Positions 1-64,000 of a stretch of 64,000 bases of DNA are shown in pieces. The stretch's first letter is position 1; each line of letters opens with the position of its first letter. A model generated the notes under the pieces. That model did not search any database and was not told the origin of the DNA. It worked only from the letters and a program-made list of their open reading frames with translations. Made by a program: the position numbers and the translations under genes. Origin of the DNA: Sphingobacteriaceae bacterium. GTDB taxonomy: Bacteria; Bacteroidota; Bacteroidia; Sphingobacteriales; Sphingobacteriaceae. The DNA lies in contig CANKAT010000005.1 in assembly GCA_947479815.1 (NCBI GenBank), forward strand, positions 1-64,000, in the 5' to 3' direction.

Positions 1-375
1 AAGCATAAGAAACATAAAATTATTTTAGAATAATTTTTATATCAATATTTGATACTTTTTTCTTGATGAAAAAGTATCCAAAAAATCAAGAAAGAACGAT
101 GCTTCCACCGCTCCAAAGGAGTCCTACGGACACAGGGCAAAACACCTGGCCCGCCGTTCTTTCGTCCCACCGCACGGGTATTCTGCTTCAATGGGTATTT
201 ATTCTTTTTAGTTAAAATCTGACAGGCTACTAAGGTGAACGTTAGTGGGGGGTTATGAACGTTCATCCACCAACGGCTACGTACAGGACTATAATTTTTG
301 TTTTGAAATGAAATTAGAGCTAACGCCCTGTCCAATGCCGCGCAATTCGGTGAAGCACAATTTTTATTCTCCCCG
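1..375. repeat. Structured interspersed repeat, copy A
   Basis: Non-coding DNA closely matching 58610-59060 in the same orientation. It holds a series of hairpins: arms 16-24/29-37 (AAAATTATT and its complement), 51-62/68-78 (GATACTTTTT.. / ..AAAAAGTATC), and a closing stem 90-98/155-163 (GAAAGAACG / CGTTCTTTC) that encloses two tiny hairpins at 111-121 and 121-131. A 12-bp palindrome ATGAACGTTCAT lies at 255-266. The repeat runs up to the rplM promoter. No protein-coding signal is convincing: the open frames present are short, differ between copies and match nothing I recognise. Function unknown; it could be a miniature element or a structured RNA. Confidence 0.8.
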
Positions 376-400
376 CTATCAAAAAAATTCTAAATACCCC

Positions 401-430
401 TTGCCAATTAATCAAATTCTCGTATCTTTG
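401..430 (+). promoter_or_regulatory. Bacteroidota-type promoter of rplM
   Basis: TTG at 401-403 and TATCTTTG at 423-430 with 19 bases between them fit the Bacteroidota TTTG(-33)/TAnnTTTG(-7) promoter. It lies about 55 bases before the rplM start and directly after the repeat. Confidence 0.7.
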
Positions 431-484
431 CAATCCCTATTTTTAGGGCATTTAACAAATAATACATAATTTAAATTAAAGCAA

Positions 485-928
485 GTGAATACGTTAAGTT
501 ACAAAACTGTCTCTGCCAATAAAGCGACCGCCAACAAAGAATGGGTAGTTGTTGACGCTCAGGGCGAGATTTTGGGGCGCTTGTCTTCTAAGATCGCAAT
601 GATCATCAGAGGAAAAAACAAGCCATCGTTCACCCCACACGTAGACTGCGGAGATAATGTAATCGTTATCAATGCAGACAAAGTAAAACTGACAGGAAAC
701 AAATTTGCCAATAAGCAATATGTTTCTTATACAGGTTATCCTGGCGGTCAGAAATTCATTTCTCCAAAGGAGTTAATGGCAAAGCATCCTACCCGCGTGG
801 TAGAGAAGGCTATACGTGGAATGTTACCTAAAAACAGTTTGGGCCGTGCATTGTACAAAAACCTGTTTGTTTATGCAGGTACTGAACATCCGCATGCAGC
901 ACAAAATCCTCAAACCATTAAACCGTAA
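485..928 (+). CDS. rplM: 50S ribosomal protein L13 (uL13)
   Basis: Encodes the 147-residue large-subunit protein L13, an early 23S rRNA-binding assembly protein. The family motif region WVVVDAQGEILGRLSSKIA at about residues 20-38 and the segment around VDCGDNVIVINADK are plain, and the length is normal. Translation begins at a GTG; no ATG lies in frame upstream, and the N-terminus MNTLSYKTVSANKAT agrees with other Bacteroidota L13 proteins. It is the first gene of a ribosomal run, with rpsI 9 bases downstream. A promoter is visible at 401-430. Confidence 0.97.
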   Translation: MNTLSYKTVSANKATANKEWVVVDAQGEILGRLSSKIAMIIRGKNKPSFTPHVDCGDNVIVINADKVKLTGNKFANKQYVSYTGYPGGQKFISPKELMAKHPTRVVEKAIRGMLPKNSLGRALYKNLFVYAGTEHPHAAQNPQTIKP

Positions 929-937
929 TTAAGAGAA

Positions 938-1324
938 ATGTCAACTACAAACACTTCAGGAAGAAGAAAAACAGCAGTTGCACGCATTTATCTAACAGAT
1001 GGAAGCGGCAAGGTTACCGTAAACGGTAAAGATTACAAGGAGTATTTTCCAACATTGCCATTACAATATATCGTAATGCAGTCAACCGAAGTTTCTGAAT
1101 CAACAGGAAAATTCGACGTGATTGTAAACGTTGCTGGCGGTGGTGTTAAAGGACAGGCTGAAGCCGTTCGTTTAGCAATTGCCAAGGCTATTGTAGAGCT
1201 AGATCCAGAGAAAAAACCTGCATTGAGAGCTAAAGGTATTATGACCCGCGATGACCGTATGGTTGAGCGTAAGAAACCAGGTCGTAAGAAAGCCCGTAAG
1301 AAATTTCAATTTAGTAAACGTTAA
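938..1324 (+). CDS. rpsI: 30S ribosomal protein S9 (uS9)
   Basis: Encodes the 128-residue small-subunit protein S9. The N-terminal GRRKTAVARIYL segment and the basic C-terminal tail ending in KKFQFSKR, which in the family reaches the P-site tRNA, are both present. It follows rplM by 9 bases, the classic rplM-rpsI pair, and rpsB follows 18 bases later, so the three are probably cotranscribed. Confidence 0.97.
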   Translation: MSTTNTSGRRKTAVARIYLTDGSGKVTVNGKDYKEYFPTLPLQYIVMQSTEVSESTGKFDVIVNVAGGGVKGQAEAVRLAIAKAIVELDPEKKPALRAKGIMTRDDRMVERKKPGRKKARKKFQFSKR

Positions 1325-1328
1325 TCTC

Positions 1329-1334
1329 AGGAGG
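1329..1334 (+). promoter_or_regulatory. Shine-Dalgarno site of rpsB
   Basis: A full AGGAGG lies 8 bases before the rpsB ATG. Strong Shine-Dalgarno sites are uncommon in Bacteroidota, and no comparable site precedes the neighbouring ribosomal genes. Confidence 0.6.
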
Positions 1335-1342
1335 ATCAGACA

Positions 1343-2200
1343 ATGGCAAGAACAACATATCAAGATTTATTGGATGCAGGTGTACATTTTGGTCACCTTA
1401 CCCGCAAATGGGATCCGAAAATGGCACCGTACATTTTCATGGAGCGTAATGGCATCCACATTATAGACTTAAATAAAACGCTAACAAAATTAGAAGAAGC
1501 TGCTGCTGCGATCAAACAGATCGTAAAATCAGGTCGTAAAATCTTATTTGTTTCTACAAAGAAACAAGCTAAAGATATTGTTGCTGAGCAAGCTCGCTCT
1601 GTAAACATGCCTTACGTAACTGAACGTTGGTTAGGTGGAATGTTAACTAATTTTGCTACTGTTCGTAAATCGATCAAAAAGATGTCAAACATCGATAAGA
1701 TGACTAAAGACGGAACTTTTGATGTTTTATCAAAGAAAGAAAAATTAATGATACAGCGTGAGCGTATCAAATTAGAGGCACTTCTTGGAGGTATCGCTGA
1801 TTTGAACCGTTTGCCTGCAGCATTATTCATAATTGACGTAAAGAAAGAACATATCTCTGTGGCTGAAGCGATGAAATTAAACATCCCTACTTTTGCAATG
1901 GTAGATACTAACTCTGATCCGTCAAATATCGACTTCCCTATCCCGGCAAACGATGATGCAACTAAATCAATCACATTGATCACAGATGTTATCATGAAAG
2001 CAATCCACGAAGGATTAGACGAGCGCAAGCGCGAGAAAGAAGAAGAAGCTGACAAAGAAGCTGCAGTTGCGAAAGCAAAATCAGATACTGAAGGTGAAGC
2101 AAAAGACGAAACAGCTACTCCAGGAAAACGTACCCGTAAGGCTACAGGATCAGAAGGTGTTGCAGTAGTAGCTGAACCAGAAGCAAAAGACGAAGAATAA
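1343..2200 (+). CDS. rpsB: 30S ribosomal protein S2 (uS2)
   Basis: Encodes the 285-residue small-subunit protein S2. Family landmarks include [19 protein letters not shown] near residues 8-26, [11 protein letters not shown] near 93-103 and the [12 protein letters not shown] segment near 185-196. The last 60 residues form a charged tail rich in Lys, Glu and Ala that goes beyond the conserved fold, as in many Bacteroidota S2 proteins. It has an unusually strong Shine-Dalgarno site. The next gene, tsf, is 163 bases away beyond a GC-rich hairpin. Confidence 0.97.
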
Positions 2201-2310
2201 TTGCTGAATTAATCGCAATTACCAAGGCATCATCTACATTGAACAAGGATAAAATCCTCAATCGATAACAGATTTTGCCTTATCAACTATCAAATTAATT
2301 TTAATAATAT

Positions 2311-2347
2311 CCCTTTAAATCCCCGCCCAAGGCGGGGATTCAAAGGA
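2311..2347 (+). other. GC-rich hairpin between rpsB and tsf
   Basis: CCTTTAAATCCCCGCC and GGCGGGGATTCAAAGG form a 16-bp stem with one mismatch and a CAA loop, in otherwise AT-rich DNA. There is no U-run after it, so it is not a standard terminator. It could attenuate transcription into tsf or stabilise the rpsB mRNA end. The tsf start follows about 17 bases later. Confidence 0.6.
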
Positions 2348-2363
2348 TTAAAAGAAAAATAAC

Positions 2364-3203
2364 ATGTCTACAGTACAAATTACTGCCGCAGATGTAAATA
2401 AATTACGCCAGCAAACCGGAGCCGGTATGATGGATTGCAAAAAAGCATTGACCGAAGCAAACGGTGATTTTGAAGCTGCAATTGATAACCTTCGTAAAAA
2501 AGGTGCAAAAGTTGCTGCAAGCCGTCAAGATCGTGAATCAAATGAAGGAGTAGTTATCGCAAAAACAACGGCCGACGGAAAACGCGGTGTGGTTGTTGAA
2601 TTCAATTGCGAAACCGACTTCGTTGCAAAAAATGCTGATTTCGTTGCATTCGCAAACAGCATTGCAGACCTGGCAATTGAGAAAAATCCTACTTCATTAG
2701 AACAACTGCTTGAACTTGAGCTTAATGGCGAAAAGTTAGCTGATACCATCATTTCACAAATTGGAAAGATTGGAGAAAAAGTTGGTGTTTCTAAATTTGA
2801 GAACGTCACAGGTGAAAAAGTTATCGCTTATATCCATGGAAATTATCGTTTAGGCGTATTAGTAGCATTAAGCTCTAATCCTGCTAGCGCTGATGAAGTT
2901 GGTAAAGATGTAGCGATGCAGATTGCTGCAATGAACCCAGTTGCTATCGATAAAGGCGATGTTGACTCAAAAACTATCGAAAGAGAACTTGAAATTGCTA
3001 AAGATGTAATCCGTGCAGAAGGCAAACCTGAAGAAATGGTTGAAAAGATTGCTGCAGGTAAGCTTAATAAATTCTATAAAGATTCTACTTTACTAAATCA
3101 GGAGTTTGTTAAAGACTCTTCTAAAACTGTTGCACAGTTTTTAAATGATGTTGAAAAAGGCCTCACCGTTTCCGCATTCAAGCGGGTTCAGTTAGGAGCT
3201 TAA
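2364..3203 (+). CDS. tsf: Elongation factor Ts
   Basis: Encodes EF-Ts, the 279-residue guanine-nucleotide exchange factor for EF-Tu. The N-terminal UBA-like segment LRQQTGAGMMDCKKAL (residues 14-29) and the hallmark ETDFVAKN (near residue 85) are intact. The rpsB-tsf order is conserved in bacteria. A strong terminator directly follows, so the transcript that reads rpsB-tsf probably ends before nagA. Confidence 0.97.
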   Translation: MSTVQITAADVNKLRQQTGAGMMDCKKALTEANGDFEAAIDNLRKKGAKVAASRQDRESNEGVVIAKTTADGKRGVVVEFNCETDFVAKNADFVAFANSIADLAIEKNPTSLEQLLELELNGEKLADTIISQIGKIGEKVGVSKFENVTGEKVIAYIHGNYRLGVLVALSSNPASADEVGKDVAMQIAAMNPVAIDKGDVDSKTIERELEIAKDVIRAEGKPEEMVEKIAAGKLNKFYKDSTLLNQEFVKDSSKTVAQFLNDVEKGLTVSAFKRVQLGA

Positions 3204-3210
3204 TATTTTA

Positions 3211-3241
3211 AATCCTCTCCAAAACGGAGAGGATTTTTTTT
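3211..3241 (+). terminator. Rho-independent terminator of tsf
   Basis: ATCCTCTCC and GGAGAGGAT form a 9-bp stem around a 5-base loop and are followed by a run of Ts. It lies 8 bases after the tsf stop. Confidence 0.9.
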
Positions 3242-3260
3242 GTCTGAAAATTCCTGCGCC

Positions 3261-4370
3261 ATGAAAGTTGCTCTAATAAATGCTATTATTTTTACCGGGG
3301 AAGAAAAATTAGAGAATAAATCTATCCTTATTCAGGACGGCCTGATATTCTCAATCACTGACCAATCAGAAATACCTTCAGATTACCAAATCACTGATCT
3401 TCGCGGATTATTTATTGCTCCTGGTTTAATAGATCTTCAGATTTATGGTAGCGGAGGAAAACTATTTGGCGCTTTGCCAGATGAAGAAGGTTTGGAACAA
3501 TTAGAAAATGACCTTCTGAATCAAGGCACAACTGGATTTTTTGCCACAGCTGCAACCAATAGCGATGAAGTGGTCATTAAAGCAATTGATGCCGCAAAGG
3601 CATACCGCAAAAAAGCTAAGGGCAATTTTTTGGGCTTACATCTGGAAGGCCCCTACCTAAACGAAAAAAGAAAAGGTGCACATCCAGAAAAATATATCAA
3701 AAAAGGAACTCTTTCAGAGATAAAAAGCTGGGTAGAACGAGCAGAAGGTGAAATAAAAATGATAACCATCGCCCCAGAGCTCCAAGATCAGGAATTAATT
3801 GATTACCTCTACTCCAATAATATCATTATATCAGCAGGACATAGTAATGCCAGTTATGAAGAAGCACTATCCTTTTTAAATAATCCGGTACAGGCAGCTA
3901 CTCATCTTTACAATGCCATGCCACCCATTCATCATCGTGAACCAGGACTTATCCCGGCAATTTTTAAATTGAAACCATTTACAAGTATCGTAGCCGATGG
4001 AGTTCATGTGAGTTTTCCAATGATCGAACTGGCTAAACGTGAATTGGGTGCAAAATTATTTTTAATTACAGATGCAGTAACTGAAAGTAATGAAGGTGCT
4101 TATCAACATCAATTTACCGCCGACCGATATACGATGCCAGACGGAACATTATCAGGATCTTGCCTTACCATGCTGAAAGCCATAAAAAACTGCATAGAAA
4201 AAGTGAATATTTCATTGGATGAGGCCTTAAGAATGGGCTCCACTTATCCGGCACAATTAATAAAAGATAGTACTCGCGGATTGCTGAAAGCTGGTTATAA
4301 AGCCGACATTATTGTTTTTGATAAAAATATTAAACATCATAGCACCTATATTTCAGGCAAACTGAACTAA
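3261..4370 (+). CDS. nagA: N-acetylglucosamine-6-phosphate deacetylase
   Basis: Amidohydrolase of the NagA family (369 residues from the chosen start), removing acetate from GlcNAc-6-phosphate in amino-sugar and cell-wall recycling. The barrel motifs are visible: LIDLQIYGSGG where other amidohydrolases have HxH, the metal ligand region HLEGPYL near residue 127, AGHSNAS, AATHLYNAM and the catalytic Asp in LITDAV. I chose the ATG at 3261 because a possible TTG at 3240 lies inside the tsf terminator. The gene sits between tsf and pyrH, which elsewhere are often adjacent. pyrH starts 33 bases after the stop. Confidence 0.93.
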   Translation: MKVALINAIIFTGEEKLENKSILIQDGLIFSITDQSEIPSDYQITDLRGLFIAPGLIDLQIYGSGGKLFGALPDEEGLEQLENDLLNQGTTGFFATAATNSDEVVIKAIDAAKAYRKKAKGNFLGLHLEGPYLNEKRKGAHPEKYIKKGTLSEIKSWVERAEGEIKMITIAPELQDQELIDYLYSNNIIISAGHSNASYEEALSFLNNPVQAATHLYNAMPPIHHREPGLIPAIFKLKPFTSIVADGVHVSFPMIELAKRELGAKLFLITDAVTESNEGAYQHQFTADRYTMPDGTLSGSCLTMLKAIKNCIEKVNISLDEALRMGSTYPAQLIKDSTRGLLKAGYKADIIVFDKNIKHHSTYISGKLN

Positions 4371-4403
4371 AATATTTTAATAACTTTAAAAAAAAATCTC
4401 CTC

Positions 4404-5111
4404 ATGAAGTTCAAACGTATCCTGTTAAAATTAAGCGGCGAAGCATTAATGGGCGAAAAGCAGTACGGAATCGATATTGATCGTGTTGCACAGTATGCCA
4501 AAGATATTCAGGCCGTTCACGCTAAAGGAATAGAGATCGCACTGGTAATTGGTGGTGGTAATATTTACCGCGGATTAAGTGCAGAAAAAGCAGGTATGGA
4601 TCGTGTACAGGCAGATTATATGGGGATGCTAGCTACGGTAATCAATAGTATGGCATTGCAGGATGCACTAGAGAAAACCGGTGTGAAAACGCGTTTACTA
4701 ACTGCAATAAAAATGGAGCAAATCTGTGAGCCCTTCATTCGCCGCCGAGCAGTTCGACATCTTGAAAAAGGCAGAATCGTCATCTTCGGTGCGGGTACAG
4801 GTAACCCATATTTTACTACCGATACAGCTGCCTCTTTGAGAGCAGTAGAGATCAATGCCGATGTAGTCATGAAAGGCACGCGCGTAGATGGAATTTACAC
4901 CGCAGACCCATTAAAAGATGCGAATGCAACAAGATACGACGAAATAACATTTGACGAGGTTTACAAAAAGAACCTAAATGTTATGGATATGACAGCATTC
5001 ACCCTGTGTCAGGAAAATAACCTTCCAATCATTGTATTTGATATGAATAAACCAGGTAATTTAATGCGTCTGGTAGATGGTGAACCAATCGGTACTTTAG
5101 TAAAAGGATAA
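4404..5111 (+). CDS. pyrH: UMP kinase
   Basis: Encodes the 235-residue amino-acid-kinase-fold enzyme that phosphorylates UMP to UDP. Seen are [10 protein letters not shown] at residues 8-17, the glycine-rich [10 protein letters not shown] near 48-57, [10 protein letters not shown] near 131-140 and the C-terminal region ending in PIGTLVKG. Length is normal. It precedes frr by 79 bases, the conserved pyrH-frr pairing. Confidence 0.96.
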
Positions 5112-5190
5112 GAAATCAAGGATTGGGTAAAGCTTAAATACCTTAGAATAGCAGGAATTTAATTAATTTTACAGATCGAACAGATATATT

Positions 5191-5754
5191 ATGAACGAGC
5201 TAATTAAGAAACAACTGGATGATGCAAAAGCTCATATGGAAAAGGCCATTGAGTTTTGTGATAATGAACTAATAAAGATTCGTGCCGGAAAAGCAATGCC
5301 TACAATGCTTGACGGAATATTTGTAGATTATTACGGCACACCAACAGCGCTGAATCAGATTGGAACTGTGAATACTCCTGATGCCCGCACACTCGTGGTA
5401 CAGCCTTGGGAAAAAACAATGCTAATTTCAATTGAAAGAGCCATTATGGAGGCAAATATAGGCCTCAACCCACAAAATGATGGGATAGTGATTCGTTTGA
5501 ATGTTCCGCCTCTTACTGAAGAACGTCGTAAAGACTTGGTAAAAAAAGTTAAGGAGGAAGCAGAAAAAGGACGAATCGCCGTACGTAATATCCGTAAAGA
5601 TGCGAATGAAAAGATCAAGCGCTCAAAATCTGAAGGTATTTCTGACGATGAAATCAAAACTGGTGAAGCTGAAGTTCAAAAATTAACAGATAGCTGTATC
5701 GTTCGAATTGACCGCCTGATGGAGGCCAAAGAGAAAGATGTGATGACAGTCTAA
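5191..5754 (+). CDS. frr: Ribosome recycling factor
   Basis: Encodes the 187-residue factor that, with EF-G, splits post-termination ribosomes. The hallmark RAGKAMPTMLDGI near residue 31, the VQPWEK segment near 70 and the helical LTEERRKDLVKKVK region near 109 are present. It ends the translation cluster: a strong terminator follows 15 bases after the stop. Confidence 0.96.
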   Translation: MNELIKKQLDDAKAHMEKAIEFCDNELIKIRAGKAMPTMLDGIFVDYYGTPTALNQIGTVNTPDARTLVVQPWEKTMLISIERAIMEANIGLNPQNDGIVIRLNVPPLTEERRKDLVKKVKEEAEKGRIAVRNIRKDANEKIKRSKSEGISDDEIKTGEAEVQKLTDSCIVRIDRLMEAKEKDVMTV

Positions 5755-5768
5755 TCTTCATATACTTA

Positions 5769-5814
5769 AAAAAGAAAGGGAATAGGAATTTAGCTTGTTC
5801 CCTTTCTTTTTTTA
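5769..5814 (+). terminator. Terminator of frr
   Basis: AAAGAAAGGGAA (5771-5782) pairs perfectly with TTCCCTTTCTTT (5798-5809) and is followed by more Ts. It separates frr from the ABC exporter. Confidence 0.9.
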
Positions 5815-5830
5815 CTGAAAAAATTAAAAC

Positions 5831-7579
5831 ATGAAACTATTATTAGAGTATTTAAAGAATTATAAAAGCTTGATCTTCTTGGCACTGCTTCTTGCTGCAG
5901 TAAACCAGGTATTCTCTCTACTTGATCCATGGATCTTTCGCAAAATCATAGACACCTATGTAACACGTTACCAAGAATATACAACAGAAGAATTTTTTAA
6001 GGGTGCAGGTTTGTTAATTCTAGCAGCAATGGGTGTTGCGATGGTATCTCGAATCGCGAAAAATTTTCAAGACTACTACGTAAATGTGATCACACAACGC
6101 CTTGGAGCAAAAATCTATTCTGACGGCCTGGCACATTCTTTGGAATTACCTTATTCAGTATTTGAAGATCAGCGAAGCGGAGAAACCTTGGGCATTTTAC
6201 AAAAAGTAAGGACTGACAGTGAAAAACTGATAACCGCACTCATTAATATTGTGTTTACATCATTAGTTGGTGTAACCTTTGTATTTATTTATGCAATCAA
6301 TATCCATTGGTCAATCGCTGTAGTTTACATCTCTGTTATCCCTGTTCTTGGGGTAATTAGTTCTGTTTTAAGCAAAAAAATCAAGGTAGTTCAGAAAGCA
6401 ATAGTAAGTGAAACCACAATACTTGCTGGCTCAACAACCGAATCGCTACGCAACATTGAGCTAGTAAAGAGTCTGGGACTATCCAGTCAGGAAATAAAAC
6501 GGCTCAACAACACAACAGATAAGATCTTAAAACTAGAACTTAAAAAAGTAAAATATGTACGAAGTTTGAGTTTCATACAAGGCACTTTAGTTAACCTGCT
6601 TCGTAACATGATTCTGCTGCTAATGCTTTACCTGATATTTGCAGGGCGGATCAGCGTAGGAGAATTTTTCTCTCTGTTTATTTATTCCTTCTTTATTTTT
6701 GGGCCCCTACAAGAGCTCGGAAATATTATCAATATCTATCGTGAAACCGAAGTATCACTAGAGAATTTCAAAGCAATATTAAGTTCACCGAAAGAAAAAA
6801 AACCAGAAAAGCCCACCATTTTAGGCCGAATTACCAAACTAAAATTTGATACTGTAAGCTTCAAACATCAGTCGTCAAACCGGAATGCACTTGAAAATAT
6901 CTCTTTTGAAACTGAAAAAGGGCAAACAATTGCATTTGTTGGGCCTTCCGGATCGGGAAAAACCACCCTGGTCAAACTTCTTGTTGGTCTTTATAGTCCA
7001 GACAGCGGGCAGGTACTTTACAATGAGGTACCATCTACCCATATCGACCTGAACGAACTACGCGAAAAAATTGGATTTGTTACCCAGGATACTCAGTTAT
7101 TTTCTGGAAGCATTCGTGAAAATCTGCTATTTGTACGGCCAAACGCAAGCGATGAAGATTGTATGCTCGTTTTACAAAAAGCAGCCTGCCAGAATCTACT
7201 TTCACGCGCAGATAAGGGTCTAGATACGATCATTGGTGAGGGTGGTGTAAAAGTATCAGGTGGCGAAAAACAACGCCTATCTATAGCCAGAGCATTGCTT
7301 CGGAATCCTAACATTTTGGTATTTGATGAAGCAACCTCTTCTCTTGACTCATTAACAGAAGAGGAGATTACAGAAACTATCCGTGATGTTTCTGTAATTA
7401 GTGATCATATAACCATACTGATTGCACACCGGCTTTCAACTATTATGCATGCTGATAAGATCTTTGTTCTTGAAAAAGGCAAAATTATCGAAGCAGGTAA
7501 ACATGATGAATTACTTGCCGAAAAAGGATTGTATTTTGCCATGTGGCGGCAGCAAATAGGTGAGAAAATATCATTGTAA
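5831..7579 (+). CDS. ABC transporter, fused membrane and ATPase domains
   Basis: A 582-residue half-transporter of the exporter type. Residues 1-300 are a six-helix ABC_membrane domain and the rest is the nucleotide-binding domain: Walker A GPSGSGKT near 371, Q-loop VTQDTQLF near 417, signature VSGGEKQR near 475, Walker B ILVFDEATS near 495 and a switch His in IAHRLST. It would work as a homodimer in the inner membrane and is closest in layout to MsbA/MDR-like exporters. The substrate cannot be told from sequence. A terminator stands upstream and two small membrane proteins follow. Confidence 0.9.
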   Translation: MKLLLEYLKNYKSLIFLALLLAAVNQVFSLLDPWIFRKIIDTYVTRYQEYTTEEFFKGAGLLILAAMGVAMVSRIAKNFQDYYVNVITQRLGAKIYSDGLAHSLELPYSVFEDQRSGETLGILQKVRTDSEKLITALINIVFTSLVGVTFVFIYAINIHWSIAVVYISVIPVLGVISSVLSKKIKVVQKAIVSETTILAGSTTESLRNIELVKSLGLSSQEIKRLNNTTDKILKLELKKVKYVRSLSFIQGTLVNLLRNMILLLMLYLIFAGRISVGEFFSLFIYSFFIFGPLQELGNIINIYRETEVSLENFKAILSSPKEKKPEKPTILGRITKLKFDTVSFKHQSSNRNALENISFETEKGQTIAFVGPSGSGKTTLVKLLVGLYSPDSGQVLYNEVPSTHIDLNELREKIGFVTQDTQLFSGSIRENLLFVRPNASDEDCMLVLQKAACQNLLSRADKGLDTIIGEGGVKVSGGEKQRLSIARALLRNPNILVFDEATSSLDSLTEEEITETIRDVSVISDHITILIAHRLSTIMHADKIFVLEKGKIIEAGKHDELLAEKGLYFAMWRQQIGEKISL

Positions 7580-7608
7580 GTGTACATTTATAATTAAATT
7601 TAATTGTG

Positions 7609-7836
7609 ATGATTTGCATATTACTAAATATTAACATTGGGCTATGGGAAACCATCATGATCGCTTTTGCAGTCATTGCACTTCTTCTGGTCATACCTTT
7701 TGCGATATTTGATACCATGAGATCAAAAGATCTGAGCACCACACATAAATTCCTCTGGATACTGTTTATTTTGGTAGCCCCATTTTTGGGAGCCCTTGTA
7801 TATTTTTTCTGGGGCAGTAAACAAAAAGCAATATGA
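7609..7836 (+). CDS. Small PLDc_N-like membrane protein 1
   Basis: A 75-residue protein with two predicted membrane helices. The second ends in LWILFILVAPFLGALVYFFWG, which fits the PLDc_N family (the membrane segment found at the N-terminus of cardiolipin synthases and as free-standing small proteins). I chose the ATG at 7609 over a GTG one codon upstream. It overlaps the next gene by ATGA, so the two are translationally coupled. No phospholipase domain is attached. Its role is unknown; a membrane-stress or envelope function is a guess from the family. Confidence 0.75.
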   Translation: MICILLNINIGLWETIMIAFAVIALLLVIPFAIFDTMRSKDLSTTHKFLWILFILVAPFLGALVYFFWGSKQKAI

Positions 7837-8045
7837 GTACATTAACAATAATTCTGTTTATCGGGGGCCTGTTGCGCTTCCTTATGGGTATCGTTTGGTT
7901 TGTCCTGATTGTGTATACCCTGATGGATCTTCTTAGAAGAAATCTGCCAACAAACACAAAGTTATTGTGGCTGATCGTCATCCTGATCGCACCGTTTCTG
8001 GGTTCAATAATATACCTTATAGGCGGAAGAAACAAACAGATTTAA
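7833..8045 (+). CDS. Small PLDc_N-like membrane protein 2
   Basis: A 70-residue protein with two predicted membrane helices and the same ending pattern as its upstream neighbour: LLWLIVILIAPFLGSIIYLIGGR. The start ATG overlaps the previous stop by four bases. The two proteins look like tandem paralogues that have diverged outside the LLW..P.LG...Y core. The gene ends with a 4-base convergent overlap with the MFS transporter gene on the other strand. Confidence 0.75.
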   Translation: MSTLTIILFIGGLLRFLMGIVWFVLIVYTLMDLLRRNLPTNTKLLWLIVILIAPFLGSIIYLIGGRNKQI

Positions 8046-9316
8046 TGATTATTTATCTGTTTTAAGCTTAAAGGAACAAGTCTTTTGGTTTTGAAATAGG
8101 TAAAAATAACGATCAATATAGTCATGCTTCCTCCAAAAATGACCGAGGGTATAGTTCCCATCAGCCTTGCGGTTGCTCCTGACTCAAATGCTCCAATTTC
8201 ATTAGAAGAATTGATAAAGATTCCATTCACTGCCGATACTCTTCCACGCATCTCTTCTGGAGTGAGTATCTGTAAAATGGTAGAACGAATAATCACGCTG
8301 ACACTATCAAAAGCCCCCTCAAAAAATAAACACAATAGCGTGAGATAAAAATTTCGGGAAAGTCCGAAGCAGATGATCGAAATTCCAAATCCTGCAACCG
8401 CTAGCAATAGATTTCTCCAGGGTTTATTCATTGGTGGATATTTTGCCAAAATAAACATGGTGATCACCGCCCCAAAGGCAGGAGCTGCACGCATAAAGCC
8501 AAGCCCCTCAGCACCTACCTTCAAAATATCATGAGCAAAAATTGGCATCAGCGCTACAGCACCACCAAAAAATACCGAGAACATGTCAAGACTTAATGCC
8601 CCTAGGATCATTCTGCTCTTAAAAACAAATCGGATACCCTCCGACAAGCTTTTAAAGATGTTTTCCTTAGGCACAAAATAAGCGGGATAATTTTTAACGA
8701 AAAATAAGATACATCCAAGAGCAAGGGCAAGAAGTGTAACGATCACAAGAAAACAGGCTGTTATTCCGCTGAAAGCATACAACAGGCCTCCAACAGCAGG
8801 GCCCATGATAGAGGCTATTTGCCAGCTACCACTGTTCCAGGTAGACGAGTTTGCATAATGTTCTTTAGGAATAATCTGTGCCATTAATGCAAAGGCTGTT
8901 GGCGAATAAAAACCACGGGTTATACCAATAAAAAATATCATTACATAAATGATAATGATCACCGGTGTTTGTCCAATCAATCTCAATACATCATCAGTAG
9001 TTACCACAGTAAGTACTGCCGAGCAACAAAGCATAGAGCCAATGATCCAAATCAAAAGTTTTTTCTTATCTGATTTATCGGCAATATATCCACCATAGAG
9101 AGTCACCATTATGGAAGGAATAGCTTCAGCCAGACCGATAAGACCCAATGATAATGGATCTTTGGTTAGCTGATAGATATGCCAGCCTATCACAACTGCC
9201 TGAACCTGATAAGCAAAGGTGAACAGAAACCGCATCACGATGTACGAGCGGAACTCCGGAAAGCGCATCGCTATATACGGATCAGTTTTAACTGCTTCTG
9301 ACTTAAAATCACCCAT
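8042..9316 (-). CDS. MFS transporter (EntS/MFS_3-like)
   Basis: A 424-residue major facilitator protein with about twelve membrane helices. The loop between helices 2 and 3 carries GGYIADKSDKKKLL, the MFS motif A, and the start FPEFRSYIVMRFLFTFAYQVQ resembles the EntS/MFS_3 exporters. It is likely a drug or siderophore exporter, but the substrate is unknown. It is the last gene of a closely spaced minus-strand series and starts 31 bases after the M28 peptidase gene. Confidence 0.85.
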   Translation of the reverse strand: MGDFKSEAVKTDPYIAMRFPEFRSYIVMRFLFTFAYQVQAVVIGWHIYQLTKDPLSLGLIGLAEAIPSIMVTLYGGYIADKSDKKKLLIWIIGSMLCCSAVLTVVTTDDVLRLIGQTPVIIIIYVMIFFIGITRGFYSPTAFALMAQIIPKEHYANSSTWNSGSWQIASIMGPAVGGLLYAFSGITACFLVIVTLLALALGCILFFVKNYPAYFVPKENIFKSLSEGIRFVFKSRMILGALSLDMFSVFFGGAVALMPIFAHDILKVGAEGLGFMRAAPAFGAVITMFILAKYPPMNKPWRNLLLAVAGFGISIICFGLSRNFYLTLLCLFFEGAFDSVSVIIRSTILQILTPEEMRGRVSAVNGIFINSSNEIGAFESGATARLMGTIPSVIFGGSMTILIVIFTYFKTKRLVPLSLKQINNH

Positions 9317-9347
9317 TCGGAGATATAGAGTTAATTGTTGAATCTAC

Positions 9348-10727
9348 CTATTTAGTTCCATATTGATCAATGAGATAGATCAATGAAGCCATGGATGCTG
9401 CTCCAAGCTCCAGCTCACGTTTATTCACATTTTCAAATACATCATTACTGGAATGATGAATATCAAAGTACCGCTGTGAATCTGGTCTAAAGCCAATGAG
9501 AACTGCACCGGGAATCACTCTCAAGGGACCAATATCGGCACCACTACCCCCCGCATCTAATTCATTTAAACGGTATGGAGCAAGAAGTGGTTTCCATTTA
9601 GAAAAATGTTTCAAAGCCTGAGGGGCATTTTCTACGCTAAATCCGCGGGGAGTAAATCCTCCTTCATCCGATTCCACAGCAGCAACATGCATCTCATTAT
9701 TTTGCTTTGCTATCTCTGCATATTTCATTCCTCCGCGTAAGCCATTTTCTTCATTCATGAACATCACTGCCCTAATCGTATGCTTTGGTTTAATTTTCAG
9801 CGATTTGAATATTCTTAAAACCTCCACAGACTGCATTACTCCTGTTCCATCATCATGAGCTCCTTCAGCAAGATCCCACGAATCAAGATGACCCCCAACA
9901 GTAATGATTCCATCAGGTTTTTCAGTACCGCGAATCTCACCAATTACATTATAGGAAACCGCATCAGGTAAGGTGCGGCAATTTTGCTTAAAATAAAACT
10001 GAATGGCTGGTAATTTTCTAAGTTTTAATTTCTGACTAAGCAAGTTGGCAGCCTTGGTACTGATGGCTGCTGCAGGAATTTTCAGTACACCTTCCTGATA
10101 GCGCATTCCGCCTGTATGAGGAAAATCATCAACAATGCTAGACATGGACCGAACAATCACTCCTACAGCTCCTAATTTTGCTGCCTCAATTGCCCCCTGA
10201 CCGCGCTGATCAACAGCACCACCATATGCACTGAATGTATTAAATAGCTTAGGATCAAATGGACGATTGAAAAATATGATCTTTCCTTTAACTACCTGCT
10301 CACCTAAGGCTTTTAATTCTTCAAAATTTTGTACTTCTAAGATTGGGGCGGTAATGCCTTGAGCCGCGCTAGCAATTGAGCCACCAAGAGCTGCAATAGG
10401 TACAGGTATTTTTGTTTTACCTTCAATTATATAAGCTACTTCTTTTTCACCACGCTCCCAAACAGGTACCATCAATTCCTGGAGGTAAACGCTATCAAAA
10501 CCATAGTCCTCCATCAACTTTTTAGTCCATTCGACAGATTTTTGTGCATTCGCTGAGCCGCTTAGCCTGGGTCCAATTTTTTTGCAGAGGTACTCCAAAT
10601 TTTTATAAGTATGCCCATTGGCCAATGCCTCATCATAAATTTTTCGGATCATAACAGAATCAGGGTTCTGAGCAAATAATGACGCTCCAATAAATAGGGC
10701 GGGTAACATAATCTTGTAGAATTTCAT
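9348..10727 (-). CDS. Secreted M28 family zinc peptidase with PA domain
   Basis: A 459-residue aminopeptidase-like protein with a Sec signal peptide ending at LFA-Q (residues 1-19), so it acts in the periplasm or outside. A PA (protease-associated) insert occupies roughly residues 120-240. The two-zinc site of M28 is visible: GGHLDSWD, HDDGTG, the general-base pair in MNEENG, a further acid in ESDEGG and the last His in FDIHHSSND. It may free amino acids or dipeptides from peptides. It lies 35 bases downstream of recG in the same direction. Confidence 0.9.
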   Translation of the reverse strand: MKFYKIMLPALFIGASLFAQNPDSVMIRKIYDEALANGHTYKNLEYLCKKIGPRLSGSANAQKSVEWTKKLMEDYGFDSVYLQELMVPVWERGEKEVAYIIEGKTKIPVPIAALGGSIASAAQGITAPILEVQNFEELKALGEQVVKGKIIFFNRPFDPKLFNTFSAYGGAVDQRGQGAIEAAKLGAVGVIVRSMSSIVDDFPHTGGMRYQEGVLKIPAAAISTKAANLLSQKLKLRKLPAIQFYFKQNCRTLPDAVSYNVIGEIRGTEKPDGIITVGGHLDSWDLAEGAHDDGTGVMQSVEVLRIFKSLKIKPKHTIRAVMFMNEENGLRGGMKYAEIAKQNNEMHVAAVESDEGGFTPRGFSVENAPQALKHFSKWKPLLAPYRLNELDAGGSGADIGPLRVIPGAVLIGFRPDSQRYFDIHHSSNDVFENVNKRELELGAASMASLIYLIDQYGTK

Positions 10728-10762
10728 TTTTGTAATTAGATTGTTTTGAATAAATAATTTGT

Positions 10763-12868
10763 TCAGGATATCTTATCCCAGTTTATACCACCTGATTTTG
10801 TTTCAAAATACTGTCTCAGAATACGATTATCTTCATTCATTAATTCAGGATCCTCTTCAAGGATATGAATAACAGTTTTTCTGGCCTCCGCCAATAATTG
10901 CTGATCGATAGCAAGGTCAGCTAATTTAAGATCAAGCACGCCGCTCTGCTGTGTTCCTTCGATATTTCCGGGTCCACGAAGCTGAAGGTCAATTTCAGCG
11001 ATCTCGAATCCGTCATTGGTACGAACCATTGTATCCAAACGAATTTTTGCATCAGAGCTAAGCTTCATACTCGACATCAATATGCAAAAAGATTGCTCAG
11101 CTCCCCGACCAACTCTGCCTCTTAACTGGTGTAATTGTGAAATTCCAAAGCGCTCCGCGTTTTCAATAATCATGACGCTCGCATTTGGAACGTTAACTCC
11201 TACTTCAATCACTGTTGTGGCTACCATAATCTGGGTTTCACCCTTTACAAAACGCTGCATTTCAGCAGCCTTATCTTTTGCAGCCAATTTACCATGTACA
11301 ATACTGATTCGATATTCAGGGAGAGGAAACTCAATGGATATTGCTTCAATACCAGCTTCAAGATATAAAAGATCAAGTTTTTCACTTTCCTTAATCAAAG
11401 GATACACAATATAAACTTGTCGGCCTTTAGCTATTTCTTCACGCATGAAACCAAACATCCTTAACCGCTGACTATGATATAAGTGAACCGTTTTTATGGG
11501 TTTTCTTCCTGCAGGAAGTTCATCGATCACTGAAATATCCAGATCGCCGTAAAGAGTCATGGCCAGTGTACGTGGAATTGGGGTTGCCGTCATAACTAAA
11601 ACATGCGGAGGAATAACATTTTTTCTCCATAAACGCGCCCGCTGCTCTACTCCAAAACGATGTTGTTCATCAATAACCACAAGCCCAAGGTTCTGAAATT
11701 GTACCGCATCTTCAATCAAAGCATGAGTACCAACTAGTATATTCAATTGACCGCTCTCTAGACGCTCATGCAGTACCCTCCTAGCCTTTTTTGGAGTAGA
11801 GCCCGTAAGTAGCTCAACACTCACAAAATCGTCTCCTAGAAGGCTTTTAATTGAAAAATAATGCTGTTGAGCCAGAATTTCTGTTGGAGCCATGATACAA
11901 GCCTGAAATCCATTATCAATAGCCAGTAGCATGATCATCAAGGCAACCACAGTTTTACCGCTACCAACATCTCCCTGAAGTAAGCGGTTCATTTGAACGC
12001 CCCGTTGAGTATCCTGCCTAATTTCTTTGATAACACGCTTCTGGGCAACAGTTAGCTGAAAAGGTAATTTTTCTGAATAAAAGGTGTTGAAATTATCGCC
12101 AACATTATTAAAAACTGAACCTTTGAATTTTTGTGTCCGTAATACTTTACTTCTGAGGAGCTTTAATTGGATAAAAAAAAGCTCTTCAAATTTAAGTCGT
12201 TTCTGAGCCTCTCTAAGTGCTTCTACATGCTCCGGAAAATGAATGGTATACAGCGCTTTTTGCCTATTAATTAGTTCATGCTTTTCAATGATATATCCAG
12301 GAAGAGTTTCTTCTACCTGCCTAATCACTTGATCGATAAGAGTTGCTTGAGCACGCTGAATTCCTTTAGTATCCAGATTGAATTGCTTGAGTTTCTCGGT
12401 AGAACTATATACTGGCTGAAGCGTTAAATTTCCCTGGCTTACTGCATTTGGCAGATATACCTCCAACTCTGGGTGAGAAATAGAAAAATGTCCGTTAAAA
12501 AGTGTCGGCTTCCCAAATACAATAAAAACTGCCCCCGGCTGAATGATCTTATCAATCCAGCGAATACTTTGGAACCATACCAATTCCATACTGCCAGTAT
12601 CGTCCTTTAAATGGGCAACAAGCCTTTTTACATGTTTATCACCAATAATTTCTTTTGAAACAATACGCCCAAGAATCTGTATAGCAGGCAGATCCGGATT
12701 AAGCTCTCTAATCTTATAGAAGCGGGTACGGTCAATGTATCGGAATGGATAATGTTGCAGAAGATCAGCATAGGTAAATATCTCAAGGTCTTTCTTAAGG
12801 ATCTCAGCACGCTGCGAACCTATTCCTTTTAAATACTCAATAGGGGTTTTTAAAATCTGTTCTGCCAA
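10763..12868 (-). CDS. recG: ATP-dependent DNA helicase RecG
   Basis: A 701-residue superfamily 2 helicase that reverses stalled forks and branch-migrates Holliday junctions. The N-terminal wedge/OB region covers about residues 1-220. Walker A GDVGSGKT is near 297, the DEQH box near 399, TATPIPRT near 428, and the C-terminal motifs VGVNVPNAS and QLRGRVGRG are intact. Length is normal for Bacteroidota RecG. It follows the RarD-like gene after 5 bases, suggesting one transcript. Confidence 0.96.
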   Translation of the reverse strand: MAEQILKTPIEYLKGIGSQRAEILKKDLEIFTYADLLQHYPFRYIDRTRFYKIRELNPDLPAIQILGRIVSKEIIGDKHVKRLVAHLKDDTGSMELVWFQSIRWIDKIIQPGAVFIVFGKPTLFNGHFSISHPELEVYLPNAVSQGNLTLQPVYSSTEKLKQFNLDTKGIQRAQATLIDQVIRQVEETLPGYIIEKHELINRQKALYTIHFPEHVEALREAQKRLKFEELFFIQLKLLRSKVLRTQKFKGSVFNNVGDNFNTFYSEKLPFQLTVAQKRVIKEIRQDTQRGVQMNRLLQGDVGSGKTVVALMIMLLAIDNGFQACIMAPTEILAQQHYFSIKSLLGDDFVSVELLTGSTPKKARRVLHERLESGQLNILVGTHALIEDAVQFQNLGLVVIDEQHRFGVEQRARLWRKNVIPPHVLVMTATPIPRTLAMTLYGDLDISVIDELPAGRKPIKTVHLYHSQRLRMFGFMREEIAKGRQVYIVYPLIKESEKLDLLYLEAGIEAISIEFPLPEYRISIVHGKLAAKDKAAEMQRFVKGETQIMVATTVIEVGVNVPNASVMIIENAERFGISQLHQLRGRVGRGAEQSFCILMSSMKLSSDAKIRLDTMVRTNDGFEIAEIDLQLRGPGNIEGTQQSGVLDLKLADLAIDQQLLAEARKTVIHILEEDPELMNEDNRILRQYFETKSGGINWDKIS

Positions 12869-12873
12869 TCCGC

Positions 12874-13803
12874 TTAAGGGATAATGACCGGCGTTTTATT
12901 GGCCGGCGTTTTAAATAAAATTTCTTTAATCGTAGCCCAGTTAAAGACTATGACCGCTGCCAACAAGATCAGATATGAATATACTTGATACCTGCTGATT
13001 TCTTCGTGAAAATAGAAAAATGCGACTGCAAAAGCAACAATAGGATTTATATATATGATAATTCCTAGGGTGGATGAAGGCATACCAATCAGAGCATAAA
13101 GGCTTAAAAAAAGTGGAATAATGGTAAAGAAAACAGAAATTACTACGATAGTTATCCAAAAATTAGGATCAGAGGGAAAAAATTCAAAATCAGAAAGGAA
13201 AAAAGGAAGCATCAATAGTGCTGCAATAAGAAGATGTAGGCCAAGCATATTAAACTTATCGATTCGAACCATTACTCTTTGTATAATCAGATAGAAACTG
13301 TAAAGTGCAGCTACCAGTACAGACCATAATACATCTCTCAAAGAACCCTGAGCCAGGATTACAATGCTTACCGATGCAAATCCCAAAGCAACCAGCTTCA
13401 ATGTAGAAAGTTTCTCTTTCAGGATCAGAAAACCGCCCAATGCCGTAATCAAAGGGCAGACCATGTATGCAAATGCTGCAGATTTAAGACTAACATTATT
13501 GACCACGTAAATGTAAGTGAACCAATTTCCAGTTATCAATAATCCGGCAAGCAGACTAAGCCAAATGATCTTCCTAACACTATAAATCTCTTCCTTTTGA
13601 ATGTATTCAATATCTAATTTGATCTGGCTTTTTCTGAAAAGAAAAATATATACCCAGGTCAATAACAGGGAAGTAAAAATGCGATAATATAAAATTTGTT
13701 CAGATGGATAATCCTGGAGCATTCGTAGAGGGATTGAGAAAAAACCCCAAACTACTACCGCAGAAAATGCAGCAATAAAATATTTAAGTATACCTTCTTT
13801 CAA
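12874..13803 (-). CDS. EamA family transporter, RarD-like
   Basis: A 309-residue inner-membrane permease with about ten hydrophobic helices in two EamA repeats. FAAFSAVVVWGFFSIPLRML-like N-terminus, the LLTWVYIFLF helix and the YRIFTSLLLTW segment resemble RarD (chloramphenicol-sensitivity protein) of the drug/metabolite transporter superfamily. The substrate is unknown. It lies 2 bases after ridA and 5 before recG. Confidence 0.8.
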   Translation of the reverse strand: MKEGILKYFIAAFSAVVVWGFFSIPLRMLQDYPSEQILYYRIFTSLLLTWVYIFLFRKSQIKLDIEYIQKEEIYSVRKIIWLSLLAGLLITGNWFTYIYVVNNVSLKSAAFAYMVCPLITALGGFLILKEKLSTLKLVALGFASVSIVILAQGSLRDVLWSVLVAALYSFYLIIQRVMVRIDKFNMLGLHLLIAALLMLPFFLSDFEFFPSDPNFWITIVVISVFFTIIPLFLSLYALIGMPSSTLGIIIYINPIVAFAVAFFYFHEEISRYQVYSYLILLAAVIVFNWATIKEILFKTPANKTPVIIP

Positions 13804-13805
13804 GT

Positions 13806-14186
13806 TCAGGCTTTAACAGCAATTAAAGAGATCTCAACATTTACATTTTTAGGTAAACCCAGCACAGCTACAGTTTCTCTGGCTGGATAATCAGATTTAA
13901 AATAGGATCCATAAACTTCATTAACATCCCCAAAATGATTCATTTCACTTAAAAAAATGGTGGTTTTAACCACATTCTCGAATGAGAAACCAGCTTTCTG
14001 TAATAGCGCGCCAAGATTTTGCATAACCTGTTCTGCTTCATCTTTGATAGTACCGCTTATCAGCTGATTAGTTTCAGGGTCAATTGGGATTTGCCCAGAA
14101 ATAAAGAGCATATTTCCAGTTTGCACAGCCTGACTATACGGACCAATGGGAGCCGGTGCTTTTTCTGTAAAGATGATGGATTTCAT
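13806..14186 (-). CDS. ridA: RidA family reactive intermediate deaminase
   Basis: A 126-residue protein of the YjgF/YER057c/UK114 family, which hydrolyses reactive 2-aminoacrylate and related enamines formed by PLP enzymes. The family signature is clear: APAPIGPYSQAV at residues 10-21, FISGQIP near 29 and the Arg of YPARETVAV near 105. The fold works as a trimer in the cytosol. It is preceded by a 45-codon gene and followed at once by the RarD-like gene. Confidence 0.94.
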   Translation of the reverse strand: MKSIIFTEKAPAPIGPYSQAVQTGNMLFISGQIPIDPETNQLISGTIKDEAEQVMQNLGALLQKAGFSFENVVKTTIFLSEMNHFGDVNEVYGSYFKSDYPARETVAVLGLPKNVNVEISLIAVKA

Positions 14187-14224
14187 AAATCTAGTTTAGT
14201 ATGATCAAAAGAGTTTTAAAAAAA

Positions 14225-14362
14225 TCAAAAGACATACCATTCAAGCAGCTTGTAAATAATCCCAGCTAAGAATACAAGTATTGCCGTGGTATTTATGATG
14301 TGCATGATCTTTAGATTAAAATTCTTTGGTCGGCTAGGGTCGTTCTTTCTAAAAAAATACAT
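14225..14362 (-). CDS. 45-aa single-span membrane protein
   Basis: A short reading frame that starts MYFFRKNDPSRPKNFNLKI and continues with the hydrophobic helix NTTAILVFLAGIIYKLLEW. The N-terminal half is basic and the C-terminal half spans the membrane once. I believe short proteins with this FFxKxDPxRPxNFNLK pattern recur in Bacteroidota next to ridA (possibly the DUF6728 type), but this is from memory. It sits 38 bases upstream of ridA in the same direction and just downstream of the ompA terminator. Its function is unknown. Confidence 0.7.
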   Translation of the reverse strand: MYFFRKNDPSRPKNFNLKIMHIINTTAILVFLAGIIYKLLEWYVF

Positions 14363-14383
14363 AATGCCAAAATTATTAAATAA

Positions 14384-14416
14384 AAAAAGAGTCCCGAATA
14401 ATCGGGACTCTTTTTT
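14384..14416 (-). terminator. Terminator of the OmpA-like gene
   Basis: AGAGTCCCGA and TCGGGACTCT form a perfect stem with a 4-base loop. T-runs are present on both strands, so it can act in both directions; on the minus strand it lies just past the OmpA-like stop codon. Confidence 0.9.
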
Positions 14417-14441
14417 ACAATTTGCTTATATACAATATTGT

Positions 14442-15824
14442 TTATTGTTGTTTGAATTCAACACGACGATTTTGAGTACGTCCTGCTTCAGTAGAGTTTG
14501 AAGCAACCGGGCGGCTTTCACCGTATGCAGTTGTAGCAATTCTACTTGCAGCAATTCCAGAATTAACTAAGTAAGTTTTTACCGAGTTAGCTCTGTCTCT
14601 AGATAAAGACATGTTGTATTCGTCAGTTCCTTCTGCAGAAGCATGACCATCTAACTGAACAATAGTAGAAGAATTAGCTTTTAGTTCAGATGATAATTTA
14701 TCTAAAATAGGGTAAGCAGAAGTTTTCAAAACTGAAGAATTAAATTCGAAAGGGATTGGAATCGCAGCACCACCTACAAACTCAGGACATCCGTTTAGAG
14801 CAGCAGTACCTTTAACAGTAGGACATGCATCTTTTGAATCAGGAATACCGTCAGCATCAACATCTAAAGGACAACCAGAACCATCAACTTTAATTCCAGC
14901 CTCAGTGTTAGGGCATTTGTCTAATTTATCAGCAACACCGTCACCATCTGAATCTTTTAACAAATCAGCAGCTTCTAGTGCAGAAACACGACCTTTTAAA
15001 GCTTCAACTTCTTGACGTAATGTAACATCACTCAATTCATCATACATCAAAGCTAAAGGATTAACCCAATCCAAGTTTGGCTTAGCTTTAGAACCTAAAG
15101 AGAATTCTAAACCAGCTGATTTATATGACCATTTATCTTTTGTGAATCCTTTTCCTTTGGTACCATCAAGATCATCAGCATCAAGGAAATTCATTGTGTA
15201 ACCTAAATCAAAGTTAACACGTTCAGAAACCTTGAATTTAACACCAACACCAACTGGAACGTATTCGTTTCTGATATTGTTGCGGTCACTATTCGGACCA
15301 TAAGTGCCTTTAGCAGGAGTTGCATTAGGATTTATTTCAAGCCAGTGATATGCAGCTTGTCCAAAACCAGCTTTAACGATAAAGTTTATTGCATTTTCTC
15401 TTTTAAGGAAATCAACAGTAGCTACATTGGCAACTGCCATAATACTTACAGCAGAACTGATTTTAGTAACTCCGTCTGTACGTGGACCAGAACCTAAGTT
15501 GATAGTAGCACCATCATTATCATAGGTAAGTTTTCCACTTACGTATCCCAACTCAAGACCAAATGCATGGCCTAATTGCTTTCTTAATGTTGCTCCATAA
15601 CCTAATGATGGGCTCCAGTTAGTAAAATCATTAGTACCACCAATTTTAACAAGTGGTTCTAATACTCCAGCGTTGACGCCTATATTCCAGGTTCTATACT
15701 GCCCTCTTCCACCAAATATTTTAGCCGAAGAGCTCGTAGCGGTTTGTGCTAGAGAAACCTCTACGAGGGCCAGCATCGCTACTAATGAAAACACAAAGGC
15801 TTTCTTAATTGTAGAATAATTCAT
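14442..15824 (-). CDS. OmpA family outer-membrane protein with TSP3 repeats
   Basis: A 460-residue cell-envelope protein. It has a signal peptide ending at SLA-Q (about residue 27), an N-terminal beta-barrel of about 230 residues, an acidic calcium-binding TSP3-type linker (DSDGDGVADKLDKCP and DVDADGIPDSKDACP) and a C-terminal OmpA peptidoglycan-binding domain (LDGHASAEGTDEYN, LSRDRANSV, RTQNRRVEF). It should link the outer membrane to peptidoglycan. I chose the ATG at 15824 because the upstream one would add 8 residues before the signal peptide. It has its own promoter and terminator. Confidence 0.92.
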   Translation of the reverse strand: MNYSTIKKAFVFSLVAMLALVEVSLAQTATSSSAKIFGGRGQYRTWNIGVNAGVLEPLVKIGGTNDFTNWSPSLGYGATLRKQLGHAFGLELGYVSGKLTYDNDGATINLGSGPRTDGVTKISSAVSIMAVANVATVDFLKRENAINFIVKAGFGQAAYHWLEINPNATPAKGTYGPNSDRNNIRNEYVPVGVGVKFKVSERVNFDLGYTMNFLDADDLDGTKGKGFTKDKWSYKSAGLEFSLGSKAKPNLDWVNPLALMYDELSDVTLRQEVEALKGRVSALEAADLLKDSDGDGVADKLDKCPNTEAGIKVDGSGCPLDVDADGIPDSKDACPTVKGTAALNGCPEFVGGAAIPIPFEFNSSVLKTSAYPILDKLSSELKANSSTIVQLDGHASAEGTDEYNMSLSRDRANSVKTYLVNSGIAASRIATTAYGESRPVASNSTEAGRTQNRRVEFKQQ

Positions 15825-15869
15825 AATAGTTAATTTAAAGGTTAACATTTTTTATCAGTGTAATTTACA

Positions 15870-15899
15870 CAAAAATAGTCATAAGTTTGACTTGTGCAA
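15870..15899 (-). promoter_or_regulatory. Promoter of the OmpA-like gene
   Basis: Read on the minus strand, TTG (15899-15897) and TATTTTTG (15877-15870) are separated by 19 bases, an excellent fit to the Bacteroidota -33/-7 promoter. Confidence 0.75.
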
Positions 15900-15985
15900 A
15901 TAATCAAATACAGTTTTAATCATTTTGTTTAACAAATTTATAGGATAAACCAATTTAGTCCGGTCAAAATTTAACTATTGCAATT

Positions 15986-17275
15986 ATGAAATATCCAATC
16001 ATAAATAATCAGCTATTCAAATTAAACCGAGAAAATTTCAAAAAAAGGCTTCCCAATGGCTCTATAGCTATATTTCAATCTAATGACGAATTTCCAAGAA
16101 GCGGTGATCAATCTTTTACATTCAAACAAAATCCTGACCTTTTTTATTTAAGCGGAATAGATCAGGAGCAAAGTATTTTAATTTTATTTCCTGATTGCCC
16201 TAATAAACAATACAAAGAAGTACTATTTTTAAGACAAACAAGCGAACATATCGCCGTTTGGGAAGGCCATAAACTGACTATTCAGGAGGCAAAAAAGGTT
16301 TCTGGAATAGAAAATATCTATTGGGTAGATGAATTCTGGAATATATTACCCTCCATTATTAATTATGCGGATATAATTTTTCTAAACACCAACGAGAATG
16401 ATAGGTACGCACATCAGGTACCTTACCGCGATATCCGTTTCATTGAAAAGTTAAAGAATTTCTATCCCTTACATCGCTATGAACGCGCTGCACCAATTTT
16501 ACGTGACTTAAGGCCAGTAAAATCTGAAATTGAAATTGAGTTAACGCAAAAGGCATGCAACATTACTAGGGATGCCTTTAACCGCATACTTAAGTTTATT
16601 AAACCTGGAATAGCAGAATATGAAATTGAAGCAGAAATAATCCATGAATTCATACGTCAGGGTGCAACCGGGCATGCCTATAATCCAATCATTGCCTCAG
16701 GTAAAAATGCCAATATTCTTCATTATAACGATAATAACCAGATATGCAAGGATGGCGAGGTGATACTATTCGACTTTGGTGCTGAATATGGAAATTACAA
16801 TGCTGATCTCAGTCGCTCAGTTCCGGTAAATGGCCGTTTCACTAAAAGACAGAAAGATGTTTATCATTCTGTTCTTCACATCATGAAAGAAGCCCGAAAA
16901 ATGCTTTTGCCAGGAACCATCTGGAATGATTATCATACTGAAGTTGGAAAAGTGGTTGAATCTGAACTGATAAAACTAGGTTTGCTTGACAAGCATGATG
17001 TTGCAAAACAAGACCACAAAATGCCGCTCTATAAAAAGTTTTTTATGCATGGCACCTCGCATCACCTTGGATTGGATGTACATGATTTTGCAAGTAGGTA
17101 CAAGCCATTTGAAGAAGGCAATATTTTGACTTGTGAACCAGGGATTTATATTCAGAATGAGGGATTGGGAATCCGTCTGGAAAATGATATTCTACTAACT
17201 AAAGATGGAAACATCGATCTGATGGCCGATATTCCAATTGAGGCAGAAGAAATTGAAGAAATTATGAATTCTTAA
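15986..17275 (+). CDS. pepP: Xaa-Pro aminopeptidase (M24B)
   Basis: A 429-residue aminopeptidase P that removes the N-terminal residue before proline. The N-terminal creatinase-like domain includes SGDQSFTFKQNPDLFYLSGID near residues 38-58 (aminopeptidase P N-terminal motif). The dimetal site is intact: ILFDFGAEYGNYNADLSRS with two Asp, the His of HGTSHHLGLDVHD, the Glu of CEPGIYI and the Glu of IRLENDILL. It is cytosolic (no signal peptide). Its 3' end overlaps meaB convergently by 14 bases. Confidence 0.92.
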   Translation: MKYPIINNQLFKLNRENFKKRLPNGSIAIFQSNDEFPRSGDQSFTFKQNPDLFYLSGIDQEQSILILFPDCPNKQYKEVLFLRQTSEHIAVWEGHKLTIQEAKKVSGIENIYWVDEFWNILPSIINYADIIFLNTNENDRYAHQVPYRDIRFIEKLKNFYPLHRYERAAPILRDLRPVKSEIEIELTQKACNITRDAFNRILKFIKPGIAEYEIEAEIIHEFIRQGATGHAYNPIIASGKNANILHYNDNNQICKDGEVILFDFGAEYGNYNADLSRSVPVNGRFTKRQKDVYHSVLHIMKEARKMLLPGTIWNDYHTEVGKVVESELIKLGLLDKHDVAKQDHKMPLYKKFFMHGTSHHLGLDVHDFASRYKPFEEGNILTCEPGIYIQNEGLGIRLENDILLTKDGNIDLMADIPIEAEEIEEIMNS

Positions 17276-18164
17276 TACTAGCGAGGATTCTATCAACGAA
17301 ACGGTATAAATTAAATGATGGATCAACTGAAGCAATACCAATTTCTTCATGGAGCTTTATTCTGCTGATATTTTTCATTTTTTTATGCTGGATAAGCTTC
17401 CAAGCCTTTTCAGCAAGTAGAAAAGTACGACGGCCATTATTCTTAAAAGGCTGATCTTCGATAACCTGCATTAGCTCATCAACACCTGCTGACTTATCGG
17501 CAATGGTATTAATAACTGGTATAATCTCAGTTCGTTGATGTACAAGTTTCTTTAAATTATTTGCGAAAGCCTCAGCACCCTCACGATCCGACTTATTCAC
17601 CACAAATACATCAGCAATTTCCATCAATCCCGACTTCATGCTCTGAATTTCATCTCCAGACTCTGGAACCAATACCACCACACTAATGTCTGCCAGGCCA
17701 GCAATCTCTACTTCCGATTGCCCCACACCAACCGTTTCAACCAGGATATAATCAAATCCAGATGATTTGAGTACATCCGTCATCTCAATTGTTTTTCCTG
17801 ATAAGCCCCCTAATGATCCACGGGTTGCCAGAGAACGAATAAACACGTTAGGCTTATTAAATTGTTCAGACATCCGGACACGGTCGCCAAGTAAAGAACC
17901 CAAATTAAATGGTGATGTAGGATCAATAGCGAGAACTGCTATGCTTTTACCTTGAGAACTTAAGTAGTTGATCATGGCGTTAACCAGTGTACTTTTCCCA
18001 GCTCCCGGAGGCCCGGTAATACCTATAACAGGAGTATCTGATGGCCCAAGCTCTTTCAGCAAATCTTCAGAACCTGCCAAATCATTCTCAACCAAAGTCA
18101 AGTCTCTAGCTAATTTTCTAAAGTCTCCAAGCTGAATTGGATTTTTGATCAGGGGTAACTGCAT
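17262..18164 (-). CDS. meaB: MeaB/ArgK-type GTPase, methylmalonyl-CoA mutase chaperone
   Basis: A 300-residue G3E GTPase that protects and reloads the B12-dependent methylmalonyl-CoA mutase. Walker A GPPGAGKST is near residue 51, the ETVGVGQSEVEIA switch region near 144, and the base-recognition motif is VVNKSD near 189. Length fits the family. No mutase subunit lies in this window, so its partner must be elsewhere. It ends in a 14-base convergent overlap with pepP. Confidence 0.92.
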   Translation of the reverse strand: MQLPLIKNPIQLGDFRKLARDLTLVENDLAGSEDLLKELGPSDTPVIGITGPPGAGKSTLVNAMINYLSSQGKSIAVLAIDPTSPFNLGSLLGDRVRMSEQFNKPNVFIRSLATRGSLGGLSGKTIEMTDVLKSSGFDYILVETVGVGQSEVEIAGLADISVVVLVPESGDEIQSMKSGLMEIADVFVVNKSDREGAEAFANNLKKLVHQRTEIIPVINTIADKSAGVDELMQVIEDQPFKNNGRRTFLLAEKAWKLIQHKKMKNISRIKLHEEIGIASVDPSFNLYRFVDRILASIKNS

Positions 18165-18233
18165 GATACAAAAAAGGTGTTTTTATTTCATATTACAAAG
18201 TTTGTGTTTTTAAATGGAAGTTGCGGTTTTTAT

Positions 18234-18241
18234 TAACTTTG
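18234..18241 (+). promoter_or_regulatory. Candidate -7 element of the glycan cluster
   Basis: TAACTTTG fits the TAnnTTTG -7 element. A TTG lies upstream but not at the ideal spacing, so only the -7 box is called. Confidence 0.4.
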
Positions 18242-18258
18242 CATATCTAAATTGTAAA

Positions 18259-18286
18259 ATCTCATATCTCATATCTCATATCTCAT
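18259..18286 (+). repeat. Four tandem 7-bp repeats (ATCTCAT)
   Basis: Four perfect copies of ATCTCAT end three bases before the start codon of the first glycosyltransferase gene and lie in its presumed leader. Length changes here would alter the leader, not the reading frame. Confidence 0.9.
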
Positions 18287-18289
18287 TAA

Positions 18290-19165
18290 ATGAAAGTTAC
18301 AGGTTTTTCATTCATTCGTAATGCCGTAAAAAATGACTACCCTGTTGTAGAGGCGATTCTTTCTATTTTACCGATATGTGATGAGTTTGTAATAGCCCTT
18401 GGCAACTCTGAAGACAATACTCAGGAACTCATTGAAAGTATCGCTTCTCCAAAAATAAAAATCATTCATACCATTTGGGATGAAAGCATACGTGAAGGTG
18501 GAAAAACATTCGCCCAAGAAACTGATAAAGCGTATGCTGCTATTTCAAAGGATACCGATTGGGCTTTTTATATCCAAGGGGATGAATGCGTCCATGAAAA
18601 CTATCTTTCTGTGATAAAAAAGGCAATGGAAGAAAATTTGGAGAATAAAAATGTAGAAGGTCTTTTATTTAAATACCTGCATTTTTATGGCTCTTATGAT
18701 TTCATAGCTTCTTCAAGACGTTGGTATAGAAACGAGATCAGAATTTTAAAATTTGATCCAGAGGTTCATTCTTACCGAGATGCTCAAGGTTTTAGAAAAA
18801 ATGACAGGAAAATAAAGGTTAAACCCATAGATGCCTATATTTATCATTATGGCTGGGTTCAGCCACCTGCAGGTTTGGGAAATAAGGTTCGTAATTTTAA
18901 TAAATTTTATCATGAAGACTCCTGGATTCAGGAACATCTTCCTGAAAATCACCAATTTGATTATGGTAATGCTGATCGCCTGATCAGATTTGAAGATACT
19001 CACCCGCTTGTTATGCAAAAGCGAATTGAAGTTAGCAATTGGAAGTTTCAGGCCGACCCTACACTTCTGAAAAAGAAAATGAGCCTGAGACGCCGAATAT
19101 TACAAAAAATAGAAGATGTATGGCAATGGAGAATTGGAGAATATAAAAACTATAAAATTGTTTAA
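18290..19165 (+). CDS. Glycosyltransferase family 2 protein
   Basis: A 291-residue cytosolic protein with a GT2-type fold. It has FSFIRNAVKNDYPVVEAILSI at the start, a short acidic metal-binding site IQGDECVHE near residue 99 and a C-terminal basic tail. The layout recalls the WaaE-like enzymes of lipopolysaccharide core assembly, but the sugar transferred cannot be told. It opens a run of four co-directional genes; its stop codon overlaps the next start by one base. The 7-bp repeats just upstream may affect expression. Confidence 0.8.
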   Translation: MKVTGFSFIRNAVKNDYPVVEAILSILPICDEFVIALGNSEDNTQELIESIASPKIKIIHTIWDESIREGGKTFAQETDKAYAAISKDTDWAFYIQGDECVHENYLSVIKKAMEENLENKNVEGLLFKYLHFYGSYDFIASSRRWYRNEIRILKFDPEVHSYRDAQGFRKNDRKIKVKPIDAYIYHYGWVQPPAGLGNKVRNFNKFYHEDSWIQEHLPENHQFDYGNADRLIRFEDTHPLVMQKRIEVSNWKFQADPTLLKKKMSLRRRILQKIEDVWQWRIGEYKNYKIV

Positions 19166-20172
19166 TGACAAGAACGGCCACTCCTAGAAAAAGTATATCT
19201 GTAGTTATACCAAATTATAATGGCAGACACCTGTTGGAACGAAATCTACCTTCAGTTTTAGAGGCCTTAAAGAGTACTAACACAGATTTTGAAATTATTG
19301 TAATAGATGATTGTTCAACAGATAGTTCTGTGGACTTTCTAAAACAAAGCTATCCAACTATACGCTTGATTATTAGCGACCAAAATCAGGGCTTTTCAGC
19401 CACCTGCAACAAAGGAATAGCGGTAGCCGAAAAAGATTTAATTTTACTTTTAAACACCGACATTGAGCTCAATACCAATTATTTTGAAACTCAATTTCAA
19501 TATTTTGAGCTTCCAGATACTTTTGGTGTAATGAGTAAAATTATTGGAGCCAAAAATGGTGAAACCCAGGATACTGCACGGTTTTTAAGATACTCCGGAT
19601 TTAAAATCAAAGCCAATGATTTTTTTTACGTTGAGGATGAGAACTTTCTTACTCCAACTGCTTATTTATCAGGCGCAAATGCTTTAATAGACGCTAAAAA
19701 ATTAAAAGAAATAGGAGGTTTTGATGAAATCTTTTCGCCTTTTTATTGTGAAGATTTTGAATTGGGGCTAAAGGCATGGCGCTTAGGCTGGAAATGTTAT
19801 TATGACCCAAAATCTTATTGCATTCACGATCATTCATCCACCACCAAAAATTATCGTACTCAAAACTGGGTTAAAGCCATATTTTTTCGAAACAGACTAT
19901 ATGTACATGCCATACATTTAAGCAGAACCAGATTGATTTTTTGGTTGATGCAAATAACCTTTGTTGATCTTCTTTTCATGTGGCTTGGATTAAAATTTTA
20001 TTTCTATAAAAGTTTCGGAATGTTTTTAAGCAATTTAAAGTACCTGGCGCATTCACGAAAAAAGATGCACCAATTAATGACCCAGCATCAAGACTCAGCG
20101 AGCATTGATGAGGTGATCAATAAAATGGACAAGATGCTAGAGGGGCAAACAATCATTCAGGGTAGAAATTAG
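19165..20172 (+). CDS. Glycosyltransferase family 2 protein (rhamnosyltransferase-like)
   Basis: A 335-residue GT-A enzyme. The nucleotide-sugar site is visible as SVVIPNYNGRHLLERNL at residues 11-27, VIDDCSTDSS near 46 and the DxD-like LLLNTDIEL near 91; GGFDEIFSPFYCEDFELGLKAWRLGW is the typical acceptor/catalytic region with the ED pair. The C-terminal part has a hydrophobic stretch that may bind the membrane. It overlaps the preceding gene by one base, so both probably act on the same glycan. Confidence 0.88.
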   Translation: MTRTATPRKSISVVIPNYNGRHLLERNLPSVLEALKSTNTDFEIIVIDDCSTDSSVDFLKQSYPTIRLIISDQNQGFSATCNKGIAVAEKDLILLLNTDIELNTNYFETQFQYFELPDTFGVMSKIIGAKNGETQDTARFLRYSGFKIKANDFFYVEDENFLTPTAYLSGANALIDAKKLKEIGGFDEIFSPFYCEDFELGLKAWRLGWKCYYDPKSYCIHDHSSTTKNYRTQNWVKAIFFRNRLYVHAIHLSRTRLIFWLMQITFVDLLFMWLGLKFYFYKSFGMFLSNLKYLAHSRKKMHQLMTQHQDSASIDEVINKMDKMLEGQTIIQGRN

Positions 20173-20213
20173 TCCTGCTTCAAAATGATTAACTTTACAG
20201 CACAAATTAATTT

Positions 20214-22049
20214 ATGAAAACCTTTTTCCGACTTTTCTCTTTTGCATCACCGGTTCAGCGATTTGCCGTTCCATTTTTTATTACGTCGGTATTAGGTGTC
20301 ATCTTTGGACTGCTCAATTTCACGCTACTTATCCCTGTATTTGAGCTATTATTCAACCAATCTGGTAAAATAGGAGCGCAAAAACTAACTGTTGCACCTA
20401 CATTCGATTTTAGTCTGAGCTATTTTAAAGACTTATTCTATTTCTATTTTCAAAGCGTAATCGACAGTTCGGGCAAAGTTGGAGCATTGAAAATGGTCAG
20501 TTTTGCCATAGTCATTTCTGTAATTTTGAGTAACCTATTTAAATATATTTCGGCTAGGGTTATTGAAAATTTCAGGTTAATGATTGTAACCCGAATTCGA
20601 AGCAGTATTTTTAAAAAACTCACGGATATCGATATCCAGTATTTTAGCAGCCAACGCAAAGGAGATCTGATTTCTAGATTCATGACCGATGTTGTCACGA
20701 TTCAAGACTCTATCATCCGCTCCATACAAGTTATTCTGCGTGAGCCTATAGCCATTATCCTAAATTTTGCGGTGCTTTTTACCATTTCGGCCAAACTTAC
20801 AATTTTTGCACTCATCTTAATTCCTGTCTCAGGTCTGCTTATTTCGCTGATTATGAAACGTTTAAAGAAACATGCAGCTGCAGCCCAAGACTCTTTAGGG
20901 GTATTAGTGTCTAGTATTGATGAGGGACTTAATGGGGTTAAAATTATTAAATCGTTTAATGCTGAAAATTATATCCAGGAAAAATTCAATGCCATAAATA
21001 TGTGGACAAGTAAGATCCATAGAAAACTGGCAAGACGGGTACTTCTGGCTGCCCCAGTATCAGAAATGTTGGGAGTGATCACCGTCGCGGCACTACTTTA
21101 TTATGGAGGTACTCTTATCCTGCAAGCGGGATCGGATTTGAGGGGAGCTGAATTTATAGGATACATTATTATCTTTTCGCAGATTATCAATCCTGCAAAA
21201 GCTATCTCAGAAGCATTCGGGAATATCTCCCAAGGCATCTCGGCTGGTGAGCGAGTATTTCAGATTTTGGATGCCCCTGAACGCATCACTGATAAGCCAA
21301 ACCCTGTTTCAAAAAACTCATTCATTGATTGTATCGAATTGAGGAATGTATCATTTGCCTATGGTGAAAAAGAGGTTTTGAAAAACATCAATTTTAAAAT
21401 ATTAAAAGGTAGTACTGTTGCTTTGGTGGGGCCTTCGGGAGGAGGAAAAACTACTCTCATGGATCTCCTTCCAAGATTTATGGATCCTACTGAAGGTGAG
21501 ATTTGCCTAGATGATATCAGTATCAAAGAAATAAGTATGCGTGATGTAAGAGCGCTAATGGGAATTGTAAATCAGGAATCCATACTTTTTAATGATACCA
21601 TTTACAATAATATTGCATTTGGAAGATCTTTTACACAAGAGGAGGTAATCGAAGCAGCTAAAATTGCAAATGCGCATGAGTTCATCGTTAAAACCTCTGA
21701 TGCTTATCAAACTAATATTGGTGATAGAGGGATGAAATTATCCGGCGGACAAAAACAACGAATTTGTATTGCCAGAGCAGTGCTTGCTAATCCACCGATT
21801 CTTTTGCTTGATGAAGCTACTTCAGCTCTAGATACCGAATCAGAAAAATTAGTTCAGAATGCATTGAAGAATTTAATGAGAAATCGTACATCCATTGTGA
21901 TAGCGCATCGCCTAAGCACGATTCAGGAGGCCGACCAGATCATAGTTCTTGAAGGAGGAAAAATTCAAGAAAAGGGGACACATAACGAACTAATCAAGGC
22001 TGATGGCCTTTACAAAAAATTAATCGAAATGCAAACATTCAACGATTAA
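20214..22049 (+). CDS. ABC transporter, MsbA-like lipid or glycan exporter
   Basis: A 611-residue half-transporter with an N-terminal six-helix exporter domain (about 1-340) and an ATPase domain: Walker A GPSGGGKT near 405, Q-loop VNQESILF near 454, signature LSGGQKQR near 508, Walker B ILLLDEATS near 529 and the H-loop in IAHRLST. It lies between glycosyltransferase genes, with only 2 bases to the next one, so a role in flipping a lipid-linked glycan or lipid A is likely. Which of these it carries is an inference. Confidence 0.88.
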   Translation: MKTFFRLFSFASPVQRFAVPFFITSVLGVIFGLLNFTLLIPVFELLFNQSGKIGAQKLTVAPTFDFSLSYFKDLFYFYFQSVIDSSGKVGALKMVSFAIVISVILSNLFKYISARVIENFRLMIVTRIRSSIFKKLTDIDIQYFSSQRKGDLISRFMTDVVTIQDSIIRSIQVILREPIAIILNFAVLFTISAKLTIFALILIPVSGLLISLIMKRLKKHAAAAQDSLGVLVSSIDEGLNGVKIIKSFNAENYIQEKFNAINMWTSKIHRKLARRVLLAAPVSEMLGVITVAALLYYGGTLILQAGSDLRGAEFIGYIIIFSQIINPAKAISEAFGNISQGISAGERVFQILDAPERITDKPNPVSKNSFIDCIELRNVSFAYGEKEVLKNINFKILKGSTVALVGPSGGGKTTLMDLLPRFMDPTEGEICLDDISIKEISMRDVRALMGIVNQESILFNDTIYNNIAFGRSFTQEEVIEAAKIANAHEFIVKTSDAYQTNIGDRGMKLSGGQKQRICIARAVLANPPILLLDEATSALDTESEKLVQNALKNLMRNRTSIVIAHRLSTIQEADQIIVLEGGKIQEKGTHNELIKADGLYKKLIEMQTFND

Positions 22050-22051
22050 AA

Positions 22052-22996
22052 ATGAATCATAAAGCACTGGTTTCGATAGCTTTATGTACATATAATGGCG
22101 AAGCTTATCTACGAGAACAACTAGAATCAATTGTTAATCAAAGCTACTCCCCAATTGAACTTATTGCGGTTGACGATTGTTCATCAGACAATACCCTAAG
22201 CATTCTGAAAGAATATGAAGCTAATTACCCATTCATCAAAGTTTTTGTCAATCCAGAAAATCTAGGGTATATCAAAAATTTTGAAAAAGCACTAAAACTT
22301 TGCAACGGTGAGTTCATTGCTTTATCCGATCAGGATGATATCTGGGATTTGCATAAGATTGAAAAACAGGTTAATGCAATTGGTAATCATTTAATGATTT
22401 ATCATGATTCTGAATTCGTTGACCAGAATGGCCAATTATTAAATAAAAGGATGTCTGATATAATGAATTTATACCGTGGAGATCAGCCAGAATCATTTTT
22501 GTTTTTTAATTGTATTTCTGGACACTCCGTATTCATGAAAAAGGAGCTGCGAGATGAATTATTGCCCTTTCCGAATGCTTATTTTCATGACTGGTGGATA
22601 GGATATGTGGCCACTAATCTGGGTAGTATTGACTGCATTGATGAACCCCTTGTCAAATACCGGCAACATAACAGTACAGATACGAATATTTTAAAACGAA
22701 AACGAGATAATGCAACCAGAAATCAGCTTAGTGCGTCAATGAAATATGACAAAAAAATGCGATGGTTGAAATCTTGTGCAGAATATTCAAAAAATAAAGA
22801 TCCTCGATTCATTCAAAATTTATATGCTGAATTCATGAAAAATAAGACTGTTTATTTTTCTTTCGGACTGGCTCGAATAATCTATGCTAACCGTTCTGTA
22901 TTATTCAATATGAATAAAAAGAGTTTATTCAGTAAATTAAATTTTAGTCTGAAAGAGCTATGGGGAGGAAAAATTAGGAGAATTTTTTCAGACTAA
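22052..22996 (+). CDS. Glycosyltransferase family 2 protein
   Basis: A 314-residue GT-A enzyme. VSIALCTYNGEAYLREQLESI at residues 6-26, VDDCSSDNTL near 46 and the metal-binding ALSDQDDIWD near 90 are typical of GT2 enzymes that add sugars to O-antigen or exopolysaccharide. It follows the ABC transporter gene by 2 bases. Its end meets the FkbM gene convergently with one base between them. Confidence 0.88.
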   Translation: MNHKALVSIALCTYNGEAYLREQLESIVNQSYSPIELIAVDDCSSDNTLSILKEYEANYPFIKVFVNPENLGYIKNFEKALKLCNGEFIALSDQDDIWDLHKIEKQVNAIGNHLMIYHDSEFVDQNGQLLNKRMSDIMNLYRGDQPESFLFFNCISGHSVFMKKELRDELLPFPNAYFHDWWIGYVATNLGSIDCIDEPLVKYRQHNSTDTNILKRKRDNATRNQLSASMKYDKKMRWLKSCAEYSKNKDPRFIQNLYAEFMKNKTVYFSFGLARIIYANRSVLFNMNKKSLFSKLNFSLKELWGGKIRRIFSD

Positions 22997-22997
22997 T

Positions 22998-23813
22998 TCA
23001 GACATGCTGCTCTTTGTAGCAAAAAACATTGATCGCCATATCAAAGCTTTCACATATCAACCTTGTATCTACAAAAGGTCTTTTTCTAGTAGCCGATTCT
23101 TTTATGTAATAATGGAATCCAAGACTTTCAACCAGTGCAAGAAGCTCATGAAGCGTTTGCTTTGAATTCACATTATTATGATATTCAAAAAAGATATGAT
23201 CGGCATTTTGTAAACTTTTGCCACAATATTTCAATACGGTATCCTCGGCACCTTCAATATCAATTTTCAGAAAATCAACCTCATCGGTCAGGAAGTTCAA
23301 AAGTGGTACTGCCTCTATAATTTTAGGTTTCTGATGAGCATATTCAGTGCCTATACGCCCACCCATTCCACCATCGGTATAGAAACTTAGTGTTTCTGTT
23401 TTAGTCCATACAGCCTTCTGATGAAGTGTAACATTCTTTAACCCAAACGTATTAACATTTTCTTCCAAAATTGAAAATATTTCAGCATCCGGCTCAAATG
23501 CAATAATTTGATGATCTGGATAATTTAGAGAAAAATACAAGACACTCAGCCCCATATTTGCTCCGCAATCAAGAATGACTGCTGAACCAGGAGTAGGTTT
23601 AAAACGATAAATTTCTGTTTCAAAAATTTCGATATACGACTCCGCAAAACTTGGACCGTGGTGAAATTTAAAGGGCTTATCAAACACATGCGCATAGCCC
23701 ACAGTAAAATGCTTGAAATCAGCAACACGGCCTAATTCGAGTTTGATATCGCCCGCAAAAAACCTGGTAATAATACTTCTTTTAAGCCTTCTGAATTCTT
23801 TTCTTAAACCCAC
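22998..23813 (-). CDS. FkbM family methyltransferase
   Basis: A 271-residue SAM-dependent methyltransferase. The SAM-binding motif is ILDCGANMGLSVLYFS near residue 79, followed by the acidic strand end IAFEPDAE and the FkbM hallmark FLKIDIEGAED near 186. In glycan clusters such enzymes methylate sugar hydroxyls, which fits the neighbours, but it runs on the opposite strand and may be expressed separately. The methyl acceptor is unknown. Confidence 0.88.
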   Translation of the reverse strand: MGLRKEFRRLKRSIITRFFAGDIKLELGRVADFKHFTVGYAHVFDKPFKFHHGPSFAESYIEIFETEIYRFKPTPGSAVILDCGANMGLSVLYFSLNYPDHQIIAFEPDAEIFSILEENVNTFGLKNVTLHQKAVWTKTETLSFYTDGGMGGRIGTEYAHQKPKIIEAVPLLNFLTDEVDFLKIDIEGAEDTVLKYCGKSLQNADHIFFEYHNNVNSKQTLHELLALVESLGFHYYIKESATRKRPFVDTRLICESFDMAINVFCYKEQHV

Positions 23814-23857
23814 AAATGATAGAATAAATTGATTCTTAAAAAAATGATTGAAACAAA

Positions 23858-23882
23858 AAAAGCGATCAAAAGATCGCTTTTA
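23858..23882 (-). terminator. Terminator of infB
   Basis: AAAGCGATC and GATCGCTTT pair perfectly around AAAA, with A/T runs on both sides. It lies between the start of the FkbM gene and the end of infB and can serve infB on the minus strand. Confidence 0.8.
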
Positions 23883-23898
23883 ATTATATCTCTTAAAA

Positions 23899-26800
23899 CT
23901 ATAGTTTTCTTTTCACTTCAACCTGTTCGTATGATTCTACAATATCACCAACCTCGATATTATTGAAATTCTGAATATTTAAACCACACTCATATCCTGT
24001 AGCAACTTCTTTCACATCATCCTTGAAGCGCTTCAATGAAGCTAACTCTCCGGTGTAAACAACTACACCATCACGAATAATACGCACCTTGCTATTTCTA
24101 GTGATCTTTCCATCTAATACCATACAACCTGCAATAGTACCCACTTTAGTGATTTTAAACACCTCACGTATTTCAACGTTTGAAGTAATTTTCTCTTCAA
24201 ATTCAGGGTCAAGCATACCTTCCATTGCAGCTTTAACTTCATTGATAGCATCGTAAATAATAGAATATAGACGAATATCGATCTGTTCGGCTTCGGCTAA
24301 TTTACGTGCACTTGCAGAAGGACGAACCTGGAAACCGATGATGATCGCATCAGAAGCCGAAGCAAGCAATACATCAGATTCAGAGATTTGACCAACTGAT
24401 TTATGAATAATATTAACCTGAATTTGTTCAGTAGAAAGTTTCAGTAATGAATCGGATAATGCTTCGATTGAACCATCCACGTCACCTTTAACAATCACAT
24501 TCAACTCTTTGAAGTTACCGATTGCCAAACGACGTCCGATTTCATCAAGCGTAATATGTTTCTGAGTACGTAATCCCTGCTCACGTTGTAATTGTAATCT
24601 CTTATTTGCAACCTGGCGAGCTTCCACTTCACTTTCCATCACGTTGAATTTATCACCTGATGTAGGTGCGCCCTGCATACCAAGCACCTGTACAGGAGTT
24701 GATGGTCCGGCATGGTCTAGTTTAACGCCACGTTCATTATGTAAAGCTTTAACCTTTCCGCTATATCCACCTGCAAGTATGGCATCACCAACCTTAAGTG
24801 TTCCCGACTGGATCAATACCGTAGTTACAATACCCCGACCTTTATCCAATGCAGCTTCGATAACAGTACCAACTGCACGTTTGTTAGGATTGGCAGTTAA
24901 TTCAAGCATATCGGCCTCGAGACAAACTTTTTCAAGCAATAAGTCGATCCCCAATCCCGTTTTACCTGAAATTTCCTGACTTTGATATTTTCCACCCCAG
25001 TCTTCAACCAGAATATTCATGGTAGAAAGCTGTTCACGGATCTTATCAGCATTTGAACCGGGCTTATCTACCTTACTAAAGGCAAATACGATGGGCACAT
25101 TTGCAGCTTGCGCATGATTAATAGCTTCACGCGTTTGAGGCATCACGCTATCATCAGCAGCAATTACAATAATCGCAATATCAGTGACATTTGCTCCCCT
25201 TGCGCGCATGGCCGTAAAGGCTTCGTGACCAGGAGTATCTAAAAATGTTATTTTTCTTTCGTTTTCAAGGGTAACCTCATAAGCACCAATATGCTGAGTA
25301 ATACCTCCGGCTTCACCGGCAATCACATTAGTTTTACGAACAAAGTCAAGCAAGGACGTTTTACCATGATCCACATGACCCATAACCGTTACGATTGGGG
25401 CTCTTGGCAATAGATCTTCTGGCTTATCTTCTTCTCCGAATAATCCGCTTTCTTCATCTTCGGGTTTTACAAATTCTACTTCAAAGCCAAACTCATCAGC
25501 TACAATGGTCAAGGTTTCAGCATCAAGCCTTTGGTTGATGGAAACAAACATTCCCAAACTCATACAGGTAGAAATAACCTGAGTTACAGGAACATCAAGC
25601 ATGAGTGCTAATTCATTTGCAGTAACAAATTCGGTTACCTTAATAGTTTTGGATTGTGCTTCAAGTTCTAATGCAGCATCTTCAGCTGTTTGAGCAACAT
25701 CATCACGCTTCTGACGACGTAGTTTAGCACGCTGTGCAAATTTACCTGATTTACCTGCTCCACTTAAGCGGGCAAGTGTTGCTTTGATCTGATCCTGAAT
25801 TTCTTTATCCGTAGGTTCAGCCTTTGGAGCATCAGGTGTACGCGGTTTGTTTCTAAAATCTGGACGAGCAGCTGTACCACCAGCACCAGGTGCTGGTCTA
25901 CTTCCTCTAAAATCTGGACGACTTCCCTGATATCCAGCACCAGGTGCCGGACGTGGAGCAGTTCCTGCTTGTCCTTGAGGAGCTTGCCCCGGCTGCTGAC
26001 CAGGAGCATTGTCTTTACGCTTACGCTTACGCTTATGATCAGCACCTGCTGCTGCAGACGATGATGCAACAGGCTGACCACGACGTGGCTGGGCTATTGG
26101 CAATTCAATACGTCCAATTACATTGGGACCAGATAAACGATCTGCTTTAGCGCGTATAACTGGTGCATTAGGATTTCCTTCCTGGGTATTTGGTTTATTT
26201 TCTTGTTTTTCCTGCACAGGCTGAGCTGCTTCGGGACTAATGGCCACTGGAGCTTCAAGCACTTCTGGCTCAAGCTTCTTTGAAGCCTTTGGAGTTTCTA
26301 TAACCTCATCTACACTAGGTGCTTGTTCAAGCTTTTTAGCCTGTACATCTACTGGTTCTTTTACTGCAATCGGCTCAGCAATTACTGGTTCTGGAGCAAC
26401 TGGCTCAGGTTTAACAACAGCTATTGGAGTAGGTTTTTCTGGCTCAGAACTTTTCTTTTCAGGACGGGTTTTTGAGTTAAGCTGATTTAAATCAATCTTA
26501 CCTACCACTTTTACACCAGGCAAAGAACCTTCATCAGGTGTAGGTTCAGCAAGTACAGTCTCTTTTGGTTTCTCAACCGCAGGAGTAGTAAAAGGATTTA
26601 CATTCTTGATCAGAATTTCTTCCTGTTCAAATTCCTTTGAATGCTGTGGCTCTGACTTCTCAGCGGAAACAGGGAGATCATCGCGCCGAATCTTGCCTAT
26701 CACAATTTGTTTGGCTTCCTCTTTTACAATCTTATCACCCTGATACTCCTTAAGAAGAACATCATACATCTCATCGGTGAGTTTAGTATTGGGCCTAGCT

Positions 26801-26904
26801 TCAACTTTGAAACCTTTTTTTCCTAAAAACTCAACCGCTGTGGACAAGCCAATATTCAGCTCCTTCGCAGTTTTAAGTAAATTTGTGCTTTTACCTTCTG
26901 ACAT
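23899..26904 (-). CDS. infB: Translation initiation factor IF-2
   Basis: A 1001-residue GTPase that brings initiator tRNA to the 30S subunit. An IF2_N helical domain starts the protein, followed by a long low-complexity Pro/Glu/Lys and Gly/Arg-rich linker (about residues 75-400), a second IF2_N region, the G domain from about 500, then domains II, III and the C-terminal fMet-tRNA binding domain. G1 is GHVDHGKT near 506 and G3 is DTPGHEAF. The G4 motif, normally NKxD, reads SKVD (near 607). It follows nusA by 115 bases in the conserved rimP-nusA-infB order. Confidence 0.96.
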   Translation of the reverse strand: MSEGKSTNLLKTAKELNIGLSTAVEFLGKKGFKVEARPNTKLTDEMYDVLLKEYQGDKIVKEEAKQIVIGKIRRDDLPVSAEKSEPQHSKEFEQEEILIKNVNPFTTPAVEKPKETVLAEPTPDEGSLPGVKVVGKIDLNQLNSKTRPEKKSSEPEKPTPIAVVKPEPVAPEPVIAEPIAVKEPVDVQAKKLEQAPSVDEVIETPKASKKLEPEVLEAPVAISPEAAQPVQEKQENKPNTQEGNPNAPVIRAKADRLSGPNVIGRIELPIAQPRRGQPVASSSAAAGADHKRKRKRKDNAPGQQPGQAPQGQAGTAPRPAPGAGYQGSRPDFRGSRPAPGAGGTAARPDFRNKPRTPDAPKAEPTDKEIQDQIKATLARLSGAGKSGKFAQRAKLRRQKRDDVAQTAEDAALELEAQSKTIKVTEFVTANELALMLDVPVTQVISTCMSLGMFVSINQRLDAETLTIVADEFGFEVEFVKPEDEESGLFGEEDKPEDLLPRAPIVTVMGHVDHGKTSLLDFVRKTNVIAGEAGGITQHIGAYEVTLENERKITFLDTPGHEAFTAMRARGANVTDIAIIVIAADDSVMPQTREAINHAQAANVPIVFAFSKVDKPGSNADKIREQLSTMNILVEDWGGKYQSQEISGKTGLGIDLLLEKVCLEADMLELTANPNKRAVGTVIEAALDKGRGIVTTVLIQSGTLKVGDAILAGGYSGKVKALHNERGVKLDHAGPSTPVQVLGMQGAPTSGDKFNVMESEVEARQVANKRLQLQREQGLRTQKHITLDEIGRRLAIGNFKELNVIVKGDVDGSIEALSDSLLKLSTEQIQVNIIHKSVGQISESDVLLASASDAIIIGFQVRPSASARKLAEAEQIDIRLYSIIYDAINEVKAAMEGMLDPEFEEKITSNVEIREVFKITKVGTIAGCMVLDGKITRNSKVRIIRDGVVVYTGELASLKRFKDDVKEVATGYECGLNIQNFNNIEVGDIVESYEQVEVKRKL

Positions 26905-27019
26905 TTATTATTTAACCTCGCTATTTTTGTATAAAAGTACGTTTTTTATATGTTATATGTTTTAGGATCGGGCAATTTCTCTGCCCAAAAATTTTTTCAA
27001 ATATCCCAACTCCAATAAC

Positions 27020-28255
27020 TTATTCGAATTCTGACTTCAGAATCTCAATTACATCCTTCACTGTTGTTTCTTCCAGATCGGTACGTTTTACCAATTCATC
27101 TGCATTTAATGCCAGAATTGATTTTGCTGTATCCAGTCCAACACGCTTGAATTCATCAATGATCCAGCCTTCAATTTCATCTGAAAATTCCTCAATATCC
27201 ACATCCTCATCATCTTCAAGTGCTTCACGATATACATCGATCTCGAATCCTGTTAGCTTTCCTGCTAACTTGATATTGTGACCACCACGGCCAATAGCCA
27301 GTGAAACCTGATCTGGTTTCAAATAGACTGCAGCTCTTTTTTCTTCTTCGTCTAATTTGATACTGGTGATCTTAGCCGGACTTAAAGCTCTTTGAATATA
27401 CAATGAAATATTGTTTGTAAAATTGATTACATCAATATTTTCATTCTTTAGTTCACGAACAATACCATGAATACGTGACCCCTTCATGCCCACACAAGCT
27501 CCTACAGGATCAATTCTGTCATCATAAGATTCTACCGCAACTTTTGCTCTTTCACCAGGCTCACGTACAATCTTTTTAATAGTTATCAGGCCATCAAAAA
27601 TTTCAGGAACTTCCATTTCGAACAAACGCTGTAGAAACTCTGGTGCAGTACGTGAAATAATAATCTTGGGGTTGCCATTTAACATTTCCACCTTTTCGAT
27701 TATTGCACGTACAGAATCTCCTTTTTTGAAATAATCTGCAGGGATCTGCTCAGTTTTAGGCAATAAAAGCTCATTGCCTTCATCATCGAGCACCAGTGTT
27801 TCTTTTTTCCAAACCTGATAAACTTCACCAGAAACAATTTCGCCAACACGATCTTTATATTTTTTAAATATTTCGTCTTTTTCAAGTTCAAGAATTTTTG
27901 AAACAAGTGTCTGACGGGCGGCAAGTATTGCTCTTCGGCCAAAACTTTCAAGTGTGATCTGTTCGATAAAATCATCACCAACTTCTAGATCAGCGTCAAA
28001 AGTTTTTACTTCAGCCAGCTCAATTTCTAGATCATCATCTTCAGAAAATCCATCCTCCATAACAGTACGGGTACGCCAGATCTCCAAATCACCATTATCC
28101 GGGTTGACAATCACATCGCAATTCTCGTCGGTACCATACCTTTTACGCAACATGCTGCGAAAAACCTCTTCCAAAACACTAATAACCGTAGGACGGTCAA
28201 TATTCTTAAAGTCTTTAAACTCCTGGAATGAATCGATTAAATTAATATTGCTCAT
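27020..28255 (-). CDS. nusA: Transcription termination/antitermination factor NusA
   Basis: A 411-residue RNA polymerase-binding factor. The N-terminal polymerase-binding domain (1-130) is followed by an S1 domain (about 135-200) and two KH domains with DPVGACVGMKGSRI near 243 and LAIGRGGHNIKLA near 315. A short acidic C-terminal helical region follows, and the AR2 repeats of E. coli NusA are missing, as is usual outside Proteobacteria. It lies between rimP (34 bases) and infB. Confidence 0.96.
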   Translation of the reverse strand: MSNINLIDSFQEFKDFKNIDRPTVISVLEEVFRSMLRKRYGTDENCDVIVNPDNGDLEIWRTRTVMEDGFSEDDDLEIELAEVKTFDADLEVGDDFIEQITLESFGRRAILAARQTLVSKILELEKDEIFKKYKDRVGEIVSGEVYQVWKKETLVLDDEGNELLLPKTEQIPADYFKKGDSVRAIIEKVEMLNGNPKIIISRTAPEFLQRLFEMEVPEIFDGLITIKKIVREPGERAKVAVESYDDRIDPVGACVGMKGSRIHGIVRELKNENIDVINFTNNISLYIQRALSPAKITSIKLDEEEKRAAVYLKPDQVSLAIGRGGHNIKLAGKLTGFEIDVYREALEDDEDVDIEEFSDEIEGWIIDEFKRVGLDTAKSILALNADELVKRTDLEETTVKDVIEILKSEFE

Positions 28256-28289
28256 TTTTTATTGAATTGGTCCCAATTTATATAGGACG

Positions 28290-28754
28290 TTATTTAAAAC
28301 TCACTAAAACTATACTTTCTGATATATTTTCAAATGGAATCAAGCTTTCTATCATTTCTACTTTTTTCCCTTTTTGTTTCACACTTTCTTGAATGGTAAT
28401 GCCCAACTCTTCGACATTAATCAATTTGCCTTCCTTCGTATTACCATCCAGCAACTTGATTTTCAAGGAGCGGTTGATATTTTTTTGAAATTGTCTGAAT
28501 GATTTTAGCGGGGTATCTATACCCGGAGAAGAAACCTCAAGCCTATATGCCTGTTCAATTGTATTTTCCTCTTCAAGATGAAAACCCACATGGCGACTAA
28601 TTGCAACACAATCACTAATTGCAACGCCCTTATCGCCATCTACTAAAATTGACAAAATTCCGCTCCCATGCATCTGCACATCAACCAAAAACAAATCTGG
28701 ACGATCAGCGATCTTCTCTTCAACTAATTCAACAACCCTTTTCTCTATATTCAT
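28290..28754 (-). CDS. rimP: Ribosome maturation factor RimP
   Basis: A 154-residue 30S assembly factor. It starts MNIEKRVVELVEEKIADR, carries the SPGIDTPLKSFRQFQKNI segment that matches the RimP hallmark, and ends in an SH3-like domain. I chose the ATG at 28754; an ATG 7 codons upstream adds residues that do not fit the family. First gene of the rimP-nusA-infB cluster. A terminator for the preceding lipoprotein gene lies just upstream. Confidence 0.92.
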   Translation of the reverse strand: MNIEKRVVELVEEKIADRPDLFLVDVQMHGSGILSILVDGDKGVAISDCVAISRHVGFHLEEENTIEQAYRLEVSSPGIDTPLKSFRQFQKNINRSLKIKLLDGNTKEGKLINVEELGITIQESVKQKGKKVEMIESLIPFENISESIVLVSFK

Positions 28755-28790
28755 AATCGATCTTTTTGATCCCATTAAAAAAATGGGAAG

Positions 28791-28825
28791 GTAAAAAAAG
28801 AGCCCCGATAACTTCGGGGCTCTTC
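28791..28825 (-). terminator. Terminator upstream of rimP
   Basis: On the minus strand AGAGCCCCGA pairs perfectly with TCGGGGCTCT and is followed by seven Ts. It ends the transcript of the lipoprotein gene at 28890-29345. Confidence 0.9.
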
Positions 28826-28889
28826 ACAGATCGATGCAAATATAAAAAAAAATCCGGCATTGCAAATACCTGGTTTCAATACATTTATA

Positions 28890-29345
28890 TTATTTACCTG
28901 AACTGAATTTAAATTCAATAAAGTCGGCGGTAGTAAATATTTTTTTGGTAGAAATTATATCTTCAGGCTTCCTGAGCAGAATTTTAGTATAACACCTTGC
29001 AAAGTAAGAGACACCAGATTTAAATTCTATAGCTGGCTTAAATTTAATCATATCTTCAGCGATAGTATAAGTTCCTTCCAAGGCGGATTGAAAATCTTTA
29101 AGTTCCTGATCGGAGGTATCTTTATAAACAGCAAAAAAATTGATCCATTCAGGATTCTTCAATGAATCAGTCCTCAATTCTTCAATCATATACGATGGCA
29201 CTTTAGATAGTATCACTTCTGTACTATCATCAGAAAGACCGATTTTTAGTTCGCTGCTTACCTTATCTTTTGGTATTTGTTGTTTACAGGAATTAAGTAA
29301 TAGAAAAAAAAATATGAAAATGTAAAACAGATTGTTCAATTTCAT
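28890..29345 (-). CDS. Hypothetical lipoprotein
   Basis: A 151-residue exported protein. The N-terminus is a lipoprotein signal: a hydrophobic run rich in Phe and Leu followed by the lipobox LLNSC (Cys at about residue 20). The mature part is hydrophilic with no domain I recognise. A strong terminator follows it, so it appears to be a single-gene transcript. It starts 28 bases from the divergent holin-like gene. Function unknown. Confidence 0.7.
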   Translation of the reverse strand: MKLNNLFYIFIFFFLLLNSCKQQIPKDKVSSELKIGLSDDSTEVILSKVPSYMIEELRTDSLKNPEWINFFAVYKDTSDQELKDFQSALEGTYTIAEDMIKFKPAIEFKSGVSYFARCYTKILLRKPEDIISTKKIFTTADFIEFKFSSGK

Positions 29346-29373
29346 TGTTTATTACATTTTATAATAATGAATT

Positions 29374-29721
29374 ATGAGACTAATCATTGAGATATTATTT
29401 ATGGGAGCTGCAGTTGCCATTGCTGCATACCTACTTCCAGGAGTTACGGTAGCGAATTTCTGGACTGCAATTGTAGCGGGCAGTCTCATAGCATTAGCCA
29501 ATGCTACAATCGGCATGATCCTTCGGATTTTGACTTTCCCAATCAATTTTTTAACGCTCGGATTAATGTCATTTATTATTACAGTGTTAATGGTATTATT
29601 AGTTGATCACTTAATGGCTGATTTCAATACACAAGGATTTTTCTCTGCCTTTTTATTTGCTGCTGTTCTTGCACTGATTCAAATGATATTTTCTGCTTTT
29701 CGGTCAGAAAAATCTGCTTAA
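29374..29721 (+). CDS. Phage holin family 4 (superfamily IV)-like membrane protein
   Basis: A 115-residue protein with four predicted membrane helices. The region LANATIGMILRILTFPINFLTLGLMSF matches the PF04020-type family (named after a mycobacteriophage holin but mostly found as chromosomal membrane proteins of unknown role). There are no phage genes nearby, so a lysis function is unlikely. A weak hairpin (29737-29762) separates it from the convergent M1 peptidase gene. Confidence 0.8.
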   Translation: MRLIIEILFMGAAVAIAAYLLPGVTVANFWTAIVAGSLIALANATIGMILRILTFPINFLTLGLMSFIITVLMVLLVDHLMADFNTQGFFSAFLFAAVLALIQMIFSAFRSEKSA

Positions 29722-29736
29722 ATTATATTTGAACCC

Positions 29737-29762
29737 AATCACTGTTTTTAGCATCAGTGATT
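29737..29762. terminator. Weak convergent terminator hairpin
   Basis: AATCACTG (29737-29744) and CAGTGATT (29755-29762) form an 8-bp stem between two convergent genes. T-runs are poor, so the call is tentative. Confidence 0.45.
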
Positions 29763-29766
29763 AGAT

Positions 29767-31887
29767 TTATTTTTTGGTTGCTTCATTAGTAGCCTTTTTC
29801 ACAGCTAACGATTTATCCCTGGCTGTAATTGCGAAAATAGTGCGATTATCCATTGATCGGTAATGTTTCCCAAGAATTTCAACCGCTGAAGTTCTTACCT
29901 GTGCATTGCCATCATTTAGAGCCAATTCCTTTATTTTTTGATAAACAGAGATCCTTTCTTCGTTTGAAAGGTATTCCAATACTAATAAAGAGGTATTACG
30001 AATTACCCAGTTTTTATCTTTAAATGCTGCAATCAATATCCTTTTTGAAAGGCTTTCATCTTTTTTCTGCAGGAGCATAATTACCGCCTCCATTCTATCC
30101 ATAAAAAGTGGAGCGTGCTCGTATTGAAATGCATATTGCTGCAAGGTTTTAACTTCTGATTTCTCAGCTAGAATATATTTTTCAGCATCAACGTTGACCA
30201 GATCCGGAAGTGCCGCTACGGGAAAAATAAAAGATTGCTTTTGCTTATCCAGAACAATCTCCTTACGTTCTACCTTTCCATTAAAATAAATATCAATAGC
30301 TAAAGGAATACGATAAAGCGGAGTTTTTGACAGGTCCTGATTTTGCCTGATCGTTACAGAAACCTCTTTCCTTTCAGGATCAAAAGTGTTCTGTATGTCT
30401 AAAACAGGGTGACCTGACGACAGAAACCATTGATTAAAAAACCAATTCATATCAGTACCTGTTACCTCTTCAAAAGCAAGTCTCAAATCATGAACTTCAG
30501 CAGATTTATAGGCATTACGGGTAAGATATAGGTTCAGAGCTTTGAAAAAGGCCGCATCTCCAACAGTCTTTCGCAGCATATGTAATATTCTACCACCTTT
30601 CTGATAGCTGATCTCATCAAACATGTGTTCACGATCTGCGTAATCAAAACGTATGACATCCAAGTTTTCAATACTTTTATTGCCGATATAAGCCGACAGA
30701 TCCTGAAATCCTTTAAAATCAGCCTGATCCCGACCATTTTTAAATTCATCCCATAAATATTCAGCATAGGTAGCAAATGACTCATTCAAGGGAAGATTTG
30801 CCCAGGATTCTGCAGTTACCAAATCTCCAAACCAATGATGAAAAAGCTCATGAGAGATGATATCATCCTGCTTTTGATCAATATACTGCCCTTCAGACAT
30901 ATTTAATCCTTCATAAAAAACTGTAGCGCTGGTATTTTCCATGGCTCCACTTACAAAATCTCTCACAACAATTTGCGAATATTTATCCCATGGATAATCA
31001 ACCCCTAGTTTCACAGAGAAAAATTCCATCATTTGGGGAGTGTTTCCGAACACAAGCCTAGCCGTTGAAGCATATGCAGGTTCGGTATAATAACTTACCT
31101 CCTTATCGCGCCATTTATCTTTGGTGATGGTAAAATTTCCTACAGCCAGCATGGTCAAATAAGTTGAATGCGCCTGCTCTTGTCTCCAGCTATCTGTACG
31201 AGTTCCATCGCCATTCATACTTGAAAACTCTAGGGTACCATTTGAAAGACTGACAAATTCATTAGGAACTGTGATATTTAGTTCCTGAGTCATTTTTTCT
31301 TGAGTGTCATTTATTGTAGGGAACCAGTTTGAGTTGCATTCAGTTTCACCCTGAGTCCAGATTTGTTTGGGTTTATCCTTGTCTTTTCCGTCTAGATTGA
31401 TAAAGTACATTCCACGGTCGCCAGATGACGATATATCTTCACCAATCTTTAACTTATTTGGCATGGCCACATAGTCTATAAAAACCGTATAATTCTGATC
31501 GTTATTATACACTTTATCAAGAGTAATTGAGAGTATTTTACCATCATATTTATACTGAAGAGGCTTTTTATCGTAACTGTTAACTAAAGAAACGTTTTTG
31601 ATACGAAAACCATTGGCGTTGAGCAACAACTGATCTGTAGCATAGAAATATGGTTTTGCCTGAATGGTAGCCTTTCCATGAACATAGGCACTGTCCCAGT
31701 CAAAGCTGAGGTCAAGTCTGGTATTAATCAGGTCAGTTTTTCTGGTGTAGCTGCCACGATATACTGTAGAACCTGGCATATTTTCAGTTACCGTGACCGG
31801 ATCAAGATTCAGCATTTTGGGTGTAGAACACGATTGAAAAAGAAATGCTGCGAACAATGGGCAGCATAGTATTAATTTATAGTTCAT
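29767..31887 (-). CDS. M1 family aminopeptidase, lipoprotein
   Basis: A 706-residue zinc aminopeptidase of the M1 family. It has a lipoprotein signal with Cys in LFQSCSTPK near residue 20, an N-terminal beta domain, the exopeptidase motif GAMEN near 311 and the zinc site HELFHHW near 347 with the third ligand in NESFATY 18 residues on. The C-terminal part holds HEAT-like helical repeats. It probably cleaves peptides at the outer membrane or in the periplasm. It lies 2 bases downstream of the TlpA-like gene and is likely cotranscribed. Confidence 0.92.
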   Translation of the reverse strand: MNYKLILCCPLFAAFLFQSCSTPKMLNLDPVTVTENMPGSTVYRGSYTRKTDLINTRLDLSFDWDSAYVHGKATIQAKPYFYATDQLLLNANGFRIKNVSLVNSYDKKPLQYKYDGKILSITLDKVYNNDQNYTVFIDYVAMPNKLKIGEDISSSGDRGMYFINLDGKDKDKPKQIWTQGETECNSNWFPTINDTQEKMTQELNITVPNEFVSLSNGTLEFSSMNGDGTRTDSWRQEQAHSTYLTMLAVGNFTITKDKWRDKEVSYYTEPAYASTARLVFGNTPQMMEFFSVKLGVDYPWDKYSQIVVRDFVSGAMENTSATVFYEGLNMSEGQYIDQKQDDIISHELFHHWFGDLVTAESWANLPLNESFATYAEYLWDEFKNGRDQADFKGFQDLSAYIGNKSIENLDVIRFDYADREHMFDEISYQKGGRILHMLRKTVGDAAFFKALNLYLTRNAYKSAEVHDLRLAFEEVTGTDMNWFFNQWFLSSGHPVLDIQNTFDPERKEVSVTIRQNQDLSKTPLYRIPLAIDIYFNGKVERKEIVLDKQKQSFIFPVAALPDLVNVDAEKYILAEKSEVKTLQQYAFQYEHAPLFMDRMEAVIMLLQKKDESLSKRILIAAFKDKNWVIRNTSLLVLEYLSNEERISVYQKIKELALNDGNAQVRTSAVEILGKHYRSMDNRTIFAITARDKSLAVKKATNEATKK

Positions 31888-31889
31888 CG

Positions 31890-33137
31890 TTATTTTTCTA
31901 CTAACATATCATCTATTGTTTTCTCGAACTCTTTTACAAAATCAGCATAATGGGATCCGGTTCCAGGTCCGCTAAAACCGGTATGGATCTTTCTGATTTT
32001 GCCATTTTTATCAATGATCATCAGGGTTGGAAATGCCATAAATTGTTTAATCATCGGTAAACTTTTAGAAACCTCCACTTTATCATTTGTAAATCCTGTG
32101 ACCAGCATATCATAAGGCACTGAAAATCTGTCTTTTAACCTAGATATATTTTTTCTAGAACGTTCAAAATCTTTGGTACGTTCATATGCCAGTGCAATAA
32201 TTTCAACCCCTTTATCCTGATATTTTTTATGAAAGCTGGTTAGATAGGCCGTTTCATCCATGCAATTAGGACACCATGATCCAAAAAACTGAACAAGCAC
32301 AATCTTGTTCTTAAACTTCTGGTCAGCAAGTGAAACTTTTTTCCCATCAAGACCCGGAAATGAAAAATCGATTTTATCATACCCATCTTTAAGATCGGTT
32401 ATTGAATATGCATCTGGAAGAATTGCCTTATGATCTTTATTCGCGGTCCAGGTTTCAATAGAAGATAAGCCAGAATAGAATTTGCCTTCGGTAATGGTGC
32501 TATCATTCAAAAGCTTACCTGTGAAAAGATAGGCATGACTTCCGTCAAAACAGGATAGATATAATTTTTGATCAGAAACTGTTCCTTCAAGGAAGCGGTA
32601 ATCGCCGGTTGTAGTTAAAAATGTTCCGAAAACACGGCCATTTTCCTGGGTAAATTCACCAATTGAGGCATAACTACCTTTGTTATTTAAAGTATTGAAT
32701 GTAACTGACCAACGCCCAGCTATAGCGGTTTTAGTAGCAGTATTATCTTTGAAAAAACGCCAAAGGTTGCCTTTTTGGGCATTAAACTGCAAAACTTCAT
32801 CACTATCACCATAATGCTTTATCCATTTTCCGCTAAGTGTTTCATTTTTTAGCGATGCTCTGATCTCTGAATCGAAAAGAGGCATCTGAATAATAACGGA
32901 ATCGGATAGTTTAGAAATTTCATTGACTCTAAATCGTTCTTTTCCATTGATAATATCTAGTAATTTCTGGTCAGCAGAATCGGTTACTTCAAAATTAAAG
33001 GGAATCTCTTCACCAGATCCTGTTTTTAGGGTGGCCCGCCATATTCCTGTTTGTAATGCACCATCAGAAGTGCCCTTGCAGGATGAAATTAGGATTATAA
33101 GTAAACCTACTCCTATTAAATTGAAAAAATATTTCAT
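31890..33137 (-). CDS. TlpA-like thioredoxin-fold lipoprotein
   Basis: A 415-residue protein with a lipoprotein signal (LIILISSC, Cys near residue 20). About 240 residues of a beta-rich region are followed by a C-terminal thioredoxin fold of the TlpA/ResA type with the active-site motif WCPNC near residue 287 and a cis-Pro in MAFPTLMII. It should act as a disulfide oxidoreductase facing the periplasm. The N-terminal part resembles DUF4369-like neighbours of Bacteroidota thioredoxins but I cannot name it with confidence. Followed 2 bases later by the M1 peptidase gene. Confidence 0.88.
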   Translation of the reverse strand: MKYFFNLIGVGLLIILISSCKGTSDGALQTGIWRATLKTGSGEEIPFNFEVTDSADQKLLDIINGKERFRVNEISKLSDSVIIQMPLFDSEIRASLKNETLSGKWIKHYGDSDEVLQFNAQKGNLWRFFKDNTATKTAIAGRWSVTFNTLNNKGSYASIGEFTQENGRVFGTFLTTTGDYRFLEGTVSDQKLYLSCFDGSHAYLFTGKLLNDSTITEGKFYSGLSSIETWTANKDHKAILPDAYSITDLKDGYDKIDFSFPGLDGKKVSLADQKFKNKIVLVQFFGSWCPNCMDETAYLTSFHKKYQDKGVEIIALAYERTKDFERSRKNISRLKDRFSVPYDMLVTGFTNDKVEVSKSLPMIKQFMAFPTLMIIDKNGKIRKIHTGFSGPGTGSHYADFVKEFEKTIDDMLVEK

Positions 33138-33153
33138 AGTTGAATGTACTGGA

Positions 33154-34293
33154 TTATTTTAAAATTTCGCGTGCAATAATCATACGCTGAATCTCTGATG
33201 TTCCTTCATATATCTGAGTTATCTTGGCATCGCGCATGAGTCGTTCAACATGATACTCTTTAACGAAACCATATCCGCCATGTATTTGAACAGCTTCAAC
33301 AGTAGTTCTCATTGCTACATCAGAAGCAAAAAGTTTAGCCATTGAACTTGACAGTGCATAAGGCAGTCCCTGATCTTTTAACCAAGCAGCTTTTAAGCAG
33401 AGCATCCGTGCAGCTTCTATTTCAGTTGCCATGTCTGCGAGCTTAAATTGTATGGCCTGATGAGCTGCAATAGGTTTACCAAAGGTTTTACGTTCTTTTG
33501 AATAAGCCAATGCTAGTTCGTAGGCCCCGGAAGCAATACCCAATGCTTGAGCGGCAATACCTATACGTCCACCATCAAGAGTTTTCATTGCAAAAGTGAA
33601 GCCAAAACCTTCCTCACCAATTCGATTTTCTTTAGGAACCTTTACATCTGTAAACATTAAGGAATGAGTATCAGATCCACGAATGCCAAGTTTGTTTTCC
33701 TTAGGACCAACGCTGAAGCCTTCCATTCCTTTTTCAACAATAAGCACATTGATACCCTTATGTCTGAGAGCAGAATTGGTTTGAGCAATAACCAAATACG
33801 TAGAGGCATTCCCTCCATTTGTGATCCAGTTTTTTGTTCCGTTTAGCAGGTAGTGATCACCCATATCTACTGCTGTAGTATGTTGAGCGGTAGCATCTGA
33901 GCCTGCTTCTGGCTCTGAAAGGCAAAATGCCCCGATATTTTGTCCTGCTGCTAATGGCTTCAAATATTTTTCCTTTTGAAATTCAGAACCGTATTTTTCA
34001 AGTCCAAAACAAACTAGGGAATTATTAGCAGAAACAACTACCGAAGCAGATGCATCAATTTTTGAGAGTTCCTCCATGGCAAGAACATAAGAAATGGTAT
34101 CCATTCCAGAGCCATTATATTTTGGATCAACCATCATCCCAAGAAAGCCCAGCTCTCCTAGTTTTTTGATCTGTTCATAAGGGAATTTTTGATGTTCATC
34201 TCTCTCAATTACTCCCGGCTTCAACTCAGTATTGGCAAAATCTCTGGCAGCCTGTTGTATCATCAGGTGCTCTTCGGATAGTTCAAAATACAT
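33154..34293 (-). CDS. Acyl-CoA dehydrogenase (short/medium chain type)
   Basis: A 379-residue FAD enzyme that oxidises acyl-CoA to trans-2-enoyl-CoA. The flavin-binding motif is LSEPEAGSDA near residue 128, the WITNGG segment follows near 155, and the catalytic Glu stands in IYEGTSEIQR near 360, the position used by butyryl/glutaryl-type enzymes. I chose the ATG at 34293 (MYFELSEEHLMIQ), because the longer form adds seven residues that do not fit the family. The gene lies 16 bases upstream of the TlpA gene, same strand. Confidence 0.92.
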   Translation of the reverse strand: MYFELSEEHLMIQQAARDFANTELKPGVIERDEHQKFPYEQIKKLGELGFLGMMVDPKYNGSGMDTISYVLAMEELSKIDASASVVVSANNSLVCFGLEKYGSEFQKEKYLKPLAAGQNIGAFCLSEPEAGSDATAQHTTAVDMGDHYLLNGTKNWITNGGNASTYLVIAQTNSALRHKGINVLIVEKGMEGFSVGPKENKLGIRGSDTHSLMFTDVKVPKENRIGEEGFGFTFAMKTLDGGRIGIAAQALGIASGAYELALAYSKERKTFGKPIAAHQAIQFKLADMATEIEAARMLCLKAAWLKDQGLPYALSSSMAKLFASDVAMRTTVEAVQIHGGYGFVKEYHVERLMRDAKITQIYEGTSEIQRMIIAREILK

Positions 34294-34400
34294 AGTAATT
34301 GGTTTTTTATTCAAAAATACTGTTTCAAGAGGACATCCTGAATGCAGATAGTATATATTATTAAAATGGATGATACTATTAATGCAGAATCAAAAATAGG

Positions 34401-34895
34401 TTAAGAGAGAGATCTTATCTTTTTTTCAATACTCGAGGTAGAATAACCTGAGAGGTATTCAATGGTTTGAACATTGCCACCATATCCTAAAACAAGATCT
34501 GAACCAACAATCTGATCAACTGTATAGTCAGCACCTTTAACCAAAACATCGGGTCTAATCTGGGCAATTAATCCAATAGGGGTAGGATCATCAAACAGGA
34601 TAACAGCATCTACAAATGAGAGTGAGGCAAGCATGATTGATCGTGAATATTGATCAATTATTGGTCTGCTTGGCCCCTTGAGAGCCGATGTTGAGGCATC
34701 TGAATTGAGTCCAATAACTAATTTATTGCCCAAATCAGCAGCCTTTGATAGATAGTCGATATGACCAAGGTGCAGCAAATCAAAACAGCCATTAGTAAAT
34801 ACAATTTTCTTTTCAAGTAGACGCCAAGTATTCAGGTTGGCGCGAAGCTCTTCTATATGAAAGACCTTTCCTTTAATTAGTTCCAGCTTCGTCAT
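34401..34895 (-). CDS. rfaE2: D-glycero-beta-D-manno-heptose 1-phosphate adenylyltransferase
   Basis: A 164-residue nucleotidyltransferase equal to the C-terminal half of HldE (RfaE2). The cytidylyltransferase motif FTNGCFDLLHLGH (HxGH near residue 42) and the Asn-Ser-Asp of GLNSDAST are intact. It activates heptose 1-phosphate to ADP-heptose for lipopolysaccharide. The kinase half is not attached, as is usual in Bacteroidota. Its start overlaps the end of the upstream membrane-protein gene by 23 bases, suggesting translational coupling. Confidence 0.88.
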   Translation of the reverse strand: MTKLELIKGKVFHIEELRANLNTWRLLEKKIVFTNGCFDLLHLGHIDYLSKAADLGNKLVIGLNSDASTSALKGPSRPIIDQYSRSIMLASLSFVDAVILFDDPTPIGLIAQIRPDVLVKGADYTVDQIVGSDLVLGYGGNVQTIEYLSGYSTSSIEKKIRSLS

Positions 34896-35886
34896 TTCCG
34901 ATCTTTTTTGGTGAATTAATAAAAAGTAAAATTAAGCTTATTGAACCAGTAATTAGAATAATTAATGTTTGAGAGGAGTGAAGTAAAAGTGCAAAGGCTA
35001 GTCCCTCACTCCTTTCAATCCCATAAATAGTCAGCCCTTCAGAAACCATCCAGTGAAATGCTCCAATGCCGCCCTGCACCGGGGCAATCATAGCAAGGCT
35101 GCTGAAAACCAATGTTGAAAGTGCCACCAATGGGCCTAATTCGGCGGTAGATTTTAATGCAAAAAAACATAAGTATACCGATATTCCATACATCAGCCAG
35201 ATTAGAATTGAACAGGCAATGAACCCGCCCTTTTTGTCCATAGACTTTATTGAAAAGATTCCACTTTTAATATCCAAATAGAACTTATGGATTTGAGCCC
35301 AAATACCTAATTTCTTTCTTTTTTTAAAGATATAGAACACTATTAACAGTAGAATCAGCATACAGGACGCAAAAACCAACAATGTTAAATGACCTTCACT
35401 TCCGGTTAACTTTATCAATAGGTTATTGTAAAGAAAATCTGAAAGCAAACCAAACTGAAGTACGATTGCCAAAAATATAATGACCCCAAGCATCAGGAGA
35501 TCTATCAGTCGTTCAGCTACCACGGTTCCGAAAAGTTTTACAATAGGAATTTGATCTGTTTTGTTTATCACTCCGCACCGTGAAACTTCTCCCATCCTTG
35601 GAAAGGCAAGATTAGCTAGATATCCAATGAGCACAGCAGAAAAAGTATTGATCAATGAAGGAGTGCCATGCCCAAGAGAGCTGATCATCATTCTCCATCG
35701 ATAAGCCCTGATTAGATGAGCAAAATAAGCAAAGAGTACAGATGCAAAAACCCAAACATATTCAGCTTTCCGTAAATCTTCGAGCAGTAAAGTTAGATTC
35801 TGATCTTTGAAGGCAACGTATAAAAGTACTATGCCTGTTAGTAGTAGTATAAGATATTTGAAGCCTTTAGCTATAAACTGTTTCAT
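34873..35886 (-). CDS. UPF0104/LPG-synthase TM family membrane protein
   Basis: A 337-residue inner-membrane protein with about eight helices. The segments AYRWRMMISSLGHGTP and PRMGEVSRCGVI near residues 62 and 97 and MIAPVQGGIGAFHW near 263 are hallmarks of the family that forms the flippase part of MprF and stands alone as UPF0104/AglD2-like proteins. It may move a lipid or act in envelope biogenesis; the substrate is unknown. It lies between panC (11 bases upstream) and the overlapping ADP-heptose enzyme gene. Confidence 0.82.
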   Translation of the reverse strand: MKQFIAKGFKYLILLLTGIVLLYVAFKDQNLTLLLEDLRKAEYVWVFASVLFAYFAHLIRAYRWRMMISSLGHGTPSLINTFSAVLIGYLANLAFPRMGEVSRCGVINKTDQIPIVKLFGTVVAERLIDLLMLGVIIFLAIVLQFGLLSDFLYNNLLIKLTGSEGHLTLLVFASCMLILLLIVFYIFKKRKKLGIWAQIHKFYLDIKSGIFSIKSMDKKGGFIACSILIWLMYGISVYLCFFALKSTAELGPLVALSTLVFSSLAMIAPVQGGIGAFHWMVSEGLTIYGIERSEGLAFALLLHSSQTLIILITGSISLILLFINSPKKIGNDEAGTN

Positions 35887-35897
35887 AAATTATATTC

Positions 35898-36737
35898 CTA
35901 TTTAAGTATCATATTATCAATAATACGGATTAACCCTACTTTTGCTGCAACTAAGGCAATCAAGCTAGCGGGACGTTTTGATGAAGTGGCTGCAAATGAA
36001 TTTGCATTAAAAATCTCAAAATACTCAATTTCTATACCCGGAGCAGCTTTCAAGTAAGATTCTGCCTCTTTTTTGATCTGAGGAATAGCTTTGGTTTTAA
36101 ACTGCTCTTTTACTTTATTAAGCGCTTTAAACAAAGCAAGTGCATTCTTTCTGTCATCGGGCGACAAATAAATATTTCTGGAGCTCATGGCCAACCCGTC
36201 AGTTTCACGAATAATTGGGCAAAGTACAAGCTTAATCTTTACAAAAAGCTTTTTAACCATGTAAGAGATCACTATAAACTGCTGGTAATCTTTTTGTCCA
36301 AAAAAAGCGTAATGTGGATTTATGGTATCAAATAGTTTTTTAACGATCTGGGTAACCCCTTGGTAATGTCCCGGCCTAATCTTTCCTTCAAGGATTTTGT
36401 CAAGATTACCAAGCTCAATATTCCATTTTTCGTCACTAGAATACATTTCATTTACTCCAGGGATGAAAAGTACATGACAATTAACTTCTTCTAGCTTTCT
36501 AATATCATCATCAACCGGCCGAGGATAGTTTTCAAGATCTTTTTTATCGGTAAATTGAGTAGGATTTACAAAAATACTACAAACTATAACATCAGCTTTT
36601 TGTTTGGCAAGTTTAATCATAGATAAATGCCCATCATGCAATGCACCCATAGTTGGAACAAAACCTATGGATTTACCTGATGCCCTCAATTCATTCAAAT
36701 AATTATGAACCGATTGTCTGCTGTTAAAGATTTTCAA
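35898..36737 (-). CDS. panC: Pantoate-beta-alanine ligase
   Basis: A 279-residue enzyme that joins pantoate and beta-alanine to make pantothenate, the vitamin B5 precursor of CoA. FVPTMGALHDGHLSM near residue 25 (HxGH), FGQKDYQQF near 148 and MSSRNIYL near 178 are the substrate and ATP sites. No ATG is available: starts possible are TTG at 36764 or TTG at 36737. I prefer the second because MKIFNSRQSVHNYL aligns with known N-termini. panD, often next to panC, is 7.5 kb away on the other strand. Confidence 0.92.
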   Translation of the reverse strand: MKIFNSRQSVHNYLNELRASGKSIGFVPTMGALHDGHLSMIKLAKQKADVIVCSIFVNPTQFTDKKDLENYPRPVDDDIRKLEEVNCHVLFIPGVNEMYSSDEKWNIELGNLDKILEGKIRPGHYQGVTQIVKKLFDTINPHYAFFGQKDYQQFIVISYMVKKLFVKIKLVLCPIIRETDGLAMSSRNIYLSPDDRKNALALFKALNKVKEQFKTKAIPQIKKEAESYLKAAPGIEIEYFEIFNANSFAATSSKRPASLIALVAAKVGLIRIIDNMILK

Positions 36738-36810
36738 AATATTAACTGATTTTAATAGGGTCAAAAATGGTTAAATACTTTGCGAGAACCAAAACGATTT
36801 GCGTAATTCA

Positions 36811-36841
36811 TTGATATTTCATAAGATAATGCTTATCTTTG
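36811..36841 (+). promoter_or_regulatory. Promoter of the glycogen-synthase-like gene
   Basis: TTG at 36811-36813 and TATCTTTG at 36834-36841, 20 bases apart, match the Bacteroidota promoter. It lies in the divergent panC interval, 43 bases before the start. Confidence 0.7.
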
Positions 36842-36883
36842 CTCTTCTATTTTTTTTACACCCCCAAATTAACCAAAACGGAG

Positions 36884-37708
36884 ATGGCAAAAACCAAGAT
36901 TCTTTTTATTACGCATGAGATGTCGCCTTTCCTAGAATTAACCAAAATTTCTGAGATTACGCGTCACCTGCCACAGGCGATGCAGGACAAAGGGTTCGAA
37001 ATACGTATCCTGATGCCCCGCTTCGGAAATATTAACGAACGTCGTAACAGGCTTCATGAAGTAATTCGACTTTCGGGCATGAACATTATCATTAACGACA
37101 ATGATAATCCTCTGATAATCAAGGTTGCTTCAATCCCTTCAGCTCGTATGCAAGTTTATTTCCTTGATAATGAGGAATATTTTCAAAGAAAACATGTCTT
37201 TGCAGACAATAGCAACAAGTTTTATGAAGATAATGACGAACGTACAATATTCTTCTGTAAGGGCGCTCTTGAAACAGTCAAAAAATTAGGCTGGTCTCCA
37301 GAAATTGTTCATTGCCATGGCTGGATGAGTGCATTAGTGCCTGCTTATTTAAAAACTATATACAAAGACGATCCAACTTTCAAAAACTCTAAAGTTGTGT
37401 ATTCTGTTTACGATGACCATTTCCAGAACTCATTAAATTCTGATTTTGCAAAAAAAGCAATTATGAATGGGATGAATGCTGAACATACTCAAATGTATTC
37501 AGATGCTACCAATACAGCTCTTAACCTAGGTGCAATTTCGTACTCAGATGCAGTTGTTTATGCTAGTGAGAACATCAATGAGGAAGTGTTAAAGTTTGTT
37601 AAAAAAGGCAATAAACCAACCCTGGAGTTCAATTCTACTTCAGATTACGAAAATTATTACAACCTTTACGAAGAAATAGTTAGCGAAGAACTTATTTCAT
37701 TAGTGTAA
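36884..37708 (+). CDS. Glycogen/starch synthase catalytic-domain-like protein (N-terminal half only)
   Basis: A 274-residue protein that matches only the N-terminal (GT5) lobe of glycogen synthase: KILFITHEMSPFLELTKISEI at the start, IRILMPRFGNINERR near 44 and the conserved HCHGWMSAL near 143. The C-terminal ADP-glucose-binding lobe is missing, and a stop codon comes in normal sequence with no frameshift remnant. Such half-length proteins occur in related genomes beside panC, so this is probably the native form. Without the second lobe, ordinary glycogen synthesis is doubtful. I chose ATG 36884; an upstream in-frame ATG is weaker. Confidence 0.8.
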   Translation: MAKTKILFITHEMSPFLELTKISEITRHLPQAMQDKGFEIRILMPRFGNINERRNRLHEVIRLSGMNIIINDNDNPLIIKVASIPSARMQVYFLDNEEYFQRKHVFADNSNKFYEDNDERTIFFCKGALETVKKLGWSPEIVHCHGWMSALVPAYLKTIYKDDPTFKNSKVVYSVYDDHFQNSLNSDFAKKAIMNGMNAEHTQMYSDATNTALNLGAISYSDAVVYASENINEEVLKFVKKGNKPTLEFNSTSDYENYYNLYEEIVSEELISLV

Positions 37709-37808
37709 ATGAATAAGCAAATGACCTGAACCACTTGACAGGATTAAGATTAGTCAGGAGTGAATTAATGGTAGAGTCATGGGGCTTTTAAAAAAAAATG
37801 TAATACAG

Positions 37809-39191
37809 ATGAAATTATACAAACTAGACTTATTAACGCTGTTGATAAGTCTTTTTATTTTAAGCGGCTGTCAGGAAACAGAAACAATTGGGCTTGATGT
37901 TGACCCTGCAACAGAGATTAAAGGAAATTTAATAGACACCATTACAGTTATTTCATCAACTGTAGCTGAAGATACCATCATTACCAATACCCTAGAACAG
38001 TATCCCCTTGGATATCTGAATGACCCAACAATGGGTAAAACTACAGCAAACATTGCATTATCTTTGACACTTGACCCTCCGGGGCTTACATTTGGCACAA
38101 ACCCTGTATTAGACTCAGCCGTATTAGTTTTATATTATGGTAAGGAATTCCATGGCGATAGTACCTCAAAATTCCAAGTTGAAGTTCATCAGCTGAATGA
38201 GGCATTAACTGAGTCAACTCCGTATTATAATACAAAGCCAGTAACCTATTCTAGTTCCATTCTTGGTAGTAAATCTTTAAGATTCAATATAAAGGATAGT
38301 GTAAGAGTAACTGAATTGGTTTCTGGTAAACCAGATGTACAAAAAGCAAAAGCACCTCATATTCGTATTGCCTTAGATCCAAACTTCATTACCAATAACT
38401 TTGTGAAGGCCCCTACAACAGTTCTGGCTAGTGATTTAGAATTTAATAAATCAATAAAAGGACTTTATCTCACAGTTAATAAAGCTCAAACCACTGGTGC
38501 CGGGGGAATAACATTTTTAAATCTAACAGACTCAAGCCGACTAGAAGTTTACTTTAAAAGTGAGAATGGTGCATTGATTGATACCACACTTCACAAATTT
38601 CCAATTAAGAATAGTGCAGCACCGGTAATTGCTGACTTTAAGCATGATTATACTGGCACGAATATTCAAACACAGCTTAGTAACCCAAACACCAAATTTG
38701 ACTTAACTTATGTTCAAGGTCTAGCCGGACTTCGTACACGAATTCGTTTCCCTTATCTTGAAAGGTTAAAAAGCCTAGGCAATATTACAATAAATAAGGC
38801 TGAGCTTGTCGTGTCTGTTGTAGGCGGGATGGACAAATTTGAGCCTGCACAAAGATTATTACTTTACCAGAACGACATTGCAAGCCAAAGGCAATTTATT
38901 CCAGATTTTAGCACTAATCCTGTGTTTTCAATGACTGACTTTGATTTTGGTGGTTATTACGACAAAACAAATAAGCGATATAAGTTTGTCATTACAACCT
39001 ATATTCAAGATATCTTAAAGGGTAAATTAAAGCAATACGATACATTCATTGCTCCAATCAACTTGAATTTTAACCGTCAACAAGGTCCTGTTTCATCAGG
39101 TACAACTGCTACCAGTGCTGTTATTGGTAGCGGCAAGGCAGGTGTTAGTTATAAAATGAAACTGAATATCATTTACAGCAAGATTAAATAA
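37809..39191 (+). CDS. DUF4270 family lipoprotein
   Basis: A 460-residue exported protein. Signal peptide and lipobox (LFILSGC, Cys near residue 21) are followed by a large beta-rich region with repeated TI.SS.VAEDTI and LDSAVLVLYYG segments typical of DUF4270. The role is unknown; the family is a common Bacteroidota surface lipoprotein. I chose ATG 37809 because the upstream start adds 10 residues before the signal peptide. It follows the glycogen-synthase-like gene by 100 bases and ends at a terminator. Confidence 0.85.
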   Translation: MKLYKLDLLTLLISLFILSGCQETETIGLDVDPATEIKGNLIDTITVISSTVAEDTIITNTLEQYPLGYLNDPTMGKTTANIALSLTLDPPGLTFGTNPVLDSAVLVLYYGKEFHGDSTSKFQVEVHQLNEALTESTPYYNTKPVTYSSSILGSKSLRFNIKDSVRVTELVSGKPDVQKAKAPHIRIALDPNFITNNFVKAPTTVLASDLEFNKSIKGLYLTVNKAQTTGAGGITFLNLTDSSRLEVYFKSENGALIDTTLHKFPIKNSAAPVIADFKHDYTGTNIQTQLSNPNTKFDLTYVQGLAGLRTRIRFPYLERLKSLGNITINKAELVVSVVGGMDKFEPAQRLLLYQNDIASQRQFIPDFSTNPVFSMTDFDFGGYYDKTNKRYKFVITTYIQDILKGKLKQYDTFIAPINLNFNRQQGPVSSGTTATSAVIGSGKAGVSYKMKLNIIYSKIK

Positions 39192-39214
39192 GATTAATAT
39201 TCTAAAAAATAATT

Positions 39215-39246
39215 TCAAATGCACCAAATAAGTGCATTTTTTATTT
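39215..39246 (+). terminator. Terminator of the DUF4270 gene
   Basis: AAATGCAC (39217-39224) and GTGCATTT (39232-39239) form an 8-bp stem followed by T-rich DNA. Confidence 0.75.
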
Positions 39247-39372
39247 AATTAACAGCCAAAATTCATTCTTCGAATTAAATAAAAGCTGTTAGGCTTGTAA
39301 ATCCTCTATTCAACAAAATCATTATTTAGTTTGACTTTACACGTTAATTAAAATTATTTTAAAAAAAATTTT

Positions 39373-39414
39373 TAACTAATTTATTAGTCGTAAAATTGAC
39401 TAATAAATTAGTTA
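39373..39414 (+). promoter_or_regulatory. Double dyad operator, copy 1
   Basis: TAACTAATTTATTAGTC (39373-39389) and GACTAATAAATTAGTTA (39398-39414) are perfect inverted complements around an 8-base spacer. Each arm is itself a small dyad with ACTAAT.. and ..ATTAGT. This is what two adjacent sites for a dimeric BlaI/MecI-type repressor would look like. It lies right before the ATG of the dead blaI copy. Confidence 0.75.
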
Positions 39415-39416
39415 AA

Positions 39417-39606
39417 ATGAAAAAAATTTAGACAAGCTGATTAGCAAATAATGCAGGTAAATGGTCACTCAAAGCTGGTGGCTATGTCAAAGACATCCCT
39501 CTATTACTGGATGAACCCAAACCTCATACTAATACTGTAACAACCTAGCTTCAGATATTGATAGAAAAAGGATTTGGAATTGCTATTAAAAGGAACTGAA
39601 AAATAA
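39417..39606 (+). pseudogene. Decayed copy of the blaI-family regulator gene
   Basis: This stretch aligns with the intact blaI gene at 43842-44219. It has ATGAAAAAA, then a +1 shift near codon 4 that is offset by a -1 shift before the shared TGGTCACT, an in-frame TAG in the region matching ACCTTACTT of the intact gene, and a 167-bp internal deletion. The deletion joins at GGATTT, which occurs on both sides of the missing part in the intact copy. The remaining tail matches the end of the intact gene with further changes. It cannot make a functional protein. Confidence 0.9.
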
Positions 39607-39869
39607 GCTTATTTGCCTGCTTAAAGTAGATGAGCTCATAGCAAAAGCTTATTGCCATAAAGTATTTACTTAAGTTTAACTATTCTTTAAACCATTTTTG
39701 GTTAGATTTGTCCAATTAACCAGCTTGCAATTAATATTCCAACTATTTAATAACCTTTTATCAAAAAAAATCAAACTAATAGGCGTTCTGTTATTGTTTT
39801 ATATACCAGATGCATCTAAACAGAGTTGTTTATTAAATCAAAGATTATACATCATTAAAATAGAATAAA
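39607..39869. other. AT-rich gap without a gene
   Basis: No reading frame, hairpin terminator or clear promoter is visible. One half-site ACTAAT occurs near 39775 but no full dyad, so there is no sign that the blaI operator controls the following gene directly. Confidence 0.5.
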
Positions 39870-40784
39870 ATGAGAGCCAACATTTTAAAATTTACAAAAA
39901 TCGCCTTGAACACTTTTTGTTTTATGGTTTCATCATTAACGGTAATACAAGCTCAAAAATTAAATGATGTTCAAGACGTTAGCGTTTGGGCATCAGGTGT
40001 GAAAGTTGATGGAAAGCATAACGAGTGGGAAAACAACTTTAAAGCAATGAACAAAAGTACAAACTTGACGTATACCCTTGCTAACGATGCGAAGAACTTA
40101 TACTTAGCAATTCAATCAAAAGATGTGACCAATAATAGTAAAATTTTGTTAGGTGGCATTAGCTTAACGGTCAATCCATCAGGTAAAAAAAATGATAAGG
40201 AAGGCTTTAAAGTTATTTATCCGGTAGTTGCCAGACGCAGACCAGGTGGTGCACCAGGTGGTGGAAGTGGTGGACCTACAGCGGTTAGAGTACAGGGTGG
40301 CCCTGGTGGTTTTAGCCGTTTCCAAGATATGAGTCCGATGCAGAGAGATTCCATGCAAAGGGCCATAGCCAGAACGCAATTAGGCGGTGCCAAAGAGATT
40401 AAAGTTTTTGGTTTTAAAGATATTCCGGATAGCTTGATTTCAATTTATAATGAATACAGTATTAAAACGATTGCATCAATCAGTGATGAGGGAGTTTTTA
40501 TGTATGAACTTTCCATTCCATTAGAATTATTAGAAATGTCGGCTGATAAGCCTAAAGAGTTCTCATACAACATTAAGCTTAATGGCTTACAAATCAATTT
40601 TGGAGGTTTGGCCGGCGGGGCGAGACCCGGTGGTGGTGGTGGTGAAGGAGCTCCGATGGTACGAGTTGAAGTCGCAGGTGGTGGAGGTGGCGGAATGGGA
40701 GGCGGAATGGGAGGTTTTAACTTCCAAGATTTAATCACTCCGACAGATTTTTGGGGTAAATATATTCTAACTAAAGAAAATTAG
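39870..40784 (+). CDS. Secreted glycine-rich protein with CBM9-like N-terminal domain
   Basis: A 304-residue exported protein: signal peptide (cleavage likely after VIQA, residue 28), then a beta-rich region whose VDGKHNEWENNF, TYTLANDAKNLYLAIQ and LTVNPSGKKNDKEG segments resemble CBM9/DOMON-like domains seen in Bacteroidota. Two glycine-rich stretches follow: RPGGAPGGGSGGP near residue 127 and a longer one near 250-282 rich in GGG and GGM. It precedes the barrel protein by 18 bases, so the two likely work together at the outer membrane. Function unknown. Confidence 0.75.
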   Translation: MRANILKFTKIALNTFCFMVSSLTVIQAQKLNDVQDVSVWASGVKVDGKHNEWENNFKAMNKSTNLTYTLANDAKNLYLAIQSKDVTNNSKILLGGISLTVNPSGKKNDKEGFKVIYPVVARRRPGGAPGGGSGGPTAVRVQGGPGGFSRFQDMSPMQRDSMQRAIARTQLGGAKEIKVFGFKDIPDSLISIYNEYSIKTIASISDEGVFMYELSIPLELLEMSADKPKEFSYNIKLNGLQINFGGLAGGARPGGGGGEGAPMVRVEVAGGGGGGMGGGMGGFNFQDLITPTDFWGKYILTKEN

Positions 40785-40802
40785 AATTTCTCATCAAGAA
40801 TT

Positions 40803-43676
40803 ATGAATTTAAAAACTAGATCGGCGTATCTGTTGCGCAAAAAATATGCTAAAATTTTTCTGTTTACATTAATTTTTAGCCTTACAATTGCTCAGCTTTT
40901 TGCGCAAACCACACCGAAACCACCAGCTACATCGACTCAGCCCATTCCGTTGAGACAAGTATCGGGTGTAGTTAAAGATTCGCTGGATCAAACCGTTATT
41001 GGTGCAACGGTAACTTTAACATCTACCGCAGACACGCTTAAAACTTCAACCAACGAAGACGGGATTTTTATTTTCAAAAATGTAAAATCCTGGGTTTTTA
41101 AAGTTCAGGTAACTTCTTTGGGCCATGTTAGAAAGGTAATTTCCGGCAAATACAATGATGCTACCGCCCGAATTACCTTAGACCCAATCATCTTAAAAAA
41201 TGATGAGAAAGTATTAAGCGAGGTCATTATTAATGGTACCCCATCTATTGTATATAAAACAGATACTGTAGAGTATCGGGCCAGTGATTATGTGGTAAGG
41301 AAAGGTGCTACTGTTGATGAGCTATTGCAAAAAATGGAAGGTGTTCAAGTGGGCAATGATGGTTCGGTAACTGTAAATGGAACAGCTATAGCCAGAGCAC
41401 GATTAAATGGCAAAGATATTTATGGTGGCGATGTGGCTACCGCGGTTCAAAATTTACCTGCAGAAATTGTCGATAAAGTACAAATGGTTGACGATTATGG
41501 AAATACTGCTGCCAGAACCGGGGTTAAAGATGGCGATCCAACCAAAGTATTGAATATTACAACGAGACAAGATAAATCTGTTGGTAATTTGGCAAGGTTA
41601 AACGGAGGTATTGGAACGCTCGATCAATATGAAGGTAGTGCAAACTTAACCCGTATCAATAAGAATCAAACCATCACCGTTAATACAACTTTACTCAAAA
41701 CTCCAAACGGAATTGCAGGTCAAAATGCGAGTATTGGCCGTTTGGGTGGAGCCTCTAACCGGGGTGGAAGAAGTGGAGCAGGCGTTGGAGGAGGCGGTGG
41801 TGGAAGTGCAACAGGCGGCACCAACTTAAGAACTGCACCTGCATTTACCTACCGGGATAAATTCGGTAAAAAGATTGATTTTTTGGCTAATTATAATTTT
41901 AATTACACCGATAATACCACTCAAACTATTAGCAGATCGCAAGCAATCAGTACTTTAGGAACAACTGATTCTAACCGAGATGCTAATATTGAATCCAATA
42001 ATAAAACACATACCATTGGTTTTGAAATAGAATATGCCATTGATAGTGCCAATTATATTCAGTTTTCTCCTAACCTGAATTTTGTCAATTCGACAAGTTC
42101 CAACAAGTCAACGAACTTTCAAAAAGGCTTAATCAATCAGGATCAAATTAATAACAACAACAATAGCAGTACACGTCCAAACATTGGCGGAACGGTTGCT
42201 TATCAACACATTTTTAAAACTCCTTCACGAACTTTCTCTGCCGAAGCTACCATTAGGCAACAACAAAATAACAATGAGGATGAACAATTAAATCTTTTCA
42301 ATTATAGAAATGTTAATCAATTGTTCTTAGGTGATTCTATTCTTAATCGCCTAATTGATGTCAGAAACCTTCAAAAAAGTACCCGTGGTAGTTTAACTTA
42401 TACAGAACCTTTGGGGAAATTATCTCGATTAGAATTTAATACGAATTTAGAAAACAGAGGCTATACTAATAGTCGGCAAACTAGTGATATTCAAGCTAAT
42501 GGAAATTTATCCCTCTTAGATACTTACAGTAATGTGTTTAACTATTCCTTCACTCAATACCGAAATTCTATTAATTACAAATATGGCAATAATACCAGTT
42601 TATTTAATTTCTCTTTGGGTGTAACCGGTGTTAATACTTCTTTAGTAGGAAGCAGTACTAGTGTTGCCTCTAGAATTGATAAACAAAATTTTAGAATTAT
42701 ACCCATTGCTCGTGTTCAATTAAGACTTTCGAGTACGCACAGAGCTTCATTGAACTATAATGGCAGAGCTATTGAGCCCTTGTTTAACCAAATTCAACCT
42801 GTAAAAGACGTTTCAAATCCACAAAATGTCATTGTGGGTAATCCCGATTTGAATGTTGCATTTGCACACAGTGTAAATGCTCAGTATAGCAATTACATTG
42901 CTAATTCAAGAATTAACTATGAATTAAGACTAGGCTCTTCGTTTACAGAAAACCAGGTAGTCAATAATGTTGTTGAGATTAGAGATCCTGCTGCTTTTGG
43001 TATCTTTAAAAATGAAACGCGGTACGTAAATTTAAATGGTAGCAATAGCACTATTGGCGACTATTCTATTTCAAAGCAATTAAGCGATAGAAGATATAGC
43101 CTTAATTTTTTTGGAAATGTTATCAACTCAAACCGTGTTTCGATGAGTAATAACCAGATCAACAGCTCAAAAACTTGGGGTTTTAAGCAAAGTTTTGGTC
43201 CGCGAATGACTCCTAAACCTTGGTTTGACATAAATCCATTCGTTTCATACGATTTTAATAAAATAGATTTTTCTTTAGCCCGCTCTAGAGATGTTATTCA
43301 AAAAATTTGGGCATTGAGTGTAGATGGGAATATTTACTTTGCCAAGAAATACCAATTTGGCTATGCAATAAGTAAAAATTATGTAAGTGGTATTGGTAAT
43401 AATATAACAAATAACCCTTTCATTATTAACTCTATGTTGCAAGTGCGGGTGTTTAAAAATAAAGGCTCTTTGCAATTAAGAGCCTACGATTTGTTGAACC
43501 AAAACAACTTCATCAACAGAACGCAAAATGATTTAGGATTTACAGAGACTTTAACTAATCCGAACAGCCGTTATGTAATGCTTAACTTAAGTATGAATTT
43601 ACAAAAATGGACAGGCGCTGTGGGCAATAATAACAGACCTCTCATTAGAAGAGGTGATGGCAGCTTTGTGAACTAA
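40803..43676 (+). CDS. Outer-membrane beta-barrel protein with CarboxypepD_reg and plug-like domains
   Basis: A 957-residue TonB-receptor-like protein. It has a signal peptide (about residues 1-36), a CarboxypepD_reg-like domain (VSGVVKDSLDQTVIGATVTL near 59, through about 140), a plug-like region with TVDELLQKMEGVQVGNDGSVTVNGT, then a barrel with many paired aromatic/Asn-rich strands (OMP_b-brl_3 type). Residues about 315-345 form a glycine-rich insert (GAGVGGGGGGSATGG) that echoes its partner protein. It probably imports or exports a substrate with help of the upstream gene product, but which substrate is unknown. Confidence 0.82.
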   Translation: MNLKTRSAYLLRKKYAKIFLFTLIFSLTIAQLFAQTTPKPPATSTQPIPLRQVSGVVKDSLDQTVIGATVTLTSTADTLKTSTNEDGIFIFKNVKSWVFKVQVTSLGHVRKVISGKYNDATARITLDPIILKNDEKVLSEVIINGTPSIVYKTDTVEYRASDYVVRKGATVDELLQKMEGVQVGNDGSVTVNGTAIARARLNGKDIYGGDVATAVQNLPAEIVDKVQMVDDYGNTAARTGVKDGDPTKVLNITTRQDKSVGNLARLNGGIGTLDQYEGSANLTRINKNQTITVNTTLLKTPNGIAGQNASIGRLGGASNRGGRSGAGVGGGGGGSATGGTNLRTAPAFTYRDKFGKKIDFLANYNFNYTDNTTQTISRSQAISTLGTTDSNRDANIESNNKTHTIGFEIEYAIDSANYIQFSPNLNFVNSTSSNKSTNFQKGLINQDQINNNNNSSTRPNIGGTVAYQHIFKTPSRTFSAEATIRQQQNNNEDEQLNLFNYRNVNQLFLGDSILNRLIDVRNLQKSTRGSLTYTEPLGKLSRLEFNTNLENRGYTNSRQTSDIQANGNLSLLDTYSNVFNYSFTQYRNSINYKYGNNTSLFNFSLGVTGVNTSLVGSSTSVASRIDKQNFRIIPIARVQLRLSSTHRASLNYNGRAIEPLFNQIQPVKDVSNPQNVIVGNPDLNVAFAHSVNAQYSNYIANSRINYELRLGSSFTENQVVNNVVEIRDPAAFGIFKNETRYVNLNGSNSTIGDYSISKQLSDRRYSLNFFGNVINSNRVSMSNNQINSSKTWGFKQSFGPRMTPKPWFDINPFVSYDFNKIDFSLARSRDVIQKIWALSVDGNIYFAKKYQFGYAISKNYVSGIGNNITNNPFIINSMLQVRVFKNKGSLQLRAYDLLNQNNFINRTQNDLGFTETLTNPNSRYVMLNLSMNLQKWTGAVGNNNRPLIRRGDGSFVN

Positions 43677-43797
43677 ACATCAGAGACCCAGATTATGATC
43701 AGATTAAGAAGGCTCACCCAACAGATTTAGGCCGTCTATTTTCATTCTTCAACCTGCATTTGTACGCGGTAAAAAAATATTTTCAACTAAATTTTTA

Positions 43798-43839
43798 TAA
43801 CTAAATAATTAGTCGTAATATTGACTAATAAATTAGTTA
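43798..43839 (+). promoter_or_regulatory. Double dyad operator, copy 2
   Basis: TAACTAAATAATTAGTC-like arm (43798-43814) and GACTAATAAATTAGTTA (43823-43839) with the same 8-base spacer. The left arm differs from copy 1 in two positions, the right arm is identical. It lies directly before the intact blaI start, consistent with autorepression. Confidence 0.75.
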
Positions 43840-43841
43840 GA

Positions 43842-44219
43842 ATGAAAAAACTTACACAAGCTGAAGAGCAACTAATGCAGGTACTATGGTCACTTAAAGC
43901 TGGTGGCTATGTCAAAGACATCCTTGAATTACTGGATGAACCCAAACCACATAATAATACTGTAGCAACCTTACTTAAAATCCTGGTAGAAAAAGGATTT
44001 GTAGGGATCAAAAACCCGAATCGAAACAACCTCTATTATCCTCTGGTTACAAAATCTACCTATTCTGAACAAAGCATTGAGGGGCTTACAGAACGATATT
44101 TTGAAGGATCGTACTCCAATGTAGTTTCCTTTCTGGTTGATAAGAAACAAATGTCAATAGAGGATTTGGAATTGCTATTAAAAGAACTCAAGAACAAAAA
44201 ACCTTCTTTGCGTAAATAG
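43842..44219 (+). CDS. BlaI/MecI/CopY family transcriptional repressor
   Basis: A 125-residue winged-helix regulator. The start KKLTQAEEQLMQVLWSLKAGGYVKDIL and the DNA-recognition region NNTVATLLKILVEKGFVGI are typical of BlaI/MecI, and the C-terminal helices near SVEGLTERYFEGSYSNVVSFLV form the dimer part. I chose the ATG at 43842; an in-frame TTG at 43821 would put the operator inside the gene. The usual partner, a BlaR1/M56 protease sensor gene, is not next to it, and panD follows 66 bases later. The operator just upstream suggests autoregulation. Confidence 0.9.
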   Translation: MKKLTQAEEQLMQVLWSLKAGGYVKDILELLDEPKPHNNTVATLLKILVEKGFVGIKNPNRNNLYYPLVTKSTYSEQSIEGLTERYFEGSYSNVVSFLVDKKQMSIEDLELLLKELKNKKPSLRK

Positions 44220-44273
44220 TGAAATCTATACTAAATGAGCCATGTTAACTCAATTAGATTCCATCCAATATAT

Positions 44274-44281
44274 TAACTTTG
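44274..44281 (+). promoter_or_regulatory. -7 element right before panD
   Basis: TAACTTTG ends four bases before the panD ATG. If used, the transcript would begin at or near the start codon and be leaderless. No good -33 TTG is seen. Confidence 0.5.
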
Positions 44282-44285
44282 CACC

Positions 44286-44636
44286 ATGCAAGTTCATATT
44301 TTAAAATCAAAAATTCACAGAGTCAAAGTAACTGATGCAGATTTAAATTATATAGGTAGTATTACCATAGATGAAGATTTAATGGATGCTGCAAATTTAT
44401 TGCATGGTGAGAAAGTACAGATAGTAAATAATAATAATGGCGAGCGATTTGAAACCTATACTATTCCAGGAAAAAGAGGAAGCGGAGAAATAGTTTTAAA
44501 TGGAGCAGCAGCAAGAAGAGTGCTGCGTGGCGACGTCATTATTATCATTGCCTATGCAATTATGGATATCGAAGAGGCTAGAAACTTTAAGCCAGCCCTT
44601 GTGTTCCCAAATGAAGAAACCAACAAACTGAATTAA
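44286..44636 (+). CDS. panD: Aspartate 1-decarboxylase
   Basis: A 116-residue pyruvoyl enzyme that makes beta-alanine from aspartate for pantothenate. The start [29 protein letters not shown] matches the family, with the self-cleavage Gly24-Ser25 site in IGSITID that yields the pyruvoyl group. The rest, including NGAAARRV, is normal. panC lies 7.5 kb away on the opposite strand. The start codon is 4 bases after a -7-like TAACTTTG. Confidence 0.95.
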
Positions 44637-44739
44637 AGAGGCATTTGCGATATTCGGTTATATGGGTGATTTCTACTCGGTTTAGTATTAGGTTTACATA
44701 TAGCTTTAAATATCGTTTAAAGGAGCTGAAATAAGCTTT

Positions 44740-45480
44740 CTATTCTGGATCTATATGAGTTTTTGAAGAGAATGAAATAAGTCGATTGATCTCATCCATT
44801 TCATCAGTACTCAGATATCTCCACTTTCCAATTGGGATATCAAGTTTAATATTCATTATTCTAACCCTTTTTAGCTTGGTTACCTTAAAATCAAGGAACT
44901 CACACATTCTTCGTATCTGACGGTTAAGACCCTGGGTAAGAATGATCCTGAATTTATTTTTATCAATCTGCTCCACTTCACATTCCCGGGTTATCGTATC
45001 TAGAATTGGCACTCCGCTTCTCATATTCTTAAGAAAATCAGTAGTGATTGGCCTGTTAACAGATACCAGATATTCCTTTTCATGGTTATTTCTGGCGCGC
45101 AGAATTTTGTTCACAATATCACCGTCGCTGGTCAGCAGAATGAGCCCCTCGCTGGGTTTATCTAACCTACCGATTGGGAAAATGCGCTTTGGAAACTTAA
45201 TGTAATCGATAATATTATCTTTTTCGGCCTTGGTATCAGTGGTACATACAATTCCGATAGGTTTATTAAAAGCAATATAAACTGGCTTTTCATCAGGTTT
45301 AGACACCAATTTCCCATCAACTTTAACAATATCACCCGGGATAATCTTGGTCCCCATTTCTGGAACACTCCCATTAATGGTAACTCTGTTTTCAAGTATT
45401 AGTTGATCCGCAGCTCTGCGTGAGCAATAACCGATCTCACTCAGGTATTTATTTATTCGGGTAGTATCTTCAGAAGTCAT
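44740..45480 (-). CDS. rluF: RsuA/RluF-type pseudouridine synthase
   Basis: A 246-residue RNA pseudouridine synthase. An N-terminal S4 domain (INKYLSEIGYCSRRAADQLI) is followed by the catalytic domain with the motif IGRLDKPSEGL, catalytic Asp near residue 107, and NRQIRRMCEFL near 192. The GRLDK and C-terminal features fit RluF (23S U2604) better than RsuA or RluB, but the exact target is an inference. Confidence 0.85.
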   Translation of the reverse strand: MTSEDTTRINKYLSEIGYCSRRAADQLILENRVTINGSVPEMGTKIIPGDIVKVDGKLVSKPDEKPVYIAFNKPIGIVCTTDTKAEKDNIIDYIKFPKRIFPIGRLDKPSEGLILLTSDGDIVNKILRARNNHEKEYLVSVNRPITTDFLKNMRSGVPILDTITRECEVEQIDKNKFRIILTQGLNRQIRRMCEFLDFKVTKLKRVRIMNIKLDIPIGKWRYLSTDEMDEINRLISFSSKTHIDPE

Positions 45481-45548
45481 TTTTACTTATTCCATTTTAC
45501 AGCAGCAATGCCTTATTCAATAAATCAGGCAAAGCGTATTTCAGTAAA

Positions 45549-48011
45549 TTAAATTTCATCCATCATGCATCCAATGGGAGCTCCCGGAGGTGCAACAGGA
45601 TGAAGTGTTGGTTTTGCCTTTTCAGGAAATTTCATGCGATCCAAGGTAAGGATTAGATAACCTTTATAGGTGGTATCTGTTGTAGCCTTTAACTGAGCTC
45701 CTGCATAAATTCTCAAATCTTCAAGTGATTTATGGATTTGTGCTTTGGTGGCGAATGAAGCATCATCATTAACAGATGAAGAAAGAAGGTAGGTAAGCAG
45801 TAATTGCTCATTCTGCTTTTGTATCATCCCCTCCATCCCATTTAGTCGGGGCGATTTCCAGGTTTTTGCTATCAGTAAGCCGATCATTTCATCTACACCT
45901 AAACCCTTATTTGAACCCTGGTATTGTACCATTCTGTTCATGCGACTTGCATTGAACAAAAAAGAAAGAGGCATATCAGCAGCTGACTCTGCTGCAGCCA
46001 AAGGGTCAAATACCAACCCGGTTCTTCTATTAAACAACTCCCTGGAAATGCTATAACCCGCCGGACGGGGAGGAATCAATTTGATAATACTTTCAGGGAG
46101 TGCTAATGTTTTGGGGTCCATACAATCAACGAGTGCTTTTAAAGCTTCGAGCTGAACTTCTTTAGAAACTGAACGGGTTACCATTTGTCCGTCTCCTTTA
46201 ATTGCATAGGAATAATACATTCCACCAACCTGTTTAGAAACAGCTTCAACCTGATACCTGTGAAACAAGTAAACCGGAACCAATACATCCTCAAGCATGG
46301 CCATTGGCGTACCCTGCGGTATATTGTTTAATCCAAATTTTGAAAGAGCCTTGGAACGAATATTCATCACATTTTTTAATTCCTTTACCGGATCATTTCC
46401 ATTATCCCATAAATGTGCTTCAGGATGCAAACCCGCTGGATCACGTGCATCTCTGTCTGAAATAAATGTAAGACCCTTTTTAGCCGCATCACTTAGTATT
46501 TTATTCAGAGCCTCAGTTTCATTTGCCCCTTTTGGGAACTGTGAATAACCATATTGGATACTTACTTTATCCCATTCACCAATTTGGTTAGTATAGGCAT
46601 TAGTCAGATCAATTTCATTATTGGCATTTAATGAAACCATGGGTGGCGGATAATCCATTACACTAGCCCGGTTCTGAGCGCTTGAAATATAATTATGCAT
46701 CAAACCGATGGTATGACCAATCTCATGTGCCGACAATTGTTTTAATCTCTGCAAAGCCATTTTCAGCATTTTATCATCAGCGGGCAGCGCATTGTTTTCA
46801 AAAGGAGCCAATAAACCCTGAGCAATCAGGTAATCCTGTCGAACACGTAAAGAGCCCAATGTTACATTGCCTTTAATGATCTCGCCTGTACGCGGATCTA
46901 CAACAGCATCACCATAACTCCAGCCTCTTGTTGAACGGTGCACCCAATTGATCATGTTATAGCGCAGATCCATTGGATCGGCCGTTTCAGGAAGTATTTT
47001 TACCTGAAAAGCATTGATAAAACCGGCAGCTTCAAAAGCCTGATTCCACCAGCTGGCACCTTCTAATAAAGCACTTCGAATAGGCTCAGGAGTGCCATTA
47101 TCAAGATAATAGACGATCGGTTTTATAGCTTCGCTCTTTAAAGCCAAAGGATCTTTCTTCTCCAAACGGTGACGAAGAATCATATTTTTCTGTATAGGTT
47201 CATTCACCTTACTGCTATAATCAAAATATGAATTCGTGATGTATGGAGAGCGTGCATCATATAGTCTAGTTTGATAATTAGTATCGGGCAATTGCGCAAA
47301 CGAATGATGCACTCTTAGGGTAATGGCTTCGGGTACAGGAGTCACACTATTTACAAAATTTCCGGTTTGCCCATCATTATTAATGAAGGTCAGCGTTGTT
47401 TCAAGTTCAGTATTTAAAGGAAAATTCTTGCTTCTGGGCAAATACATGGCAGAACGACTGGCATCTAAATTATATGCACCCTGCTTCGAACTTCTCAATC
47501 GATTAGAAACTTTTAAGGCATCGCGCATGATAAAATCTGTTGCATCAACAAGTACTGAACCTCCGGTTTCGGCAGCAACAGTAAAGCCCCAGATGGTTGA
47601 CTGGGCAAATGATTGTTCAACAGCTCTTTTTTCTGCCTCTCCACCACTTACCGCGCGGTATGCATAGTTTGGCTCAATCATTAAAACCTTATTTGCTATA
47701 CGGCTGAATTTAACAATATAGGTGGTGCCCATAATCCCTCTATCAAGACCAATATCATTTGAACCCAAACCAGCTGGAAGTGAGGTCTGATATAAAATTT
47801 CTTTATCCAGTTCATCAATCTGTAACCAGATCTTACCAGTGCTTTCATCCCAATAATAATTGATGAAACCATTATAAGACTTCATGCCTTTTGTTTTTTC
47901 AGCAATAGTAATTCCTGGTTGTGCAATTGAAATACTCCATGAAATGAAAAGAATTGTAAACACGATCCATGTTTTACTGAACTTGAGAGATTGAAAAAGC
48001 ATTTTCATCAA
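45549..48011 (-). CDS. Zinc-dependent metalloprotease (DUF5117/DUF4953 type)
   Basis: An 820-residue exported protease. A signal peptide ends near SIAQ (residue 30), followed by a DUF5117-like region and a metzincin-type zinc motif HEIGHTIGLMH near residue 425 (HExxHxxGxxH), then a C-terminal DUF4953-like region. This architecture is common in Bacteroidota and known mainly by name; the substrate is unknown. It stands alone, divergent from oxyR with 253 bases between. No partner gene is apparent. Confidence 0.85.
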   Translation of the reverse strand: MMKMLFQSLKFSKTWIVFTILFISWSISIAQPGITIAEKTKGMKSYNGFINYYWDESTGKIWLQIDELDKEILYQTSLPAGLGSNDIGLDRGIMGTTYIVKFSRIANKVLMIEPNYAYRAVSGGEAEKRAVEQSFAQSTIWGFTVAAETGGSVLVDATDFIMRDALKVSNRLRSSKQGAYNLDASRSAMYLPRSKNFPLNTELETTLTFINNDGQTGNFVNSVTPVPEAITLRVHHSFAQLPDTNYQTRLYDARSPYITNSYFDYSSKVNEPIQKNMILRHRLEKKDPLALKSEAIKPIVYYLDNGTPEPIRSALLEGASWWNQAFEAAGFINAFQVKILPETADPMDLRYNMINWVHRSTRGWSYGDAVVDPRTGEIIKGNVTLGSLRVRQDYLIAQGLLAPFENNALPADDKMLKMALQRLKQLSAHEIGHTIGLMHNYISSAQNRASVMDYPPPMVSLNANNEIDLTNAYTNQIGEWDKVSIQYGYSQFPKGANETEALNKILSDAAKKGLTFISDRDARDPAGLHPEAHLWDNGNDPVKELKNVMNIRSKALSKFGLNNIPQGTPMAMLEDVLVPVYLFHRYQVEAVSKQVGGMYYSYAIKGDGQMVTRSVSKEVQLEALKALVDCMDPKTLALPESIIKLIPPRPAGYSISRELFNRRTGLVFDPLAAAESAADMPLSFLFNASRMNRMVQYQGSNKGLGVDEMIGLLIAKTWKSPRLNGMEGMIQKQNEQLLLTYLLSSSVNDDASFATKAQIHKSLEDLRIYAGAQLKATTDTTYKGYLILTLDRMKFPEKAKPTLHPVAPPGAPIGCMMDEI

Positions 48012-48264
48012 AATTGGTTTATCAAATAAACTTATAAATATTTTTTAACTATTTTCTGGTTTAGAATTATTACTAAATACTATATCAAGAAAATTAAAAC
48101 TAAACGATTAGCAAATAAATAATATAAATCTGTTAAGAATTGAGGGAGTTATAAGCTAAATTTTTAACAGAAAAAATAGAATGTAAACAGAATTTTTAAA
48201 TTGATAAAATACGATTATAGATATTATCAATAATTATTATATTTACATAGTTTAAATCTATATT

Positions 48265-49203
48265 ATGACTTTAGTACAGCTTGAATACATTGTTGCACTT
48301 GACACCTACCGAAGTTTTGGTGTTGCTGCAGAAAAATGTTTTGTAACACAACCCACTATGAGTATGCAAGTTCAGAAACTAGAGGACGAACTTGGGGTTA
48401 AGCTTTTTGACAGGAGTAAACAACCGATCACGCCCACAGAAATCGGCATAGAAATTCTGGAGCAATCCCGAAATATATTAAAAGAGAGTTATAAACTAAA
48501 GGAGCTGATCAGTAATCAAAAAAGTATCGTGTCTGGTGAGCTTCGAATTGGAATTATCCCAACTATGGCACCTTACCTAATGCCTAAGGTAATTTCTGCG
48601 TTTATGGTAAAATACCCCGATGTACAGCTGTTAATATGGGAATACATGACTGATCAAATCATTCATGAATTGAAAAACGGATTGTTAGACTGTGGCATTT
48701 TGTCTACACCCCTAGAGGATAAGAGTTTACAGGAAAGCCCTTTATTCTATGAATCATTTGTGGCCTATCTCTCAAAATCAAGTCCGCTAATTAATAAAAA
48801 GAATCTGCACGCTTCTGATATTAACCTGGATGACCTGTGGTTGCTCAATGAAGGTCATTGTATGCGCAACCAAATACTTAATATTTGCAAGCGTAAAAAA
48901 TCAGATGAACTCAAGCCATTTGAATACAATACAGACAGCGTAGAAACGCTAAAGCGAATGGTAGAAATGAACAATGGAATTACCTTATTACCCGAACTAT
49001 CAATAAGTGATTTTTCTGTGAAGCAACTGGATAGAGTACGTTATTTTAAGTCGCCTGAGCCTACCCGTGAAATCAGCATTGTGACACATCGCAACTATCT
49101 AAAAAGAAAATTGATCCTGGCTCTGGAAAAGGAAATTATTGACGCTATTCCCAAGCGAATGCGAAACAAAAAAAAGAAAGAAATTTTGGGAATCTATTCC
49201 TGA
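48265..49203 (+). CDS. oxyR: OxyR-type LysR family regulator
   Basis: A 312-residue LysR regulator. The winged helix-turn-helix (residues 1-60) has FGVAAEKCFVTQPTMSMQVQKLE. The peroxide-sensing Cys pair stands at residues 199 and 208 (EGHCMRNQILNIC), the same numbers as in E. coli OxyR, so the redox switch should be present. It most likely activates oxidative-stress genes on peroxide. The superoxide dismutase gene is convergent downstream. An A/T-rich interval separates it from the metalloprotease gene. Confidence 0.92.
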   Translation: MTLVQLEYIVALDTYRSFGVAAEKCFVTQPTMSMQVQKLEDELGVKLFDRSKQPITPTEIGIEILEQSRNILKESYKLKELISNQKSIVSGELRIGIIPTMAPYLMPKVISAFMVKYPDVQLLIWEYMTDQIIHELKNGLLDCGILSTPLEDKSLQESPLFYESFVAYLSKSSPLINKKNLHASDINLDDLWLLNEGHCMRNQILNICKRKKSDELKPFEYNTDSVETLKRMVEMNNGITLLPELSISDFSVKQLDRVRYFKSPEPTREISIVTHRNYLKRKLILALEKEIIDAIPKRMRNKKKKEILGIYS

Positions 49204-49233
49204 ATTAATTCCTTCTTATCATTTTAAAAACAA

Positions 49234-49263
49234 AAAAGTGATGCATTTGAATACATCACTTTT
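49234..49263 (-). terminator. Terminator between oxyR and sodA
   Basis: AAAAGTGATG and CATCACTTTT form a perfect 10-bp stem. The minus strand has a longer T-run, so it mainly serves the SOD gene, but it may also end oxyR. Confidence 0.8.
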
Positions 49264-49287
49264 CGAACAAGGTTTTATTTCTTGAAA

Positions 49288-49896
49288 TTATTTTGCTTTC
49301 GCGAATCTTTCAGATACTGCATCCCAGTTTACCACATTCATAAATGCAGCAACATAATCAGCACGTCTATTTTGATATTTAAGATAGTAAGCATGCTCCC
49401 AAACATCCATTCCTAAAATTGGAGTGCCTTTTACTTCAGCGATATCCATCACCGGACTATCTTGATTTGGAGTTGAGCTAACCTGTAATTTTCCGTCAGC
49501 AGCAACTGAAAGCCATGACCATCCAGATCCAAAACGAGTCATACCCGCTTCAGCAAACTTCTTTTTGAATTCATCAAATGATCCAAAAGCAGCATCAATT
49601 GCTTTAGCAAGATCACCGCTCGGGGTTCCGCCACCATTCGGAGACATGATAGACCAATAAAGGGTATGATTAAAATGCCCGCCGCCGTTATTTCTAACTG
49701 CCATTGGGTATTTTGAAATATTCTTAATGATATCTTCAATCTTCTGGTTTGCACCATCAGTTCCAGCCAATGCCTTATTCAGATTATCCACATAGGCCTG
49801 GTGATGTTTGCCATGGTGAATTTCCATTGTCATTTTATCGACATGCGGTTCTAATGCGTCTGTTGCGTATGCTAACGCGGGTAGTTCAAAAGCCAT
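49288..49896 (-). CDS. sodA: Superoxide dismutase, Fe/Mn type
   Basis: A 202-residue SOD that converts superoxide to peroxide and oxygen. The metal ligands are clear: [14 protein letters not shown] near residue 27, NHTLYW near 77, the Asp/His of [10 protein letters not shown] near 165. Fe and Mn forms cannot be told apart safely by eye, though the GGGHFNH segment resembles Mn/cambialistic enzymes. No signal peptide, so it is cytosolic. Located convergently next to the oxyR-like gene. Confidence 0.94.
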
Positions 49897-49972
49897 ATTT
49901 TTATAATTAGGGTTTATACTATTTTCTATAACAAATATAAGATTGAAATGTTACAACTTATTCAATTTGATG

Positions 49973-50449
49973 TCAAAGTTTATTGCGTTTAGAAATAAAG
50001 AAGTCTTTCATCAAACTGGCAGCTTCTTCTAATCTGACACCACTAAGCACCTCGGTCTTAGGATGAATGATTTGGTCAGAGACTTGTGAAAACCCCCTTT
50101 TTTCATCTCTTGCCCCATAAACTATACGACTTATCTGAGTCCAATAGGATGCCCCAGCGCACATCACACAGGGCTCGATAGTAACGTAAAGCGTGCAATC
50201 TTTTAAATATTTACCACCGGTATAATTTGCTGCTGCTGTAAAAGCCTGCATTTCTGCATGAGCAGTAACATCATTCAACTGCTCGGTAAGATTATGCCCC
50301 CGTCCAATTATTCTGCCAGCATGAACGATCACAGCTCCAATAGGAACTTCATCTAGAGCAAGCGCCTTCTGTGCTTCCTTCAGAGCCTCTTTCATAAAAA
50401 AGTCATCCGGATTAATGGCCGGCTCATCTGTAAAACTGATATATTTCAT
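49973..50449 (-). CDS. tadA: tRNA-specific adenosine deaminase / nucleoside deaminase (TadA-like)
   Basis: A 158-residue cytidine/deoxycytidylate-deaminase fold enzyme. The zinc motif is HAEMQAF with catalytic Glu and PCVMCAGA with the two zinc Cys. Size and the EVPIGAVIV segment fit TadA, which edits A34 to inosine in tRNA-Arg. Other nucleoside deaminases of the same fold cannot be excluded. The gene begins 4 bases after the csaA-like gene on the same strand. Confidence 0.88.
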   Translation of the reverse strand: MKYISFTDEPAINPDDFFMKEALKEAQKALALDEVPIGAVIVHAGRIIGRGHNLTEQLNDVTAHAEMQAFTAAANYTGGKYLKDCTLYVTIEPCVMCAGASYWTQISRIVYGARDEKRGFSQVSDQIIHPKTEVLSGVRLEEAASLMKDFFISKRNKL

Positions 50450-50453
50450 ACAA

Positions 50454-50795
50454 TTAAATTAATGATGAACCATTTGGAACCTGTCGCTCAACTGCGGCAA
50501 GAACAATATGGCCATCCTGATCTGAAAAACCTGTGACCAGGAATTCCGAAATGAAATTAGCGATCTGTTTCTTTGGAAAATTCAATACACATACAATCTG
50601 TCTACCAATTAAATCGTCCTTTGAGTAGTGTTTTGTGATTTGCGCACTACTCCATTTAATTCCATATTCACCAAAGTCAACTTTAAGTTTAAACGATGGC
50701 TTTCGGGCTTCTGGAAAATCAAGAACATCAAGAACAGTACCCACCTTTAGGGATACCTTTTCAAAATCCGACCAGCTTATTTCTTCCATGCTCAA
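50454..50795 (-). CDS. csaA: CsaA-like tRNA-binding domain protein
   Basis: A 113-residue OB-fold protein of the tRNA-binding (EMAP-II/CsaA) family. DFEKVSLKVGTVLDVLDFPEARKPSFKLKVDFG matches the family's first half; the C-terminal RQIVCVLNFPKKQI and LAAVERQVPNGSSL match the rest. B. subtilis CsaA is described as a chaperone-like protein, but the role here is uncertain. Four bases before tadA and divergent from rlmI. Confidence 0.88.
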   Translation of the reverse strand: MSMEEISWSDFEKVSLKVGTVLDVLDFPEARKPSFKLKVDFGEYGIKWSSAQITKHYSKDDLIGRQIVCVLNFPKKQIANFISEFLVTGFSDQDGHIVLAAVERQVPNGSSLI

Positions 50796-50866
50796 AGTTA
50801 AGCATCAATTGTGAATTTATGCAGAGACATCGTCAGGATGGCTCCATTTGATTGGAACATAAATTG

Positions 50867-50874
50867 TAAATTTG
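50867..50874 (+). promoter_or_regulatory. -7 element right before rlmI
   Basis: TAAATTTG ends four bases before the rlmI ATG, as at panD, and would give a leaderless transcript. A TTTG lies at 50847-50850, 16 bases upstream, which is short of ideal. Confidence 0.5.
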
Positions 50875-50878
50875 AGCC

Positions 50879-52066
50879 ATGCATTCAGTAAAATTAAAAA
50901 AAGGGAAAGAAAAAGCGGTCAGACAATTACATCCATGGGTGTTTTCTGGAGCAATTGATCAGATCAAAGGGAAACCTGAGAATGGCGATATTATTATGGT
51001 CATAGACAGTAATAATGATTTCCTTGCTTATGGTTTTTTCAACAGCAAATCTAGAGTGGCAGTGCGTCTTCTTGAATGGAACCTGGAAACAGAGATCAAT
51101 GAAAGCTGGTGGAGAAGGAAGATTAAAATTGCAGTAAAACACAGAGATGAACTGAATACAGAAGATACCAATACGTATCGACTAATTTTTAGCGAAGCCG
51201 ATTTTCTTCCGGGATTGATTGTTGACCGCTATGCAGATTTTCTATCTGTTCAGATCTTGACATCCGGCATAGAAAATATCAAACATATTATCCTTGATGA
51301 ATTACAGGAATTGTTAAGCCCGAAAGGAATCTTTGACAGGAGTGATGCCTCAGCACGCGCTCATGAAGGAATGGAAGCCTCTTCAGGAGGAATTTTGCTT
51401 GGCACTGAACCTCCCGAATTTGTCAGTGTGAAAGAGAATGGTATTTTTTATCAGGTAAATATCGCTGAGGGGCAAAAATCAGGCTTTTACTGTGACCAGC
51501 GCGATAACCGAAAATGGGTTGCGGATCATGTAAAAGGTAAAAAAGTGTTGGATTGCTTTTCTTACTCAGGTGGATTTAGTTTGAATGCAATGGCTAAAGG
51601 AGCAAAAGAGGTAATAAGCGTTGACAGTTCAGCTCCGGCTTTGGATACTTTAAAGCGAAATATGGAGATTAATGATTTTAACAGTATTCCTCACCGCCTT
51701 ATTCAATCAGATGTAAATAAGCAGCTTAGAGCATTCAAAGAAGTAAATGAAAAATTTGATGTCATCATCCTAGATCCTCCAAAATATGCACCATCAAGAT
51801 CGGCTTTAACAAAGGCATCACGCGCATATAAAGACCTGAACAGAATGGCCATGCTTTTACTTAATGAAGGCGGACTTCTGGCAACGTACTCCTGTTCAGG
51901 AGCAGTTGATATCAGCATGTTCAAACAGATTATTGCATGGGCAGCTCTAGATGCAGGAAAGGAAGTGCAATTTATTCAACAGTTTTCACAGCCAGCAGAT
52001 CATCCGGTGAGATCATCTTTCCCGGAGGGAGAATATCTTAAGGGGCTACTTTGCCGCGTTATGTAA
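50879..52066 (+). CDS. rlmI: 23S rRNA (cytosine) methyltransferase RlmI-like
   Basis: A 395-residue SAM-dependent RNA methyltransferase. The N-terminal PUA domain (residues 1-75) contains KLKKGKEKAVRQLHPWVFSGAI. The SAM site is VLDCFSYSGGFSLNA near 223 and the catalytic motif IILDPPKYAPSR lies near 296; a second Cys motif TYSCSGAV follows near 340. The family modifies 23S C1962. Divergent from the csaA-like gene; start may be leaderless. Confidence 0.9.
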   Translation: MHSVKLKKGKEKAVRQLHPWVFSGAIDQIKGKPENGDIIMVIDSNNDFLAYGFFNSKSRVAVRLLEWNLETEINESWWRRKIKIAVKHRDELNTEDTNTYRLIFSEADFLPGLIVDRYADFLSVQILTSGIENIKHIILDELQELLSPKGIFDRSDASARAHEGMEASSGGILLGTEPPEFVSVKENGIFYQVNIAEGQKSGFYCDQRDNRKWVADHVKGKKVLDCFSYSGGFSLNAMAKGAKEVISVDSSAPALDTLKRNMEINDFNSIPHRLIQSDVNKQLRAFKEVNEKFDVIILDPPKYAPSRSALTKASRAYKDLNRMAMLLLNEGGLLATYSCSGAVDISMFKQIIAWAALDAGKEVQFIQQFSQPADHPVRSSFPEGEYLKGLLCRVM

Positions 52067-52074
52067 TTAATGAA

Positions 52075-52860
52075 CTACTTTTCATCAGGTTCTTCAGCCA
52101 AATTACGTAACTGAATAGGCTTTTTACCTTTATTCATTTTCAAATTCAGCATTTCAACTAAAACAGAGAAGGCCATAGCAAAGTAGATATAACCTTTTGG
52201 AATATGTTGATCAAAACCTTCGGCTAATAGTGAAACGCCAATCAGTAAAAGGAATGATAAGGCAAGCATTTTAACTGTTGGATGGTTATTTACGAAATCA
52301 CTAATACCACCTGCAGATAACATCATCACTAGTACTGCAAGGATCACCGCAGCAATCATCACTTCAATATGATCAGCCATACCCACAGCGGTAATCACTG
52401 AATCAAGCGAAAAAACGATGTCAAGAAGCAGAATTTGAACAATAACCCCTGTAAAAGTGATCACCGCCTTTGTTTCAGTTTGATGATCGGCACCTTCAAG
52501 TTTATCATGGATCTCACTAGTACTTTTATAAATAAGGAATAACCCACCAATGATCAGGATCAAATCTCTTCCTGAAATAGCAAACTGTTTTAATAATTTG
52601 GAGTCGGTTAAAGCAATCCACTCGCCCATATTGAACAACGGACTGGTCAAGGTCATGATCCATGATAAAGATAATAGCAATAGCACCCGTGTAATCATAG
52701 CTAAAGCTAAACCTAGCTGACGAGCCTTTTTCTGCTTGTTAGCTGGCAGTTTAGACGCCATGATTGAAATAAATATGATGTTATCTATTCCAAGAACTAT
52801 TTCCAAGACCGTTAAGGTGATTAATGATATCCAGATTTCAGGGTTAGTGAACCATTCCAT
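52075..52860 (-). CDS. TerC family membrane protein
   Basis: A 261-residue integral membrane protein with seven or so helices. EIVLGIDNIIFISIMASKLP near residue 21 and DIVFSLDSVITAVGMADH near 147 are the twin conserved TerC motifs with buried acids. The family has been linked to tellurite resistance and manganese export. I chose the ATG at 52860; an upstream start would add a non-matching hydrophobic stretch. Convergent with rlmI. Confidence 0.9.
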   Translation of the reverse strand: MEWFTNPEIWISLITLTVLEIVLGIDNIIFISIMASKLPANKQKKARQLGLALAMITRVLLLLSLSWIMTLTSPLFNMGEWIALTDSKLLKQFAISGRDLILIIGGLFLIYKSTSEIHDKLEGADHQTETKAVITFTGVIVQILLLDIVFSLDSVITAVGMADHIEVMIAAVILAVLVMMLSAGGISDFVNNHPTVKMLALSFLLLIGVSLLAEGFDQHIPKGYIYFAMAFSVLVEMLNLKMNKGKKPIQLRNLAEEPDEK

Positions 52861-53008
52861 AATTTTAAATTTTTGTAAAAATAAGTTAAAAGCAATTAGG
52901 ATTAAAAACAAAACCCCAATCTAATAATGAATTAATTTAGAAAGTTACAGTACTTAAAAGATTGATTCCAAGTAAATCAATTCGAGAGTAAATTGAGCAA
53001 TAAGCCAC

Positions 53009-53539
53009 TTATTTATCGATCATAAATGAATCAATACATTGAATTGCATTTTGTAGTCTATCTTCATCAGATCCTGAGATCAGAAAATAATTTGCATTCA
53101 ATGCCTTTAATTCGGTATGCCAAACTTCCATAAAATGTTCGCGCTTGTCAGGAAAATCGCGTAATGGGTCTTCTTCCCATGGAAGATCAATGTTCATGAG
53201 TAAATAAAGATCGTAAGGATGATCAGGGAGCTTATCCAGAACTTCCTGAGGTGCACTGCCAAACATATGATCACTCCAGATCTTGACTGTAATAAAAGTG
53301 GTATCACAAATCAAAATTCGCCTGGCAGAGCGAGCCATCTTTTCTTCCAATTCTAGCTGTCCTCTGAACATATTGATCTCGTCTTGCCAGGTACATGGGG
53401 CTGTTAATTTCTCGCAGTAACTGCGAGCATATTCCGGTACCCAAACTGTTTGATAGTGATCTGCCAGTTGTTCTGAAATGGTCGATTTGCCAGTTGATTC
53501 TGGTCCAACAATTGCAATCCTAATCAGGTTCAAATCCAT
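53009..53539 (-). CDS. NadR-like nicotinamide riboside kinase (AAA family ATPase)
   Basis: A 176-residue P-loop kinase. Walker A GPESTGKST near residue 12 and EYARSYCE near 36 match the C-terminal kinase domain of NadR; DTTFITVKIWS is the second conserved block. It phosphorylates nicotinamide riboside to NMN. It lies 21 bases after pnuC and together they form a nicotinamide-riboside salvage pair. The adenylyltransferase domain of NadR is not attached. Confidence 0.88.
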   Translation of the reverse strand: MDLNLIRIAIVGPESTGKSTISEQLADHYQTVWVPEYARSYCEKLTAPCTWQDEINMFRGQLELEEKMARSARRILICDTTFITVKIWSDHMFGSAPQEVLDKLPDHPYDLYLLMNIDLPWEEDPLRDFPDKREHFMEVWHTELKALNANYFLISGSDEDRLQNAIQCIDSFMIDK

Positions 53540-53560
53540 ACTAGCCTCCTTAAATCCATC

Positions 53561-54178
53561 CTATTTGTTAAGTGTTAATTTAGATTGCTTGTGTTCTTTT
53601 TTCCAGTTAATATAGCCCATTGCTGCTATCAGGACATATATGGCATACATTCCTGCTGTTAGATGAAGATCCTTGATCATATACACACCAATATAAATAA
53701 TGTCCACAAATATCCAGATCAGCCAGTTTTCAATGATTTTTCGGGCAAGACACAATTGTGCAACAAGGCTGCAGGCGGTACAAAAACTATCAATATAAGG
53801 AAATGCCGCATCTGTACTTTTGAATAGGAAGGTGCCGAGTAAAAATGTAAATAAAAAGATACTTAAGATTGATAAAAAGATAAGTTTTTTTGAAGCAAAA
53901 CTAACTGGAGTCTTGTTGTATTCAGTCGATTTCTTAGACCAAAAGTACCAACCATAAATATTAGTAAATAAAAAATATATCTGCAATCCTGCATCAGCGT
54001 ATAGTTTCTTCTCAAAAAAAATGAAAGTATAAACTAAAACACTGATGATGGCAAGGGGCCAACTCCAGATATTATTCCTAGCAGCAAGATAAACACACAG
54101 TATCCCGCTTATTACACCAGATATTTCCAGAAGACTTTGACTTTTCAGCCAGTCTGTTACAGCAAGAATAAAAATCAT
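53561..54178 (-). CDS. pnuC: Nicotinamide riboside transporter PnuC
   Basis: A 205-residue membrane transporter with about seven helices. The substrate-facing motif regions NNIWSWPLAIISVLVY near residue 31 and ENWLIWIFVDIIYIGVYMIK near 148 match PnuC. Nicotinamide riboside taken up is trapped by the kinase encoded immediately downstream. Vitamin-B1 (PnuT) relatives look similar, but the kinase neighbour supports nicotinamide riboside. Confidence 0.9.
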   Translation of the reverse strand: MIFILAVTDWLKSQSLLEISGVISGILCVYLAARNNIWSWPLAIISVLVYTFIFFEKKLYADAGLQIYFLFTNIYGWYFWSKKSTEYNKTPVSFASKKLIFLSILSIFLFTFLLGTFLFKSTDAAFPYIDSFCTACSLVAQLCLARKIIENWLIWIFVDIIYIGVYMIKDLHLTAGMYAIYVLIAAMGYINWKKEHKQSKLTLNK

Positions 54179-54224
54179 TTGTTAAATGTTACCCCACCAG
54201 GCTTAATTTGGGGTAAAACTAAGA

Positions 54225-54758
54225 TTATTTTGCTGTATTTGGTGCTACGCTTAATCCAAGGCTTGCCTTCAAGTTTATATCAGAGGCAATGGCACTTCTA
54301 AGTACATATTCAACTCGAATACGAACGGTTGATCCTTTAATAAAGTTGTCAACTAATAGGGTTGAATCTGCATCAAGCATGATACTGCTTCCAACAGTGG
54401 TTGCAACATCATTTCTTGAAGCTATCAGCAATTCTTTACTACTATCACCGCGAGAAATATAAATTTTAAATGATTTAAATACTCCCAAAGTCTGACCAGA
54501 AGGTGAAGTAGCATCAATCTTAACAGTGGCTACACGCACGTCTCTAATGGATTTTGTATTGGAAGCCTGACCGGTAAAAATTTGGTCGAAACTACTCGCC
54601 TGACTTGTAGCAGATTGTTCTGTATTGATCTTAGAAGTAACAGGAACCACCAAAATGGCTGTGTAGGGAAAGGTTGAGCGTATAATAGATTGTACTGTAG
54701 AGCAGCCGGTAAAAATTGTACCGAAAACAATTAATGCTAAAATTGATCTTTTCATCAT
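54225..54758 (-). CDS. Hypothetical lipoprotein
   Basis: A 177-residue exported protein with lipobox (FTGCS, Cys near residue 18). The mature part is Ser/Thr-rich with alternating hydrophobic residues that suggest a beta-sandwich. No family is recognised. I chose ATG 54758 (MMKRSILALIVFG); an upstream ATG would put nine polar residues before the signal. It lies 46 bases before pnuC in the same direction, but no functional link is evident. Confidence 0.7.
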   Translation of the reverse strand: MMKRSILALIVFGTIFTGCSTVQSIIRSTFPYTAILVVPVTSKINTEQSATSQASSFDQIFTGQASNTKSIRDVRVATVKIDATSPSGQTLGVFKSFKIYISRGDSSKELLIASRNDVATTVGSSIMLDADSTLLVDNFIKGSTVRIRVEYVLRSAIASDINLKASLGLSVAPNTAK

Positions 54759-54974
54759 ACTATTTTGTTTAGAATCGGTATCCACTCAAGGATAAAAATT
54801 AATGTTGTGAATTCATACTTTTCATTAAGCCAATAACAGACCAAAAGAAAAGTAAAGTCGTTAAATTTTTAGCAATGAACAATTGCAATAAACTCAAAAG
54901 CGAAATTCGAAAGAAATTCTTGTTTTTCATCCATGATTTTTAAAAAAAAGAAGCTTCATTAGCATAAAAAAATA

Positions 54975-54982
54975 TAACTTTG
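54975..54982 (+). promoter_or_regulatory. Candidate -7 element of carB
   Basis: TAACTTTG matches the -7 consensus, 86 bases before the carB ATG. No clear -33 TTG is seen. Confidence 0.4.
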
Positions 54983-55068
54983 CATCCCGACGAAGCAATC
55001 GGGATTTTAGTTCTTCAAAGCATTGTAATCTCGCATTTGTACAGTCAAAATTAGACTCTTAGAAGAAA

Positions 55069-57885
55069 ATGCCATTAGATACTTCCATCCGTTCAGTCCT
55101 GATCATCGGTTCAGGACCCATTATTATCGGCCAAGCCTGCGAATTTGATTATGCAGGATCACAAGCCGCACTATCGCTGAAAGACGAAGGAATTAAGGTT
55201 TCCATTATCAATTCTAACCCTGCCACAATTATGACAGATAAGGTTATTGCTGATCATGTTTATCTACTTCCTTTAACCTGCGAAAGCATAGAACTAATTT
55301 TAAAAGAACAGAAAATAGATGCTGTGCTGCCTACCATGGGCGGGCAAACTGCTCTAAATCTTTGTAAAGAGGCTGAAGAAAGAGGTATCTGGGCTGATCA
55401 TAAGGTCAGGATTGTGGGTGTTGATATGGCGGCGGTAGAAAAGACTGAGAACCGTGAAGAGTTCCGTAGATTGATGGTTGAGATTGGAGTGGGAGTGGCA
55501 AAATCTAAAATTGCCAATTCCTTTCTTGAAGGCAAGGAGGCTGCTCAAGAAATTGGATATCCTTTAGTTATCCGTCCATCATATACCCTTGGAGGTTCTG
55601 GGGGCGGCTTTGTTCATAAAAAAGAAGACTTTGATCAGGCTCTAAGTCGCGGATTACAGGCCTCACCTACCCATGAAGTATTAGTTGAGAAAGCCGTTAT
55701 AGGTTGGAAAGAATATGAGCTTGAGCTTCTTAGAGATGGAAATGACAATGTAATTATCATCTGCGCAATAGAAAATTTCGACCCAATGGGTATCCATACC
55801 GGAGATTCTATTACTGTTGCCCCTACCATGACATTAAGTGATCGTTGCTATCAGGAAATGCGTAATCAAGCAATTCATATGATGCGGTCAATCGGTAATT
55901 TTGCTGGTGGATGTAATGTGCAATTTTCAGTTGACCCCGCCACGGAGGATATTATTGCGATTGAAATTAACCCTAGAGTATCTCGCTCATCTGCATTAGC
56001 ATCAAAAGCAACTGGATATCCAATTGCAAAAATTGCGGCTAAATTAGCTATCGGATATAATCTAGATGAAATTGAAAACCAAATCACTAAAACTACTTCA
56101 GCATATTTTGAGCCAGCTTTAGATTATGTGATTGTTAAAATACCTCGTTGGAACTTTGATAAATTTAAAGGTGCCAATACAGAACTGGGTTTGCAAATGA
56201 AATCAGTTGGCGAGGTGATGGCTATAGGCCGAACCTTTATCGAAGCCTTGCAAAAAGCTTGTCAGAGTTTAGAGACCAATCGCCTTGGGCTAGGTGCAGA
56301 CGGCCGACAAAGCCGCAACCTGGAAGAAATCATGCATAGCCTGGAACATCCAAGCTGGGATCGCCTTTTCCATGTCAAAGATGCAATGAGCCTGGGGGTT
56401 CCGCTAGAGTCTATCCGTAAGATAACTCATATCGACAAATGGTTCCTGGTGCAGATCATGGAGCTTGTTAATATGGAGGTTGAATTGAAGCGCTATTCCT
56501 TAAAAAACATACCTACAGATTTCTTCATCACATTGAAGCAAAAAGGATATGCAGACGCTCAAATAGCTTGGTTACTTGGAAATGTAACAGAAGATGAAGT
56601 ATATGATCGCCGTAAAGAACTAGGTATACACAGAGTATATAAAATGGTTGATACCTGTGCGGCTGAATTCCCTGCTAAAACACCTTATTTCTATTCCACT
56701 TTCGAAGATGAAAATGAATCGATCGTAAGCGATAAGAAAAAAATAATCGTTCTTGGCTCTGGTCCAAACCGTATCGGGCAAGGTATCGAATTTGATTATT
56801 CATGTGTGCATGGTTTACTGGCAGCAAAAGAAGCCGGTTATGAAGCGATCATGATCAATTGTAATCCCGAAACGGTTTCAACCGACTTTAATATGGCTGA
56901 TAAGCTATATTTTGAGCCGGTATTCTGGGAACATGTACGTGAAATCATTGAACTTGAAAAACCTGAAGGAGTAATTGTTCAACTTGGCGGACAAACAGCA
57001 CTTAAAATGGCTGAGAAACTTCATGAAAAAGGCATCAAAATTATTGGATCCTCATTCAATAGCATGGATATCGCCGAAGACCGTGGACGATTCTCTGATT
57101 TATTGAAGGAAATGAATATTCCTTATCCTTTATACGGGGTAGCAGAAAGCGCAGAAGAAGCATTGCAAGTTGCTCATAAAGTTGGATACCCAGTACTTGT
57201 TCGTCCTAGTTATGTATTAGGAGGTCAAGGAATGAGCATCGTGATTAATGATGAAGACCTTGAAAAAGCAGTGGTTACATTATTAAGAAACCTTCCTGGG
57301 AATCGTGTGCTGATCGATCATTTCCTTGACAGAGCCGAAGAGGCTGAATCAGATTCCATATCAGACGGTGATGATTTTCATATCATTGGTTTAATGGAAC
57401 ATATTGAGCCCGCTGGTATTCACTCTGGCGACTCCTATGCAGTTTTACCTCCATTCAGTTTATCTCCAAAAGTTATTGAATTAATGGAAGAGTACAGCAA
57501 GCGAATTGCAAAGGCTCTTAATGTCAGAGGTTTATTAAATATTCAGTTCGCAATTAAGGATGAAAAAGTATACGTGATCGAGGCAAACCCAAGAGCTTCT
57601 AGAACTGTTCCGTTCATTGCAAAAGCATACGATGTTCCTTACATCAATATTGCGGCAAAAATCATGCTGGGTACTCATAAACTGAAAGACTTTACCATTG
57701 TTCGCAAACTGGAAGGGTATGCAATTAAAGAACCAGTATTCTCTTTCGATAAGTTCCCTGAAGTTAAAAAGGAATTAGGCCCTGAAATGAAATCAACCGG
57801 TGAAGCTATACGTTTTATACGTGATTTAGAGGATCCCTATTTCAGACATTTATATAAGGAGAAATCGATGTACCTTTCTAAATAA
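55069..57885 (+). CDS. carB: Carbamoyl-phosphate synthase large subunit
   Basis: A 938-residue enzyme with two ATP-grasp halves (residues about 1-400 and 550-935) that makes carbamoyl phosphate from glutamine-derived ammonia, bicarbonate and two ATP for arginine and pyrimidine synthesis. GSGPIIIGQACEFDYAG near residue 13, its repeat GSGPNRIGQGIEFDY near 563, TMGGQTALNL and PRVSRSSALASKATGYPIAK are all in place. The protein stops where the C-terminal MGS-like regulatory domain of E. coli CarB (about 140 residues) would begin, so allosteric control by UMP/ornithine is probably missing or different. Confidence 0.93.
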   Translation: MPLDTSIRSVLIIGSGPIIIGQACEFDYAGSQAALSLKDEGIKVSIINSNPATIMTDKVIADHVYLLPLTCESIELILKEQKIDAVLPTMGGQTALNLCKEAEERGIWADHKVRIVGVDMAAVEKTENREEFRRLMVEIGVGVAKSKIANSFLEGKEAAQEIGYPLVIRPSYTLGGSGGGFVHKKEDFDQALSRGLQASPTHEVLVEKAVIGWKEYELELLRDGNDNVIIICAIENFDPMGIHTGDSITVAPTMTLSDRCYQEMRNQAIHMMRSIGNFAGGCNVQFSVDPATEDIIAIEINPRVSRSSALASKATGYPIAKIAAKLAIGYNLDEIENQITKTTSAYFEPALDYVIVKIPRWNFDKFKGANTELGLQMKSVGEVMAIGRTFIEALQKACQSLETNRLGLGADGRQSRNLEEIMHSLEHPSWDRLFHVKDAMSLGVPLESIRKITHIDKWFLVQIMELVNMEVELKRYSLKNIPTDFFITLKQKGYADAQIAWLLGNVTEDEVYDRRKELGIHRVYKMVDTCAAEFPAKTPYFYSTFEDENESIVSDKKKIIVLGSGPNRIGQGIEFDYSCVHGLLAAKEAGYEAIMINCNPETVSTDFNMADKLYFEPVFWEHVREIIELEKPEGVIVQLGGQTALKMAEKLHEKGIKIIGSSFNSMDIAEDRGRFSDLLKEMNIPYPLYGVAESAEEALQVAHKVGYPVLVRPSYVLGGQGMSIVINDEDLEKAVVTLLRNLPGNRVLIDHFLDRAEEAESDSISDGDDFHIIGLMEHIEPAGIHSGDSYAVLPPFSLSPKVIELMEEYSKRIAKALNVRGLLNIQFAIKDEKVYVIEANPRASRTVPFIAKAYDVPYINIAAKIMLGTHKLKDFTIVRKLEGYAIKEPVFSFDKFPEVKKELGPEMKSTGEAIRFIRDLEDPYFRHLYKEKSMYLSK

Positions 57886-57955
57886 GCGGAAAGCTAAAAG
57901 GCTAAAGCTGAAAGCCTAAAGCGGAAAGCTAAAAGCCTAAAGCTGAAAGTTAAAA
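57886..57955 (+). repeat. 35-bp tandem repeat after carB
   Basis: Two copies (57886-57920 and 57921-57955) of a 35-bp unit, each built of GAAAGCTAAA-like sub-repeats, begin right at the carB stop. Looser copies run on to about 57985. Confidence 0.8.
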
Positions 57956-57987
57956 GTTAAAAACCTAAAGAGCTAAAAGATTAAATA

Positions 57988-58025
57988 AAAAAAGGCCTGC
58001 GGAATTAATCTGTGGGCCTTTTTTA
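57988..58025 (+). terminator. Terminator of carB
   Basis: AAAAGGCC and GGCCTTTTTT pair around an imperfect middle and are followed by a T-run. Confidence 0.7.
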
Positions 58026-58069
58026 TGGGAGAGTTGAAGATTTATATTTGTTTTATGGATATGAAGCAC

Positions 58070-58395
58070 AATTATTTTTATCCGACACGCTCGCTCCAAA
58101 GGAGTCCTACGGACACTGACCTTTAATAACCGTTCTTCCGCATTGTCCAGTCCCGATAGCTATCGGGAGCTATCGGGAATGTGCGGCAATTACCGTCCTA
58201 GTCCTCGCAGAACCTTTCATAGCAGCAGGCGCAGCGGTGGCATTTATTCGGTGTAGTTTATTGTTTTTTAAAGGCGCTCATAGTCTCGCCGTACCGCCTC
58301 GGCATTGGTACTTTTTTCCTACAGAAAAAGGTAAAGCCCCCGCGGCTATGAGCGGGAAGAAATTATGAATGGTAGGCAGGAAAATCCAGGCACAG
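58070..58395. repeat. Repeat module C
   Basis: Direct repeat of 59050-59375. It shares the CTCCAAAGGAGTCCTACGGAC core with copies A and B, and holds the 16-bp palindrome CCCGATAGCTATCGGG, an inverted pair CGCTCATAG...CTATGAGCG and a TACTTTTTT/AAAAAGGTA hairpin (58309-58333). No coding frame is credible. Confidence 0.8.
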
Positions 58396-58439
58396 GAAAA
58401 CTTATATCAATCTTAAACAAATCGTCCATTCACTGAACC

Positions 58440-58600
58440 TCCGTTCACCTCTCTTCCGCATTGACTGGTGCGGCAATTACTGTCCTAGCCCTCGCAGAAC
58501 CTTTCATAGCAGCAGGCGCAGCGGTAGCGTTTTGGTTCTTTTTTGCTACAGAAAAAGAACTAGGCCCCCGCGGCTATGAGCGGAATGAAATTATACATGC
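58440..58600. repeat. Repeat module D (shortened)
   Basis: Shares with modules C and E the stretch from CTCTTCCGC through CGCGGCTATGAGCGG but lacks the palindrome and the CGCTCATAG part. It has a perfect GTTCTTTTT/AAAAAGAAC hairpin (58535-58560), complementary in changed bases. Confidence 0.75.
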
Positions 58601-59060
58601 TTGGTGAGAAACACCAAGCAGAAGAAACATAAAATTATTCTAAAATAATTTTATATCAATATTTGATACTTTTTTCTTGATGAAAAAGTATCCAAATGCC
58701 GAAGCGCCCTTCAGCGATGAGACCATGAAGGCCATTCAAAAACAATAAAAAAATCCTGAATACTTCAAGAAAGAACGATGCTTCCACCGCTCCAAAGGAG
58801 TCCTACGGACACAGGGCAAAACACCTGGCCCGCCGTTCTTTCATCCCACCGCACGAGTATTCTGATTCATTTGGTATTAATTTTCATTAGTCAAAACTTG
58901 ACAGAGTACTAAGGTGAACGTTAGTGGGGGTTATGAATGTTCATCCACAAACGGCTACGTACAGGGCTTTGATGATTTGTATTAAAGGATGCTATTAGTA
59001 CTACTGCCCTGTCCAATGCCGCGCAAGACGGATAAAATAATGAAATTCAATTTTTATTCT
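58600..59060. repeat. Structured interspersed repeat, copy B
   Basis: Closely matches 1-375 in the same orientation, including all three hairpins (closing stem 58769-58777/58834-58842) and an altered palindrome ATGAATGTTCAT. It carries an extra 70 bases after GTATCCAAA, near 58696-58765, absent from copy A. It starts with the hairpin TGCTTGGTG / CACCAAGCA at 58600-58622. Confidence 0.8.
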
Positions 59061-59375
59061 CCGCCACGCTTGCTCCAAAGGAGTCCTACGGACACAGACC
59101 TTAACCTCTCTTCCGCCTTGTCCCGTCCCGATAGCTATCGGGAGCTATCGGGAGTGTGCGGCAATTACAGACCCAGCCCTCGCAGAACCTTTCATAGCAT
59201 CAGGCGCAGCGGTAGCGGTTATTCGCTGATGTTTATTGTTTTTTAAAGGCGCTCATAGTCTCGTCGTACCGCCTCGGCATTGGTAATTTTTTTCTACAGA
59301 AAAAGGTAAAGCCCCCGCGGCTATGAGCGGAATGAAATTATACATGCTTGGTGGGTACCACCAAGCATAAGAAAA
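59050..59375. repeat. Repeat module E
   Basis: Second copy of module C in the same orientation, with the same palindrome CCCGATAGCTATCGGG and the CGCTCATAG/CTATGAGCG pair. It ends at the hairpin TGCTTGGTG / CACCAAGCA (about 59344-59367). The short open frame here is not a gene. Confidence 0.8.
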
Positions 59376-59529
59376 TTTGTTTTTGCCTTTGGGCCAATAG
59401 ACTCCTTTGGAGCAAAGAGTATTTGTGTCTTTTGTCTTGAAATAAAAAACCTAAAACCGAATTGACAGAATAAAACTTCGAAATTGGATTTTTCTGTTGC
59501 ATCTTTATTAAACAATTAATGAAGCATTC

Positions 59530-60987
59530 ATGAATAAACTGAATAAGGACGATGCGGCATACAAGTCAGGAATGAAAATTGGTCTATTCGGCATCGGCCT
59601 GGATACCTACTGGCCACAATTTCCAGGATTGAAGGAGCGTTTAGAAGCTTATCTAGGTACCGTTGAACAAAAGCTATCTCAAATTCATCCTTTAATTGTT
59701 AATGCCGGCTTAGTTGACACCACTGATAAAGCATTTCAGGCAGGTAAAATGTTTAAATCCGAAGATGTTGATCTGATTTTTTTATATGTCACAACGTATG
59801 CATTATCGTCAACAGTACTACCCGTAGTACAAAGGGCAAAGGTTCCGGTTATCCTATTAAATCTTTCTCCTGAAGCGGCTATTGATTATACCGCTTTCAA
59901 TTCCATGTCTGACCGTACCAAAATGACAGGTGAATGGCTTTCATATTGCTCACCCTGTTCTGTTCCAGAAATTGCCAATGTATTTAACCGTGTTGGCATT
60001 AAATTTCATCAGATAACCGGAATGCTAAATGATGATGAAGAATGCTGGAATGAAGTTTTTGAATGGGTTGAAGCAGCCAAAGTAGCCCACATCATGGCTT
60101 ATAACCGTATGGGATGCATGGGTCATTATTATAGCGGAATGCTTGATATCTATACAGACCTCACTCAGCAATACGCACATTTTGGAGGGCATATTGAACT
60201 GATTGAAGTTGAAGAGCTTGCAAGCCTTAGAAAGGAGGTTAGTAAGCTGGAATTAGAAGATCGATTAAAGCTTTTCTTTGAAACTTTTGATGTGCAATCG
60301 GATTGTCCAAAAGACGAGATGGAGAAAGCCGCTATCACCTCTGTTGCACTCGATAAATTGGTAGCAAAACACCAGCTTGGATCAATGGCCTATTATTATA
60401 AAGGCACCGGAAATATTGAAAACGAACAAGCCATCGCTTCTATCATTTTAGGTAATTCATTGCTAACAGCAAATGGAATACCGGTTGCCGGCGAATATGA
60501 GATAAAAAACGTGCAGGCCATGAAAATTATGGACTCTTTTGGCGCTGGTGGATCATTTACCGAATACTATGCCATGGACTTTAATGAAGACGTTGTATTA
60601 ATGGGCCATGATGGTCCAGGGCATATTGCCATATCAGAAGGGAAAACTAAAGTGCGCCCTCTGCAAGTGTATCATGGTAAAGTTGGTAAAGGTATTTCAG
60701 TAGAAATGATGGTGAAAAATGGTCCAGTAACATTGCTTTCAGTAGCAGAAAAAAGCGGTGGCGGGCTCATGTTGCTCCTAGCAGAAGGTGAATCTGTTGC
60801 GGGCCCTGTGCTTCAAATTGGCAATACCAATAGCCGATATAAATTCTCGATTGGGGCAAGAAACTTTGTAAATAAGTGGAATAGCCATGGTCCTGCACAT
60901 CATTGTGCCGTAGGCATTGGGCATATCAGTTCAAAAATTGAAAAACTCGGCCAATTATTAAATATGGAGGTAGTAAAGGTTTGTTAA
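59530..60987 (+). CDS. L-fucose/L-arabinose isomerase family protein
   Basis: A 485-residue protein with the fucose/arabinose isomerase fold. Visible are GLFGIGLDTYWPQFPG near residue 18, NLSPEAAIDYTAFN near 116, the metal-site regions VAGEYEIKN and MGHDGPGHIAISEG near 318 and 358, and NSHGPAHHCAVGIGH near the end. It may interconvert an aldose and ketose, but the substrate cannot be told; it is not next to other sugar genes. The start follows the repeat field, and a strong terminator ends it. Confidence 0.85.
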   Translation: MNKLNKDDAAYKSGMKIGLFGIGLDTYWPQFPGLKERLEAYLGTVEQKLSQIHPLIVNAGLVDTTDKAFQAGKMFKSEDVDLIFLYVTTYALSSTVLPVVQRAKVPVILLNLSPEAAIDYTAFNSMSDRTKMTGEWLSYCSPCSVPEIANVFNRVGIKFHQITGMLNDDEECWNEVFEWVEAAKVAHIMAYNRMGCMGHYYSGMLDIYTDLTQQYAHFGGHIELIEVEELASLRKEVSKLELEDRLKLFFETFDVQSDCPKDEMEKAAITSVALDKLVAKHQLGSMAYYYKGTGNIENEQAIASIILGNSLLTANGIPVAGEYEIKNVQAMKIMDSFGAGGSFTEYYAMDFNEDVVLMGHDGPGHIAISEGKTKVRPLQVYHGKVGKGISVEMMVKNGPVTLLSVAEKSGGGLMLLLAEGESVAGPVLQIGNTNSRYKFSIGARNFVNKWNSHGPAHHCAVGIGHISSKIEKLGQLLNMEVVKVC

Positions 60988-61005
60988 TGGTAGGTACCAC
61001 CCCAT

Positions 61006-61046
61006 AAAAAAGGGAGCTTTCTAATACAGAAAAGCTCCCTTTTTTA
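61006..61046 (+). terminator. Terminator of the isomerase-family gene
   Basis: AAAAAAGGGAGCTTT and AAAGCTCCCTTTTTT form a long stem with T-runs on both strands; it can also serve the convergent DUF4920 gene. Confidence 0.9.
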
Positions 61047-61061
61047 TACTATTCCTAAATA

Positions 61062-61550
61062 TCAATTCATTACAACCACACCTTTGGCTTCATAAGCCAA
61101 ATTTTCTTTTGGAGTAGTGATTGCAGCGATTTCGTCTTCAGACTTTCCTCCATCTTTTGCATAATGCCTAAGCGTTTCAACTGAAGTTGTATCAGTGTAA
61201 GCAAAACCATCCAAAATAACCTCTTTACCTGTAAGGTCTTTTGGAACAAAAATCTTATAATCTTTAAAAGTAACACGTATATCATTACCATTGCCAAGGT
61301 CCATGATCATCCAACAACCTTTGTTCTTGCATACTTCCTTAACCAATCCTTTGATCTTTATATCCTTTTTACTTTCGCCAACCATTGCTGTTTGAAGGGC
61401 CGAGATTTCAATTACATTATCATTTTTAACAGAGTCGCCATACACGGCGGTTCCTTTTACATTTTGAACTGCCTTTAATTCTGTTTTGGGAGTAGAATTA
61501 CATGAGGCAAGAAAAGCCAAGGCAATTACTGAAAGTAGTATTGTTCTCAT
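61062..61550 (-). CDS. DUF4920 domain lipoprotein
   Basis: A 162-residue exported lipoprotein (lipobox LASCNS, Cys near residue 17). The mature part has a beta-rich OB-like region with the Cys pair of CKNKGCWMIMDLG near residue 74, a hallmark of DUF4920. Function is unknown. It may be a single-gene transcript, with a shared terminator downstream and an AT-rich gap of 90 bases from radA upstream. Confidence 0.85.
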   Translation of the reverse strand: MRTILLSVIALAFLASCNSTPKTELKAVQNVKGTAVYGDSVKNDNVIEISALQTAMVGESKKDIKIKGLVKEVCKNKGCWMIMDLGNGNDIRVTFKDYKIFVPKDLTGKEVILDGFAYTDTTSVETLRHYAKDGGKSEDEIAAITTPKENLAYEAKGVVVMN

Positions 61551-61640
61551 TATTTAAAAATTAAAGCTCAAAGTTGGAAAAAATAAAAATCATTTTTCGA
61601 AAAAATGTTTCTTATGACATTCTACAGAGGGAGTGAAATA

Positions 61641-63059
61641 CTAACCAAAAAGAGCATTAAAGACCTCCTCTACTTTTGCAACTGTTTTTATTGCGATCTT
61701 ATACTTTTGCCATTCTGGCGATGTTTTAACACCCCGTCCAGACGGAAGGTTATATTTAGAGATAAATATTTGCTCAAATCCTAGTTTTTCAGCCTCCGCT
61801 ATACGCTGCTCGATGCGGTTAACGGCTCTGATCTCACCAGATAGACCAACTTCAGCAGCAAAGCAAGTCTTGGTATCAACAGGCATATCTTCATGCGATG
61901 ATATGATTGCAACTACCACCGCCAGGTCGATACCCGGATCTTCGACTCTTAGTCCGCCAGCAATATTCAGAAATACATCCTTTGCACTCAACTTGAAACC
62001 GCAACGCTTTTCAAGAACGGCAAGCAGCATATTCATTCTTTTGGTATCAAAGCCAGTTGCAGAGCGCTGAGGAGTTCCATATGCCGAAACGCTAACTAAT
62101 GCCTGTGTTTCAATCAGCATCGGCCTCAAACCTTCCATCATTGCCGAAATGGTTATACCACTCAAAGGTTCATCTCTCTGCGAAAGTAGGATCTCTGAAG
62201 GATTTGACACTTCTCTTAATCCACTACCTTGCATTTCGTAGATTCCCAACTCTGAAGCTGAACCAAACCGATTTTTAACCGCACGTAAAATTCGATACAC
62301 ATGGTGCCTATCCCCTTCAAACTGCAATACTGTATCAACCATGTGCTCTAGGATCTTAGGCCCAGCGATCATGCCGTCTTTGGTAATGTGGCCAATCAAA
62401 AAAACAGGAGTTCCACTTTCTTTGGCAAAACGAAGAAGTTCTGCAGTACATTCTCTCACTTGTGAAACACTTCCGGGTGTAGATTCGATATGAGCAGAAT
62501 ATAAGGTCTGAATCGAATCTATGACCACCAAATCAGGTTGTAAGATCTCTATTTGTTTAAAGATATTCTGAGTAGAGGTTTCTGTTAAAATATAGGTATC
62601 GGCAGATTTTGAAGCTTTTTTTCCTGAATCGGGCACTAAGCGTTCGGCACGCATTTTTATCTGTTGCTCACTTTCTTCACCTGATACATAAAGTACTTTC
62701 AGACCGGGAAGGTTAAGAGCAACCTGCAGCATCAATGTTGATTTACCAATACCCGGTTCACCACCAATAAGAACAATGGATCCACTTACAATACCACCAC
62801 CCAATACCCTATTTAATTCCTTATCGGGGGTAATTAGTCGGTTCTCTTCCGAAAATACAATTTCATGAATAGCAGCAGGTTTATTGGAGCGCTGCATGCT
62901 TTTAGACCCAGATTTCCAGTCGGGTACAGATTGATTGGCCTTCTCAATTATTTCTTCAACAAACGTATTCCATTGATTACAGGAAGGGCATTTTCCTAAC
63001 CATTTGGCAGATTCGTATCCGCAACTTTGACAGAAATAAGCGGAACGTGTTTTTGCCAT
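61641..63059 (-). CDS. radA: DNA repair protein RadA (Sms)
   Basis: A 472-residue RecA-like protein acting in recombination and branch migration. A zinc finger (CQSCGYESAKWLGKCPSC, residues 9-26) precedes the ATPase domain with Walker A GGEPGIGKST near 97, the RadA-specific KNRFG near 260 and a C-terminal Lon-protease-like domain. All motifs are intact and the length is normal. It lies between DUF4920 and rng, on the same strand as rng. Confidence 0.96.
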   Translation of the reverse strand: MAKTRSAYFCQSCGYESAKWLGKCPSCNQWNTFVEEIIEKANQSVPDWKSGSKSMQRSNKPAAIHEIVFSEENRLITPDKELNRVLGGGIVSGSIVLIGGEPGIGKSTLMLQVALNLPGLKVLYVSGEESEQQIKMRAERLVPDSGKKASKSADTYILTETSTQNIFKQIEILQPDLVVIDSIQTLYSAHIESTPGSVSQVRECTAELLRFAKESGTPVFLIGHITKDGMIAGPKILEHMVDTVLQFEGDRHHVYRILRAVKNRFGSASELGIYEMQGSGLREVSNPSEILLSQRDEPLSGITISAMMEGLRPMLIETQALVSVSAYGTPQRSATGFDTKRMNMLLAVLEKRCGFKLSAKDVFLNIAGGLRVEDPGIDLAVVVAIISSHEDMPVDTKTCFAAEVGLSGEIRAVNRIEQRIAEAEKLGFEQIFISKYNLPSGRGVKTSPEWQKYKIAIKTVAKVEEVFNALFG

Positions 63060-63129
63060 GGCTTATAAAATTTAGATTGCTAATTTATTGAAAAGAAAGC
63101 TATCAAATACAAAACAGAGTACTCAAAAA

Positions 63130-63166
63130 TAAAAAATGTGCAAACGAGGTTATCTCATTTGCACAT
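63130..63166 (-). terminator. Terminator of rng
   Basis: ATGTGCAAACGAG and CTCATTTGCACAT form a 13-bp stem with one mismatch and a GTTAT loop. The minus strand carries a T-rich run after it, 20 bases past the rng stop. Confidence 0.8.
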
Positions 63167-63186
63167 GTATAGGGTTAAGATAAGAT

Positions 63187-64000
63187 TTACAATTTAATTT
63201 CTTCTTCCTTAGAATTCAAAAAATGGAACTCGGTCAGATAATAGGAAGGTATAGCTTTAACCTTAATCCACTTACTGAACTTAAAGAACCATTTCCATTG
63301 AATTGAAATCAATCCCTGTTTAATATATGCTTCTATGTATGGGTGAACGCATAAAGTAATACTGCGTTCATTCTGCTCATTAAGAATATAATTAAGATTA
63401 TTTTCAATATCGTCCATCAAAATAATACTTGCCTTGATCTCACCAGTTCCGTTACAGGCAGGGCATTTTTCATTAGTTACGATATTCATTTCAGGCCTTA
63501 CACGCTGACGGGTAAGCTGCACTAATCCGAATTTACTTGGAGGTAAAATAGTATGTTTGGCTCGGTCAAGAAGCATTAGTTCTTTGAGGTAGTCAAACAG
63601 TTCTTTTCTGTTTTGGGGTTTATGCATATCGATAAAATCGATCACCACAATACCACCCATATCCCGAAGTCGTAACTGTCTAGCAATTTCCTTTGCAGCT
63701 TCCATATTGATCATCAGCGCGTTTTGTTCCTGATTTTCAGTATTTGCTGTTCGGTTACCACTGTTTACGTCAATAACATGCAAGGCTTCGGTATGTTCAA
63801 CAACCAAATAAGCTCCCCCCGGCAAATTAACAGTACGTCCAAATGCTGATTTGATCTGCTTTTCAATACCAAAATGTTCGAATATCGGCTCTTTAGCACG
63901 ATATTGCTTAACGATCTTTTCCATTTCAGGAGATATCTCATGAACATAGGATCTAATCTCTTCAAACAATGCAGGATCACCAATGTGAATATTGGTAAAG
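63187..64000 (-). CDS. rng: Ribonuclease E/G family protein, 3' part
   Basis: Only the C-terminal part is inside the window; the frame runs off the right edge without a start codon. The 270 visible residues include PALFEEIRSYVHE, GGAYLVVEHTEALHVIDVNSG (the DNase-I-like catalytic Asp region), GGIVVIDFIDMH and the zinc-link Cys pair in CPACNGTG. It probably processes rRNA and mRNA 5' ends. The internal TTG that would start a shorter frame is not the real start. Confidence 0.9.
   Translation of the reverse strand, partial: FTNIHIGDPALFEEIRSYVHEISPEMEKIVKQYRAKEPIFEHFGIEKQIKSAFGRTVNLPGGAYLVVEHTEALHVIDVNSGNRTANTENQEQNALMINMEAAKEIARQLRLRDMGGIVVIDFIDMHKPQNRKELFDYLKELMLLDRAKHTILPPSKFGLVQLTRQRVRPEMNIVTNEKCPACNGTGEIKASIILMDDIENNLNYILNEQNERSITLCVHPYIEAYIKQGLISIQWKWFFKFSKWIKVKAIPSYYLTEFHFLNSKEEEIKL

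Follow-up and report, generated by a model that had tools for sequence, protein, structure and literature searches.

A predicted double operator stands in front of a dead copy of the regulator gene blaI, upstream of an outer-membrane-protein operon (orf304-OMP957), in the stretch of Sphingobacteriaceae DNA analyzed here (64,000 nucleotides; hereafter the window). We favor, with a probability of roughly 0.57, the reading that duplicated blaI front ends have repeatedly given this operon an extra BlaI-repressible promoter. From the operator onward the gene order is dead blaI, orf304, OMP957, intact blaI and panD, and the relevant features are the following.

39217..39239, unstranded: hairpin resembling a terminator, between the DUF4270 gene and the operator (hairpin scan)
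39370..39417, unstranded: inverted repeat, 20+20 bases with an 8-base loop (sequence and repeat scan)
39375..39388, unstranded: upstream dyad of the double operator, ACTAA-TTTA-TTAGT (30 aligned operators)
39391..39398, + strand: -7-like element TAAAATTG of the TAnnTTTG type, between the two dyads (sequence, alignment and the consensus of PMC9723704)
39399..39412, unstranded: downstream dyad of the double operator, ACTAA-TAAA-TTAGT (30 aligned operators)
39417..39607, + strand: dead blaI copy with frameshift, early stop and internal deletion, 3′ end kept (alignment to intact blaI)
39702..39712, + strand: probable native -7 element (TTAGATTTGTC) for the orf304 operon, shared by all six orthologous loci
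39870..40784, + strand: orf304, a secreted Gly-rich protein with no Pfam or NCBIfam match (family searches)
40803..43676, + strand: OMP957, an outer-membrane beta-barrel protein with CarboxypepD_reg and OMP_b-brl_3 domains (domain search)
43800..43837, unstranded: double operator of intact blaI, ACTAA-ATAA-TTAGT / ACTAA-TAAA-TTAGT, with 24-bp spacing (sequence, alignment)
43816-43823: -7-like element TAATATTG between the dyads of the intact-blaI operator (sequence, alignment)
43842..44219, + strand: intact blaI (PF03965), a full-length MecI homologue (domain search, structure homology)
44220..44285, unstranded: gap between blaI and panD, where the sister species has blaR1 (M56)

The arms TAACTAATTTATTAGTC and GACTAATAAATTAGTTA around GTAAAATT, which a preliminary description of this DNA had reported, are exact at 39373-39414, and the perfect repeat is even longer, with 20+20 bases around an 8-base loop at 39370-39417. 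A repeat with 17-base arms (loop up to 20) was absent from 100 dinucleotide shuffles of the window, and the double ACTAA-N4-TTAGT site was found in none of 200 shuffles versus two occurrences in the real window. A chance origin of the dyad layout is excluded by these shuffles. It is also evident that, as had been noted, the layout recurs before intact blaI with two bases of the left dyad changed, both of them in the 4-base center.

With the window blaI as the query for homologues, upstream regions were inspected and 30 double operators were aligned. Paired ACTAA-N4-TTAGT dyads lie upstream of close homologues of blaI at 27 further loci, spread over several families of Bacteroidota (Daejeonella, Sediminibacterium/Chitinophagaceae, Aquirufa/Cytophagaceae and others), with dyad spacings of 24, 29 or 20 bp, and the upstream dyad is often ACTAAAAAAATAGT. 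This recurrence supports the earlier proposal of two adjacent dimer sites for a BlaI/MecI-type repressor. Among the 30 aligned operators the outer bases of the half-sites are invariant, their innermost base can be T or A, and the 4-base center is variable. The dyads had been described as ACTAAT-N2-ATTAGT; they are real, but that form is too strict, since conservation does not extend to the T/A beside the half-site. Strict double sites occur in 49 genomes of a 181-genome family sample (backward control: 0), most of them 5-93 bp before an intact blaI. Exactly one double site was found in 20 of the 21 searched genomes that have a close blaI homologue, and only the sister genome G010 has more, three.

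In the operator alignment, one dyad sits between TTTG and TAnnTTTG-like promoter elements, the latter matching the Bacteroidota -7 consensus TAnnTTTG (PMC9723704), which is the position expected for a polymerase-blocking repressor. Neither operator copy of the window has the -33 TTTG that G010 shows. Dyads conserved across species, upstream of a regulator gene and over its promoter, incline us to predict that the element is a BlaI-type double operator interleaved with a Bacteroidota promoter. A literature search found no paper on BlaI operators in Bacteroidota.

The operator of the dead copy had been regarded as the more perfect of the two. This did not hold, as none of the four half-sites differs between the two window operators or in G010, and the match between the arms arises in the non-conserved N4 center, where it is unique to the dead copy among the 30 aligned operators. 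Its upstream dyad has the center TTTA, and the usual center is A-rich. Since the other 29 operators mismatch at 2-4 of the 4 center bases, arm-to-arm perfection was rejected as a sign of selection; judging from the alignment, it is a coincidence of drift in the N4 center and not a matter of operator quality.

That the blaI copy behind the operator is dead was confirmed: a frameshift and an early stop follow the ATG at 39417, and a large internal deletion ends, as read from the sequence, at the two AGGATTTG repeats of intact blaI. The 3′ end of the copy abuts the unique flank of orf304. The sister species Daejeonella sp. DJPMRC01 (G010) shares the gene order of the window genome (G000), with a double operator and a short blaI stub upstream of orf304; its upstream copy has been eroded to this stub with both dyads retained. 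A second double operator in G010 precedes blaI-blaR1, a BlaR1-like ORF following blaI. In the closest relative (G004, OMP 97% identical), the downstream blaI is deleted, and the upstream dead copy consists of the 3′ half only, with the operator gone. The right-hand flank sequence is common to G000, G004 and G010, which favors a single insertion, with erosion afterwards proceeding separately. When the dead copies of G000 and G010 are compared, all 20 half-site positions are unchanged, versus changes at 40 of 136 (29%) other positions (P = 0.002, Fisher's exact test; half-sites defined from other loci, one species pair). These results suggest that the dead-copy operator is probably not mere debris, and they agree with the earlier suggestion that it may be under selection.

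The intact gene encodes a member of the repressor family. Penicillinase_R (PF03965) scores 94.2 bits against a cut-off of 22.6 over residues 4-117, and residues 4-120 align to the MecI structures 1sd6/1okr (E = 1.4e-9) through both the DNA-binding and the dimerization domains. Scores against the NCBIfam equivalog/exception models are all below cut-off (CopY 58.7, BlaI 41 and MecI 38.6 bits). The MecI/BlaI/CopY operator is TACA-N2-TGTA (TACANNTGTA; PMC7253601), and the conserved site here is ACTAA-N4-TTAGT instead; window BlaI is thus best described as a family member with its own operator. The window and G010 blaI genes show 9.5 nonsynonymous versus 56.5 synonymous differences, a pattern of strong constraint on the protein. 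Synonymous divergence between these two genes (43842-44219 vs L023:6001-6366) is near saturation, with a pS of 0.74, the neighboring OMP957 having 0.285, and the proteins are 97% identical despite it. The history of blaI may be separate from that of its neighbors, by transfer or conversion; a search found no plasmid relatives of the blaI region.

The window genome has no match to M56 (PF05569), the partner expected of a BlaI-BlaR1 operon. From this comparison with the sister species, blaR1 is lost in the window genome, and BlaI is left without its known type of inducer. We also observed that a C-terminal stretch of the sister species' M56 protein BlaR1 resembles SusC/TonB-receptor sequence. 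The preliminary description had proposed a genome scan for ACTAAT-N2-ATTAGT and its double form as a way to define a regulon. Such a scan, which for single and degenerate sites covered the ACTAAT-N2-ATTAGT form, gave strict double sites only at the blaI promoter and before orf304, and a single ACTAATAAATTAGT elsewhere, on contig C65 inside a coding ORF. With BlaI constrained and strict double sites present only at its own promoter and before orf304, a repressor acting on itself only would be hard to explain, although this is an argument and not a proof.

Homologues of orf304 are present in 129 of 401 Sphingobacteriaceae genomes, and its N-terminal region may resemble a 'VDGKxxEW' carbohydrate-binding type of fold. 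The operon has a probable native promoter of the TTAxATTTGTC (TAnnTTTG) type, 144-174 bp before the orf304 ATG in all six orthologues, and the operator ends 366-457 bp before that ATG. The native promoter, being closer to the ATG, would not be occluded by the operator. A simple scan found no plus-strand terminator between the operator and orf304, which is weak as evidence of read-through. An ancestral, family-wide presence of blaI at this operon was considered and rejected: in 24 homologous loci from other genera, no blaI lies 1.5 kb or less from orf304. Similarly, none precedes 13 paralogous operons.

A second copy of a blaI front end is found before the same operon in another lineage. In G019, the orf304-outer-membrane-protein operon is preceded by 297 bp copied, with 97% identity, from the front of another blaI-blaR1 operon, which is intact at G019:C163; the copy carries a double ACGAA-N3-TTCGT operator and 54 codons. 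Two unrelated operators therefore precede the same operon in two lineages, the window/G010 lineage and that of G019. Counting both types, the 20 genus genomes contain 17 double sites, of which 14 are located before an intact blaI and three before orf304, and no orphan double site was found away from orf304. At L112:3285-3596 in G019, the truncated blaI2 is a 58-codon ORF that spans chiefly the DNA-binding domain and has a double operator of its own.

Beyond the genus, in genus g15 (L227-L231), ACTAA-type double operators overlap the promoters of operons for GLPGLI and CarboxypepD_reg outer-membrane proteins, and in genus g14 one double operator precedes an OMP_b-brl_3 gene. Other orphan double operators (L181, L190, L197, L205, L207, L219, L225 and L226) precede TPR, TonB_C and ABC-permease genes. 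A wider BlaI regulon in Sphingobacteriaceae is possible; a search of the available literature library found no paper on BlaI together with GLPGLI. We tentatively propose, at somewhat less than even odds, that in Daejeonella the same outer-membrane-protein operon came under BlaI-family control at least twice through 'decapitated' regulator copies, in which the operator-promoter and 5′ end of a different blaI are duplicated on each occasion and the coding part dies but the operator persists. This would be a way for a regulon to expand, converging on a kind of target with a native BlaI-type operator in a related genus.

The proposed sequence of events would be as follows. An ancestral duplicate of the blaI front end was presumably inserted upstream of the orf304-OMP957 operon, and its reading frame decayed; the operator and the -7 element would have been kept because they supplied the operon with an additional BlaI-repressible promoter. 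The repressor would be BlaI from the intact gene about 4.4 kb downstream, whose dimers, seated on the two dyads, would cover the promoter spacer and the start region. Removal of BlaI by a BlaR1-type M56 protease, present in G010 and lost in the window genome, would then permit transcription through the dead gene into orf304-OMP957. Binding, repression, read-through and a benefit to the operon are inferences; the operator sequence, its link with blaI genes, its persistence through the decay of the gene, the sister-species synteny and the parallel copy in G019 are direct observations. With blaR1 and the -33 TTTG both missing, the window genome probably shows the link in decay; in G010 it is probably better preserved, and G004 has probably lost it. 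The nearer, conserved native promoter, the degraded -33 element and the lost blaR1, which leaves no known way to induce in the window genome, are weak points of the extra promoter.

The main competitor, which we consider unlikely but by no means negligible, is that the dead copy is a decaying blaI duplicate whose operator is intact through short time or gene conversion, binding BlaI passively and controlling nothing. The coding part of the dead copy is only 13.5% diverged from window blaI, with agreement at 21 of 27 informative sites in its 5′ portion, which means that parts of the copy could have been refreshed by gene conversion or by a later re-duplication; that the operon has a conserved promoter of its own and that the link is already lost in G004 would also suit such a relic. 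However, the operator region is about as close to window blaI (6 matches) as to G010 blaI (7), which gives no sign of conversion there, and a relic does not sit well with half-sites unchanged amid 29% divergence elsewhere, nor with an independent front-end copy of another blaI before the same operon in G019.

Alternatively, the region before orf304 may tolerate or attract insertions, two blaI fragments having landed there without any regulatory benefit. The sequence upstream of the operon does differ in every orthologous locus (unrelated in G018 and G009, a rearranged flank in G004), but we give this a small chance: both fragments are blaI-type front ends in the sense direction with intact double operators, and the 20 genus genomes hold no orphan double site elsewhere. 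It is far less probable still that the 20+20 repeat works at the RNA level, as a terminator or attenuator hairpin, and not as a site for protein binding. The stem is strong, and on the minus strand a run of T comes after it, but arm pairing is not conserved across the operators, in 29 of 30 of which 2-4 of the 4 center bases mismatch and the half-sites stay invariant, and this reading was rejected. Covariation between the two arms is absent in relatives, no Rfam family matches at gathering score, and upstream of the operator the DUF4270 gene is followed by a terminator-like hairpin of its own.

The BlaI-repressible promoter that we favor can be compared with three other systems. Like the BlaI/MecI-BlaR1/MecR1 systems of Staphylococcus and Bacillus, it involves a full-length PF03965 MecI homologue, dyads over the regulator's own promoter and, in the sister species, an M56-type partner gene. 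It differs in that the partner is lost in the window genome, in the operator (ACTAA-N4-TTAGT here, TACA/TGTA there; PMC7253601) and in the target, by proposal an outer-membrane-protein operon. The CopR-CopY repressors likewise have two (cop) operators upstream of the regulator gene, most of them 24-39 bases apart (PMC7253601), a spacing comparable to the 20-29 here; the half-site differs, and the CopY equivalog score is 58.7 here against a cut-off of 121.95. The GLPGLI-outer-membrane-protein operons of other Sphingobacteriaceae share the half-sites, the adjacent TAnnTTTG promoter and the CarboxypepD_reg target. Those operons lack a dead blaI, and in them the operator and the native promoter overlap, whereas here the operator came with the blaI front-end copy and stands 5′ of the native promoter.

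Growth of a regulon is usually attributed to point mutations through which new binding sites arise. The present case suggests that an operon can acquire new control when the front end of a regulator gene is copied beside it: a ready-made operator-promoter was apparently copied with a regulator fragment and kept after the fragment died, twice at the same operon. The twofold ACTAA-N4-TTAGT site also provides a clear operator consensus usable for annotating such regulators in Bacteroidota. If confirmed, the locus would offer a tractable case of regulation rewired through duplication, and the BlaI/M56 systems of Bacteroidota, which have been little studied, would be linked to operons for outer-membrane proteins rather than to beta-lactamases.
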